From contig NC_088304.1 of assembly GCF_032854445.1 (NCBI RefSeq), positions 18,141,850-18,205,849 of the forward strand: a stretch of 64,000 bases of DNA, given 5' to 3'. Within the stretch, counting starts at the first letter, position 1. Every line of letters starts with the position of its first letter. Both the position numbers and the translations under genes were made by a program. Source of the DNA: Liolophura sinensis. Its lineage: Eukaryota > Mollusca > Polyplacophora > Chitonida > Chitonidae. A model generated the notes under the pieces. That model searched no databases. It saw only the letters and a list, made by a program, of their open reading frames with translations, and was not told where the DNA came from. Below are positions 1 to 64,000 of the stretch, piece by piece.

Positions 1-411
1 TATGCATATGCAGTTGTTAACTTTGTAGCAACTGCTCAATGAATCCAGACAGGGGCAAAGAAAAACAAAAGCCTTGCAAACTACTATATACGTGTATATA
101 TACACACATTCATGCAGAGTTAACACCGGGTCTGTCCCGCGTTCAATATACGTATGTGTGTCCACGTCAAAAATTTGACTGATTCTCACACTTCAAACAA
201 CGAGCACGTTAGAAAGGCTATACCTGAGACGTTTGTTGATAATCTACCAGCGTAAATCCAATTGAATTTTTCTCGCTATTTTAGTATAGCCCAGCTAATT
301 ACACAAACTGTGAGCTTCGTCATATATTGCAATAACTTAACTCAACTTTAGCATCTCTCTAGAAACATAATATTATGTTACGTGTAACAGATTCTAGTTT
401 TTACTAGTCCG

Positions 412-903
412 TGAACTCTAGCTTACCTCCAATGCAGTATTAAATCTTTTCCGCCAAATCCTATTTGTCACGTTGGACTCCAGATTACCTCCCAATGCAG
501 TATTAAAACTTTTCCGCCAAATCCTATTTGTCACGTTGGACTCTGGCTTACCTCCAATGCAGTATTAAATCTTTTCCGCCAAATTCTATTTGTCACGTTG
601 GACTCTAGCTTACATCTAATGCAGTATTAAATCTTTTCCGCCAAATTCTATTTGTCACGTTGGACTCTAGCTTACCTCCAATGCAGTATTAAATCTTTTC
701 CGCCAAATCCTATTTGTCACGTTGGACTCTAGCTTACCTCCAATGCAGTATTAAACCTTTTCCGCCAAATCCTATTTGTCACGATGGACTCTAGCTTACC
801 TCCAATGCAGTATTAAATCTTTTCCGCCAAATCCTATTTGTCACGTTGGACTCTAGCTTACCTCCAATGCAGTATTAAACCTATTGCGCCAAATCCGATT
901 TGT
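412..903. repeat. 62-base tandem array, about 8 copies
   Basis: The unit contains CTTACCTCCAATGCAGTATT, then a TTTTCCGCCAAAT block and TTTGTCACGTTGGACTC. Eight near-identical units follow head to tail, with only scattered substitutions and the last unit decayed. Nothing suggests coding. The high identity between copies points to recent or continuing array turnover. Confidence 0.95.
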
Positions 904-1760
904 TCATCACATAACCATTGAAGATGATCATCTTTGAATCCGATAAAACTTGGACTTCGACACAAGCAATTATTCTATAAAAATACAAATAAATGTATAT
1001 AAAAAAGCTTAGAATTTGTCACGCTCAGTTATACGATGGAGTCTACCGATTGAGAAAGTAGTACAATATACCACCTGAGTCTTGTCAAGCATAAAACGTG
1101 AAAGGGTGCTTTATTGATCATTGATGAAACCATGGAGTTATCGTACTTTCAGTTAAGCTATTGTTTACCAATACAGGTAACACGTGTCTATTTTTGACCT
1201 AGCGTAAGGATTTGTGTATATAGTAACAGCTTGTTCGATAATCGAATGTGGCATTTGTAGATCAAGTTTGAAGTTAAGTTGTTTAGGCAATTACCGATCT
1301 AGACAATACATTATTACGTCATAGAGCTACAGTACATGTAGATCTAGGTGAGGACAGGACATACATGCATGCTGTATGTAAAAGGTAAACCTGGGAATAA
1401 AGCTGTATATACTGTCAATCCCACCAACCATAGTTCATTACATAATTAAGGGACTGACAGCTGAAATGCGAAAACGTAAGAAATTTCACTAAAACGTAGA
1501 CATGACAAAATATTGCAGTGTTTAGTAGGTTGAACTTGATAAACATGAAAACCGGCAAAAACTTTGAATTTAAAAATTCAAATAGATGACAGAAGTCAAA
1601 ATTGAAGAAAATCTGTAACGTTATGTGTTTCTTAGCTATATAGGTATAGGGACAAAATACTGAATTACCAGTCTTGCTTTAGCAAATAGTGTTTTTTTTT
1701 TTTTTTTAAAATACTTTAGTTTTATCTTCTCTGTCAATTCCTGTACCAGTAATGCAATTT

Positions 1761-1911
1761 GAAACTATAGGGTATATCATATATATATGAAAATATCTAG
1801 GATAAAACTATAGGGTATATCAGATGAAAATATCTAGGATTAAACTATAGCGTGTATCAGATGAAAGTACCTAGGATGAAACTATAAGGTATATCTGACG
1901 GAAATACCTGG
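1761..1911. repeat. Short tandem array, 37-43-base unit, about 4 copies
   Basis: Each unit starts AAACTATAGGGTATATC and continues through GAAAATATCTAGGAT. The first unit is longer because of an internal AT run. The copies diverge progressively to the right. Confidence 0.85.
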
Positions 1912-2152
1912 AAGGAAAATACCTTGAGACTATTTTGTATTTTCCTTATTTTTTCCAGAGAGAAAGGTTAAAATACTAGTGCTGTTTTTTAGTGCGAGTG
2001 TATGAAGTACACAAGAATTGATCGTTGATAATTGCCTGACAAATGTCTGGCTTTGTCAGCGTGATCCTAATGGCACCATGCCATGCCAGCTGTGCACGTG
2101 TAATTAGGCGGATGTCAATAATAGTGTCCAGTTGATACTGCCTTACTCTTAA

Positions 2153-2297
2153 TGCCGTACGTGGGAAGGTCTGCCACCAACGTGCGGATATTCGTGTGTT
2201 TTCCCCGGGCTCTGCCCGGTTTCTTCCCGCCATAATGCTGTCTGCCATCGTATAAGTACGGCGTATAACACCAATCAAATAAAAAAATCAATCAATC
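2153..2297 (+). mobile_element. SINE family A, 5'-truncated copy
   Basis: This matches the 3' half of the window's main SINE: CCGTACGTGGGAAGGTCTGC, the CCCCGGGCTCTGCCCGG block, ACACCAATCAAATAAA and an A-rich tail. The tRNA-like head is missing. The sequence is moderately diverged. Confidence 0.85.
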
Positions 2298-2370
2298 CAG
2301 GCATAGTTAGATGCACACGCAATCTAACGAAGCGTGGTGATTTGTTTAATAATTTCACACACTCAAGTTT

Positions 2371-2501
2371 CAACCTGCCGATGGTGGTCTGTTTCCCCCG
2401 TATTCTGTTCGGTTTCCTCCCAATATAATTCTGACCGCCGTCGTATAAGTGTAAATATTCTTGAGTGCGGTGTAAAACAAATAACAAATAAATAAATAAA
2501 C
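2371..2501 (+). mobile_element. SINE family A, old truncated copy
   Basis: This is a 3' portion of the family A SINE. It includes the TTTCCTCCCA block, CCGCCGTCGTATAAGTG, TATTCTTGAGTGCGGTGTAA and a (AAAT)n tail. It is more diverged than the copy just upstream. Confidence 0.75.
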
Positions 2502-3486
2502 ACTTCAGTTTCCTCAACTCACGAACGTGACCGCCGTTGTAATCAGCAAAAAAATCCTTAAGCACACCAGGTTAACATCAGTGAAATAAAATATATATGG
2601 CCTTAGATATAGGTTTAACAGCTCTTCAACCGATTTAAGCCCTTCTCCTTAACCCACTATACAGCAGAATGCATGGATTATGGACTCCGACACCTACAGG
2701 CATTTTTCTACACAGTTCCGCACTGATTATATAACTTCTACTTAAGATCAGCAAGGGTATAACCCTCCCAGTGTTAATACATTAACTTTACAGTAGCTCT
2801 GGTTAGACCAAGCTGCCTGTTTAATCTTCAAATCGAGCATTTTGCCTTCTAAGCCACAACAATGCATGGACTGGAAAATATTAGCTTAATATATTGTTCA
2901 TGACACAGGCAAATCGGCAAACATTCCTGTATAATCCGGATAAATCCCTCTATCCCTGCTTAAAATCGTTTATTTGGACTGTCGTGATTGGTTCCTGCGA
3001 AAACATACACACCGTTCCACTGGAATAAAGTGATATACACTTACTATACTAAAGTGAAGTGTACAGCCTACAGATTGGAACGCATTTCGACAAGGGAGCG
3101 AGGAATTTGTGAGCAGTTAGTTGGACGATCACTATTTCAACTTAACACCATATGCCAGTACCTGATTATTTTGTTATCAGGGATTTAGTTCTACTTTCAA
3201 ACCGGTTGTGCTTTTGATGAGTTTCCGATCTCCTTTATAGCGTGAACTTTTTCATGACTTGGATGTTTGTTTGTTGCAACAGTTTCCCACATGTAATTTA
3301 GTGATTATCATTCGTTGATTTCAGTATGTTTTCACTGGATACACATGTATTATCACAGCCGCGAAAGTGTTTGGTCATGATAAGGGTTAATCAGCGACAC
3401 CAGGTTACTAGAAAGGCGTGTTTTATCTCTTTCTGGGATTAACGGCGTTTCCCGTTACATTCGGAGACTGAGGCAGAATACGAGCG

Positions 3487-6400
3487 ATGAAAATGAACAG
3501 TTTCTTGTCTCGAAGCTGTGATAACTTTGGGACTGTCCTGAAAACGGACGGGAACCTTGGTCTGTGGCGTTACCCTACCAGAGGTCAGTATTACGTGAAC
3601 ATCAACGTGTTGTCCTTGAGAGGAGCTGTCAGCCTGGATGATGAGAGCTGGAGAGATTTGATTGCGAACCCTAAAGAAAGCAGTGACAGTGTGTACGAAC
3701 CCGTCACTCATATGAGCAGTCCACACTCCTATGTAAGGGAGTATGTCCCTGGTCTGCAACCGGAAATCTGGACTTACTCCTGCGAAGGCGTACATGGTCG
3801 GAGGGTAGAACAAATCCCCAGCAATGTTCACGATCAAGGTGCCCAGAGACGAGGAGCCTCTAAGCTTCTCCGTTCTTTGAAAAGATTCAAACACAAACTG
3901 ATGACATCAAAGTCGAAAAAAGGTGTCGAACCTTATACAAATGATGAGTGCAGTGGCTCCTACCATGAAATTCAAATCTGTACATCTAGCACCACACGTC
4001 ACAAAGACGACAAAATTCCCGAAATGGTCGATACCTGGGAGCAACGGAATGCCGGCACCAAACAGAGTTCCCAAAACCATCTCAGGAAAAGTGTAGAAAC
4101 AGCATTTGTTCACCAGTCGAACAAGGTAAATTGGCTATCGTCAAGACCAGAGATGTTGTCCTCCCCAGAGCCACGTTTTCCGTCAGAATGTCACACCTAT
4201 CCAGACATCATCAAATCGCACAGTGATCCAAGCAACCGCCGAGATGGACCAAGGAATGACAGCCATAGTATGCTGTGTGATAGTCACGCTGTCAGACAAT
4301 CTGACAATCAAAACACCAGACGAGGTCGGAAATGTAACCTAAAGCGACAGACAGTTATACGCATACCGTCCAATGACAAACTCTTGCACGCCAAACCGGG
4401 CCTCCAAGAAATGCAGTCGTTCAGGCAAGAAGTTCATCAACATACGTCCTCGTCGAACAAAGCAGTCCGTTGTGTAAGCGATTCAGTAATGCCAAGGGAC
4501 AGAGCTTCGTCGCACACAATCACCGATGCAACGTTGCAGTCAACGCCGTCTTCCAAAGATACTATAACGTCACCAAGAAATGAAGAGATTTCTGGGATGT
4601 ATAGTGCATTGTTTCCAGAAGGTAGAGACATGTATCAATCGAGAAGATTAATGTCGCCGTCGAAAATAACAGCGTCGCAATCTATCAAGGAAATGTCTCA
4701 ATCTAAACCACTGCCTATAACAAAAAGCACGTCATCTTCAACAAGAGTAATGTCTCCAAGAACGACAATGACTACAAATCCCACGTCTACCACCATGTCT
4801 CTGTCGAAAGAAACGATGTCGCCAAACTGCAGAAAAATAACCCAAACAACAAAAGCAGTGTCTCCAAATCGAAGAACACTACCTCCAACATGGGCAGTGT
4901 CTCCAACTAGAAGAACGCTATCTCCAACGAGGACAGTATCTCCTGCAACAGCAGTTTCCCCAACTAGGAGATCTACGTCTCCAAACAGGCGAGCATTGTC
5001 TCCATCGACAAGAACAGTATCGCCATCGAGAAGAATGTCACCTCCTCGAGTCATGTCTCCAACAATAACACCACTGTCTCCAACAAGAAGAACAATGTCT
5101 CCAAGCAGAGGAAGTATGTTTCAAATAAGAAACAAGTCTCCATCGAGAATAACAATGTCTCAAACGAGAAGAACAATTTCTCCAACCAGAACAATGTCTT
5201 CAACGAGAAGCACAATGTCTCCAACAAGAACAAGGTCTCCAACGAGAAGTGCCATGTCTCCAATGAAAAGCACAATGTCTCCAACAAGAAGAACAATGTC
5301 ACCAACAAGAGCAGTGCCTGTTGAAAGAGTGCTATCCCCAAGAAGAAGAACGATGTCTCCAAAGACCACACTGTCATCACCGTACGGAGCAATCTCTTCG
5401 GGGAACCCCTTCCCAGTACATTCCAGCATGCGTTTGAAAAACGGGAATGACGGTCAGATAAACATAAATTTGAATTCGGTCGACCGAAACGTGTGTTCCA
5501 AGACAGAATCAGGCCATGTGCATCTTGGTAGCCGACAAATAAACACCAGTTCTTCAGTTGATAACCAAGAGTATGGGAAAAGTGTCAGTCGACCGTGTAT
5601 ATCCGAGGGGCTTCAGGACACCGAGTTTAACTCTGGCTCGCCTCTGCACCGGACTCCCATTGATGATCGCGCAACTTCAGTCCTTCCCAGCTATCATAAA
5701 TCCATACTGAGAACAAAAACACTTCCTAAAACTTGGAGAATGGTCAACAATCTATATCCAGGTAAGACTATCGGAAGCTTGCAACAATCTATACCCAGGT
5801 TTAAACTACCGGAAACTTGCAGTAAAGCATATATCATTTACTGCTTTTGGTGTTCAACTGCGACTTTATAAATCAGCACCCACGAATAAAATAACAAAAA
5901 AAGAACAACGAAAAACGTCTTAACAATAACTTTATTGAACACAATGAAATTCCTGTTTTCTCCCTATGCATCAATAACTGAAAAACCTGACAAAAATTTT
6001 AAAAAAAAGCAAAAGTAAATACGCATTTCAGACAGGTAGAACTAAGTGCCGTGTTAAACATGTTAATCAGTGTCAAATAAACAAAAAAGTGATTAACTGG
6101 TCTAGATCATCATATTCTTCACCTGTGTTATTACATTTCAGGTCAAACATATCTATCAACCACTGAGGATCGCTGTGGGCATCACAGTGACAGACAACCA
6201 TCTTCAGCATCTTCAAGTGTCCAGAACAGCCACCTGATCAACCATTCTCGGTCTTACAGTCATTTGGATGGCTATCAACCTGGTTCCGGTGACCTCCAAT
6301 CGTCCATGATCAACTCCCAGTGGAATTCTCGTCATCCAAAGCCCAAGGTGTCCACTGGAGAGCCGAGCAGCACCGGTCGCAATGGGTACAGAGTTAGAGG

Positions 6401-6602
6401 GAAATCGTCCAGCAGCCACTCGTCCGGTCGACGTAGACACACAGATCAGCTGTCCCAAGAAGACCGGTCTGTGCACGAGCAAATGAGCAGGTCTTACGGC
6501 ATTCACCACACAAACCAAGACGAACCCAATCCGCAGCTGAACCACCAACATAGACTTAGTCTGTCCGCCATGTCGGCTGACAGCCAGGAAATCCTGATTT
6601 AG
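3487..6602 (+). CDS. Ser-Pro-x-Arg repeat protein of unknown function, two coding exons
   Basis: Two coding exons, 3487-5761 and 6142-6602, join in frame across a GT-AG intron (CCAG then GTAAGACT; TTACATTTCAG then GTCAAACA). The predicted protein is 911 residues. The ATG is set by an in-frame TGA 18 bases upstream. Residues 1 to about 150 are mixed in composition and hold the basic stretch LLRSLKRFKHKL. Residues about 417-640 are built from seven-residue units such as SPTRRTM and SPSRRTM, encoded by a 21-base DNA repeat. The rest is Ser-, His- and Arg-rich. I recognise no folded domain. The S-P-x-R/K pattern suits proline-directed kinase sites and resembles SPKK-type basic repeats of DNA- or microtubule-binding proteins, but function is inference only. 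It is not an RRM-type SR protein. It is convergent with MRM3. An upstream non-coding exon is possible. Confidence 0.8.
4874..5363 (+). repeat. Coding minisatellite, 21-base unit
   Basis: Units like TCTCCAACAAGAAGAACAAT repeat with period 21, or multiples of 3, inside the reading frame and encode SPTRRTM-like heptads. Indels between units keep the frame. Because the unit is a multiple of three and lacks stops, antisense frames also stay open here; those are shadows, not genes. Confidence 0.9.
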
Positions 6603-8457
6603 GCACTTCTCACCTGATTGGCTAGCAGCGGTGATAGCAAATAGCAGGTTAAATCTTATGTGGGACTTGTAAGCCATACTACCATTTTTTGTATTGTGCC
6701 ATCGGTTCCACTTAGCCAAAGTTTTATATCTGCAACTATCGCGAGGGATTACACCACGTAAATATCATTTTCTGTCATATCAAGGATCTTTGTTCCACAC
6801 CGTGGTGAATTAGCTGAGCTTAACATTTCCTTTAAACTGGACCAGCAGCACATGGATCATTACTAACATCGCTAAATTAGTCACCGTTACTGACAAACAA
6901 TATACTGTCATGTACATAAGCATTTTGTTCGTTGAAATGACATTCAATGTGAATAACTAACTGCATTCGCTTGCTGTGGCAGTTTCGGTGGGTCCCACCC
7001 CCCTTCCCCCAATCGTACTCAAAGGGCTTGTTTGCTCGGGTAAAATATGTAGGTTGACCATTCAAATTAATTAAAGCCAAGACAGACATGGTGATCGCTG
7101 ATCTTTAGCTCACAGAACATAATACCAACAAACTGTACAATGTGCGTAGAAAGAGGATGCACTGATCAAATTGGTAAATTTGTATGGTTCTGTAAAACTG
7201 ACGCCAAAAAAATAAGCTTTGATTTACTTACGTGTAGACTTGTCTGTACATTAAAGCAAATATGCCTAATTGCTGATGTGATGCTGGTAATATTTCATCG
7301 ACATTATAGTGGGCCAGGTACACTAATATACTTTCAAATCAATCATTAATCTGATTCTGTTTTCTCAGGATTGGCATTTCAATTATACAATTTTACGTTT
7401 ATAATCTTAAGCCCCGCCCAAACTATCCAACATCGTTCAAATTTTGTTGACTCAAGTTGAATCCTGTTTAGGTATGTTGAGTGTTCCGTCCACACTACAA
7501 ATCAGATAGGTCAGCATTGTCCAACACTGTTGTCGTGTGTTAAACTGTACTTTTTTTACCCAACTTTCGATATATTGGAGGGAAATTTCCATCTTTCTCT
7601 CCAATGCATTAGACACAATGAGGAACAGCCTGAAAAATAGTGTCGTGTGTTCATCGGCTACGCTTATTGCCATGGCCATACTCCCATATCAAAAAAACGG
7701 TCACATGGTGAGATCAGTTTCTCTCTTTAACCCTTGGCGCCGCCATTCTGACCAGGTCACGTGCATTAAGACGATCACGTTTTTTCTACACGCCCGCTGA
7801 TTGGCTACTTTCTCTCAATTTGACTCAACTTGTGGACAAAAAATACACATGCACATTTTCGAATCAACAAAGTTGGATGGTGTTGAGTGTTGTTGGGCCG
7901 AGTTAAAGAACCCGTTCAAAACTACTCAACATGGCTCAAGTCGTTGCCTCAACTTCAAGCTGACTCTTGTATCAACAAAAGTTGAGTGTGGTTGGGTAGT
8001 CTGGACGGGGCTTTACAAAACACAACAATGTTCATGTAAACATATATTTATATAATCTACGTTTCTCAAAGAAAATACTGAATATTACTTTCATATCGCT
8101 TAAATGAGTATGCTATGTTTGGACCAGTTACAATTTGTTAATGAAAATGCTAATGACAAATTACCAATTTATATTATTATGTTTTAATTCATAAAGTTTA
8201 AAAACTTCCATACATAACATTTTTTGTACAAGAGAGATTCTCAGATTTGGTTTCATTAACAAACTGAACAACAAGGTTACGCCAACAGTGTACTGAAAAC
8301 ACACATGGCCTGCTGGTGAATCAGGATTCCTTATTAAGTACAGTAAACTACAGAAAGTTTCTACCACTACTATAAACTTGCTATAAAGTGTCAGCACCAA
8401 ATGACATTTAGTTGTCTGTATAAAAAATCACTTTCTTGCAGCAAAATTTGAAGTGAT
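6603..8457. other. Convergent intergenic DNA between the SPxR-repeat gene and MRM3
   Basis: No supported gene lies here. The left part is probably the 3' UTR of the upstream gene, and the right end the 3' UTR of MRM3 on the other strand. A terminal-inverted-repeat element occupies 7410-8012. The small open frames overlapping that element are chance. Confidence 0.6.
7410..8012. mobile_element. Non-autonomous TIR element with a 3-base TTA duplication
   Basis: The left end AGCCCCGCCCAAACTATCCA is the inverted match of the right end TGGTTGGGTAGTCTGGACGG plus GGCT. Similarity continues inward for about 45 bases, including TCAACTTTTGTTGA-like motifs. TTA flanks both ends (7407-7409 and 8013-8015). 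The element is about 600 bases and has no transposase frame. A 3-base TTA duplication suits PIF/Harbinger-type MITEs; that family call is inference. Confidence 0.7.
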
Positions 8458-11400
8458 TTAGTTTTCTACATCTATCTTGTCTTTCACTGTCAACTGTCTC
8501 TTAATTTCAAACAAAATTACTCCTGTGGCCACGCTATTGTTTAGACTCTCCACATTCATTGCCATGGGAACAACCACTGCTTGGCCGTAATTATCGAAAA
8601 CAGCTTTCTTAGCCTGAGGTGAGGGTCCCTCTGACTCGTTACTGACAACCAACACTGACGACGTCCTGCTGAAATCCACCTGGTGGTAAACGTTTGATGG
8701 TAGTTGTAGTCTTTTGAACAATGCTAGAGTGTGTCTGTCTCTGTACAGTGTTTTCTCATTGTTCGATCCTGAATCCATGTCAAAGTCCTCAGAGGCTTGC
8801 AGGGTGCCTTGGTCTAAAGCTCCTTTTGATGTGCTCTGCTCCAGTAGCTTCCTTAAGTCCTCTACCCGGAGTCTGCTCCTGTAATCCTTTGACTGGCGTA
8901 CTTTACCCACATCTGCCAAGCACACCATCGACTCGGCAGGGAAGTAGCTTACCACAGTCTCCCACTCTAGATTGTTAATTATGGGCACCCGGAAATGACA
9001 TCCTGCTCCTGAGCGCAGCACTTTTGGCTCCCAGATATCCACACAGCCTACAAAACAAACAACATTTAAGCACATAAAGGGTAACCTCAGCAAAGCAGTC
9101 ATACCAACAATACCAGCAATGAGATAGATGACAGGCAGTAGGAGAGATCAAACTTGTTTCATTCATATTTGTGTTCTCTCTTTTAAAAATATTCAAGTTC
9201 ACAAGAAAATTAACCTGGTTAATTAATTATTCACTTACATGTATATCTAATATTGTTTATATTTATTTGATGTAATTTTCTAGTCACTTTATTCCTTGTA
9301 CGTTCAAACATGCAATTTTTTGAAATAAAATCTAACCCTTGTATTCACTTGTCATGTACTTTGCTGAAAACCTAGAGGTGTATTTCACATTGGAGGCTAT
9401 TAAAATGAAAAAAACAAAACCTAAGAAATGAAGCAAGGCTAGTTGATAGCTGATCATTTATTTCTTACATTTTTTAAATACAGTCAATTCTATGGTGGGC
9501 TATATGAACCATATAACCTTGTGGGTATTCTGACCTCACAAGAAGTTTTCCCATTACAATTTTTCATTCTGGAATAATTCTCAAAAAAAGGTGAATGTAA
9601 AGAAAAGAAAAAGGTGATGTGACATCTTAGTGCCTTACCCCTGATAGTCCATAGTTCACCTTAAAATTCCAACACTTGACAAGAGTTTATTCAGTTAGAA
9701 AAAAATCAGCATATTTTTACAGACCATTTTCAATGGCCTTTTTTCTCATGCTGACTTTTCTATGCAACTTTTCCTTTAAATGGTTCTCCCGTAAGGGGGA
9801 AGGCCTGTCAGCGGATGGTTGTGGGCTTCTTCAGGCTCAGCCCGGTTTCCTCCCACCATAATGCTGGCCGCCGTCATATAAGTGAAATATTCTTGAGTAC
9901 AGCGTAAAACACCAATCAAATAAATAAATAAATCAATTAAATGGTTCTCCCCGATACCTTTTTTGATACAGATGTTCATAATTGTTGCACCACTAATAGC
10001 AACAACACCCATGTCTGCTGTCAATACCTTTTGTACAGAGGATTCGCTCACAACCCACGGCGGCTCCCACCCGAATGATGGTCCCCAGATTCCCTGGATC
10101 CCTGATGTTATCACACACCAGTGTCACCGGAATAACATCTGTCCTCTCCATGCTTATCTCCCCTTGATTAGGAATTTGAAATATACCTGTGAAATATGTA
10201 AGACTGTTTATACTGGTCTTGATGGGGCAAAGTTTTTAGGGACATTAACTATTCAAAAACAACACAGAGCATGTCTTCACAAAACCCCACTTGTAGATGA
10301 GAAAACATTCCCTAAAGTTTGTATTGAATGTTGTTGTTTTTACTTATTTGGTTCATGCATAAAAACATACAGAATCATTTTTGACTGGCCTGTGTGAGAG
10401 ATAAGCAAGTAAAGCATATGGCAAGCCTAAACTGAATTTTTGTAGCTATAGATGATTCATTCACGTGTGATCTAGGTTGCAGTGCTTAACCCAGGAAACC
10501 CCATCTCCACTGTCAACCAATCAGCCTTGATTCTGAACATAAGGTTAACCTGGGTGCCCCGAGGTTAAACTATCAACCTTTGGCAGGTTGCTGACGAACT
10601 TCGCAATGGGTGACAAATAAAAAACGCACACCATATTGAGGAAAGACAAAGGGGTTTCAACAGACGTTAGACTGCACAAATGGGCACAGGAATGCTGTGA
10701 AACCCTTCTTGTTAACAAATTCCCGAAAGTCCTGGACGAATTGCACATCCAAGTCATTCTTCTTGTTAAATTTATTTATTTATTTGATTGGTGTTTTAGG
10801 CCGTACTCATGAATATTTCACTTATACGACAGCAGCCAGCATTATGCTGGGTGGAAACCAGGCAGAGCCCAGGAGAAATCCGCAACCATCCGCAAGTTGC
10901 TGGCAGATCTTTCCACATACAACCGGAGAGGAAGCTAGCATGAGCTGGACTTGAAATCACAGCAACCAGATTGGTGAGAGACTCCTGGGACATTACACTG
11001 CGCTAGCGCGCTAACCAACTGAGCCGCAGAGGCCCCTCTTCTTGTTAAAAGGTTATGGTATAACAGTATTATAGCAATCCTCACCCATGACTCCTGGAGG
11101 TGTCACCAAATCTGACCATAGTTTTAGACTGTGATGCTGAACTTTGTATATTGGCACTTTTAAAGTGTCCATGGGAAGATCTTCCAATGCTTCTACTCTG
11201 CTGAAAAAAAGCATCTTCAGTACGGAGCCTGCCTCAACTGCATCTTTTATCAGACGACTGCCTTCCAGTAACATCTCCTTCTTCTTTTCTCGATGTTTGC
11301 GAGATTTTGCACACATCATAACAGGCCTGATAAAACATTATCAAAACACGATGCAATTAAATATTTGAAAAAAAAAAAAATGATGCAGAAAGTGAAACAG

Positions 11401-12523
11401 ATGTATTCAGCTTTGTGTGCTCCAAAACTGAACAAGAGACTATTATGAACGGAAATTTTTGACCTAGAACAGCAAGCGCTATACCAATAATTCCCACTTT
11501 ATAAAGTAACTTCATGTCCTTGATAGTGGCAGCTAAGAAAACTGAATGTCCTTGAAAAGAAACAAGATTTATCTCCCTTTTCACATTTCATTGGTGTTTT
11601 ACGCTGAACTCAAGAATATTTCACTTATATGGCAGGGGCCAACATTGTGGTGGGAGGAAACCGGGCAGAACCCAGTGGAAACTCATGACCATCCAAAGGT
11701 TGCTGGAAGACCTTCCCACATACGGTAGGCTCATATGAACAGGCCACCAGTAAGTAGATAATATGTCACATATGTAATGTTTCTGAGACAGACTGAGGAG
11801 GCATCAATCTTTGTCAAGCGAAAACTAATATGTCACATATGTCATGTTTCTGAGACAGACTGAGGAGGCATCATTCTTTGTCAAGAGAAAACTATAAAAC
11901 TATGTTCTCGTATACACTAAGAGCTAGTCTTACTTCTTGCATAAACCCAGAAAACATTAATTGACTCTCATCTGGCTGATAAATTTCACAACCTGTGCAT
12001 GTATACCTTCATCTTTCTGTAAAACTACCTTCTGTACAACGTTCCTATAACTATATGTTTTAGGCCTAATAGAGCTGTTAATCCACAAATATATTTAAAT
12101 ACACATGGATTAGCTCAATAAGTCTCTGTTTAATTATTACCCAAAACGACTGTCATCCTTTTCTCTCAGTGCTTTATACTCAAAAACTGTCCCATTTTCA
12201 AGTCTCTTCTGGACTGACTGAAGCCTTTCTCCCTTACTTGACGCAGGTGACTGCAATTTCTGATTGACAGGCTGGTTTTGCACTTTTACGGCACTTGTGT
12301 TGTTGTTGTAACCCATATGACTTTGACTGACTTTAGCTGACTTTGATTTTGCACGTGATTTGGCCAGTTTCCTTTCCTCTTCGTCCGGTGTTAAGACTTG
12401 CAACATATTTCTCCTCAAGCCTGACCGGCGCTCTCGCATTTGCGATTTATATATATAGAAGAAATGGGCTTTATCTTTCAACAAACTTGCTGAAAATCTC
12501 AAGCACCACGTGCGTGCCGCCAT
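8458..12523 (-). CDS. MRM3: MRM3, mitochondrial rRNA 2'-O-methyltransferase (SpoU/TrmH family)
   Basis: Four coding exons (12523-12141, 11326-11085, 10186-10028, 9047-8458) join with matching phases into 457 residues, close to the roughly 420 of human MRM3. The N-terminus is basic with hydrophobic residues, as expected for mitochondrial import. Exon 2 holds the substrate-binding region ([20 protein letters not shown]). Exon 3 carries SpoU motif [14 protein letters not shown], near residues 235-247. Exon 4 opens with [17 protein letters not shown] and carries motif [15 protein letters not shown]...RQ, near 426-446. The family binds AdoMet through a C-terminal trefoil knot and methylates 2'-OH groups; vertebrate MRM3 modifies mitochondrial 16S rRNA. 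The first ATG in frame is at 12523. The gene is divergent from GLOD4. Its introns hold SINE copies. No frame breaks were seen. Confidence 0.95.
9791..9936 (+). mobile_element. SINE family A, 5'-truncated, with exact 15-base target duplication
   Basis: TTAAATGGTTCTCCC occurs exactly at 9776-9790 and again at 9937-9951, bracketing a 3' SINE fragment that ends in (AAAT)n. This is direct evidence of target-primed insertion with 5' truncation. It lies in MRM3 intron 3, antisense to that gene. Confidence 0.93.
10771..11036 (-). mobile_element. SINE family A, near full length
   Basis: The duplication TCTTCTTGTTAAA lies at 10758-10770 and 11037-11049. On the minus strand the element runs from a GGGGCCTCTGCGGCTCAGTT head, through a tRNA-like A box (TTGGTTAGCGCGCTAGCGC) and a B box resembling GATTTCAAGTCC, to ACACCAATCAAATAAATAAA. 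It sits in MRM3 intron 2, directly beside exon 2. Confidence 0.95.
11588..11730 (-). mobile_element. SINE family A, partial copy
   Basis: On the minus strand this covers the CGTATGTGGGAAGGTCTTCC to AACACCAATG part of the element. It lacks the tRNA head and has a short tail. It lies in MRM3 intron 1. Confidence 0.85.
11759..11893. repeat. Two-copy direct repeat, about 67 bases each
   Basis: A unit starting AATATGTCACATATGT and running through GAGACAGACTGAGGAGGCAT to CAAGCGAAAACT occurs twice in tandem, with few differences, in MRM3 intron 1. It looks like a recent simple duplication. Confidence 0.9.
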
Positions 12524-13250
12524 GATGGATGTAAACAACGACTCTCAGCCAATGAAAATAGAGTACAATGTTTATCGGGCAAGAAAAATTAAGAACCGGA
12601 AAAGAAAAATTCATGGACTTGATCGAATGATGACCTTTTCTATAATAGGGGGATAGCTAAACTTTTACAACAAAGACAAGACATCAAGAAATAAACTGTT
12701 TGATGGGTCTGCACTCAACTTGTTTCCAACGATGTGAAAGGTTAAGATTTATCTCTTACCGCCATTGTCAGCCCAACATAAAACCTTTCCCTAAAGTGTT
12801 TTATTTACTAACTTAATTCTCATTATTATATCTAGATGTCTTAGAAAGCAGAGAAAAGTATTTAATTACCAACTCTGACAAAATTTTATTCTTATTTACC
12901 TTTAAAGGCCACATGATTTAATGCCGATGCTTTTAGACAACCATATAGAGACAAATCTGTACATAACGTATCTAACACTTGTCTCACATTTCTTGTTTAT
13001 ATTAGGAAATAAGAATGATTCTGAATCGTATGGCACATCTCCCCCGTTTTATCTAAAAGTCCTCTTTCGGATAGGATTAAGTCTACAATTTGACATGACC
13101 TTTGCACCTGCCACCCAACCGTTGTGGCGAGTTCTTGTAGCAGACAGCCCTGTTTTTTAATTAACGATCGATCAAACCGCCCCTCGATTGTTAATTTAGC
13201 AGATCTTGTTTTACATCCTCTTCCTTCGTCTCCAGAAGCTTTGAACAACC
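12524..13250. promoter_or_regulatory. Shared divergent promoter region, MRM3 and GLOD4
   Basis: Only about 727 bases separate the two start codons, which point away from each other. The segment holds no SINE or array, unlike most non-coding DNA nearby. A bidirectional promoter is the simple reading. I cannot name a core element with confidence. Confidence 0.6.
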
Positions 13251-16200
13251 ATGTCAACTAAACGCGCCTTGCATTTCGTTTTTAAAGTAGGGAACAGGAC
13301 CGAAACGGCCAAGTTTTACAGGGATATACTTGGCATGAAGGTACGTATTCACGTGTGAATGACAGCGTTGTGTTATATTTGAGGACGTCATGGCTTTTTT
13401 TATGCATTACATTGGTGTTTGAGGGATTGTTACTGCTGTGCGCTGGGATACTGTCACAGCGACACGAACAGTTATGCGATGTTGTCCGCCAGAAATAAGT
13501 CTTCTGTAAACAGAGTGTACCGGCTGGTGGCGGGGCAAGCATAGGCTATATGCCTACATGCATACATAAATTGTATTCATATACTATATCCAGTGTATGT
13601 GGGTCATTGACAGGTAGGCCTGTAGATATACGTACGTGTGTCCAGTCTACAATAGATATATTATGATTGCTATCTGCACATATTATAGTACTGTGTTAGT
13701 CACGTGCCAGCACATTAAAATTTCACTCTCTGGCTAAAGTTTTTACTATTACTGTTAGGCCTACAACATATATGTGTTTTAATATCCCCTAAAGTGCCGA
13801 GGGAAGATCTAGATCACATCATATACATATATGTGTGTTTTTATGGGCTGATCTATGCACTCATTTAAGTAGGCCTACCCTATTTCTTCTAATTTTTGGA
13901 AACCTGGTCTGCTCATTATAGCCAGTAATTGTAGCAAGAATATTGAGTTTCTTTTTTCTCACATGGTTAGACGATCTAATGAACAACATACTCATATCTT
14001 TACTTTTGCAAAAAGCGGGTAAAGAAATGTAATATTCTACTCTCAACACCACTAATATCTGTCCAAAAAATTAGAAGAATTAGGGTATACTTGTTAGTAG
14101 AAAATGTAGAAAGAGCTGAGCTGGGGAACATTTATTAAATAAACATCTTTCCATGAATGAATCAAGTTTTTTTTGTGAATTCTGCTGTGGTATAACAGCA
14201 AACCTCACCCATGACACCTGGAGGTGTAACCAAATCAGACCACAGTTTTAGACTGTGATTTGTAAACTCTCTGTCGTCCCCTATAGAACTCATCCATGCA
14301 TACTCTACTAAAAGCATGTAGAGGTGCATGCATCGTGGCATGACACTGTTGTCATGTGGTCATTTGGTGTAAACTGTACTCCACTGAATTTGCTGAGTCA
14401 TAATTGATCATGTGATTTGTTTTCACATGGTATTAGAGTGATATAAAATTCTGCTGAGCTAAACACCTGATGTTGCATAGAAAACAAAGGTGATTTTGTT
14501 TCCTGCATGTTAATGAATCTGTTATTTTTCTATGTTGCCATTTTCTTTTTTTTTCATGTGCATTTCACCTACTTGTTATAAGAATACTAAAAGGATCAAG
14601 TTGATAAAAATGATATTTATTTGAAAAATTGAATTTACCCTACAACTTCTAATTTTTGGGACACCTGATCTGCTTTTTTTAGCCAATATACATGTAATTA
14701 TTCTTTCACATGGTAAGTCCATGTAATGAACAACATATTCATATCTTTTTTTCAAGTAACTGGTTAGCGCGGTAGCGCAGCGTATTGACCCAGGAGCCCC
14801 TCACCAATACGGTCGCTGTAAGTTCAAGTCGAGCTCATGCTGGCTTCCGTGGGAAGGTCTAGCAGCAACCAGCGGATGGTCGTGGGTTTCCCCCAGGCTC
14901 TGCCTGGTTTCCACTCACCATAAGGCCGGTCACCGTCGTATAAGTGAAACATTCTTTAGTACGGCATAAAACATCAATGAAATAATAAAATAAAGAAATT
15001 TTCCAAGAAACTGGGAGATATGTATTTCTTTGCTTTCAGCGCTACGAATATCTGTTCCAAAATTTAGAATAATTTTTTTTCACTAAAGATCATTTCAGTA
15101 ATGAGCTTCAGTCACTTGTTTAATTTTTTCTCGCAAAACAGAAAGAAATCATGTTAGTCTGAAACAAATCATAACAAAAATGTATTTTGGTTTGCTTTTC
15201 AGTTTTTGCGTCATGAAGAATTTGAGGAAGGATGTAAAGCGGCCTGCAACGGGTAAAAATTGATGATGAATGCCAGTTGCTTTTCAGTGGATCTTATGTG
15301 GAATATATATTGCAAAATTTTACCAACTGGTATAATTTGATGCATAAAGCTAATGTATTTCACCTGTTTATTGGTATGTAAAAATGCACTGCCACAAGAA
15401 CGTAAAGACATTAAAATGATAATTTTGACACCCATCCTTAAGTTTTTCTAATCACAAATTAATCGAACATAATAAAACAACTCTCCAGCGGCCCTGTAAG
15501 GTGAATGAATCAATTTGAATGTGTCACTTGATAAATATGTCAGTTTAGTATGTACCCATATGAATAGGTGTTCCAGATTAGAGCCACAAAAGACAAAATT
15601 ATGAGGAGTTAGAAATTTAAAGAAAAATTATATTTAGATTTTTCATGTAGAAAATGTGTAATATGAAGTTCCTTATATGAGATTCTCATTATCAGAAATA
15701 TTACACAATATTGTATATTATGTTACTTATTTGTAGTTCAGCATCCTTGTTATTAAGTTACATATTTATTTATATATTTACATATTTTTAATATCGTAGT
15801 ATTAAATTACATTCTACAATTTCAAAATAAGGGACAGAACAGTACCTAAATTAAACAGCTATTTTTGACCCTGAATAAACTGTGTAGGCAATAATGTAAT
15901 GAGTAAACAACTTTTTTGTTTGAACTGTTGCATAACGTATTTGATGTAAACTTCCATAAATGTCTAAGTACCCCGCAGGATTCTAAAAGTTCTGTTGATG
16001 ATCTTAGAAAAGTGTTTTGAGATTTGTTTGGAAGGTGAGATGACGTGCTATGGGAAATTGTAAGTTTCAGCACCAAAAGTAATATTTTAAGACTTTTAAT
16101 ATCCCCTAAAAATGCATTTTTTGGTGGGAAATTCCACATCAGTGTCAAACTCAGTAGAACTTACTCCATGTTTTTTTTCCAGACCATATGACGGGAAATG

Positions 16201-19200
16201 GAGCAAATCTATGGTTGGTTACGGGCCCGAGGATAACCATTTTGTTGTGGAATTGACATACAATTATGGCATTGGCAGTTACAAGCTTGGAACTGATTTT
16301 AGAGTGAGAATAAGTTTTTGAAATCTTGCGTTTGATTTTTCTGAACCTTTGATTTGATTTTTCTACCTTAATAACAGTATCTTTAGAGGTATTGTAGTGT
16401 GTTCATGCGTTGCTTATGTCAGATGTTTGGTTGGATACCACAGATACAACGAAAATACACTTGGAAATCTTTCTATGGATATACAACTTCTTGGTTTGTT
16501 AACACGACGTTTCGATGTAGCTACTAACATCGTTTTCAAGTGAATGACATCAAAACATTAAGCCCTTAATGCTAGCTTAATGTTTTGATGTCAATTCACT
16601 TGATAACAACAATGTAAGCTTAATGTTAATGATGTTAGTAATTACATTGAAACGTCATGTTAATAAGCCAAGAAGCTGTATATCCATAAGAAAGACTTCC
16701 CAGTATACTCCCTTCCCAACTTCTAAATGCCACTCAAACATGACACCATGAAAATGGCATTAGTCTTCTTCAAAATGGCATTGGTTTTCTTCAAAATGGC
16801 ATCGTTTTTTTTCTTCAAAATGGCATTGGTTTTCTTCAAAATAGCATTGGTTTTTTTCTTCAAAATGGCATTGGTTTTCTTCAAAATGGCATTGGTTGTC
16901 TCCAGGCTTTCCCCAGTTTTTTTCCACTATAAACCTGACTAACAAAGAAATACGTGTATTCTTGATGACGCTTTAAATCCCATTCATATACCATTAAATA
17001 CATAAAAAATTTCAGTCAATAAATTAACAACATATGGTGCCACTAGCCAGAGGTGCATTGAAGCCATTGAAGTTGAACCCAGCCACTGATGCGGTCAGCC
17101 ACCGTGTAGTGAAAGTGTTTTGACAGTAATTTCCCTGGGACACTATCTCCAGTCTTTTCAGTTCAGTGCATGTGATTGTTGTTCTTGCCTTAGGCTTAAT
17201 ATCTGTTGATTTTTAAGGTGTGTAGAGAAAAGCACAGGTGTACATAGGTTGTATCTTGGCAAAATACTGATATATAAGCTAAGTAGCGTACCTGTCTGCA
17301 GGTGGGTGCAGACTGGTAGGGTGGTTTTCATCGATATGCATCTTAATAAAAATAAATATGACTGAAAAGTGATTATTATTACTATTATGAAGTGATTGTC
17401 TGAAAAAAATCCATTTGTTTAACATTGTGTGGGTAATAGAGTACAGTGATATGATATAACTGTGAGGTGTATTCTGTATACTTATGACTCCTCAGCCTCT
17501 CAGCTCTAAGGGGCATTTTCATGACCTTGTCTGTCTGTCTGTTCGTCTGTCTGTCCCCATCTTTATAACCGTCACGTCAGTTGACCTTGAAATGAAATTC
17601 AAGAATTTTTTTCTCAGATGATTATTGCCTGGCTTATCCTTGCATTGATTTGGATATTGACTGGCTTAATTTGCATAACTAGACAGAATTTTTGTCAGTG
17701 CCATATCTCGGAACTCATACAAAGGAAATGCATGGAGCTTTACAGAGATGTTCATTGTGACTCATTTCCTCCCACCATAATGCTGGCCGCTGTCGTATAA
17801 GTGAAATATTCCTAAGTACTGCTGAAAAACACCATTCAAATAAAATAAATAAATAAAGAAAAACTGTTGTCATGTTGAATTAAAGATTGGAATATGCCTT
17901 TACCATGATGCATAAGTTGGATATTAAGTTTGTCGTCAAAATTACCCTTTAAGATTATCAAAAGTAGGGTTGGATGCATTGCTACTCACAGTCTGTGGTT
18001 GCAACTCATCTTATTATTCAATGTAATATCACTGAGCTTTTTTTCAGGGCATCACAATTCATTCCAAAAAGGTTATTGAAAATGCCCAAAAGAATGGTTA
18101 CCCGGTAACTGAGGAGGGAGACAAGAAGGTGGTTATCTCCCCTGATGGTTACAGATTTATTGTGGTGGACGAGGATGTAAGGGAGGTAAGCAAGTATGGT
18201 AAATCTTTAGCCTTTTTAACCGCTAAGATGCAGGCTTCTTAAAAACGAGCAAAATTATTTCTCTTCACCTCATAGTTTTTCTCAGAATGTTTTAAAAAAT
18301 TTCGTTGCTGGGGCGGTTGAAAATTATAGTTGAAATTGTAGTTGATTTTATATCTGAAATGGTATGTCTACAGTTCCATAATTAATGAATTGCATTTTTG
18401 TGGCCGATATTCCGTTTTAAAATTATATTAAACTACATCATATACATTGATGAAAGATATGTTGAAGAAAGATCTGACCAAACACCCAGAAATAGGCGTT
18501 CACATAACTTAGATCATCTGCATTTTACTTGTATAAACTGTGGAGCCCACACCAGCAAATGGCAGCTTTCTGTAAATACATGTTGTTTATAATGGCATAT
18601 CATTTAAGGAACATTTTTTTCACTACAATAATCTTCATTTACCACATAGTGTTTCCATATTAAAGTTTTTCACACTCATGATATGTAAACTGTGACTGAT
18701 ATGTCCATGGGTAATCAGTCTGTACTCCTTTCTTTTGAAGACCCAGTTAAAAAAGTGACTCTAGCTTCATCAGATTTGAAAAAGTCAGTTGGTAAGTTGT
18801 TTTATGTTATAGCCTAAATGTGTCTGTACTATATACAGTGTGTATATGGTATATCCATTTTCTTGTTGCTGTTTTTCATACTGAGTTGATTCTATGTTAC
18901 ATTTCTTCAATTAAAGCAGTGTAATTATCAGTAGAAAAACCAATGAATAACACATCATTTCTTGAGTTTCCAGTTGGTATAAATGTAAAAGTTTTGCAGT
19001 AATGAAAACACGATGAAACAGAAATCGGTTCTGACAAAACATGTATTATCTGTAAGCTTTTCAGGATGAATGGCCACTTTCTTATTCCACCTTTTCTTCT
19101 GTGACAGACTACTGGTCAAGGCTAGCTGGGATGACGGTGTACACCCAGACGGAGAAGACCGCTCTGCTGGGCTACGGTGATGACCAGGTGACATATCTAT

Positions 19201-22200
19201 ATATGTGTATGCTAAATGGCCTAAAATTTCGACCAATCTTTGGAGACAAATAAATGTCATATAATATTACCTTTGGTGTTGAAACTAACATTTTCTTAGT
19301 TGGATACCATTGTACTTTCCAAAGAAACGTGAAAACACTTTTCTGAAACCAATAGAACTCTCAGAATCTGGAAACTTGAGCAGTTTTGTCATGGACGAAA
19401 TATTAGGTCATTTAGGGTAGATATGCTGATGGATCTAACACTTTCAAAATGGTACTTGCTGCTGGTGCTCAGCACAGAGAGGTTGAAACACGGAAAAAGG
19501 ACTGGTGGGCTGGTGTCAGTATAATGTGACTGGGCGGGGTGTCATGTCTGGTGTCTTTTTTACGTGATACTTCATTGCCATCAGTAGACTTGTCCTGCCA
19601 CCAGAAAATACAGTATATGCACCTGTAATGAGTCCTCACTGTCTTATGGGTATAAATTTTAAATCACAGTTTCTCACCAGCTACCTAACAAATCCCTGGA
19701 CCTAATTACCATAGCGAGAGGAGTTGGACTTGATGCTGGTGCCAGTTGGCTGCTTTGAAAACTACTTTTAAACTGAATGAACAAGAGGGAACCTCCTTGT
19801 TTGTTGAGACATGTACATATTCCGCTAGTTATTTAAGATGCACACCAATTATCTGTTTAATGCAACCCTGAGCGTACAAAACTGTGGACTGATTGTGGCT
19901 CAACACAGTGTGTTGGGGAATGGTACCTGTCTTTGAGTCTGAAGGAATTATTGAAGCTTGTCTATTCACAAATCTACTGACCACTGTTATTTCAAAGCTA
20001 AACAATGAAAATATTGGGAAGTTGAGGTTGTGGCTGAGACACGCTAAGACACCCAAGGTGGAGGGTTCAAATCTGGTTCTGGACAGGGATTTTGTGGATA
20101 CCGTGAACACAAACTTGGTTGGGCTTTGCGGATACTAAACAAGCAAAAATGCTCGTGTGAACATATGTGATTTGGTCAAACATGTGTCTTCTGTCAATTT
20201 GGCTTGCCTATATGTACACCACATGTGGGGAAGGTTTCTCAGTAACTTGTCAGAGGTTTGTGGTTCACACCAGGTACCCAGTTTCTTCTGTGCCTAAAAC
20301 TCACCTCCATTGTATAAGTGAAAAATTCTTATGGTGGGCATTAAGTTATAATAAATGAAAAAATGAAAATGTTGGAACTTTACAAGAATCACAGTAACCG
20401 GGAGTTCATGTTTGTGAAACATTATGACATTCCTGTAGAGTGTATGTCTTGTTTTGCTTCCTCCACAGTGTAGCCTAGAGCTGTACGACATCGGAGGAGA
20501 TGTGGATCATGGGACAGCCTTTGGACGGATTGCCTTCTCTTGTCCAGCCGCAGAGTAATCCATTTTGTACATTGAAACATGATATGGTTGCAAAGAAGTC
20601 AGTTGAAATGTAAGTTCTCAGGCTCCAATGTTAAATTTTGTTTAGCTTTTCAGTACTTAGTACTTTCAATTTATAAAGGGACTGAAGCATTCCAGATTTC
20701 TGGTGCTTCAGTGATAAAAGATGGTGTTGCAATACAAAGCATCTGTAAAATCTTATGTAAATGTATCGGGTGGGCATAAAAAAATGGGCCATACTTTGAC
20801 ACTCATATCGCTGAAACCCTCTTAGGTCAGCTTCTAAAAATTTACACACTCAAAAGCCATGATGTCGTAAGTATACACACCAAATTTCAATTTCATCCTT
20901 TAGGATTTCTATTCACGGGACCAAAATCAAAATAGAGTCAAAAATGCATGTTCCGCACATTTCAAATAATGTTCTACCTCGTTTTACTTGAAAAGGCAAT
21001 CAATTCCTTGTCCGCGACAGAGAAAACCATCTTGATTCAGCAAAACTTGTGCCTATCTGGCAGAAGGGCTTCTCTGACATTTTTCCAGATGACACTTGAT
21101 TGACGCATGTCACACAGGTGCAGCACGCGCTCTACTCATGACACCTGAGAGGGTTATGCAGTGTGGGTCACCAGAACGTGCGTTTTTTGAGGCTATGTTT
21201 TCATTTTAACCCTGTGTACAGCCTACTCAAGCTATGACCTGAAAATTGGTCAGTATATTAACAAAATCATGCCATTTGAATGTCTAAAGTTTGAAAGGGT
21301 TTGAACAAAGGATAATGGAGCAATGCAGTATCAAAGTACGGCCCATTTTTTTATGCCCACCTAATATCTAATATATGAAGTAAATTGTTACCACAAAAAG
21401 TATTAGGTGTGGGAACAATACCAAATCTCATATTCGTTTATTCTAGTTCATAGAGCATGAGATTGAATACCATGTGCTATAGTGTGATGGAAGTTAACCA
21501 TTTATCATCTCTAACCTGTCACTAACTAAGTTGATCTCTCTGCTCTCTCACGTACCAGCTACCTGGAATAGAACAAACTATGAAGTCGGAAGGACAGAAG
21601 ATCCTGACCCCTCTGGTTAGTCTGGACACCCCTGGTAAGGCCACAGTCTCTGTGGTCATTCTGGCTGACCCGGTGAGTCCTGTGAAAGGGCAAGGTGGAA
21701 TTGTTATAGTGACATTAATAGAACAAATCATGTTTTGATAAAGAAGCTGAGCCCCATCTAAAAGGCCATTTCATGCTATTTTATATCTGTATGTAATACG
21801 TTGTTTTTTGAGGAGATCCCCACGTGGCCATTGGCTGTGGGTCATCCCTCAATAAAATAATAAAAATTAAATTAATTTTAATCTTCTCCTGTGAATAAGG
21901 TGCGAACAAAGATTAAGGATCTATAGTGGATTTTTTTTTTACCATAATGAACAAACAATTTTATGTTCGTAAATGATAATCCCATGTTGGTTAGATCATT
22001 GACTTCAGATGTCAGGAGAAGATTCCGGAGTTTACCAAGAGTTGTTCCCCTGTTGTGTTTTCAGGACGGACACGAGATCTTGTTTTGTTGGGGACGAGGC
22101 ATTCCGAGAACTCTCCCAGGTGGATCCGAATGCTGACAAGCTTCTGGATGAGGTATACCATTGATGAAGAACATCAGGGAGGGCTGTAGTGATCCTGGGG

Positions 22201-22553
22201 TGGGGTTTGGGAAGGTGGGTGGAGGTGGAGGGGGTGGGGGGAGGTGGTTGGGTGGTGCTGCTTGAGAAAGTAGCTTGATCCTGATTGATTCTTCACTTTA
22301 TTGGGTCACTTTTGACTGTTGGAATTTGATTAATGTGTTATTAGGTAATGTTAGATTCAAAATTATTCTACTGTGCTACTGAAGTTGAATTTTTGATTAT
22401 AAGTATTAATTATTAGCCCCTTGTGGCATAAAAAAGCTGTCTATAAAATTGCAATAACTCTTGTTTTGTCTTTAATTTTGACAGGCTGTTGCTGCAGATA
22501 AAAGTGATGAGTGGTTTGCGAAAAAAGGTCGCACAAAGGCATCGGCGGAATGA
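13251..22553 (+). CDS. GLOD4: GLOD4, glyoxalase domain-containing protein 4
   Basis: Ten exons: 13251-13340, 15203-15252, 16183-16303, 18048-18185, 18719-18791, 19108-19187, 20469-20555, 21559-21672, 22065-22152 and 22485-22553. The protein is about 302 residues, near human GLOD4. Clear family marks are [12 protein letters not shown] at the start, [66 protein letters not shown] and the tail [11 protein letters not shown]. It has two vicinal-oxygen-chelate (glyoxalase-fold) domains; vertebrate GLOD4 is mostly cytosolic or mitochondrial and its reaction is poorly defined. Exon 5 uses an acceptor with a weak pyrimidine tract, but its phase fits. Two oddities: exon 7 lacks an in-phase GT donor, and exon 9 has one base too many (see the site entries). 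Everything else is intact, so assembly error is likely. Confidence 0.93.
13877..14081. repeat. Dispersed repeat, copy 1
   Basis: It shares TTCTAATTTTTGGAAACCTG, CACATGGTTAG, ATGAACAACATACTCATATC and AATATCTGTCCAAAAAATTA with a second copy at 14638-15075, at roughly 75-80% identity by eye. It is non-coding and its class is unknown. Both copies lie in GLOD4 intron 1. Confidence 0.75.
14187..14256 (-). pseudogene. Echo of the MRM3 exon 2 end inside GLOD4 intron 1
   Basis: The minus strand here encodes [17 protein letters not shown] followed by a GTGAGG donor, the same peptide and splice site as the true MRM3 exon 2 end at 11085-11135. Four base differences in the coding part (14207-14256) are all synonymous. 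Similarity stops beyond the His codon, though the downstream intron start is partly shared (GGTATAACAG on the plus strand). It is too short to be a gene and lies upstream of the MRM3 start, so it is a duplicated fragment. Confidence 0.8.
14638..15075. repeat. Dispersed repeat, copy 2, split by a SINE
   Basis: This is the partner of 13877-14081. The family A SINE at 14764-15003 interrupts it, and the repeat resumes with GGGAGATATGTATTTCTTTG. This shows the order of events: the repeat spread first and the SINE arrived later. Confidence 0.75.
14764..15003 (+). mobile_element. SINE family A, near full length
   Basis: It runs from the tRNA-like head (GGTTAGCGCGGTAGCGCAGC), through GTAAGTTCAAGTCGAGC, to a TAATAAAATAAAG tail. 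Imperfect direct repeats CAAGTAACTGG (14753-14763) and CAAGAAACTGG (15004-15014) flank it and fit a target-site duplication. It lies in GLOD4 intron 1. Confidence 0.9.
16448..16706. mobile_element. Fold-back (long inverted repeat) element
   Basis: The left arm reads ACACTTGGAAATCTTTCTAT, GGATATACAACTTCTTGG and ACGACGTTTCGATGT, and runs to ATGACATCAAAACATTAAG. The right arm carries the same blocks in reverse complement, ending AAGAAAGACTTCCCAGTATA. The arms are about 110-130 bases and about 85% alike, with a very short spacer near 16560. No coding frame was seen. It could be a fold-back transposon or MITE. It lies in GLOD4 intron 3. Confidence 0.8.
16740..16900. repeat. About 21-base tandem array, about 8 copies
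   Basis: The unit is AAAATGGCATTGGTTTTCTT with small T-run length changes. It lies in GLOD4 intron 3. Open frames on both strands here (KMALVFF on one, NQCHFEE on the other) result from the stop-free unit. Confidence 0.9.
17757..17863 (+). mobile_element. SINE family A, 3' fragment
   Basis: It contains TTTCCTCCCACCATAATGCT, GGCCGCTGTCGTATAAGTG and a (AAAT)n tail. It is strongly 5'-truncated and lies in GLOD4 intron 3. Confidence 0.85.
19493..19640 (+). mobile_element. SINE family B, body fragment
   Basis: GGACTGGTGGGCTGGTGTCA, then GTATAATGTGACTGGG, GGTGTCATGTCTGGTGTC and ACTTGTCCTGCCAC match the body of the fuller family B copies at 27900-28106 and 28187-28412. It lies in GLOD4 intron 6. 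Confidence 0.75.
20225..20360 (+). mobile_element. Very old SINE family A remnant (weak)
   Basis: Only the order of short blocks suggests this: AGGTTTGTGGTT, a decayed TTTCTTCTGTGCC block, TTGTATAAGTGAAAAATTCT and an AT-rich tail. Identity is low and the call is tentative. Confidence 0.4.
20555..20561 (+). other. GLOD4: Irregular 5' splice site of GLOD4 exon 7
   Basis: Homology needs exon 7 to end after the GAG codon at 20553-20555 so that exon 8 can start with CTA (LPGIEQ). The bases after GAG are TAATCC, which puts a stop in frame and leaves no GT. A GT exists one base earlier (GA then GTAATC), but using it would send exon 8 into an early stop. One missing G, as in GAG followed by GTAATC, would explain everything. 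Confidence 0.8.
20769..21361. mobile_element. Non-autonomous DNA transposon with about 34-base TIRs
   Basis: The left end GGTGGGCATAAAAAAATGGG, then CCATACTTTGACAC, matches the inverted right end at about 32 of 34 positions. The interior is about 525 bases without a transposase frame. I could not settle a target duplication or superfamily. It lies in GLOD4 intron 7, next to the irregular donor. Confidence 0.85.
22087..22087 (+). other. GLOD4: One-base excess in GLOD4 exon 9 (approximate position)
   Basis: Exon 9 encodes DGHEI in the incoming frame, then [16 protein letters not shown] only after skipping one T in the ATCTTGTTTTG stretch near 22080-22087. Read straight through, it stops within the exon. 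The exon is 88 bases where 87 would keep frame. The matching downstream peptide suggests a one-base sequencing or allelic indel rather than old decay. Confidence 0.8.
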
Positions 22554-23132
22554 TACCTGAACTGACACTTCACGCAGAACCTACCTTCTTTGGCCCTGCT
22601 TTCTTGACTAAGAATAAACCATATCAAGCTGTTCATGATCATATTTATACGAAGACTGATGGAAGGGTATTGAGGAAGGAAATTCACCTTCAGTATACCT
22701 ACAGGTATATGTCAGCATTTAATTACAAAGGGAAGTAAATCTTGTAACTCATGGAAGAACATAGGCCTCTTTCTGATTGGATGGCAATATACCACTCATG
22801 ATTATTCATGTTCTGTGAGATTGATATTCATGGTTACCAGATTTGCATCCCTTTAATTGAGACTCTGCATGTCCAGGCACTTCACCCACCTATGGCAGTA
22901 GCTAGCAGAGAACGAGGTGAAAGATAACATGGGAAGGTATCAGGAAATGAATGACAATACATATAAACAATGTCCTGAGAACAGCTGTACGATAATGAGA
23001 GTTATAGTATCTTAGACAACAGAACAATTTACACAGCTTCCAGTAGGTAAATTTGTGAATGTGAACAATGCCCTCTGTGCACTTCCATTTTTTTGTTCAG
23101 CTGAGCATCAGCTTTGGCTGCTACGTGTGATT

Positions 23133-23168
23133 GATATTTAGTGCCTTACTCGTGAATATTTCACTAGG
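23133..23168 (-). mobile_element. SINE family A tail remnant (weak)
   Basis: GATATTTAGTGCCTTACTCG followed by TGAATATTTCACT resembles the inverted 3' end of family A. It is very short. Confidence 0.45.
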
Positions 23169-23450
23169 AGACTGTGGTTTATAAGGATTTGGGCAGATAA
23201 TCGATGCCTGCAGGATACCACCTCATTCCACAACCTAACTAGTGATCTGCATTGATGGATCCCTGAGGTCACCCAGCCAAGAAGGTCCGCACAATCCACT
23301 GTGATGCCAGCTTTGGCCTATTGATCGCAAATATATTTAAAGAGCTACTGGCAGGAAAAAGACTACTTTTACATTTTTAATTGAAAATAGTATGGCAGAC
23401 TTCATAGTCAAGTCTCCTTCCATGAATGTGAGTTATTTTGTGTATTCAGT

Positions 23451-24157
23451 CTGACCATACACGTACATCATGTGACATCACATGTATGGGAATAGGCCTG
23501 ACCATACACGTACATCATGTGACATCACATGTATGGGAATAGGCCTGACCATACACGTACACCATGTGACATCACATGTATGGGAATAGGCCTGGCCATA
23601 CACGTACATCATGTGACATCACATGTATGGGAATAGGCCTGACCATACAGGTACATCATGTGACATCACATGTATGGGAATAGGCCTGGCCATACAGGTA
23701 CATCATGTGACATCACATGTATGGGAATAGGCCTGACCATACACGTACATCATATGACATCACATGTATTGGAATAGGCCTGGCCATACACATACATCAT
23801 GTGACATCACATGTATGGGAATAGGCCTGACCATACAGGTACATCATGTGACATCACATGTATGGGAATAGGCCTGACCATACACGTACATCATGTGACA
23901 TCACATGTATGGGAATACTCCTGACCATACACGTACATCATGTGACATCACATGTATGGGAATAGGCCTGACCATACAGGTACATCATGTGACATCACAT
24001 GTATGGGAATACTCCTGACCATACACGTACACCATGTGACATCACATGTATGGGAATAGGCCTGACCATACACATACATCATGTGACATCACATGTATGG
24101 GAATAGGCCTGGCCATACACGTACACCATGTGACATCACATGTATGGGAATAGGCCT
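23451..24157. repeat. 47-base minisatellite, about 15 copies, partly palindromic
   Basis: The unit contains CTGACCATACACGTACATCA, then TGTGACATCACATGTATGGG and AATAGGC. The inner part is nearly self-complementary (CCATACA...TGTATGG around CATGTGACATCACATG), so each copy could form a hairpin. Copies differ at only a few positions, mostly ACACG/ACAGG/ACATA and CCTGA/CCTGG. It lies about 0.9 kb after the GLOD4 stop. Confidence 0.95.
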
Positions 24158-25539
24158 ACCACAATAGTCCCTCTTTAAAAATAAATCCATTAAGAGAAGC
24201 TAATAAAAGGTAAAGCGACATGTATGCATTCTGCTAGTGTCAGTGGTGCTTAAAATATTTGGATTACTGTTTACAAAAAGTGAATAGAAACAAAGGTGAG
24301 ATGAAGAATTTTCCAGTTGGTGTGTTTTAATTCCAACTGAGAAGTGTTTTCACATGTGAACTTCAGATATATGTATCCTTCCATGCTGAAGCTGAGTAAT
24401 GGTAAGTTTTCCCATACAATAATTCAGCTCCAGGCTGACTTGACCTTTGTTCTCTTGCAATGAACAAGTGCGATGTTACCAGTTAGCCCACAAACCATCA
24501 AAGCAAAGGCTGGAATGAACAATGTACTGTACAGCTTGGACCTGAATTACTGTAGGTGGGGAAAGGTTCAGTGTTAGGGTTAGATTGAGGTGGAACAAAA
24601 CTAGGGAGCATGAAGAAACCTTATTGTCATCTTGTTTAAAAGATACCTGTAACAACAGAAGAAAAAAAATACTTGGCTTTCAACACTTGACCTCCTTGAA
24701 TGAATATTACACTTTAAGCCTCACTAGGAGCCACCATCTGGTCAGAGTCTGTCTTTTATTACTGCAAGGTTACTTAAAAGCATATTCACTTATAGATGGC
24801 TTGGACTGGAAGCTGTGTTGGATCTCAAATAGAAGAATTCCATTGTCTGATTCACATGGTTCATCGCATCAAAGCACGGTCCAGGAGATACCATGTAAGT
24901 GTTTTGTTACAGATCCAACATGGCCTGAGCACTAGTCATCTATATCCAATTGTAACACCATCTAGTTTACAGATTTTTATTGATGCTTGTCGATTTTTTT
25001 TCATCATGCAGTGGTGCTGGATGCCTGAATTTTGTATATGTGTCTATTCAAATAATGTATGATTATTTTATCTGTTGACAAAAATAAAATACCATTCCAT
25101 TGAAGGCTCAAACATCGGTATAGATTGGTATTATTTCATGTGTTTATTTCACTCATAATGTTGTTCCTAATTTTAATTAGGATGGACAAAATGCATACAT
25201 GTGAATAATAGATTAATTTTACCTCCAACAACTGAACTGCCCCGGTTACCATGACAATGATAGATCAGCTCCTTTGCACAAAGCACCATGAAGATCACAA
25301 ACATGTAACTACCATGTTGACATAATACCCAGTTCGATGTGTGGTTGCCATGGCATAAGGATAAGAATGTTTTCAAGAGGCCAAGGCTTTGGACAGGGAA
25401 TGTGTATGTGCTGACCCTCTCCCCCCCCTCCATTCATTGCTTGTTGCGCCTTTCCGGCAATAATAACGTTGACCACCCTCACGCAGCCGTTTGAGGAGTG
25501 TGCATAGAGGTACATTAAATATGGTAAAACTCTCCAGTA

Positions 25540-25660
25540 ACTTGGCAAAGGTCAGTGACCAGTTACTCTGCTTTCCTCAACCCATAAAACTGCCATTGCA
25601 TAAGTGAAAAGTTCTTGAAAATGGTCCTGATGAGCAACAGGCAATTTAATAAATACATCA
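25540..25660 (+). mobile_element. Decayed SINE family A remnant (weak)
   Basis: GCTTTCCTCAACCCATAAAA, then TTGCATAAGTGAAAAGTTCT, echoes the 3' part of the element, followed by an A-rich tail. Low identity makes this tentative. Confidence 0.4.
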
Positions 25661-25759
25661 GTGTAGTTGTCCATTAGCATAAAAGCGTTATAAAAACCCT
25701 GTAGAATTTACATGTTTCCGTACAAGCTGGTCTAGAGTCTAGGTCAGGTATATAACTGT

Positions 25760-27836
25760 ATACAGGGCAATGTTATGACTTGGCAAAATCATCACACAGA
25801 GACTGGGTGTGGTGTCATGTCTGGTGTCAGTATACAGTGACTGGGTATCATGTCACCTCTGGTATCAGTATGTAAGTGCCAGTGACTGGGTGCGGCATCA
25901 TGCCTAGTGTCAGTACACAGTGACTCGGCGTGGTGTCATGTTTGTTATCAGTATACAGTGACTGGGTGTGGTGTCAACTCTGGTATCAGTATACAGTGAC
26001 TGGGCATGATGTCACCTCTGGTATCAATGTACAGTAACTGGGTGAGGGATCATGTCTGGTGTCAAGTGTACAGTGACTGGATAAGGCATTCTATCTGGTG
26101 TCAATATACAGTGACTGGGCATGGTGTCACCTATGGTATCAGTATACAGTGGCTGGGTGAGGGATCATATCTGGTGTCAAGGTACAGTGACTCAATGTAG
26201 TGTCATGTTTGATGTCATGTTTACACAGTAACTGGATGGGAGGCCTAATGTCTGGTGTCAGTATACAGTGACTGGTTGATGCAATCTGTCTGGTGTCAGT
26301 GAACAGTAACTGGATCGGAGGCATAATGTCTGGTGTCTGTATACAGTAACTGGATGGGAGGCATAATGTCTGGTGTCAGTATACAGTGACTGGTTGATGC
26401 AATCTGTCTGGTGTCAGTATACAGTGACTAGTTGATGCAATCTGTCTGGTGTCAGTGAACAGTAACTGGATGGGAGGCATAATGTCTGGTGTCTGTATAC
26501 ACTAACTGGATGGGAGGCATTCTGTCTGGTGTCAGTATAGAGTAACTGGATGGGAGGCATAATGTCTGGTGTCAGTATATAGTGACTAATTGAGGCATTC
26601 TGTCTGGTGTCTGTATACAGTAACTGGATAGGAGGCATAATGTCTGGTGTCAGTATACAGTGACTGGATAGGAGACATTCTGTCTGGTGTCAGTATACAG
26701 TAACTGGATGGGAGGCATGATGTCTGGTGTCAGTATATAGTGACTAATTGAGGCATTCAGTCTGGTGTCTGTATACAGTAACTGGATAGGAGACATTCTG
26801 TCTGGTGTCAGTATACAGTAACTGGATGGGAGGCATAATGTCTGGTGTCAGTATATAGTGACTAATTGAGGCATTCTGTCTGGTGTCTGCATACAGTAAC
26901 TGGATAGGAGGCATAATGTCTGGTGTCAGTATATAGTGACTAATTGAGGCATTCTGTCTTGTGCCAGTATACTGTAACTGGATGGGAGGCATAATGTCTG
27001 GTGTCTGTATACAGTGGCTAGTTGAGGCATTCTGTCTGGTGTCAGTGTACAGTAACTGGATGGGAGGCATAATGCCTGGTGTCTGTATACAGTAACTGGA
27101 TGGGAGGCATTCTGTCTGGTGTCAGTATACAGTAATTGGATGGGAGGCATAATGTCTGGTGTCAACATACAGTGACTAATTGAGGAATTCTGCCTGGTGT
27201 CAGTAATACAGTGACTGGATGGGAGGGATAATGTCTGGTGTCAACGTACACTGACTAGTTGAGGCATTCTGTCTGGTGTCAGTGTACAGTAACTGGATGG
27301 GAGGCATAATGTCGGGTGTCTGTATACAGTAACTGGATGGGAGGCATAATGCCTGGTGTCTGTATACAGTAACTAGTTGAGGCATTCTGTCTGGTGTCAG
27401 TATACGGTGACTGGATGGGAGGCATAATGTCTGGTGTCTGTATACAGTGACTAGTTGAGGCATTCTGTCTGGTGTCAGTATACAGTAACTGGATGGGAGG
27501 GATAATGTCGGGTGTCAGTATACAGTAACTGGATGGGAGGGATAATGTCTGGTGTCAGTGTACAGTAACTGGATGGGAGGCATAATGTCTGGTGTCAGTA
27601 TACTGTAACTGGATGGGAGGCATAATGTCTGGTGTCAGTGTACACTGACCAGTTGAGGCATCCTGTCTGGTGTCAGTATACAGTAACTGGATGGGAGGCA
27701 TAATGTCTGGTGTCAGTATACAGTAACTGGATGGGAGGCATAATGTCTGGTGTCAACATACAGTGATTAATTGAGGAATTCTGCCTGGTGTCAGTATACA
27801 GTGACTGGATGGGAGGCATAATGTCTGGTGTCAGTA
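25760..27836. repeat. 2-kb minisatellite, about 40-base unit, derived from SINE family B
   Basis: Roughly fifty units of CTGGTGTCAGTATACAGTAA plus CTGGATGGGAGGCATAATGT run head to tail, with a second unit type ending GACTAGTTGAGGCATTCTGT. The left-most units (TGTCAGTATACAGTGACTGG, then GTGTGGTGTCATGT) match the body of the adjacent family B SINE. Long antisense frames such as MPPIQLLYTDTRQNAS are stop-free repeat translations, not genes. Confidence 0.93.
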
Positions 27837-27899
27837 TCCCATATTTACGTAACACAAAAGTTACTTCCTTTTTTAAGGAGTTACCTCCCATGAGGGGAC

Positions 27900-28106
27900 T
27901 GCTTTTTTGGCTTCTGGTTAGAGCACCGCCTCTCATCACTGAGAGGATTATACAGAGCTAGGAAACATGATCGGTTGGTCCGGTGTCAGTATAATGTGAC
28001 TGTGTTAGATGTCATGTCTGGTGTCTTGTCCTGCCACAAGAAGACACAATATGTAACTCCTCGTCGTCATTTGATTGAAAATTGTTAAGTTTGACGTTAA
28101 ACACCA
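27900..28106 (+). mobile_element. SINE family B copy next to the minisatellite
   Basis: A tRNA-like head remnant (GGCTTCTGGTTAGAGCACC) is followed by GGTTGGTCCGGTGTCAGTAT, AATGTGACTGTG, ATGTCATGTCTGGTGTC and CTGCCACAAGAAGACACAAT. The tail is CGTCGTCATTTGATTGAAAA plus TTTGACGTTAAACACC. The tail is the kind common in molluscan tRNA-SINEs. Confidence 0.75.
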
Positions 28107-28186
28107 AGTATACATACGTAATGAAAATAGTCTTTCACATGGCTAACATTATGATGAAGCAGCAATACAACCAAGCTGACCTCTTC

Positions 28187-28412
28187 AGTGGCCTATTGGT
28201 TAGACCGTCTGTCTCAAAGTTGGGAGACCAGGGATCAAACCCGGGTGGGTCGGGTCATACCAAAGACTTAAAAAATGGCATTTGTTGCTGTCTTATTTGG
28301 CGCTCTGCACTGAGGGTAGAGCAAGGAAACAGGACTGGTTGGCCCGGTGTCAGTATGATCTAACGGGGTGAGGTGTCATGTCTGGTGTCTTATGCATGAT
28401 ACTTCATTGGCA
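28187..28412 (+). mobile_element. SINE family B copy with a clear tRNA head
   Basis: The head has an A box in GTGGCCTATTGGTTAGACCG and a B box in GGGATCAAACCCGGGTGG. The body is GGTTGGCCCGGTGTCAGTAT and AGGTGTCATGTCTGGTGTC. The 3' tail is lost after ATGATACTTCATTG. Spacer changes and the appended body rule out a functional tRNA gene. Confidence 0.8.
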
Positions 28413-29003
28413 GCAGCACTTGGAACTCCATGGGCTACATGGAACAATCTGTCAACATACCAGCAGGAGCGTATATGTTCATCAACAATTAAAGCATTTG
28501 CAGAAGTCGTGATACATGTACAATTGGACAGTCTGTGAACTAAGGTGTTTAAATTATCTGGTTACTGTTTAACCCCACATTCAAGACTATTGCGCTTACT
28601 GTAAATCTTCAACCTTTTCAACCACTAAAGCTCTTTTTACAGATACATGTATGCATGTAAATGTTTAAAAAGAGAAAAAACGCTACAAACGATTTGTTTG
28701 TCTCATTTAAAATATAAGCTTCATAAAATTGCAGAAATTATTTCTCTTCACCCATTAGTTCTCTCAGAATATGTCAAAACGTTGACTGCAGAGGTGGCTG
28801 AAAAGCTTGAACAATTAAGGTACTGGAATACAACAAGGCATGAGAGGTGAGGAAACTCACAGTGCCTGGAATAAACCTCCAGCTTTCAGCAAGTAGCTGA
28901 AAAACTTTGCCACATGAGACAGCTACATGCAGGTTTGTGAGCCAAAGAGATGACAAAACCAGCTTTAAAACACATTAATACTCTACCTGTCTTCTGTTTC
29001 GTG

Positions 29004-29262
29004 TGTATTTACTTTATTTAATTATTTGATTGGTGTTTTATGCCGTACTCAAGAATATTTCACTTAAACGATGGCTGCCAGCATTAGGCAGAGCCTGGAG
29101 GATAGCCACAATTATCCGCAGGTTGCTGCCAGATCTTCCCACATATGGCCGGAGAGGAAGCCAGCATGAGTTGGACTTGAACTCACAGCGACCGCATTGG
29201 TGAGAGCCTCCTGGGTCATTATGCTGCGTTAGCGCACTAACAAACTGAGCCACGGAGGCCCC
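29004..29262 (-). mobile_element. SINE family A, near full length
   Basis: On the minus strand it runs from GGGGCCTCCGTGGCTCAGTT, through TGAGTTCAAGTCCAACTCA, to CACCAATCAAATAATTAAA. Similar 10-base repeats CTGTTTCGTG and CTGTTTCACG flank it. A small internal deletion removes part of the TTTCCTCCCACC block. Confidence 0.9.
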
Positions 29263-30418
29263 CTGTTTCACGTTTAAATGTTCAGTTTGTAATACACAGG
29301 ATGAAGAGGTATGATTTCCAGATATGTGACAACCACCAAATCAATTCATCAAGATTTTATTACAAATGACAATGTGTGTAACATTCAAGTATGTCATTCC
29401 CACTCTCCCATAAAAAGTACAAAACAGGTGCCTGTCACAATATACAGTCTAAAAAATGGTTCCAGCTGAAATAAGGGTATATCCAATCACACACAATCTT
29501 AAAACAAGAACACCTCTGACTGGATAGGCATATTCTGAACAGAAAGGAAAATAAAGATCAATTTGTCCTCAGCACAACTCGATTGTCAAAACCAACAATA
29601 TAAGAAAAATTAACCCGCAAAAGCACTTGACAGAGAATTTAAGTTGATAATACAGTCATGTCAAATGCCAGAGAGACACAGAGAGAGGAGCACATGATTT
29701 TGTTACAAAGAAAGGTTCCCTTTTCACATTCACCATTGGTGTAATGTTGTAAGGCATTCTTATTAGGAGTCCAAATGTTCATCTTTCACTATCAGAATCA
29801 GTCTTATCATTTAGCCACAAAGAAACAATCGATCAACAGTTTGCAAATTCTAGAATACCAGTATCACATGGGTAATGACAATGAGAACTGAGAACCAAAA
29901 CAGAAAGGGAGCAAATAACAATACAATGGTTATACTTAATAATTCATCCCGTTGATAGTTTATGCCAGTAACTGTGAAAATCATTACCATTACAAAACAG
30001 CTGTCAGTCTGTATTGCGGGCATTTGAAATAATTTAACCAAAATAACCATCTGCACTTCTTTGCAATCCTGATATTTGTCAACATAATAATTCACACCTG
30101 ACATCAATCTTACTGAGGTTAAGATAAAAAAAAAATTCAGTCTAAAACCTTATCACATTACACAATATTATAATGCTGGTCTTGTATATCACCTGTCAGA
30201 TACACTAACAGTCTTACTTGTACAGGTAGCATTTGATGAAAGTCCAATTAAAATCCAGCACTACTACAAACACACACAAAGGAAAGAGCTGTATAACAAC
30301 ATGGGTCTAGACTAGAAACCAAGAGGAATGAGCTAAAACATTTCGGCCTACTGTACAGAGGTCATTTAACAACAAGGTCACAACGGAGTATAATATTAAG
30401 AGCAAAAAAAAAAATAAC

Positions 30419-30484
30419 TGGTGGGAGGACACTAGGCTCTACCCACGAGCATCAGCAGGATGCTGGCAGACCTTCCCACGCAGA
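30419..30484 (-). mobile_element. SINE family A, internal fragment
   Basis: On the minus strand, GCGTGGGAAGGTCTGCCAGC and GGGTAGAGCCTAG, then CCTCCCACCAG, match the middle of the element. Both ends are missing. Confidence 0.7.
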
Positions 30485-30733
30485 AGAATATCAAGAACAA
30501 AATCAGTCAAAACCATTGTTTACTAATCTCTTGAGAATTTCTTCACTTTGTGGGACATTACTGGCCCAAACATTAAAGTTTTCTCAACCCTGACAATGAC
30601 AGCATCGTGTGAAATGTTTTCAATAACTATGGCGATAGAAAGTCCAAGTTTGTATATGGAAATCATGATATTAAATTGTTAAAAATCTTCAAGCCAGACC
30701 TCTGATACATTATGGGAGAATAATTAGGTGTAG

Positions 30734-30950
30734 ATTTATTTATTTATTTGATTGGTGTTTTACGCCGTACTCAAGAATATTTCACTTGTACGACAGCGGC
30801 CAGCATTATGGTGGGAAGAAACCGGGCAGAGCCCAGGGAAAACCCACGACCATTGGCAGGTTGCCGGCAGACCTTCCCACGTACGGCCAAAGAGGAAGCC
30901 AGCATGAGCTGGACTTGAACTCACAGCGACCACATTGGTGAGAAATTAGG
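30734..30950 (-). mobile_element. SINE family A, 5'-truncated, well preserved
   Basis: It covers the region from CTCACCAATGTGGTCGCTGT to AACACCAATCAAATAAATAA on the minus strand and lacks the first tRNA-like bases. AATTAGG-containing repeats flank it (ATAATTAGGTGTAGA on the left, GAAATTAGGGGCAGA on the right), suggesting target duplication. Confidence 0.9.
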
Positions 30951-31230
30951 GGCAGATAAATAACTTAATAATTTCACACATAAATTGCACTGAAAAAAAA
31001 AAGATTTTCCTGTCTTAAGGGTTGAACGGCAAGCTTGCAAATGCACAGCTTATCAAAACTTGATCATCCTTCATAAAACCACAGGAAAAATACAGCTTAT
31101 ATCTACTCTTCATAAAGCTCCTACAATGGAAGTTTTAGTTCGCACAAAACAATAAAATGTAGTTTATTTTTGGTGACAAAATCTTCTGGCAACGTGTTAC
31201 ATTCTCACGCATACAAACAGATGAACAATA

Positions 31231-31375
31231 TTAAACAGTTTACTTTCTGACGGATGGTTTTGGGGTAAACATATAAACATATCCATCAGTTTTGGGGTAA
31301 ACATATAAACATATTCATCAGTTACTTTCTGACTGATGGTTTTGGAGTAAACATATAAACATATCCAGCAGTCCA
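31231..31375. repeat. Short tandem array, 3 imperfect copies
   Basis: GATGGTTTTGGGGTAAACAT, then ATAAACATATCCATCAG, repeats with part of TTACTTTCTGAC present in the longer units. The small minus-strand frame here comes from the repeat. Confidence 0.8.
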
Positions 31376-31688
31376 GCACCAAGTTTTAATAACTTTTGAT
31401 TTTTATAGTGTAATAGATTCCATTTATCACCATGAATTTGTGCACTTAATTCCCAATTTGAATTATGCAATATCCTTTCCACTCTAAACTTGTTAACACT
31501 GATTCTCGTATTTGTCTCCTACATTGTATAACTGTGGCGGAACAATGATCAGTATAAAGAGCCTCAGATACTCTCGACATCCTGGTTGCAAATTACTAAC
31601 ATGTTTTGGTAGATCACACTGAAGTAGTAATGACTTCAGAAAAAAAAATATTTGGTACAAAAGAAAGAAAGAAATATCATGTATGCTA

Positions 31689-31738
31689 AATTATTTATTA
31701 ATTTGATTGGTGTTTTACTTCATAATCAAGAATCATGT
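31689..31738 (-). mobile_element. SINE family A tail fragment
   Basis: TTTATTAATTTGATTGGTGT followed by TTTACTTCATAATCAAGAAT is the inverted 3' end of family A, just left of the TA microsatellite. Confidence 0.6.
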
Positions 31739-31783
31739 ACGCTTATACTCGTACAAATACTGAACGTGAAAACTAAATCATGG

Positions 31784-31785
<2 letters not shown>

Positions 31786-31840
<55 letters not shown>
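31786..31840. repeat. (TA)n microsatellite
   Basis: About 27 uninterrupted TA pairs. Length is probably unstable between individuals. Confidence 0.98.
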
Positions 31841-31842
<2 letters not shown>

Positions 31843-32615
31843 GTTTATATACTACAATTTAATATATCGATATTGATTCCTGAATGCTTTAAGAAAAAAT
31901 GTATGACATTGAATTCCTTTTCATATTTAAATTTAAATTTAGAACTCACAATTTTTCAAGAATTTAAGAAAGAAAAATGTTTTTCTAAATAGAATGTACA
32001 AATCACAACGTATGGTGTCAACATACTCCAGGCAGGTTGCATTTAGATGAAAATGTGTCACCACAGGAAGTAATTCAACAACAGCATACTTACCAAGGAA
32101 CTTCTCATTTCAGCTGACTCGTTTCTCAAAGATTTTCATATTAATCCTGTAGCAGATCAGGTAGAATACAGCACCACCAAACTTTCGTGGAAAAAACAAG
32201 GCCATTACATGTATTTATAGAGATTCTGAATAGCTCCGTGTCTTAGTAAGAAATTTTTTAAATCTTCTATCTTTATCATGGTTTTTTTTTTTTTTTGCCA
32301 TCAACGGTTAAATGCCTTGAGAACTACCCTGAAAACAAAAAGGGAAAAGTGCTGACTTGGTGTTTTCATACAATAAACTGCATGATCCCATTAACTCATA
32401 TTACACATCCATAATCCATGATATTAATATGAATCTTAATAATGATCACAATTTTTGTGACAAAATTTCGGCCAAATATCAGCCACACAAAATAAGTCAT
32501 GGATTCACCATCCACGCAAATCAATCACACAGTCAAATATCTGAGCAGTAAATATATACATAAACAAACAGCAAAGGTCCAGTCGCTTAATATAAGCTTA
32601 GTATCCTCCAAGTCT

Positions 32616-32675
32616 TAATCACGTAAACGCCTTAATCATGTAAACGCCTTAATCATGTAAACACCTTAATCATGC
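32616..32675. repeat. 17-base tandem array, about 3.5 copies
   Basis: The unit CTTAATCATGTAAACGC is repeated with one or two changes. Confidence 0.85.
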
Positions 32676-33132
32676 TGACTACATTTTAGACGATTGATCA
32701 AAATGATCTGAAGTTCTCCATTTGAGCCTCTCAGCAAATACAGCAAGATCAAGCACCAAAGCTCTGCCACAATAGCAGTGAAAGTTAAAAATGTAACTGG
32801 ATCTTGTTTGAATGGTACAAATTAGCTTTATAGCAATGAGAATCACCAGTCTTCCATCAAGAGAACTCCTGGAAGATCATTGCAACCCAATATATCAGAA
32901 TATATAATGTTCATATTAAATTATCCTGTAAATTTTGTGCACCGATATTTTGGTAACACTCAAGATATCACAGGTAAAATCATAAAATGTTCTTTCGTCT
33001 GAAATTTTCAAAGAATTTCAATTATGATGGTGTTCATGAAAGTGTGATATCCATTCAGGCTGGTCTTATCCATCAACCAGGTGCTAGTAGCTGGTAACAG
33101 CACTTGAAATGAGGTAAAGCTTTGATGAACAG

Positions 33133-36100
33133 CTAAACATCGCTACACAAGGAGCCTGGGTGTGACGCCCTGTGGTGGCTGCGCCGTGGGGAGCTGTACC
33201 CACGCCAGTCCGTTTTGTTGTTCAGCCGGCTGTTGTTGTGAGCACTGCGTGACGGAGAACTCTCCGGGAGAGAGCCTGGTAATGTCTGTGAACCTTGTAA
33301 TTGGTATATATTACTTGCTCCGACTTCCCCACTCAGTTTGTCATTATCACTCAGCCTGGTTGTCTGGTACGCACTTCCCAACGCTGGGTCTTTATCACCA
33401 ACAGAAACGGCTAAACCTAGGGGGCGATGTTTAGCCTTTTTTGGCGAGGATTTATTGCTCCAAGATCCACTTCCTGACCTTGTTACTTTTCTACCTTTTC
33501 CCACAGAAGAGTTCTTGGGGCTAGGCTCTGTACAGTTGACATTTGGTTTACTGCAGTTGGTCCGGTTTTTTACCAGAGAGGAATCCTTTTTCTCCCATGG
33601 CCCAGGGCTAGTGCTATCTGACTGGCAGGATGCACAGCTACATTCTGACAGACAGATTTGTCCCTCTTGACTAAGTCGGGCAGGATTAAACACAGCAGGA
33701 TTCTCATTCTTATCCATGGTTTTGTTTGGTGAGCTTTGAGAATGGTGATAATTGACCAAGCTGTTGGAGTTTTGTCCCCTGTTTGGATTATCTCCCCTTG
33801 CTAAGGGTGAATCTGGTGGACATGTTTGTCCAGCTGACCCCTTCCTAACACTGGTCAAATGACTGGTATATGTACTAGAGCCTTCAGGATACTGACAGTC
33901 ACTTTTGATAACATTGTTAGACTTTCGTGGTTCACCGGTCTCTGAGCAAACGGAGGCCCACGAAAGACCAGAGTTGATCGAATTTGATCTGAAGTTGGGG
34001 AGCCTACTTTCAGGTCCAGCTGGAGAGAGAGGCGAGGCTGGAGTGTCGAAACTCTCCACGGGACTGTGCAAAAGGTTAGACAGACGGAACCGACGTCGAC
34101 GCTCCGAGACATCCAGCGCCCCCAGGGAAGTGTCAGTGCTATTATGACTAGGTTCAGAGGAGGTTACATTGACCTCTCTGGAGTCTGCATTTCCCAGTGT
34201 GGTCTGCTGAACAGAGCTAGTCTGGCTAAGACTGGTGTCAGGGGAGTATCCCTGCACCCCATTCAGCATCCGGCTCAGGACTGTGGGGTCCAGACTCTGT
34301 GACATGGAATCCACACCCGACGCCCCCTCCAGGTAATACGAGTTACGGGGACTGATGCTCTGTCGCACTATCTCCACACTGCCAGACTTGCGGATGCATC
34401 GTGGACCAAAGACATTGATCATGCTCTGTGGCAGGTCTTGGGCGGCTTCGGGCGCGGGTGTTCCAGAAGAAGGGCATGCATCCTGACGTCTTCTCGCTGC
34501 TGTACTGCGCAGAGCTCCTCTGCCGTGCCTCAGCTCGTCCTGGCTAGCACCACACGACACGTCTCTGAACAGTTCCTTGACACGTGTGTCTTCTCCTGAC
34601 CCCACCATATCCAGGGACCTCCCCTGACAACAGGCCTGGGTGCTGTCACATGGGTCTATGATATCCCCAGGAGGGACATGGGATTGGGGTAGAGCAGTCT
34701 CCCTCCTGGCGCGGCCTGCCACTGCCACTGACACAGGCAGGTAGCCAGGAGCAGTCTGTCCCTGATACGCTGGGGGCGGGTCTATCTGACCGGACAGAGT
34801 AAGTCCTCCACCATTACTGGTGGTGTTATTGTTGATGGCCTCGTAGGGCGGGGGCGGTTCCCCTGGGGCGATGTTGGAGGGTGGTTTGGGAGGTGAGTAT
34901 GGAGGCGGAGGGTCCTGGTAAGGGGGTACTGTCATTCCCAGGGGTGGAGCGTCAGGAAAGTACCGCTCATGGTCCACTTCATCCAAACGTCTCCGGGAAC
35001 TGTTCAGACCTGAAACACAACCACAGTCCTGTCACAAACTTGATCATCGACTTGCAATATAGTATGCATACAGTATGTAGTTTATTGTTGCACTCAAGAG
35101 CTTTCCACTTCTATAATGGCGGTTAGGTTTATGGGAGGATAAAACCACTCACCTCTGGCAAGCCACTGACAAAGTTTTCCAAAGTGTGACATACAGAAAC
35201 GTACATCATTCTGGTGGAACAAAAGTGGTCTCTGATGAATGTCAGGCTACGAGCATCATTGACCGCTGATTTTCACCAAGGAACCACTGACAGCGAGATT
35301 AACAGAATCCACAAATACCCTGTCCAAGCCCGGGATTGATCCAGCACCTCAAGTGACCTAGCACTTGAAAGACAAGCGTCTTAAACACATGACCACTACC
35401 CACTCCCTCCTCAACCACTATCCACGCCCACATTGACTGATTGGTAGGTGGAAGGACGGCATATGTTTGTCAATACAGGGTGTTAATACTCACGTCTGAC
35501 GGTCATCAACAAGCGTCGTTGTCGTAATTTATGGATCATGAAGAGCAGCAGTGCGAGGACAAGGAAGGATGTGATGGTGCTGGCCGCCAGCCTCAGGCCT
35601 AGGTTGGTGATTCCACCAGTGGTCGGATCTGGTAACAACAATAACAACATCAATACATCTGACCCATGGCTCAAACTATATATATATGAATGAATTATTT
35701 ACCAATATCTTGATAAAGGATACAAGGAAAGGCACTACAAAACAGTGAGTATGGCTTTTCAGAAAATGAACACATGCAAAAAAAAAAACATGAAAATAAA
35801 ATTCATCTCTAAGGCATATTTTACATTTCTTAATAACTGTCAATTTCTTGCTTATTTTCCTTCAGTGGTCGGCATTCAGAAATGACATCATCGACTAACA
35901 TACTGGGAATGCAGGACAAGCTTAGCGGCCCGCTTTCTGGCTCTGCCCTCAACAAAGTTGTTGACGTCACCACAGCAGACTACTTCATTTCCAGAGTTAG
36001 AAGAACTGTGGTTAAAAGCCATTTTTGTGCAACAAGAAGAAAGCTAAGGAGCTCTTTTCTGCACTTTGTATTTTAGGCCACATCATATACTCTGTTTTAC

Positions 36101-39100
36101 GAAAAAAACCCAAAAAACAAAACCAAGCGTTTCATGTAACCTTGAAGGCTATAAAATGAAATGCAGGAAATATATCACCCAGCTAACCAATATGAGCTTA
36201 TTTACACCTAAATGATTTATAGAGGAATGTCCATTACACTCAGCAAAAGTGCACACAATCAGGTCACTGATTATTGATTAAAATCAAAGGACATAAATGA
36301 ATACATGAATGACAGATTACTTTACAGTACTACAGATGCAGGCACTACTTGTACCATTTACACATTATCAAGAGGAATGCCAGTTGCCATGACTGTATAT
36401 CGCTGATTTGAAATTATGTTTATTTCTCTGATTGGTGATTTATCTGAAATTATGTGTACATTTCCTATATCAACACCAATGATGTATTTTCCCGGTGTCA
36501 AGTATACAAAATGCATCTGAATTTACATCGGGGCTAAGGCCACATCAATTTAAATTACTGTTTTCCAGGCAGAATAAATCTTTTTCCAATGTCAGAGCAG
36601 GGTATAAAAATAAAAATAAAACTTAAAAATCCTGTAATCTGTGGGAAATGTGCACTTTTTTTTTTTTTTGAAGACATATCTTCATGATCAATAAGATTTG
36701 CAAAACTGAAAAAATCATAAAAAAAACTCCAGACTGGACAATACATAAGGAGATTTTTCAGTGTTATTTTCATTGAAATTTTTCAGTGTTGGCTTGCCCG
36801 TAAAACACAAAATAAAACTAGTGTCGTCTTATGCAAAAATGAAAATGAGTACAGCACACTTTCTGGAAATGAGTACAGCACATATTCTGGAAAAATGTAC
36901 AGCACATATTCCGGAAAAGTGTACAGCACATATTACAGCACATATTCTGGAAATGAGTACAGCACATGTTCTGGAAATGAGTACAGCACATGTTCTGGAA
37001 ATGAGTACAGCACATGTTCTGGAAAGGCGTACAGCACATGTTCTGGAAATGAGTACAGCACATGTTCTGGAAATGCATATAGCACATGTTCTGGAAAGGA
37101 TTACAGCACATGTTCTGGAAATGAGTACAGCGCATATTCTGGAAATGAGTACAGCACATGTTCTAGAAATGAGTACAGCAAATGTTCTGGAAATGAGTAC
37201 ATCACATGTTCTAGAAATGAGCACATCACATGTTCTCGAAATGAGTACAGCAAATGTTCTGGAAATGAGTACATCACATGTTCTAGAAATGAGCACATCA
37301 CTTGTTCTCGAAATGAGTACAGCAAATGTTCTGGAAATGAGTACAGCACATGTTCTGGAAAGAAGTAAAGCACATGTTCTGGAAATGAGTACAGCACATG
37401 TTCTGGAAATGAGTACAGCGCATATTCTGGATATGAGTACATCACATGTTCTAGAAATGAGTACATCACATGTTCTAGAAATGAGTACATCACATGTTCT
37501 AGAAATGAGTACAGCACATGTTCTGGAAATGAGTACAGCACATGTTCTGGAAAGAAGTAAAGCACATGTTCTGGAAAGGAGTACGTAATGTCCATAAAAT
37601 GTCACCAGTTTGCTCCTCAAACTGTATGGTTTATCAGGTCTATGCAATTAGTGAATTACATTTAATGTACTATACACTGTACTCCTGTTACACCTCTGGA
37701 GGAATATTACTGTAACCACAGCATAAACAATACATGCAATCCATGTTTTTGACATGTGGTTTAGGGTATCAGAAATGTACACAAGCACGTACATGTAAAC
37801 ACAAATTACACATCCACCACAGATCATCATGCATCATCAACATTGTGTCGTTGACACGGGTAATGTGCATCATGACTCTAGTGAATGCTCAATGTTTATT
37901 ATTATTATTACATTAGCTGGCTAAACCCTGGTACACATAATCACCTAAGCAACAATCACACCCTTGCAGACAGACAGCAGATTCTCCACAAGCAAATCTA
38001 GCCACAAAACCCTCTAGGCCATATATCTACACCCTTACATATGTAAATCATAATGAGCAGGACTGTGTCTCAGTCAGCGTAACAGACAGCTTCTGCTAGA
38101 CAACTGATAAAGCTCTTAATAATTAATCTCCAGTCGTCTGATGAGTCTTGAACTCTTTCAGTCTTGGGTTAATATGTACGTAAGTCAAGGGGTACAGGTC
38201 CTTTGAAGCTCCTGGGGCATTAGCTGTCTAATAACACCATGTATTACAGCTTTACAATACACCATGTATTACAGCTTTATAACACATCACATATTACAGC
38301 TTTATAATACACCATGTATTACAGCTTCATATTACACCATGCATTACAGCTTTATAATACACCACATATTACAGCTTTATAATACACCATGTATTACAGC
38401 TTTACAATACACCCCATTTTACAGCTTTATAATACACCATGTATTACAGCTTTATAATACACCATGCATTACAGCTTTATAATACACCATGTATTACAGC
38501 TTTATAATACACCATGCATTACGGCTTTAAAATACACCTCATATAACAGCTTTATAATACACCACATATTACAGCTTTATAATACACCATGTATTACAGC
38601 TTTACAATACACCCCATTTTACAGCTTTATAATACACCATGTATTACAGCTTTATAATACACCATGCATTACAGCTTTATAATACACCATGTATTACAGC
38701 TTTATAATACACCATGCATTACGGCTTTAAAATACACCTCATATTACAGCTTTATAATATGCCACATATTACAGCTTTGTAATACACCACGTCCTCTTTC
38801 TGAATATACACACACACACATACACAATGCAAAAATGCAACCTTTACCTGTTGCTGGACTACCAGAGTAGGCATTATTATATATGGCGTAACAAACCCAA
38901 CAAAGTTTGACAAGTAAGGCAGATAAAAGTGATCAAAATTTACTTTTGATGCTGAAATGTGATTTTTTTTGCAAAAGGATATCATTCTACATTCCAAATA
39001 TTCTTCTGAGATCAAAACATCTTTCTAAGATTAAAAGAGCTAACATAATCAGAGAAATTCTGCCACTAAGTCATGCACAAAATTTTAGGTTATGTACCAG

Positions 39101-41869
39101 TTTGCAGAGCTAGCCATGAAGACTGGCACATCCTATCCAAATAGACAAAGTATCATCAGCAAAGAGTTAAGGCACAATTATTTTTACAGGTACATGTAAA
39201 ACCATGCTTTATATGGTACCTGGAGATCCAAGCATCTGTTGGAACGTTCATGGATACACCAAATTTCAATAATTACAGACCTCAGATTAGCTAATCTCAA
39301 TAATTACAGACCTCAGACTAGCTAATCTCAATAATTACAGACCTCAGACCAGCTAATCCCGAAATGTTTTGAATCATACTAACCATTTACTGATGCTCCA
39401 TCTTATCAAAATAATCAAAGCAATATTATTTTTATTAACACATTTGTAGAATTTTAGACTAACCTGACCTGAAAGAGTACACATATATATAGAATTCTTG
39501 GCCCTTAAATACATGTACAAAGTCAAGAAAAGGTTTAAATGACAATCACTCAAGCGTGTTAATGCACATGGCTGCCAAATGACCCTTGACAACTGTTATA
39601 TCAGAAGCCTTCGCCCATACATCAAGTTTCAATAGCTGTCAAAATTAGCAGAGAAGGAAGTGCTTACTCCAGGCACAGAGCACTTGCTGCTTGAATGATA
39701 AACACACATCTATGGATTAAACAAATAATGGCAAAGTGGTCTTTCAAAGTTTAAAGATTTTTTTTAATGTTGACATTCTGATTCCCTGTGGAAGTAGGAA
39801 GTGGGAGGGTTATCAAGTCTGTGTCACAATTCAACAAATGATCTCAAAAACTACTTTCCCAACTCACAAAAGCAGTAAGAAGCACTTTAATTTTCATTTA
39901 ACATTTTTCATAGTGCTGGCTTTGAAATCCACTCATGGGAAAAACTCCATCTTTGGCACCTATGAACATCAATTGTCCAACACATATTAACCTTGGTTAT
40001 CCTGCACAATTGCATGTAATACTTTCTGCTATAATGCCTTTCTAATTTGGTTTGATTAACCTACTGGTGTTTAACACTGAAGTCAGGAATATTTCACAAA
40101 TGACATTGGTTAGTGAAAAAAACACAAGGTTATGACAAGACACTAGAAAACTTTTTCACAAGAGATGCGCAGACTTTGATCTGCACAGAAACCTCAATGT
40201 GCATGTCATATTTATGATATCGGTGAAAAACCCACCTGCCTGTATAAACAGCCCAGTGAGAGCTGTGCAACACTTAATGCCACCATGGTCCTAAAATTCT
40301 AAATATTACTGGAGGCAGGGAAAATAGAAAATGATCCCAAGACGAGTAAAAACTACTTGGCCGTGATCTCCCAAATGAAAGAACTCTAAAACTGCAGAAT
40401 CCATTTACCCATCCATGATTATGACAAGAAGTAAAGACAGTCCTGTCTTCCCAAGAAAAGGAACAGGTAATGATAGATGCAAAATTGTTGAGGAACACGT
40501 AAACAATTTTACCTAGGCCCCCTGTAACTTTACACATAAGATGTATTTTCTGTGCTACTTGTGAATTCCGTGAATCAGCCACTGCAATCAGCCATGGAAA
40601 CTTGCGGAGATGTCAAGCATTCTATATTCTGTTCATTTACAGTTTTTGACTAGTTATTCTTAAGACTAGCTTTAAGCGGCATGCAAGCCGAACTACATGT
40701 ACTTATATTTCAAGGGACAGATGTATGGCTGCAAGCGATGCACCATAGCCAACTGGTCGCCAACTTTATATGACACGGTACCTTCTGGACGTGCTCTGTT
40801 TGCACCCTTGGTGCCCTGATTTTCAGGTTGGATGGTATTGTTTGAACTATCGTACAGCAGGGTGCTTAGCTGGTGAAAATACATGAGAAATTATTTGATT
40901 TAAAGTTAGTCATATAATTTCACCTGATTTTTTACCAAACAGGGTGACTGGTAGGTGAAAATTTTCAGAAAATTACAGCCAGTTTACCTGTGTAAAGTTC
41001 TTACCTATAGTGCGTGTTCCACCTGTACCGTTGTGGCCAGGTGGCCTGGTGCCCGTGGGGGAGTTGTCCAGGCAGACAAACTCGCAGCATTTGCCCTCAA
41101 TGGCCTTGTGTATGCAAGCTGGGGGTGAACATGACACTGCAGTACACATGATTGAGAAGCCGTCCTCACAGTGACATGTCTGGCAAGGGTCCTTCTTGTC
41201 CGGGATGAACTGAGTCCCATCAGGTACAATATTTCCCTCAGCATCATGACAGTCCAGCTTATTACTACCTGTCTCACCTGGCGACAGAAAATGAGAATTC
41301 ATAAAATCAACACCTCTTGAAACATGTACCATACCAAGGCCCGTATTTATCAAACTTCTTAAGAGTACTTGATAAACAGGGGCCCTGGTATATATTTTTG
41401 CTTGTTTTTTGGCTTCCAATTTCTATGTCTCGAATATAACTGCAAGCTTAGTACCCTGCTTCTTTACAGTATTTCTATGGGTAAACAGTACTGCATTCAC
41501 TTTACCAGGTGAGAAGATTGGCAGAATTTTCTGCAAATAATCCAAAGCTTACCACACTATGATGTAAAGAAAACAACAAACAAAGAAAGCAGACATCGAA
41601 CACAGATATGATTCACCTTTCCTTCCATCCTTCTATGTTTACATATACAGGTATTATAGTCAAATATGATACACGTACGGGTACATATTGTACAGAATGA
41701 AGTTGTGATTGACCGTAAGAGGCAAGGATTTCACAGATTTCACCGAAAATCGCAAGCTAAATAAGTAATCAGGATCAATCTCACCTCGACACGTACTAAT
41801 CCAGATCATGGTGAAGAAGAATACGACAGTCAGGCCTCTTCGCCAGGGCTGCATTTGCCTGGTTACCAT
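33133..41869 (-). CDS. Single-pass membrane protein with VWFC ectodomain and PPxY-rich tail
   Basis: Four exons (41869-41785, 41277-41005, 35628-35494, 35009-33133), all in phase 1, give 789 residues. The ATG follows an in-frame TAG two codons upstream. Residues 1-28 are a signal peptide (LTVVFFFTMIWISTC). Residues about 29-119 hold one VWFC domain with ten Cys, including CQTCHC and CCEFVC. Residues about 129-151 form the membrane helix (TITSFLVLALLLFMI), followed by a basic stop-transfer (HKLRQRRLL). The tail, about 635 residues, is Ser/Asn-rich. Near the membrane it has PPPPYSPP, PPPPYEAI and PPPAYQG, PPxY-type ligands for WW domains such as those of NEDD4-class ligases. The layout recalls DGCR2/IDD (VWFC, membrane helix, PPxY) without its LDLR-A and lectin parts; that link is tentative. 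Exon 2's acceptor has a second option 9 bases later, removing three residues. Confidence 0.88.
36840..37590. repeat. 24-base minisatellite, about 30 copies, open on both strands
   Basis: The unit is GAAATGAGTACAGCACATGT plus TCTG, with variants ACATCACATGTTCTAG and ACAGCAAATG. Because 24 is a multiple of three and the unit lacks stops in several frames, long open frames appear on both strands (MSTAHVLE on one, ISRTCAVL on the other). It lies in an intron of the VWFC membrane-protein gene, so I do not call coding. Confidence 0.95.
38233..38800. repeat. 25-base minisatellite with a 200-base higher-order period
   Basis: The basic unit is ACAGCTTTATAATACACCAT plus GTATT. Variants (CATATAACAG, CCCATTTTACAG, GGCTTTAAAATACACCTC) recur in the same order every eight units, about 200 bases, with at least two full super-units. 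It lies in the large intron of the VWFC membrane-protein gene. Confidence 0.93.
39277..39360. repeat. 31-base tandem array, about 3 copies
   Basis: AATAATTACAGACCTCAGAC then TAGCTAATCTC is repeated with single-base changes. Confidence 0.9.
40067..40112 (-). mobile_element. SINE family A tail remnant (weak)
   Basis: CTGGTGTTTAACACTGAAGT followed by CAGGAATATTTCAC resembles the inverted 3' end of the family. It is short and decayed. Confidence 0.45.
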
Positions 41870-42873
41870 TGTCTAAGCTGAGGGTAAAATTTGGGCGTCG
41901 AGTAAGTTCAGGTTCCTGAAAACAGTACCTCGTCTGACTGCTTGACCGTGGGGTCTTACTACTGATCCCGAGGGTCAGTGGGGCGCACGTCAAATTTGAG
42001 GCTTTCTCTGACCTGTGCGCGAACATCTGAGGTGATAATCCCTGTATAAAGTATGCTAATTAAGAGAAGAGATTCATTTCACACGAGAATTCACAACCAG
42101 ACGTCTTCGCAACCTGCCGGGCACCTGCAAGCAAATTGTCTTCCTGATCTCGCGAGAAAGGGCGTTACTCGAGATTTAGTTACGTATAGAGTATTTCAAT
42201 CGTATGGGGAAAAGTAAAACTTGGATTTAATCTCTATATTTTCGTTTTAAGTAACATCTTCTAGGTCTACTGGTATTTTCATTCGGACAATCCAGTATTT
42301 TACGTATGGTAAATTAATATTTAGCATATATGTTATATAAGTCATGGTATTGATGGATTTAAAGATAAGCATACATTTTACTTTCACTTTCCATCAATGC
42401 GAACAGTTGCAAATATTGACATTTAACTTTCCTCCCACGATTTACATCATTTAAAATAACCTTCGTTTATTTAAATTTTTCTTGAAAAAATACAACTCGG
42501 CATGCTTTGGGGAATGATTCAACATCGCAACTTTCAAAAGATTTACTGTTTAAAATGTTTGATTGTGGGTTGGGCTCACAGATGTGTGATTAACTATAGT
42601 CGCACAAGCATGGTGTGATAAGGTTCAAACTCGAACTTGCCGAAGTGCAAATTTATGTCGGCATGATACCTTTCAGGGCTAGCCAGAATAGTAGAACAAA
42701 TGATAAACATCAGGAGTATTCTGAAACTGTTATTCTAAGACTGACCTTTGTGCAGATTTGTGGTAATCTGTGGTAACAGATATCGGCGCATTGGTGTCGA
42801 TTACCGAAAACGTTTACGCCTTACTGTACCGTTTGGTTTTACTTTTAATTGTTTTCTAAGATCATTGGCCACA
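41870..42873. promoter_or_regulatory. Divergent promoter region, VWFC-protein gene and PXMP2
   Basis: About 1 kb separates the two divergent start codons. The half nearer the VWFC-protein gene is richer in CpG (41900-42190) and includes a perfect TCTCGCGAGA. Transcription in both directions from one regulatory block is likely but unproven. Confidence 0.55.
42148..42157. promoter_or_regulatory. TCTCGCGAGA palindrome
   Basis: A perfect 10-base CGCG palindrome lies about 280 bases upstream of the VWFC-protein ATG and 716 bases upstream of the PXMP2 ATG. This motif is well known from vertebrate housekeeping and bidirectional promoters. Its use here is inference from position. Confidence 0.5.
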
Positions 42874-45800
42874 ATGAGCGAAAGAAGAGGTACCACGAAA
42901 AATTTCCTAGAGAAACTGATCGCGGATTATAACAGAAATCTGCAAAAGAGACCGGTACTAACGAAAGCGGTGACCAGGTGGGTTTACAGATGAACTGGGG
43001 GAAATTAACACCTCGGTAGGGCCTACTCTACACGTTGTAAGTCTAGCCGCATTCAGGGCAGTGTTGACAAGTAATTTCACATCTTGTGACGTAGACCGCC
43101 GTGATCAAAGGGACCGCTAATTACCAACTTTCAGCTGTGTACACTGATTATTTTGGCCAGTTTCTTAATTGACCTATTCAATTCATTTATATAAATCATA
43201 TAACTGCCCTTGTAAGGAAATTGTATCGGTCAGTTGGTCCAATTGTGTAGACTGAATGTATGTCTTTTAATAACTTTAGAAAGGTAAAGTTTTCATGCAA
43301 TTTTATAGTTGACTTAACACAGTTTTAACTGCTTACTAGGGTTAATTTAGTAACATATTGTTAACTATATCAGTTGATAGTAGCTTGCTCACAACAGAGC
43401 CCCCCTGTTCAGGCGGCAAATAATGAATACTGAACAACAAAATGGATGTCAAACCACTTTGCCAATTTCTTTGGGAATATCATGTTTAAAAGTAAATAAC
43501 CATTATAAACAAAAACATATGCTACCGGAAGTTGAATAGCAATGACCGTGCTTGCATGATTTGTATGCCTTATAAAATCAACAATTTCTGATTTGTTACG
43601 TTTTAAAATCGTGGCCAAGAAAATGAAGATACTTTATGTATACATGCAAGCCGTCAATCCAAGAAGTACTTTGCTTATTTTTGTCCAAAGACTAGAAAAG
43701 TGTTTTTTTTAAGTATATTTACAAACAGTTCTAACATAAATACTTTTCCATCAATGTAATAACTTTCTCATTGATTCATTAGTTCCCTTTCGGTAATGGA
43801 CAAAAATGAGTTTCTGGAAATTTTTTTTTTTTTTCTTCAAAGTGCTTCAGTGCATTGAATTGAAATGTGATGCATTGTTTCACCATGACATACAAATCAT
43901 GTTTGAATTTTCGCCTGTTTGTTTTTCATTTTTGACAAATTAGGGCAGTTTTTGCCCCATATTTAGGATAATTTGGAGTACATGTTTTGGCCTTGGACCA
44001 TTTCACCTGGAAACTCTTTATAAAATCTGGATAAAATATAGGCCTGTTGACTGATACAGCTACTCATGAAGAGAAAACTCAACTTTATGTCATTAATTTG
44101 AATTTCCGATTATTAGATTTCACCATAAAGAGCCATTTTTAAATAATCGTAAAATAACATGCCACCAGTGTATGTATTATAACTGTTGAGGTTTAAGCAA
44201 GGACGACATTCCCTCGGATGGGAGTTGGATTTGCCCATATTTTATTTTCAGTGCACCTAAGTTTATTAACTCCTGCCACGAGGATACACTGTAGAATGCT
44301 GCCCTTGTAAATGTCTCCATAAGCAGTGTTTCACGGATTATATAGACAAACACTAGCAGGAAGCCAATGAACCTTCAGCAGAGGCATGCATTCATAGCAG
44401 GCAATCCTCCGCAGTGAGTTATGTTTTTAAAATCCGTGTGGACTGCGGCTTTTCGAGAAATACGGGAATGCACTAAATAAAACTTGTTAAGAAACTGCTT
44501 ATGGGGACCTAAATTGTGACATGTGAACATGTGAAGTATTTCTCTGATATAACTTTTCTAAACTATAGGTCGTTAGGTATGCGGAAATGTGAGTTTATGG
44601 ATCTCAAAAATGACCAATTTTTGGATATTTTTGAAAAAGGCCCATGTAGTTCAAATGGGCAATTTTCTCAATTTTCTATCATCATTTTAAAAAAAAATGA
44701 GCTCTGGAGACCCTAATCCGTCAGCACCAGGTAAATGGCACAAACCAATGCTACCTGCAAGACATAATTTTATTGCACTATGTATGCTGAAAAATGGTGA
44801 AAAAATTAAAAAAATGTTTCCAATAGCTCAATAAATATACCTGTCCTCTAGATAATGTATCTTCCGATACAGTAGTCCTGTAGATATGATTAATATTCCC
44901 ACTTAGACGCACAAATATGAAGTTACTACATCTTTGTTGAGCGCAGAATTTGGAGTTGAAACTTTTTACTCAAAGTAAGTGCGTATGATGGAATCCCTTT
45001 TGAGGCGATTCACCCTAAGCCCGGCTCGCGGATGCCCTGTGAGGCACGGTATTACACATCAGAGGCTGCCTGGCTGTGGGTGGGCTCTTTCAGAGTAGAA
45101 AGGCACAGTGGGCATGTCTCGCCGACTCGCCAGGCTGATGGGGCGACTTGTTCCTCCTTCCATGTATACCTCCAGGATGCAGCATTCATAGTTTAGTAAA
45201 GTAACACTTTTACTGATAGCAACACAATGTACGCACTCTCATCTTCTAGTCAACAATGTCACTTGGTTTACAACCGAAAAAATGATCACATTTTAGTAAA
45301 GTGTTATCAGTACCCGTAAGTTTAAGGGTAGAAAAACATACAAAAATATGTGGGCTGTATATTGATTAATGTTCAACATACTATACTCCGCACAGTGTAC
45401 AATATGACCTAATTTTACGATGCCACATAATTGCTGTTCATGTCGGTAACATGTGGTAACAGTCATGCAGTTTTTCAATTAGCACAGCTTTAGGCTTCAT
45501 ATCGGTAACATATGGTAACAACAATGCAGTTTTTCAGTTAGCACAGTTCTAGGCTTCATATCGGTAAGGTACGGTAATAGTCATGCAGTTTTTCAATTAG
45601 CACAGTTCTAGGCTTCATGTCGGTAAGGTACGGTAACAATCATGCAGTTTTTCAATTAGCACAGCTCTAGGCTTCATGTCAGTAATGTACGGTAACAATC
45701 ATGCAGTTTTTCAGTTAGCAAAGTTCTAGGGCGAGCCTTAACAGCCCAGCCCTACCAACTCAGTATGATTTCACCTAGCGGAAGGTGAAATCGTAATGAA

Positions 45801-48800
45801 GCACTCGCAGCTCCCCATTAATGTTCAAACTGTTTCTGCATGTAAATGCCACGTATTGGTTGGTCATTGGCCTACCGGGTTAGATAGAAACCCAAAGATG
45901 TATTGTTTTGATACCGATGCATCTACTGTTGGAAAACGTCAAATTCTACCCCTCAACTGACCCACCCCACTGCAATAAACCGTTGCTCTACACCAGGCTG
46001 TCATATGCTACGAGTCAGAGTATAACTTTAATAGAGCGCTACGAGCGCATCATTGTGATCTTCCCTTTCACCAGGATAAAGCATAGCAAGTTGACGGGGC
46101 TACCTAGAATGTCCAGGCTATCCCTAGAATTGTGCTAGGTTTCAATGTTTTTGCTCATGAATTAAATTTAAATGTTTGAACACTAAGGTGGTCTGTGTGA
46201 TCCATGTTTATTGGTCTGGCATAGACGTCACATGAATTTTCATTTAACTTTGTTGTGTAATATGCCCTTATACAAAGAGTTATTGTGACTAAAACGGAGA
46301 GCCAAAATGAAAGTCTTGTGACAGCATCTGTACCCAGCATTGTTCCTAAAGCCTACCTGTGAATTGAAACATCTGAATGCAGGATCATGCAATTAAATTA
46401 CACGTAGTTTTCAATGGGTGAGTTTAATTACATGTATGGTGTCTTTTCCTATTCCATGGTTAATTTGAGAGCTAAGTATTATAATGGTTTTCTCCTCCTA
46501 TACATGTAATTTATGGAGTTGAATTTCACATTTCAACTCAAACAGTCCGGCCTAACCTTTCCAAGCAGTGGCCATACAACCTACTGTTAACCTAACTCTT
46601 GCTCTTTGGATATCATATACATGTTCACTATTGTAACAGTGCTTGTGCATCAGTTGCTGTGTTATATAACAAACTCTCATGTTTTTTGCTTATGATTACA
46701 GTGCATCAATTGCGGCATTGGGCGACATCATCTCTCAAGCTCTCTTTCCCAGTCCTCACACAAAACACAGGTTTTGGTGGAGAAGTACATTTGCATATGC
46801 AACATTTGGGTGAGTTTATTTGTGTTCAGCAATCTGGTGATTGATTTACAAATACATATTCTGTAGTTTAGTGAGGTATTTACCTGTACATATATGGAGG
46901 TTTATCGCTTACCTGCCTCGATTCAGTAGTTTCCTCCTGGAGGTTTGCAACATCTTTGAGACGTCTATCACCTGGTGAGGTGCAGTGGTTTCCTTTTGGA
47001 GATCTGTCACCTGGTGAGGTGCAGTGGTTTTCTTTTGGAGAGGTCTGTCACATGGTGAGGTGCAATGGTTTCCTTTTAGAGCTCTGTCACGTGGTGAGGT
47101 GCACTGGTTTTCTTTTGGAGAGGTCTGTCACCTGGTGAGGTGCAGTGGTTTTCTTCTGGAGAGGTCTGTCACATGGTGAGGTGCAGTGGTTTTCTTTTGT
47201 AGAGGTCTGTCACGTGGTGAGGTGCAGTGGTTTTCTTTTGGAGCTCTGTCACCTGGTGAGGTACAGTGGTTTTTTTTTAGTAGATCTGTCACCTGGGGAA
47301 GTGCAGTGGTTCCCTTTTGGAGGTTTTTCATATACCTGGTGAGTTGGAGTGCTCTTCTTTTGAACTCTGCTCAGAAGGCTCCATTCCTTTATAACCTCAT
47401 CATCGCACTTAGAAAAATGTCTAAATGGCCAATCAGATAAATAAAAATAATTTATTTCCTTTCAGTTTTCTTTTTAATGGACCCCTGATTCACCATTTCT
47501 ACATCTGGCTAGACAAACTGGTACCTGCTGGTAAGAAGCCTGGCACTGGTATAAAGCGCGTCCTGTTTGACAGACTCATCCTCGCTCCTCCATACCTGCT
47601 TCTCTTCTTCTATGTGGTGGCCATTTTGGAGGTGAGTGTGTACACGGAGTAAAACAGGCCTGAGACATTGGGGAAGGGTATTGTCCTCCTCCTGCCCCCC
47701 TCCCATGCCCCTCCCATTCACAAGTGGGTGGCTTGAGTTCCACCTTACCTCACCTATAATTTTCTGGGACATTCATTCCACAGGGCCTCCGTGGCTCAGT
47801 CGGTTAGCGCGCTAGCACAGCATAATGACCCCGAAGCCTCTCACCAATGCAATTGCTGTGAGTTCAAGTCCAGCTCAAGCTGGCTGCCTCTCCGGCCGTA
47901 CATGGGAAGGTCTACCAGCAACCTGCGAATGGGCGGGGGTTTCCCCCGGGCTCCACCCACCATAATGCTGGCCGCTGTCGTATAAGTGAAATATGGGGTA
48001 TGGGGTAAAGTACCAGTCAGATAAGTAAGTCATTCCACTTGCCTTCTTATGTACCTCCATGTGTTTATGTGCTCCACTTGGATTTTCCTGTGTATGTGTT
48101 TCACTTGGATTTTCCTGTGTATATGTTTATGTGCTTCACTTGGATTTTCCTGTGTGTGTTTATGTGCTTCACTTGGATTTTCCTGTGTGTGTTTATGTGC
48201 TTCACTTGGATTTTCCTGTGTATGTGTTTATGTGCTTCACTTGGATTTTCCTGTGTATGTGTTTCACTTGGATTTTCCTGCGTGTTTGTGTTTCACTTGG
48301 ATATTCCTGTGTATGTGTTGGATATTCTGGCTTACATGTTTACGTGTTTCACTTGGATATTCCTGTGTGTTTGTGTTTCACTTGGATATTCCTGTGTGTT
48401 TGTGTTTCACTTGGATATTCCTGTGTGTTTGTGTTTCACTTGCATATTCTGGCTTACATGTTTACGTGTTTCACTTGCATATTCCTGTGTATGTGTTTAT
48501 GGGTTTCACTTGGATATTCTGGCTTACATGTTTACATGTTTCACTTGGATATTCCTGTACATGTGTTTCACTTGGATATTCTGGCTTACATGTTTATGTG
48601 TTTCACTTGCCTATTCCTGTGTTTGTGTTTATGTGTTTCACTTGCATATTCTGGCTTACATGTTTACGTGTTTCACTTGGATATTCATGTGTATGTGTTT
48701 CGCTTGGATATTCTGGCTTACATGTTTATGTGTTTCACTTGGATATTCCTGTGTATGTGTTTATGGGTTTCACTTGGATATTCTGGCTTACATGTTTACA

Positions 48801-50077
48801 TGTTTCACTTGGATATTCCTGTATATGTGTTTCACTTGGATATTCTGGTTTACATGTTTATGTGTTTCACTTGCATATTCCTGTGTATGTGTTTATGTGT
48901 TTCACTTGGATACTCTGGCTTACATGTTTATGTGTTTCACTTGCATATTCCTGTGTATGTGTTTTTGTGTTTCACTTGCATATTCTGGCTTACATGTTTA
49001 CATGTTTCACTTTGATATTTCTGTATATGTGTTTCACTTGATATTCTGGCTTACATGTTTATGTGTTTCACTTGCATATTCCTGTGTATGTGTTTTTGTG
49101 TTTCACTTGCATATTCTGGCTTACATGTTTACATCTTTCACTTGGACATTCTTGTGTAAAATGTCTACATGTACACTTTCTCTGACAGGGCCTCGGGTCA
49201 GATGTGGCCATACAGAAAATTCGGGATACCTTCTGGACAGCTCTGAAGATGAACTGGAGAATCTGGACTGTATTTCAGTACATCAATGTCAACTATGTGC
49301 CTCTTCAGGTAAGTCACTCAGATAGCTGTGCTTTTTTCAGCCAAGTCTTGGTTTAAAGTGTGAACTGCCAGCTTCCTCCAGTCAAATAAATAAATGAATG
49401 TAAACAGGTGTAAGCCAGTCTGTTGTAAGTTTATCTCATTAGGGGTTTTGTTTTAAACTTACAGATGCTTAAAAGATATTACCTTACTACACCTAATGCC
49501 TTGCCTCAAGCAGAATTCGATATAAGAAAAGGCACAGTGATGTTAATTGCCTTAGGGCTATCTCAAGTACTATTTGATGGCAAGACAAAGAGGATTCAAG
49601 ACTTAGAATAAACATGATAGGAGGAAATCATGATAGGAGAAAATCGTAATAGGAGGAAATCATGATAGGAGGAAATCGTAATAGGAGGAAATCATGATAG
49701 GAGGAAATCGTAATAGGAGGAAATCATGACAGGAGGAAATCGTGATCATATTACAAGGTCAATTTTACAATGGACATAAGGAAAGATTAATTTAATTATA
49801 TTATTAATTTATTTTATTGGAGTTTCATGTGGAAAAGGTGTATAAGTAGAATATAAGGTAATAATTTAGAAAGATGAATGGAAATATGTACATTTAGCAA
49901 GGTTGGATCTTAGATGATGCAATCCCAGATGAAGCGAAACAAACTTTTGTTTGAGTGTTGTACTGTGCATGTAAATGAAGCCAATCTGTTCTTTTCCAGT
50001 ATCGAGTGTTGGTCACGAACATGGTGTCACTGATCTGGACAGTGTACATCGCTGCTAAAAGGAGGCATGACGCCTGA
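42874..50077 (+). CDS. PXMP2: PXMP2, peroxisomal membrane protein 2 (Mpv17/PMP22 family)
   Basis: Five exons (42874-42977, 46702-46809, 47466-47631, 49189-49308, 50000-50077) join in phase to 191 residues, against 195 in human PXMP2. The N-terminal QKRPVLTKAVTSASIAALGD matches the family's first helix region, with GFLFNGPLIHHFYIWLDK in the middle. The C-terminal signature runs MNWRIWTVFQYINVNYVPLQ, then YRVLVTNMVSLIWTVYIA. Four membrane helices are expected. The vertebrate protein forms a pore for small metabolites in the peroxisomal membrane. The spacing of NYVPLQ and YRVLV fits PXMP2 better than MPV17. Intron 1 is 3.7 kb. Introns 2 and 3 carry minisatellites, and intron 3 also a full SINE. 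No frame damage was seen. Confidence 0.95.
45439..45730. repeat. 60-base tandem array, about 5 copies
   Basis: The unit holds TCGGTAACATGTGGTAACAG, TCATGCAGTTTTTCAATTAG and CACAGTTCTAGGCTTCAT. It lies in PXMP2 intron 1. Copies differ mainly in the GGTAAnGTAnGGTAA segment. Confidence 0.92.
45767..45792. other. Perfect 10-base stem-loop
   Basis: GATTTCACCT and AGGTGAAATC flank the loop AGCGGA just after the 60-base array, in PXMP2 intron 1. Role unknown. Confidence 0.5.
46963..47340. repeat. 41-base minisatellite, about 9 copies
   Basis: The unit has CTGTCACCTGGTGAGGTGCA and GTGGTTTTCTTTTGGAGAGG. It lies in PXMP2 intron 2. Each unit carries a GGTGAG that looks like a 5' splice site, an oddity for an array so near exon 3. 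Confidence 0.92.
47782..48029 (+). mobile_element. SINE family A, full tRNA head
   Basis: TCATTCCAC lies at 47773-47781 and 48030-48038 as a target duplication. The head GGGCCTCCGTGGCTCAGTCG, then GTTAGCGCGC, is intact, as is the B box region GAGTTCAAGTCCAGCTC. The tail is short, CAGTCAGATAAGTAAG. It lies in PXMP2 intron 3. Confidence 0.95.
48055..49165. repeat. 1.1-kb minisatellite, mixed 30-36-base units
   Basis: Units pair GTTTCACTTGGATATTCCTG with TGTATGTGTTTATGT, or with GCTTACATGTTTACGT after GGATATTCTG. Three forward frames are open across most of it because the units rarely contain stops. It ends about 25 bases before PXMP2 exon 4. Confidence 0.93.
49617..49745. repeat. 16-base array, alternating unit pair, about 8 copies
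   Basis: ATGATAGGAGGAAATC and GTAATAGGAGGAAATC alternate, giving a 32-base second-order period. It lies in PXMP2 intron 4. Confidence 0.93.
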
Positions 50078-50079
50078 AA

Positions 50080-50215
50080 CGGGTGGCACCATCAACAAAC
50101 TGCACCATCAACAAACTCTGCGATCAGCTAAAAACTGCACCATCAACGAACTGTGCGATCAGCTAAAAACTGCACCATCAACTAACTGCACGATCAGCTA
50201 CAAACTGCACGATCA
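50080..50215 (+). repeat. Imperfect repeats in the PXMP2 3' UTR
   Basis: CACCATCAACAAACTG and GCGATCAGCTAAAAACTGCA recur four or five times directly after the stop codon. They would be transcribed as part of the PXMP2 mRNA. Confidence 0.8.
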
Positions 50216-50321
50216 TCAAACTGTCCTAGGGGTACAAGTACATTGAATACTTGTTATGCAAAAAGACAGTTCATGTACCAGAATTATTATACCTGTGGCT
50301 TAGTAACAAAGACATGAAATG

Positions 50322-50327
50322 AATAAA
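50322..50327 (+). terminator. PXMP2: PXMP2 polyadenylation signal AATAAA
   Basis: A canonical AATAAA lies about 245 bases after the stop codon, followed by a TG-rich stretch (GGTGTTTGC). It is the best 3' end candidate for this gene. Confidence 0.65.
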
Positions 50328-50726
50328 GGTGTTTGCAAAGATGGAGCTTGTCAAGCACTGCCATAAGTAGGTTGTTTTCACCTTTTTAATAGGTATATAT
50401 TTAAGCAAAGTTTTGATTGCAAATTAGTGCATTGTACTTTGCACACTGATTAAATGATATTGCAAAACAATGTATATTGGTAAAATGACATACAATGTGC
50501 AGATTGTTTTGAATTACTAAGCTGACAAGCATATACTTTACAACTATTGTACAAGGTACATATATATGGCATTGACAGCCATTATTTAATTATTGTGCAG
50601 TTCTTTGAACCAGGTGATTTATTTGTTGCATTTATGTGAATTTTTTTATCCCATGGAATGGAAGGCCTCAAAGAACATGCTGGCATACACATACATGCAT
50701 TTTACATTATCCATGAAATCCAGTGG

Positions 50727-50795
50727 AGATTCGTCGTCATATGACTGAAAAATTGTTGAGTACGACGTTAAACCCCAAGCACTCACTCACTCCAG
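50727..50795 (+). mobile_element. SINE family B tail fragment
   Basis: CGTCGTCATATGACTGAAAA, then TTGTTGAGTACGACGTTAAA and a CACTCACTCACT end, form a typical molluscan tRNA-SINE 3' tail, here without its head. Confidence 0.7.
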
Positions 50796-50829
50796 TGGAG
50801 ATGACTTAACCTTCCACAATGTATATGAT

Positions 50830-50915
50830 GTGTGAAGAAGACTGCCAAAGGTTGGTGGTTTTCTCGGGGCACTCATAACCCATAATATACTGGCCACCAT
50901 CATATTAGTGAAAAG
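50830..50915 (+). mobile_element. Decayed SINE family A remnant (weak)
   Basis: GACTGCCAAAGGTTGGTGGT, CATAATATACTGGCCACC and ATATTAGTGAAAAGCTCT follow the family A order at low identity. Confidence 0.45.
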
Positions 50916-51061
50916 CTCTCAGGGCTGTTTTTCAAAAGGGTTGTAATGTTATGCCGGTCTAATCACCATAACGTTACATGTTGACGGCATGCGTTCCCAT
51001 GGTATGTGTGACCGGCGTAACGTTAACGCAGCAGCTTTGTCAAGAGTTTTGTCATGTACAT

Positions 51062-51184
51062 GTTCCTGGCACAGGTCAGTGGTTTCCTCAGGTTTCCTCG
51101 GGTTTTTTCCAGCAGGAAACCTGACCACTGTCATAGAAGTGAAAAAGTCTTGAGTATGGCATTAAAACACCAATAAAGTAAATC
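51062..51184 (+). mobile_element. Old SINE family A copy, 3' half
   Basis: GGTCAGTGGTTTCCTCAGG, a duplicated TTTCCTCGGG block, TAGAAGTGAAAAAGTCTTGA and ACACCAATAAAGTAAATC keep the family order, with many substitutions. Confidence 0.65.
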
Positions 51185-51962
51185 AAGTAAAAAAAAAAAT
51201 GAAAGATTTGTGAATATGGTCTTAAGTAAGAATATTAAGAAAAAGGAAAGCAATATTTTTTTGGCCAGAGCAGTATCTGTGGTGGAGAAAAGTGTACCTA
51301 CCAATCCCATTAGTCATTTATGGACTTGACACTCGAAAACTGCAATAATTAGGCCCGTCTTTTGTATTTTTAAAATTTTGCCTAACAATTCGTGTTTTTA
51401 GAGGCAAGTGTTGGTCATAAAATATATCTTTTCATGGTGAATCTTACATAGTTTAAAATGATAATTTCCAAACAAACTTCAAAACACCTTCTTAAGCTGG
51501 ATGAAACTTAAAAAATCAAGGAATATTTGACCCTTAAGAGTTGGGCAAAATGTTGAATCAAATACAGTAGCAGTATTTTCCCATTATGATGCCATGGTTG
51601 GGATGTGCAAGATAAACTAAATAAAAATAATGAGGATGAAATTATTCCTATTAGATAAAAAGTGATGTGGTAAAATTGTGTCTCGTCACATTTTGTTTTG
51701 TATATTTCATAACCATATTTTTGCCTTAATTCAAAAGGTATTATGATCATGAATGAAGGTTTTGGATATATGGTAACTGTACAACTATCGTTGGTGTATT
51801 GTTCAGTTCACTGTTGAAGGTTGAAAAAAACTGTCTGATTGGAAATTCTGGTGGTCTACTCAAACTAGTCTCAAGGTGTGTAAAAACACATCATTTTTTG
51901 TGTTGACAGAGTGATTATTTGTGTACTACCTCACTGATTTTGTAGATCAATCATCATAGATA

Positions 51963-52070
51963 GTACCGCCCATCAGAAGCCTGACCAATAGGCTGTGCAT
52001 GTATATCTGTCAATCATGTACCGCCCATCAGATGCCAGACCAATAGGCTGTGCATGTACATCTGTCAACC
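51963..52070. repeat. Two-copy tandem duplication, about 54-base unit
   Basis: TACCGCCCATCAGAAGCCTG, then ACCAATAGGCTGTGCATGTA and TATCTGTCAATCATG, occurs twice in direct succession with about four differences. Confidence 0.9.
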
Positions 52071-52640
52071 ATGCATACTTCACAGGAGAGGAGGATCTAG
52101 TAGAAAAAAGGGAAAATAGATTCTGTATTTCATCTGAAGTTTGGCTGGTAAAAATGCACTTTCAGAAGCATGTAGGCCTTAAAATGATATTTTTGAAGCC
52201 AGCACTTAACTCATTTTGGATAAGAAATTCATTAAATTTCATAATAAACCTTTTAAGTGGCCCTATAAGGTGAATTAATCAATTTAGAATGAAGTGAAAT
52301 GTATTTAAAAATATTGTACGTCACTGTGGGGTGAAATACAGTATTACTGAACAAGGAGAGAAGTTCACAAGGAATGGCCAACTTTGATCAGTAGATTGTA
52401 CACAGTCGATTAACACGAGTTCCTCTTTATAAGGTGTTGTATTATTTTGTTGTTTGATTGTTTCGGTATAGATTTAACAGTGTATGATTTGTAATTACTA
52501 ATTATGCATTTTTGTATTACCATGATTATGTTTTACAGGTACCGAGTTTATTATACATCTATAGACTTCTATGTCTTAGTTTTACAAGCATTATTTTGTC
52601 TTCGGTATTCATGAAGTTGGTAGGGCATCTGTAGCCAAGG

Positions 52641-52903
52641 TGATTTCACCCAGCGCGGTGCAGTGACTCAGGAGCCTCTTACCAATGCTGTCGCTGTGAG
52701 TTCAAGTCCAGCTCATGCTAACTTCCTTTCCGGCTGTACGTGGGAAGGTCTTCCAGCAACCTGTGGATGGTCATAGGTTTACCCCGGGCTCTGCTTGGTT
52801 TCCTCCCACCATAATCCTGGCTGCCGTTGTATGTAATTAAAATATTCTTGAGTACGGCGTAAAACACCAATCAATCAAATAAATAAATAAATAAATAAAC
52901 ATA
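52641..52903 (+). mobile_element. SINE family A, near full length
   Basis: It runs from a decayed tRNA head (CAGCGCGGTGCAGTGACTCA), through GTGAGTTCAAGTCCAGCTCA, to ACACCAATCAATCAAATAAA and a (AAAT)n tail. ATGAAGTTGG and ATAAAGTTGG flank it and may be an aged target duplication. Confidence 0.88.
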
Positions 52904-55900
52904 AAGTTGGCTTGTTTTGACGCAATAGCGATTTTATGAATTTCAAACATGTTTCTGCCACTTCCCAAATGATCTTTGCCAATCTGAAAGTTTAGCAAGG
53001 CAAACTGTATGGTTTTTGATCATAAGAGGTATCCCCGTAATATGTGTTCTCGCTGAAGTGTATGGGTTAACTACCTGTTGGCAGAATGATCCAAACAGTT
53101 AACGTGTCTTGCTGGCGATTAGATGCCAGACTCTGAGGTTGGTGCCTCTAAACCTGGAGTGGTCTCTGCCAGTTTTCAAAACTGGAGTGTGTTATACAGT
53201 GCACCTGTTAAAATGTTAATCCCAAAAGATGATTATACTATTAAGAGTGAAATTCTACAATTTAATACCCGGTAAAGAAGTAAAGCAATTGCATTTTACA
53301 CAGTTTTGCTCAAATGTGTTGACAGTGCGCAAATACACAATACAAGATTTTTTATGGACAGAGGTTTTACAGTTTTACAGATTATATGTATTAATACACT
53401 GCGAAGCGTATGTAACTTGAATTCTGGAAAACAAAATTGGTCCACAAACAAAAAATTACTAGTGAATAAATGATAATTTTGTTTCCAAGAGAAGATTGGT
53501 TCCGTGTTTTGTGTGAAGTTTTTGATTTATTTATTTTTTATACATGCATGAAAATGGTCACATACACCAGGCTGAAACTGAACATTTTGACATTAATTTA
53601 TGTTCAAACATAATTAAGTAGCTGTGGCAGTTTGGTGTACCAACAACCCTCCAAGCTGTGATTCCAGTAAGTGAGTTCGGTAGTCAACACCTAATTGTCT
53701 CCTGAGTGAACTTGGGTGGCCTGCAAACGCATACAATAATGTATCTTGCATACTCCGATTTTCATTGGTGAGCAACCTTCAGCCAACATCCTGTGTATTT
53801 TAACAAGGTTATCTCCCTTTGTTTGGCTGTGAAAATGATGAAGTGATTCGCCTTGAACAATGGCCTTCTGGGCTAAATTCATTGGTCTTTTGGAGGATAA
53901 ATTCATTACACAGTTGTTCACTGAGAGGAAATATATGGTTTGGTTTCAGGAAAACTTGTATTGAGCCAAGGCTTGGTTACTGACGCCATATATTTCCATA
54001 TTCTGTCAATTATTGCTTTAATTTTCATGGGTTAAGGAGCAACATTTTAAACCTTGTGTTTCAGCAGGCACTCCTACAAAATACCACACAATGCACAAAG
54101 TAGCCCTTGCTCATAAGCATACTGACAGTTGCAAGAAATATATGTACTGTGTGTTTACCAGGAAATGAAAGTATTGGCCCAGAGACCTTGAAAAATATGC
54201 CATGGTCAATGACAAATCTTTTCCATAATTTTGTGTTCACTTGGTACAAGCTTGCCTGCAGTTAAGAGAGATTATGTATTCAATCCTGTCACAAACTTGA
54301 ACACCCCAATGACCTTGAAAAACTGTACCAAGGTCACGTCACAGAATACGAACAGGTTCTTCCTAATGCCTTAAGTAGTGCACGTTTGGTATAAGTTTGG
54401 TAAAACTGGCTGACGAGGTTTGCAAAGAACTCGTCGGATGTGTGGCTAGAGGGACTAATGTCCATCCCCCCCACCCCAATTTTAGCTGAAGGTTAAAAAC
54501 AAAAAACAAGTTTTTCAAGCGTTTATCGTATCAATTTGTATTTATTCCATGACTTATTTGGCTATACACAATGACGGGTCACAGGCTATATAATACATGA
54601 AGATGTAATCATAAACCTTGGTCACAACAGTAAGAATGGTCTCCAACAAGGCTTTGGTCTGTTCCTGGATGACACATAACGCACAAGCTGTGAATGGGAC
54701 TCGACTAAACAACGTATGCATAGAATGAAGTACAGGCCACCTCAGATTAGATTTACATTGAGCCGTTGCACAGAACAGAACACCCAATGCGAATTAGCAA
54801 CATTTTCCAGCTCCTGTCCAATTCTAAACTCAAGTTTAACTTGACAGTGAAAGTTATCAGCTTTTACATGCAGTCTTCTCAAGACTTACTGTATATTTTT
54901 TTGCCCTTAATACCCCCCTCAACTTAGTCTCCAAATGAACAACCTGCAAGAAGAGCTAACAATTCAATGAAATCAATCAAAATTCTATTCTGGATACTTG
55001 AGTAGCCTTTTTTGATATTAAGTACAAGTGAATAAACAGTTTTTAATAGTCAACTGTAGGAACTGTACATAGTTTGTGCATACAGACAAATGTATCTCTT
55101 AGTACCAAGATGACAGTTTTACTTAATACTTTGATGAAACAAATGATATGAAATCTAAATAAAAAAGGGTGTCTTAAAGTTATACGATAAAACGCAGAAA
55201 AGAGAAAAGTACAACAAAAGCTGAATATACCTATACAAAAAGAAGAACTGAATACTAGTAAATTTGTATGTTTGAGCATAAAACTAGAATACATGAACTG
55301 ACTGATTCTGAATACATTTCAGCAGATATGGTAAAAGTCCAAAAGTGAACAATACCACGGGATAAGCGAGGGAACAGGTGCTCATACACAGGCAATACTG
55401 ATTTTTAAACCTTTTGAAAAACTCAAAGAAATATCTTTCCTTAGTCCACAAATGCATGACCTTTGGTATAGCCAGTGTATTGCAACCCAGTGCATTAACA
55501 GTGAGGCACGGGAATTATTTAACCTTTCACCTTTGCCAAACGCATTTTTTCATCACAAGGAAAACTGGAAAGTGTTAATTCATTACAGGATGGGTTAAAT
55601 TTGCCAGTTGTATATGTGTTAACTTAAATTTCCCCCCTTGTGGAATATATTCATACAAACACAGAGCTGAGTTTGTGATTGACACATGCTGCTAAAATCC
55701 AACACAATGTACAAGAGCCTGGAATACTGTACCAATTAGACATTACAGTGTTACTGACATGCACATGTATGATATATCAACTGCCATTAAAACAATGTTA
55801 AGACCTGTAACATAAAACAGACATTCTTTTTACAAAAAAATTAACCTCCAAGATGTTCTAGTACATAGAAACTCTCACAAAAAATGTACACAGGTCTTAT

Positions 55901-57179
55901 TAATATGATAAAAATAACAATCAACTTATGACAAATTTTCCTCATTACACATGTTCTGGGGTACACTAATTACAAATGCATCTTTATCTTAAGCAACCAA
56001 TGCTCTTCTCAGATTAATAAAATAGATCACTTTTTATTTTTATTTTTTACACTTGAATGATTACTGAAAAGTTATGTATTTTAAAGATTAGAGAAAGGTT
56101 ATCAATTCAAAAATGTTTAGTGGAAAGTTACCCTTTTTTAAGATGTTTAAGGGTAAGACTACCTTTTCTGAAAAAAAGTACATTTTCCAAATAATATAAG
56201 CAAATACTGGACAGGGAAAAAACAAATATGTTCCTTATAACGTATCTGGATCAGTTACAGGACACTAAAAAATAAGGTCATTGCAGATCATATATTAGCC
56301 CAACAGATCAGGAACCTGGGAGCTACTTTCCCAAAACTTTGTAAATCATATTTTTTTATATCTGTAGCTTTCTTCATAAAAGACATCTTGGCTACAGCAA
56401 CATAAGATGACATATTTACGAAAAACTGACTTACAATGTTTTGTTAAAGTGCTGCCTGTTCCACAAAGTGATTGTAGTTGAAGTTCTTTGTAACTACCAT
56501 TGGCAAACCGTAACGTGTAGTTATGACAGTTTTAATCAACTTTACTAGCTTAAGATGACCTTGTGGAATAGCTAGTACCCAGGACTCTGTAGCCAGATAT
56601 GGTGTCGCTGTCAAATATGCTATACTTGTGCAATGATAGATGTTACATGTACTTAATATGAATGATGACATAACTAATAACAAACTGTGTTACAGTTCAA
56701 ACTGATAATCATAAGGAATATCATCAAAAATATATTTACAATGACAAAAGAAAAAAAACAGAGCAAAAAAGAAACAACAACAACATGTGCTCATCTCCTA
56801 CCCTTGGGCCAACAGTAACAGATTGTGAGATTCAGGTACAAAGTATGAAGATCGATGAGTTTGAAATATTCAATAACTTGCATGAAACTTTAACATACTC
56901 TTGTTAAATGAAAGAATTCCAACAATCTGATCACAAACTCTAGACCACAGAATTCTGTCATCTTGCAGAGACTACAAGATATGGACGTGAAAAAAATGAC
57001 CTTTGAAACACGAATCCAGCAAAGTGATAAACTCATATGAGGTAGTGTAACAATTAGATCGTGATTTCCTGACCAGAGCGCCTGTGTCATCCTTATCACC
57101 TTGTACACAGGATTGCAAGTTAAGGATTGGAAAAACTCCCTGCCAAGCAGAACAGCAAATCAAAGTGATGTAAACTGAT

Positions 57180-57235
57180 TGCTTGCTTGATTGATTGGTG
57201 TTATAATGCCACACTCAAGTATATTTTACAACAGA
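57180..57235 (-). mobile_element. SINE family A tail fragment
   Basis: TTGATTGATTGGTGTTATAA followed by TGCCACACTCAAGTATATTT is the inverted 3' end of family A. Confidence 0.6.
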
Positions 57236-58568
57236 TTTACTGAAGGTTGTGAGGGCAACTATCATACAATTGTAAGGATTTTTGATATTGGCAAAGATCT
57301 ATATACCTGTAGTATAATGCATTTCTTCAGCAGTTGCAATGAATACAATAAGTTGGCAAACCACTGCATGGTGAGTGAAACTGACATGAAACTGACACTG
57401 AGATAACTGACGTCAATAAAGGCGATTGCGGAGGAACATTTACCTGTTACATGCACTTATCTACAAAGCTTAGATTTCAATCCCAGGTGACTGTATAAAG
57501 AATTCCCCGCTATCACTAACACTGTGTTACAGTTTTTATGGTACATGTATGTTTTGGTTCTGAACAATAATCTGGACAACATTTTTTCGCGGTTAAAACA
57601 TACACATAAAACCATCTTAACTTGGGGATGAAATTAAGGTTATATTCCAACTGCTTACTGACTGTCAATAGTTAAATATGCCTGTAGTTTTAATCTTGTC
57701 AAAGAGGAGAGAATTTGAAGTTTGAAGTCTTAGTGAAAATTAAATACCTACATGTACAAAAAAATTCAAATACCATATTCAGGTTAAGCTCGGAAGTAAA
57801 TGGCAAAAGAACATAATCTCAAATCCAAGGGGACATAACTTCTGTGAGCAGAACAGAAGAACTATAGCAGAGAAACTGTATATAAGAGTTGTTCAGTTGG
57901 AAGCTTGGCTTCCTCAAAACAAACAAAAGGCCAGAAACACTGCATACATGTATCCTATCCTTTTACAAACTTTATATAAAATTTACAACACGTTCTTACA
58001 ATGTTTGTGATAAACAAAAGAGTAATATATTAATTATCTCCTCCTTCATGGAGTGAAAGCACAGGAAAATCTCATCACAATAGAACAGTTGCCATGACAA
58101 CACAACCGCCATGCTGAATCCATGTCACATGATCATGATGTCCAAAACTACTAGTTTCCTAGAATGGCTTCAAAATTGGTCTTCAAAATTTTTCAATAGC
58201 AACCAAACAACATAAATCCATACCAACAGTTCGGGTTTTTGAAAGGTTCCAAAAGTCCCCAAAAAGTATCTAATCTGGTATGGATGCTGTCAACATTTCA
58301 AGCTGCTCTAGGTGCAGAGTTTAGTGATACTCAGCATCATTTACAAGTGACCAGTCTTACAGTAGCAAAAACAAATGATGATTTCAACTGTGTCTGATCA
58401 AGTGACATTTACCGAACTATATGAAGCACATTCATGACATTTTTGCACTAAGGGGCTGTCATCACATTACCAGCGCTGGTCCAATACAGCAACGGGTGTA
58501 GTAATAATATCATGTGAACATTTGCAAATGACCCTTTAATGGTTTATGTGTTCATGGCACTGTCATGT

Positions 58569-58740
58569 TCACCGGCGACTGTAGATGTCATAACTCCAGC
58601 TTCTGTTGCGAGTACGGCTGCGACTGCGGCTGTGAAATCGTGGCCTGCTTGGGGAGCGTGACCCTCCATATGACCCGCTGCTCAGGGAACTGGGTGACGG
58701 GGGAGTGGGGCGATAATAGGGCACGGGGCGTTTTCGAGCA
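58569..58740 (-). CDS. Far terminal exon: second half of the eMIC domain
   Basis: The acceptor CTGTCTTTTGTTTCAG is followed by T, which completes the split AG-T serine codon. It encodes ARKRPVPYYRPTPPSPSSLS, then SGSYGGSRSPSRPRF, then SRSRSRTRNRSWSYDIYSRR and a TGA at 58569-58571. The first part is the conserved core of the eMIC; the Arg/Ser tail is shorter than in vertebrate SRRM4. It lies about 3.5 kb beyond the near terminal exon, so its use depends on skipping that exon and its cleavage site. Confidence 0.92.
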
Positions 58741-61700
58741 CTGAAACAAAAGACAGAAGGGTGAGATTAGGCACATGCATATACTCAGGTACTTTTATAT
58801 AAATATAAAATATGTAATTAATAGGTAGAAGATGAAACATATGGCAAAATAAAGAGTTACCAATCAGCTAACTGTTTTCATTGTACAGATCTAAGAATGT
58901 AAGTGGTAAACAGTATTATCTGCTAGGAAACACTAATTCTTTCTGAGACAAATTTGCTCCTGAATTTGTTTCCCATATTTATTACTAATAATCTTACATT
59001 TCACTGGTGTTATTAAGCGTTTGGATATTAAATGACAATTATATTCAAAAAGAATTACAGCACAAGTACCTTGACACATACCAACAATCCCAACAAGGTA
59101 GTTAAAATTTGCATAATTTGTCGGAAGAATTTTTCCTGAATTTTATAGAATACATTAAAAATCTTTAAAATACATTTCATCCACTCAACTAGTAGAACAG
59201 AAGAACATAATATCCACATGTTACAGTTCGTATGTTAGTACATACAAGGCAGCATGAAAACCAAATAACATCATCCCCATGTTAAAAAGTTCTTAGTCAC
59301 AAATGTGAATGAAGTCAAAAACCCCAATTCTTACTAAAATACAGGTCACGTAAGTTTCTGCAAGAATTGTATAATATGGATTCTATTTGCAAAAGCTATG
59401 CATGCAGTAGTTAAATGCAAGACAATATTTACACACCATATTGAAAACAAAAAAATTCAACCAAAATCCACAACCATTAGAGAAGCACAATCCTGCCAGT
59501 AGAAATGTCATTTTAGTTACCAAGCACCGGTCACCCTGGGACGGAAAATAATGTCAAGCTGACAAAACTAAAGTTAGTAGTGATGATGTGATCATGTTTG
59601 TGAGCCGTCCTATACAAGCAACACCAGTTTTTGCAAGCATTCACAAAATGTACCTCGCCTCTTTCACAAAAACTAGGATCTAGCACATGTAAATATCCCA
59701 CAAGATGGTGCTCCCACCCTTCGCTATTAAAAAAAAAAAAGTCTCCTTTATACATACAAATGTAATTTAATTATTGAACAAACAAGTTGGCCTGGATATT
59801 AATCTGGTCATGTATACGCCCTGATCAACAATTTGAAAATTCATGTACTATGAGACAACTTGAGATTTGATGTCTCAACTTTCGGATCAGTCACGTACCC
59901 TTTTGGCCTGTTATAACATGCCCTTTATACTACCTACACGTATACATTTCCCATACTGTTTGAATGCCTACTTGTACCACTATGAGTTTAACTACGGATA
60001 CATGAGTACACATGTAAAAAACATACAGCCCAAGGGCTGTGAAATGGGCCTATTGCTCTTCTTCTATTTTTCTTGTAACTAATGACCAATTGTCTTATGG
60101 TACAATTCATTGGTCTTCTCCACCCACAAAGGGCCTATCAGTTATTCTGTCTGCCTTGACCTCAAAGAGAATGCACTGCACCAGAACGTCATATTATGAT
60201 AAACTGTAAGATTGTACACATTTCCTGAAATTTTTTTGCAACTAAGTCATTACTATTTCTATTTGTTCAGTTAGTGTGAGCATGAAAATCTTCATTATTT
60301 GTACCACTGCGGTGTGTGGCAACAGATCAAATCAACATATCGTAATACATGTTTTGGCCCTTATATTGTATAGTTGTATCTCAACAGTACAATTATGGCA
60401 AGGATTATAAAACACATGTACAATCTCTGAACGTTCGATCGTTTCAGGATCAATTTTTCCTCACATACAGCAAACATAATTAACAGCTCAATCCACAAAT
60501 TAACAGATAACTTCTTCAACAGACAATGAAAACCTTTGTATAATAAGTTTGCTGGCATTCGCGCAATTAGGAAGATCAACTATTGGGCAGTAACCCAAGG
60601 GGTCAAGCAGTGCTACAGATGATTTTCAGATGTAACGCGGTACTCACTACTTTTCCAAGAGAGGAAGCACTGGATAAACCTACCGCAGTACACACTTTTT
60701 GAAAATACTTTTGAGAACACTTCACTATTCTGGGTCCTCAGCAATACACCTGCACAGTGTAAAGTTGACTGAGTGAAGTGGACAGAGAAAATCGAAAGGC
60801 ATACATGTGCATACATGTATAGGCCTACATAGACCTACCACCTCGGAGATTCTTGTACCTACATACATGTATAGGACTACAACTACATCTACATGTCGAT
60901 TGCCCAGAATTATGACTTGTCATAACATTCTAGAATTAATTAATTAATTATTTCAGCTCTTCACGAGGAATGAATCTGATCTCATAGGCCTACATTTATT
61001 TATTACACCTCAACCTGTAGGCCTCCTGGGTTTATTCCAATAACTCACTCGCTGACAACTTTACCTTTTTGTTTTGTTTTGATAGCTGGGGTTGCAGTAT
61101 TATTTCATTCTATGGATACTTGCCTAACGTGACTGGGAATTTTTTTTTATTTTTTTACCTGTCGAAACATTTCTGTATACACGAACATCTGCCGTTTTCG
61201 GATCGAAACATGGTGCACTTGTTATGATAAATCCAAATGGTGGGTAGTGGTTCATGAGCCTTTGCTGTAACCTTCAGTTTCTGAAAAGTAACACGTCGTG
61301 GAGAGCATTGTGCAGGTAAACTACTTTGGTGATCCACTTTCGATTTTGTCAGGGCTGTTTGCTTTCAATCTCGCATGTTCGCTATATCTTTCAGGAATTT
61401 AGGCGTACACACATATCGTCATGCAAATTCAGTTTGTTTTAATATTAGAGAAGTATCATCTAATTTTCAACGCATTTACCCCTGCACGTCCCTTATCTGT
61501 AGCACTGGAGTCAAGGTCAAATGGCATTTCCACCATCTGATAACTTCTACGTTCTTTATTTTCACCATTTCGGTGACTAACAAAGCACTCGATTGCCAAA
61601 AGGTGGGCCTAAATATTATTAGAAGCTATTAAATACATGAACGTAGGCTACCTTACATGGTGTAAATCTTTTCGCTACACACACTACCACAGGCAATCAA

Positions 61701-63471
61701 AGTACCGACTGGTATGTGACATTTACCCGCACGATCCTCAAAATAGCGCAAGCCCATTCGATAAACTTTCGTGGCATGAAACCAAACAAATAATAAATGA
61801 GAGGACGACTCCAAACATCATTAAAATTTTTGTTCAATGCATAATCATAACATATAAATCCCAAGAAAACAATGAAGAAAATATCACAAAAGCGGAACTA
61901 CTTCTAGCAATTTCTTCAAAGGTCTATAATGGGCCTCTGGCGATTCTCACCAACAGACCCACACAGAGGGCTCCACATGGAAGCAGATGAAGTGATTTGG
62001 GTTTATCTCAGCTGAAGCTCACACAACTCTTTATGCAGTCCAACAAAAATTCAGAAAATATATGACAGCTATATCATGAACATATCAGTGTTAAAGAGCA
62101 ACCAAAACTCCCCTGTTAGTTGTTTTTACTTTTAGGCAGTAAGTAACTGAATGGTCAGTAACTTTGTAAAATGGAAGATTAGTAAATCTAGTTAATGGCA
62201 CCATGATTAAATAGGAAGCAAACTCTCAAATCTTCAAAAATGTACCATGTTGAGTTTCTTTTTCTTTCAGGCTTTTTTAAAATCAATAACGATCTCTGGA
62301 AGATCTCCGGGAGCGGTAATGAGCTGGTGACCTTGACCTTCGTTGACGTGGTGATTGGGAATACTGTCTGCGTCTGTCTCTGTTCACTGACCTTGACCTT
62401 GACCTTTATCACCAAGGTCACGAGTGAAGTGGGGGTAGAGAGAGCAGGAAAAGAGACAAAAAATAAAAATAAACTCATAAACAAAAACAAGACGTGAAAA
62501 AAGGCAACAAAAATTGAAGACCAGAAACAACCAAACAAACAACGAGTGAAAAAACAAAGTGAAAAAATTCAACCATAATGGCAGCGCACAGGTGGTACAA
62601 TAAATACACCTTATAACGATTCACAAACAATACATATACATGTAAATGATACAGCATAACAAAAGGTTCACCATTATAAATCACAACACTCAATTATTTT
62701 ACCCGACAGCCTTAGTTGAGGAAATTGTAATACTGTATCATGTACATGACCTTCAACAACAACTGTGTTCTTAATGTTTCCTTTATTCACATGAACATTC
62801 GTAGATTCACACTCCTAAATTTAATTTCACCAATGCGGTGGCTGTGAGTTTATGTACAGTTTATGCTGGCTTCCTCTCTAGCCATATGTGTGAAGGTCTT
62901 ACAGCAATCTGCTGGTCTTCTCCCTCCATAATGCTTGCTGCCGTCATATAAGTGAAATATTCTCTAGTAAGGTGTAAAACACCAATCAAATAAATAAATA
63001 AATCAGTGGAGTTGGTCACTAAAAACTATAACCATAAAAAATTCATAAAAAATGTTTTCTAGTGTATATTCATAAATACTATCACTCCTCCAGGTTTCAG
63101 CTGTCACCCATGGGTTGCCTCTATAAAACACCATCAAATAGGACTTGGGCTAAGTGTGACACCTGTGGATTCTCCAAGACAAGCCTTCCTACCTGGTTAT
63201 CCTCCTCTTATCCAGGTGACTTGGCGAGCCTCTGCGGCGCCTGATGGATGGGCTGCGCGACCCTCGGCTCCTGGGCGAAGTCTTGCTGTGACTGGCACTA
63301 CGAGATCGCTCCCGGCTGTAGCTCCTCCTGTGGCTGCGAGATCGGGATCTTTTGCGGCGCTTCTCAGGCGAATATGATTTGGAGCGTTTGCGGCGCTTCT
63401 CGGGCGAGTATGATTTGGAGCGTTTGCGGCGCTTGGATGAGGGAGAGTAGGAAAGAGATCGACTCCTGCTC
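58569..63471 (-). CDS. 3' end of an Srrm2/3/4-type splicing factor with eMIC domain (partial)
   Basis: The visible exons are a shared RS exon (63471-63193), an alternative near terminal exon (62403-62283) and a far terminal exon (58740-58569). The shared exon begins in phase 2, so more exons lie beyond the right edge. Joined to the far exon, it gives SPSHLDKRRIT then SARKRPVPYYRP, which aligns with the vertebrate SRRM3/SRRM4 eMIC (I recall DSPSHLEARRITSARKRPIP and YYRPSP). In those proteins the eMIC is needed to include neural microexons of 3-27 bases. Non-vertebrate bilaterians are reported to keep one ancestral Srrm234 gene that makes eMIC-plus and eMIC-minus forms by alternative 3' ends, and this locus has that structure. 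The protein acts in the nucleus with the spliceosome. The N-terminal cwf21-type region is not in the window. Confidence 0.9.
62283..62403 (-). CDS. Near alternative terminal exon: RS tail without eMIC
   Basis: The acceptor GTGATAAAG, behind a C/T-rich tract (CTCTCTCTACCCCCACTTCA), leads into a phase that fits the shared exon: AG plus G makes Arg. It then reads SRSRSVNRDRRRQYSQSPRQ, RRSRSPAHYRSRRSSRDRY and a stop. The RS content and exact phase argue that this is a real exon. Its first bases are a hexamer repeat (GTCAAG three times), giving alternative in-phase AG acceptors 6 bases apart. Confidence 0.8.
62833..63005 (+). mobile_element. SINE family A, 5'-truncated
   Basis: It begins at CCAATGCGGTGGCTGTGAGT and ends ACACCAATCAAATAAATAAA. 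It lies between the shared RS exon and the near terminal exon of the Srrm2/3/4-type gene, antisense to it. Confidence 0.88.
63193..63471 (-). CDS. Shared RS-rich exon carrying the first half of the eMIC
   Basis: The acceptor is ATCTATACACAG. The exon encodes SRSRSLSYSPSS, two repeats of KRRKRSKSYSPE and a third partial one, then RSRSRSHRRSYSRERSRSAS and RGSRSPSIRRRRGSPSHLDK, RRIT, with AG left over before GTAGGAAG. SPSHLDKRRIT is the conserved eMIC start. If the intron is kept, the next codons are AGG TAG, so an unspliced message ends one residue later. Confidence 0.92.
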
Positions 63472-64000
63472 CTGTGTATAGATGGGATACAAACAGACAA
63501 GTCAGGACAAAGGTAAAAGGACTATATACTAGTATGTAGAAGTCGGGAGCTCTGGTTCTCAGTTTTGAAGGCCCTTGTAAAATGCATGATGCAATGCTGA
63601 GCAGCTTTGCTTTTGCAAAGAGCACAGAAAAATGACATGCACAATGGTGAACAGCCAGTTTTGATGACTGGGAGCTTGAAACTCAACACCACAAAAGCCT
63701 AAAATGTGATTCCTTTAAATGCTAATTTCAAGCTGCGCATGGATATGTTAAAATTTAAATGGACAATCTCTGCAACACGAAAATGCTGAACAGGAAATTC
63801 CCCGGCTTTTGCTTCAAGCCTCGGGATTTACATTTCAGATTCCTTCATTTACTTTTTTTTTACCTTAGTGCCATACTGTACTGTACCTTGGCCTCTTTGA
63901 AATTACACATTAAAACAATAGTTTCCTGACTCTGTCTTAAGATACTAATCCACAATTGACATTTTTTGTTATACAGACCTTTCTGGGGAATAGCTTCTTG
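63472..64000. other. Right-edge intron of the Srrm2/3/4-type gene
   Basis: No exon with RS character or matching phase was found here. It is read as intron upstream (on the minus strand) of the shared RS exon; earlier exons must lie past the window edge. Confidence 0.6.

Follow-up and report, generated by a model that had tools for sequence, protein, structure and literature searches.

The minus strand of the window, by which we mean the whole stretch of 64,000 nucleotides of Liolophura sinensis DNA that was analysed, carries an arginine- and serine-rich (RS-rich) coding exon and, downstream of it, two frames that can each close the same protein. These features, together with the candidate signals and acceptors that bear on the choice between the two ends, are as follows.

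63193 to 63471, minus strand: shared RS-rich penultimate coding exon, carrying the N-terminal part of SRRM_C/eMIC and ending in a split AG codon (SRRM_C profile and splice sites)
62404 to 62603, minus strand: T-rich stretch ahead of the proximal acceptor, a candidate Elav/Hu target by inference from T count and UUUNUUU motifs
62283 to 62403, minus strand: probable proximal alternative terminal exon, coding part and stop, with a 40-residue RS tail (phase and RS content; weak acceptor)
61555 to 61560, minus strand: AATAAA, the first such hexamer past the RS stop and a candidate proximal poly-A signal (consensus match only)
59516 to 59535, minus strand: candidate short proximal end, RVTGAW and stop (matrix score only)
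58569 to 58740, minus strand: distal alternative terminal exon, coding part and stop, completing the eMIC with SARKRPVPYYRP and a tail (SRRM_C profile positions 56-67)
58535 to 58540, minus strand: ATTAAA, a candidate poly-A signal about 30 nt past the eMIC stop (consensus match only)

The shared exon (63471-63193, 279 nt) is read in the frame SRSRSLSYSP...SPSHLDKRRIT followed by AG, after which comes a 5' splice site. This donor, at 63192 (CAG/GTAGGA), scores 5.17 and stands at the 99.5th percentile among minus-strand GT sites, and the acceptor before 63471 lies at the 98.3rd percentile of the 3706 minus-strand AG sites; splice sites were scored throughout with a rough, self-made consensus matrix, and percentiles and ranks express the matrix score only. 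If the exon is read on without splicing, it yields ITR and then a TAG within the first four intron bases. Both the reading of the frame and a comparison of R+S content place an RS-rich region ahead of the eMIC. G+C content is 51% in the proximal and 61% in the distal terminal exon, against 36% in the sequence separating the exons. Re-reading the sequence and translating the frames reproduced the coordinates, phase and peptides given in an earlier sequence-only reading of this DNA. The shared exon also holds a 36-bp tandem repeat (63351-63434, minus strand; 2.3 copies, 95% matches) that codes for repeated units of the KRSKSYSPEKRR type. Between the shared and RS exons lies a dispersed repeat (62822-63005), which is presumably similar to a Meta-SINE-like element of marine invertebrates; with an E limit of 1e-3, blastn recovered 14 other matches to it in the window, some of which are probably parts of one copy.

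The frame entered at 58740 on the minus strand reads SARKRPVPYYRPTPPSPSSLSSGSYGGSRSPSRPRFHSRSRSRTRNRSWSYDIYSRR, with 57 residues and a stop at 58571-58569. It accepts the split-AG phase of the shared exon, and the donor sits inside the eMIC-coding region. Joined, the two exons code for a product that covers positions 5-67 of the 67-position Pfam profile SRRM_C (PF15230, curated cut-off 27 bits) with 56.2 bits and E 5.4e-15; positions 55 and 56 of the profile lie on opposite sides of the exon junction. Submitted singly, the shared exon covers positions 4-55 with 29.5 bits; the distal exon covers positions 56-67 with 16.8 bits, under the cut-off. The profile thus runs across the predicted junction, and the eMIC is assembled from both exons, so that the RS form retains its first part. 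The RS form scores 22.8 bits, below the cut-off, as do shared exons joined to shuffled tails (18.9-24.0 bits for the five submitted of ten made); a non-matching tail lowers the SRRM_C score of the shared exon. The AG ahead of 58740 reaches the 98.7th percentile of the same 3706 sites and, as an acceptor, ranks third of the 256 AGs in the interval from donor to distal exon.

The eMIC identity, which the earlier reading had proposed without a database search, is now backed by this match of the joined form, and the membership of the C-terminus in the family is directly established, as are the two frames and their common phase. SRRM3 and SRRM4 are, we assume, members of PF15230. According to its family description, SRRM_C models SRRM C-termini in general, and a match does not discriminate between the paralogues. 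A sequence search of solved structures (E up to 1) returned no relatives for the eMIC form, with two chance-like matches (best E 0.36), and no matches for the RS form. The eMIC end of the locus is regarded as firm.

The proximal frame, entered at 62403 on the minus strand, reads RSRSRSVNRDRRRQYSQSPRQRRSRSPAHYRSRRSSRDRY and stays open, in the same phase as the distal frame, up to a stop at 62285-62283. Its composition was compared with that of the window by treating every AG of either strand as if it were an acceptor in the split-AG phase, which gave 7212 sites with a frame closing within 1200 nt. Among the 1302 such frames of at least 35 residues it has the highest R+S fraction (0.65), a measure that was picked after the RS frame had already been seen. 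The best 14 of the 691 minus-strand frames by R+S all lie within the shared, RS or distal exon, and the plus-strand maximum is 0.38 (611 frames). The acceptor is weak, at the 54.6th percentile of the 3706 minus-strand AG sites and 106th of the 256 AGs in the donor-to-distal-exon interval, and the exact proximal end is consequently less certain than the distal one. Its AG is the first after approximately 70 nt of AG-free, largely pyrimidine-rich sequence. Two neighbouring AGs, at 62397 and 62391, keep the RS frame and were rejected on their lower scores; the fourth AG of the cluster, which would open an exon at 62386, was set aside as well (66 residues, not RS-rich, acceptor at the 32.5th percentile). 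Folding of the RS exon revealed no unusual stability (z 1.22; 181 of 200 shuffled sequences equalled or exceeded its stability). Besides the AATAAA listed above, an AGTAAA at 62130 on the minus strand lies downstream of the RS stop; candidate signals thus follow either stop, but such hexamers are common in the analysed sequence. On balance we lean towards a terminal proximal exon starting at 62403. Where the sequence-only reading had proposed two competing 3' ends, the distal frame, the phase and the SRRM_C match bear it out, but the exact position of the proximal end is less secure given the rank of its acceptor.

Ahead of the proximal acceptor, the 100 nt running downwards from 62558 on the minus strand contain 65 T and are the T-richest 100 nt of the window on either strand (the next separate stretch has 56), an observation made post hoc and in a position where polypyrimidine tracts are expected anyway. 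The fit of this tract with an Elav/Hu target is suggestive. Five UUUNUUU motifs occur in the 200 nt from 62603 to 62404; their density was dropped as a mark of the proximal exon, other places in the window being denser, with as many as 10 (a count that includes hits overlapping within T runs).

Elsewhere in the window, a Pfam scan covering 10 of the 41 listed open frames found a SpoU rRNA methylase domain (8458-9147, minus strand; E 5.7e-10) and, slightly under its cut-off of 27.6 bits, a von Willebrand type C domain (40973-41422, minus strand; 27.0 bits). The frame at 36749-37588 (plus strand) scored 52.5 bits for Fibrinogen_BP (cut-off 50; E 3.3e-14) and also hit five families below their cut-offs; these matches probably arise through repeats, and the opposite strand of this segment has a long open frame as well. 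Three long open frames, measured from stop to stop, matched nothing in Pfam with an E limit of 0.01: 3472-5871 (plus strand, 799 codons), 33133-35031 (minus strand, 632 codons) and 48009-49325 (plus strand, 438 codons). Rfam at gathering scores gave nothing in the window, and a viral-contig scan produced 382 pattern matches, none of which was confirmed as a relative.

The weakness of the 62403 acceptor raises the question of whether the distal form could be real and the RS frame no exon, with the non-eMIC form arising instead through retention of the intron, where the TAG within its first four bases would end the protein after ITR, or through a tiny exon. The two highest-ranking of the 256 AGs in the donor-to-distal-exon interval are those at 59535 (first) and 59723 (second), which score above both the 58740 and the 62403 acceptors; in the required phase the former yields RVTGAW and a stop, and the latter a 64-residue frame without RS character. 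The six residues added at 59535 recall the proximal exon of the fly, which adds four. The AGGTCA repeats that make up the start of the RS frame could in addition be a simple-sequence run, as the window has three minus-strand copies of AGGTCAAGGTCA, one starting two bases before the RS exon and two inside it. Set against these points are the top RS fraction among 1302 frames, the G+C content of 51% compared with 36% on both sides of the exon, and the long AG-free, pyrimidine-rich stretch that precedes the frame, and we consider it distinctly unlikely that 62403 opens no exon.

The RS exon could also be internal rather than terminal, being included or skipped ahead of a single distal poly-A site and acting as a poison exon, as is done by fly isoform G. 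Such an exon would need a donor of its own, and between 62403 and 58300 none scores at least 6 on the rough matrix; the shared donor itself reaches only 5.17, however, and a usable donor may have been missed at this threshold. An internal RS exon is unlikely in our judgement, though slightly less so than the absence of any exon at 62403; these two readings divide between them the probability not given to a terminal exon at 62403. That the locus is a dedicated paralogue of the vertebrate Srrm3 or Srrm4 type, with a vestigial RS exon, would be compatible with a profile that does not separate the paralogues, but the RS frame is open as far as its stop and the fly study assigns nonvertebrate eMIC control to Srrm234 (PMC8797185); we regard a dedicated paralogue as highly improbable.

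We consider it very probable that an invertebrate Srrm234 (Srrm2/3/4-type) gene has its 3' end here, with a choice of an eMIC or a non-eMIC end. The upstream part of such a gene, with the N-terminal cwf21 domain (PF08312) that would be expected there, lies outside the window. The two-ended 3' architecture is the same as that published for Drosophila Srrm234 (CG7971), in which the last exon that supplies the eMIC is a distal alternative one, used in neurons and dependent on Elav (PMC8797185, Torres-Mendez et al. 2022). The same report states that, among the fly proteins tested, only those with a complete eMIC promoted short neural exons, that Elav and Fne promote skipping of the proximal exon and use of the distal poly-A site, and that both are good candidates for eMIC control back to bilaterian ancestors. 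In both the chiton and the fly, the donor common to both ends lies within the eMIC-coding region and is followed by a distal eMIC last exon and by a proximal non-eMIC one, in the chiton a probable one. The one difference to be seen is in the proximal tail, with four residues in fly isoforms A and G but, if the 62403 exon is real, 40 RS-rich residues in the chiton. The C-terminus resembles that of vertebrate SRRM3 and SRRM4 in matching SRRM_C over positions 5-67 of 67; unlike these vertebrate genes, where eMIC is controlled through transcription of dedicated genes (PMC8797185), the eMIC here would presumably be controlled by the choice of last exon. A review gives a distal eMIC last exon and several isoforms from one gene end as the ancestral bilaterian SRRM234 state (PMC10551640); the present locus, with its distal eMIC last exon and the possibility of multiple isoforms, is like it, and the term "ancestral" applied to the locus in the earlier reading is consistent with that statement. 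PMC12992808 is in agreement on an early bilaterian origin of the eMIC. The arrangement has already been described in flies, and the present locus adds one more instance of a known system.

As the anatomy of the locus is the same as that of Drosophila Srrm234, we infer the same switch. The single shared donor at 63192 would be spliced to either the proximal or the distal last exon, and the proximal choice, most likely at 62403, would give a splicing protein of the general RS-rich kind whose eMIC is incomplete. By analogy with the known system, the distal choice at 58740 would complete the eMIC and may promote inclusion of short neural exons via U2AF and SF1, and it would be expected in neurons, where Elav/Hu proteins may repress both the proximal exon and the poly-A site that goes with it. 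The transcripts themselves, their neural bias, the control by Elav and the activity on microexons are thus predictions from this shared anatomy. More tentatively, the non-eMIC form may be more than a fly-like truncation: the switch would then swap two functional C-termini, one of them a distinct 40-residue RS tail, and the exceptional U-rich tract would be an ancestral Elav/Hu switch, an extension that we hold to be possible but rather doubtful.

The locus provides a readable example outside the flies of how one splicing-factor gene may yield general and neural forms, with the elements of the switch lying within less than 5 kb, and it would be of use for asking whether Elav/Hu control of the eMIC dates to bilaterian ancestors.
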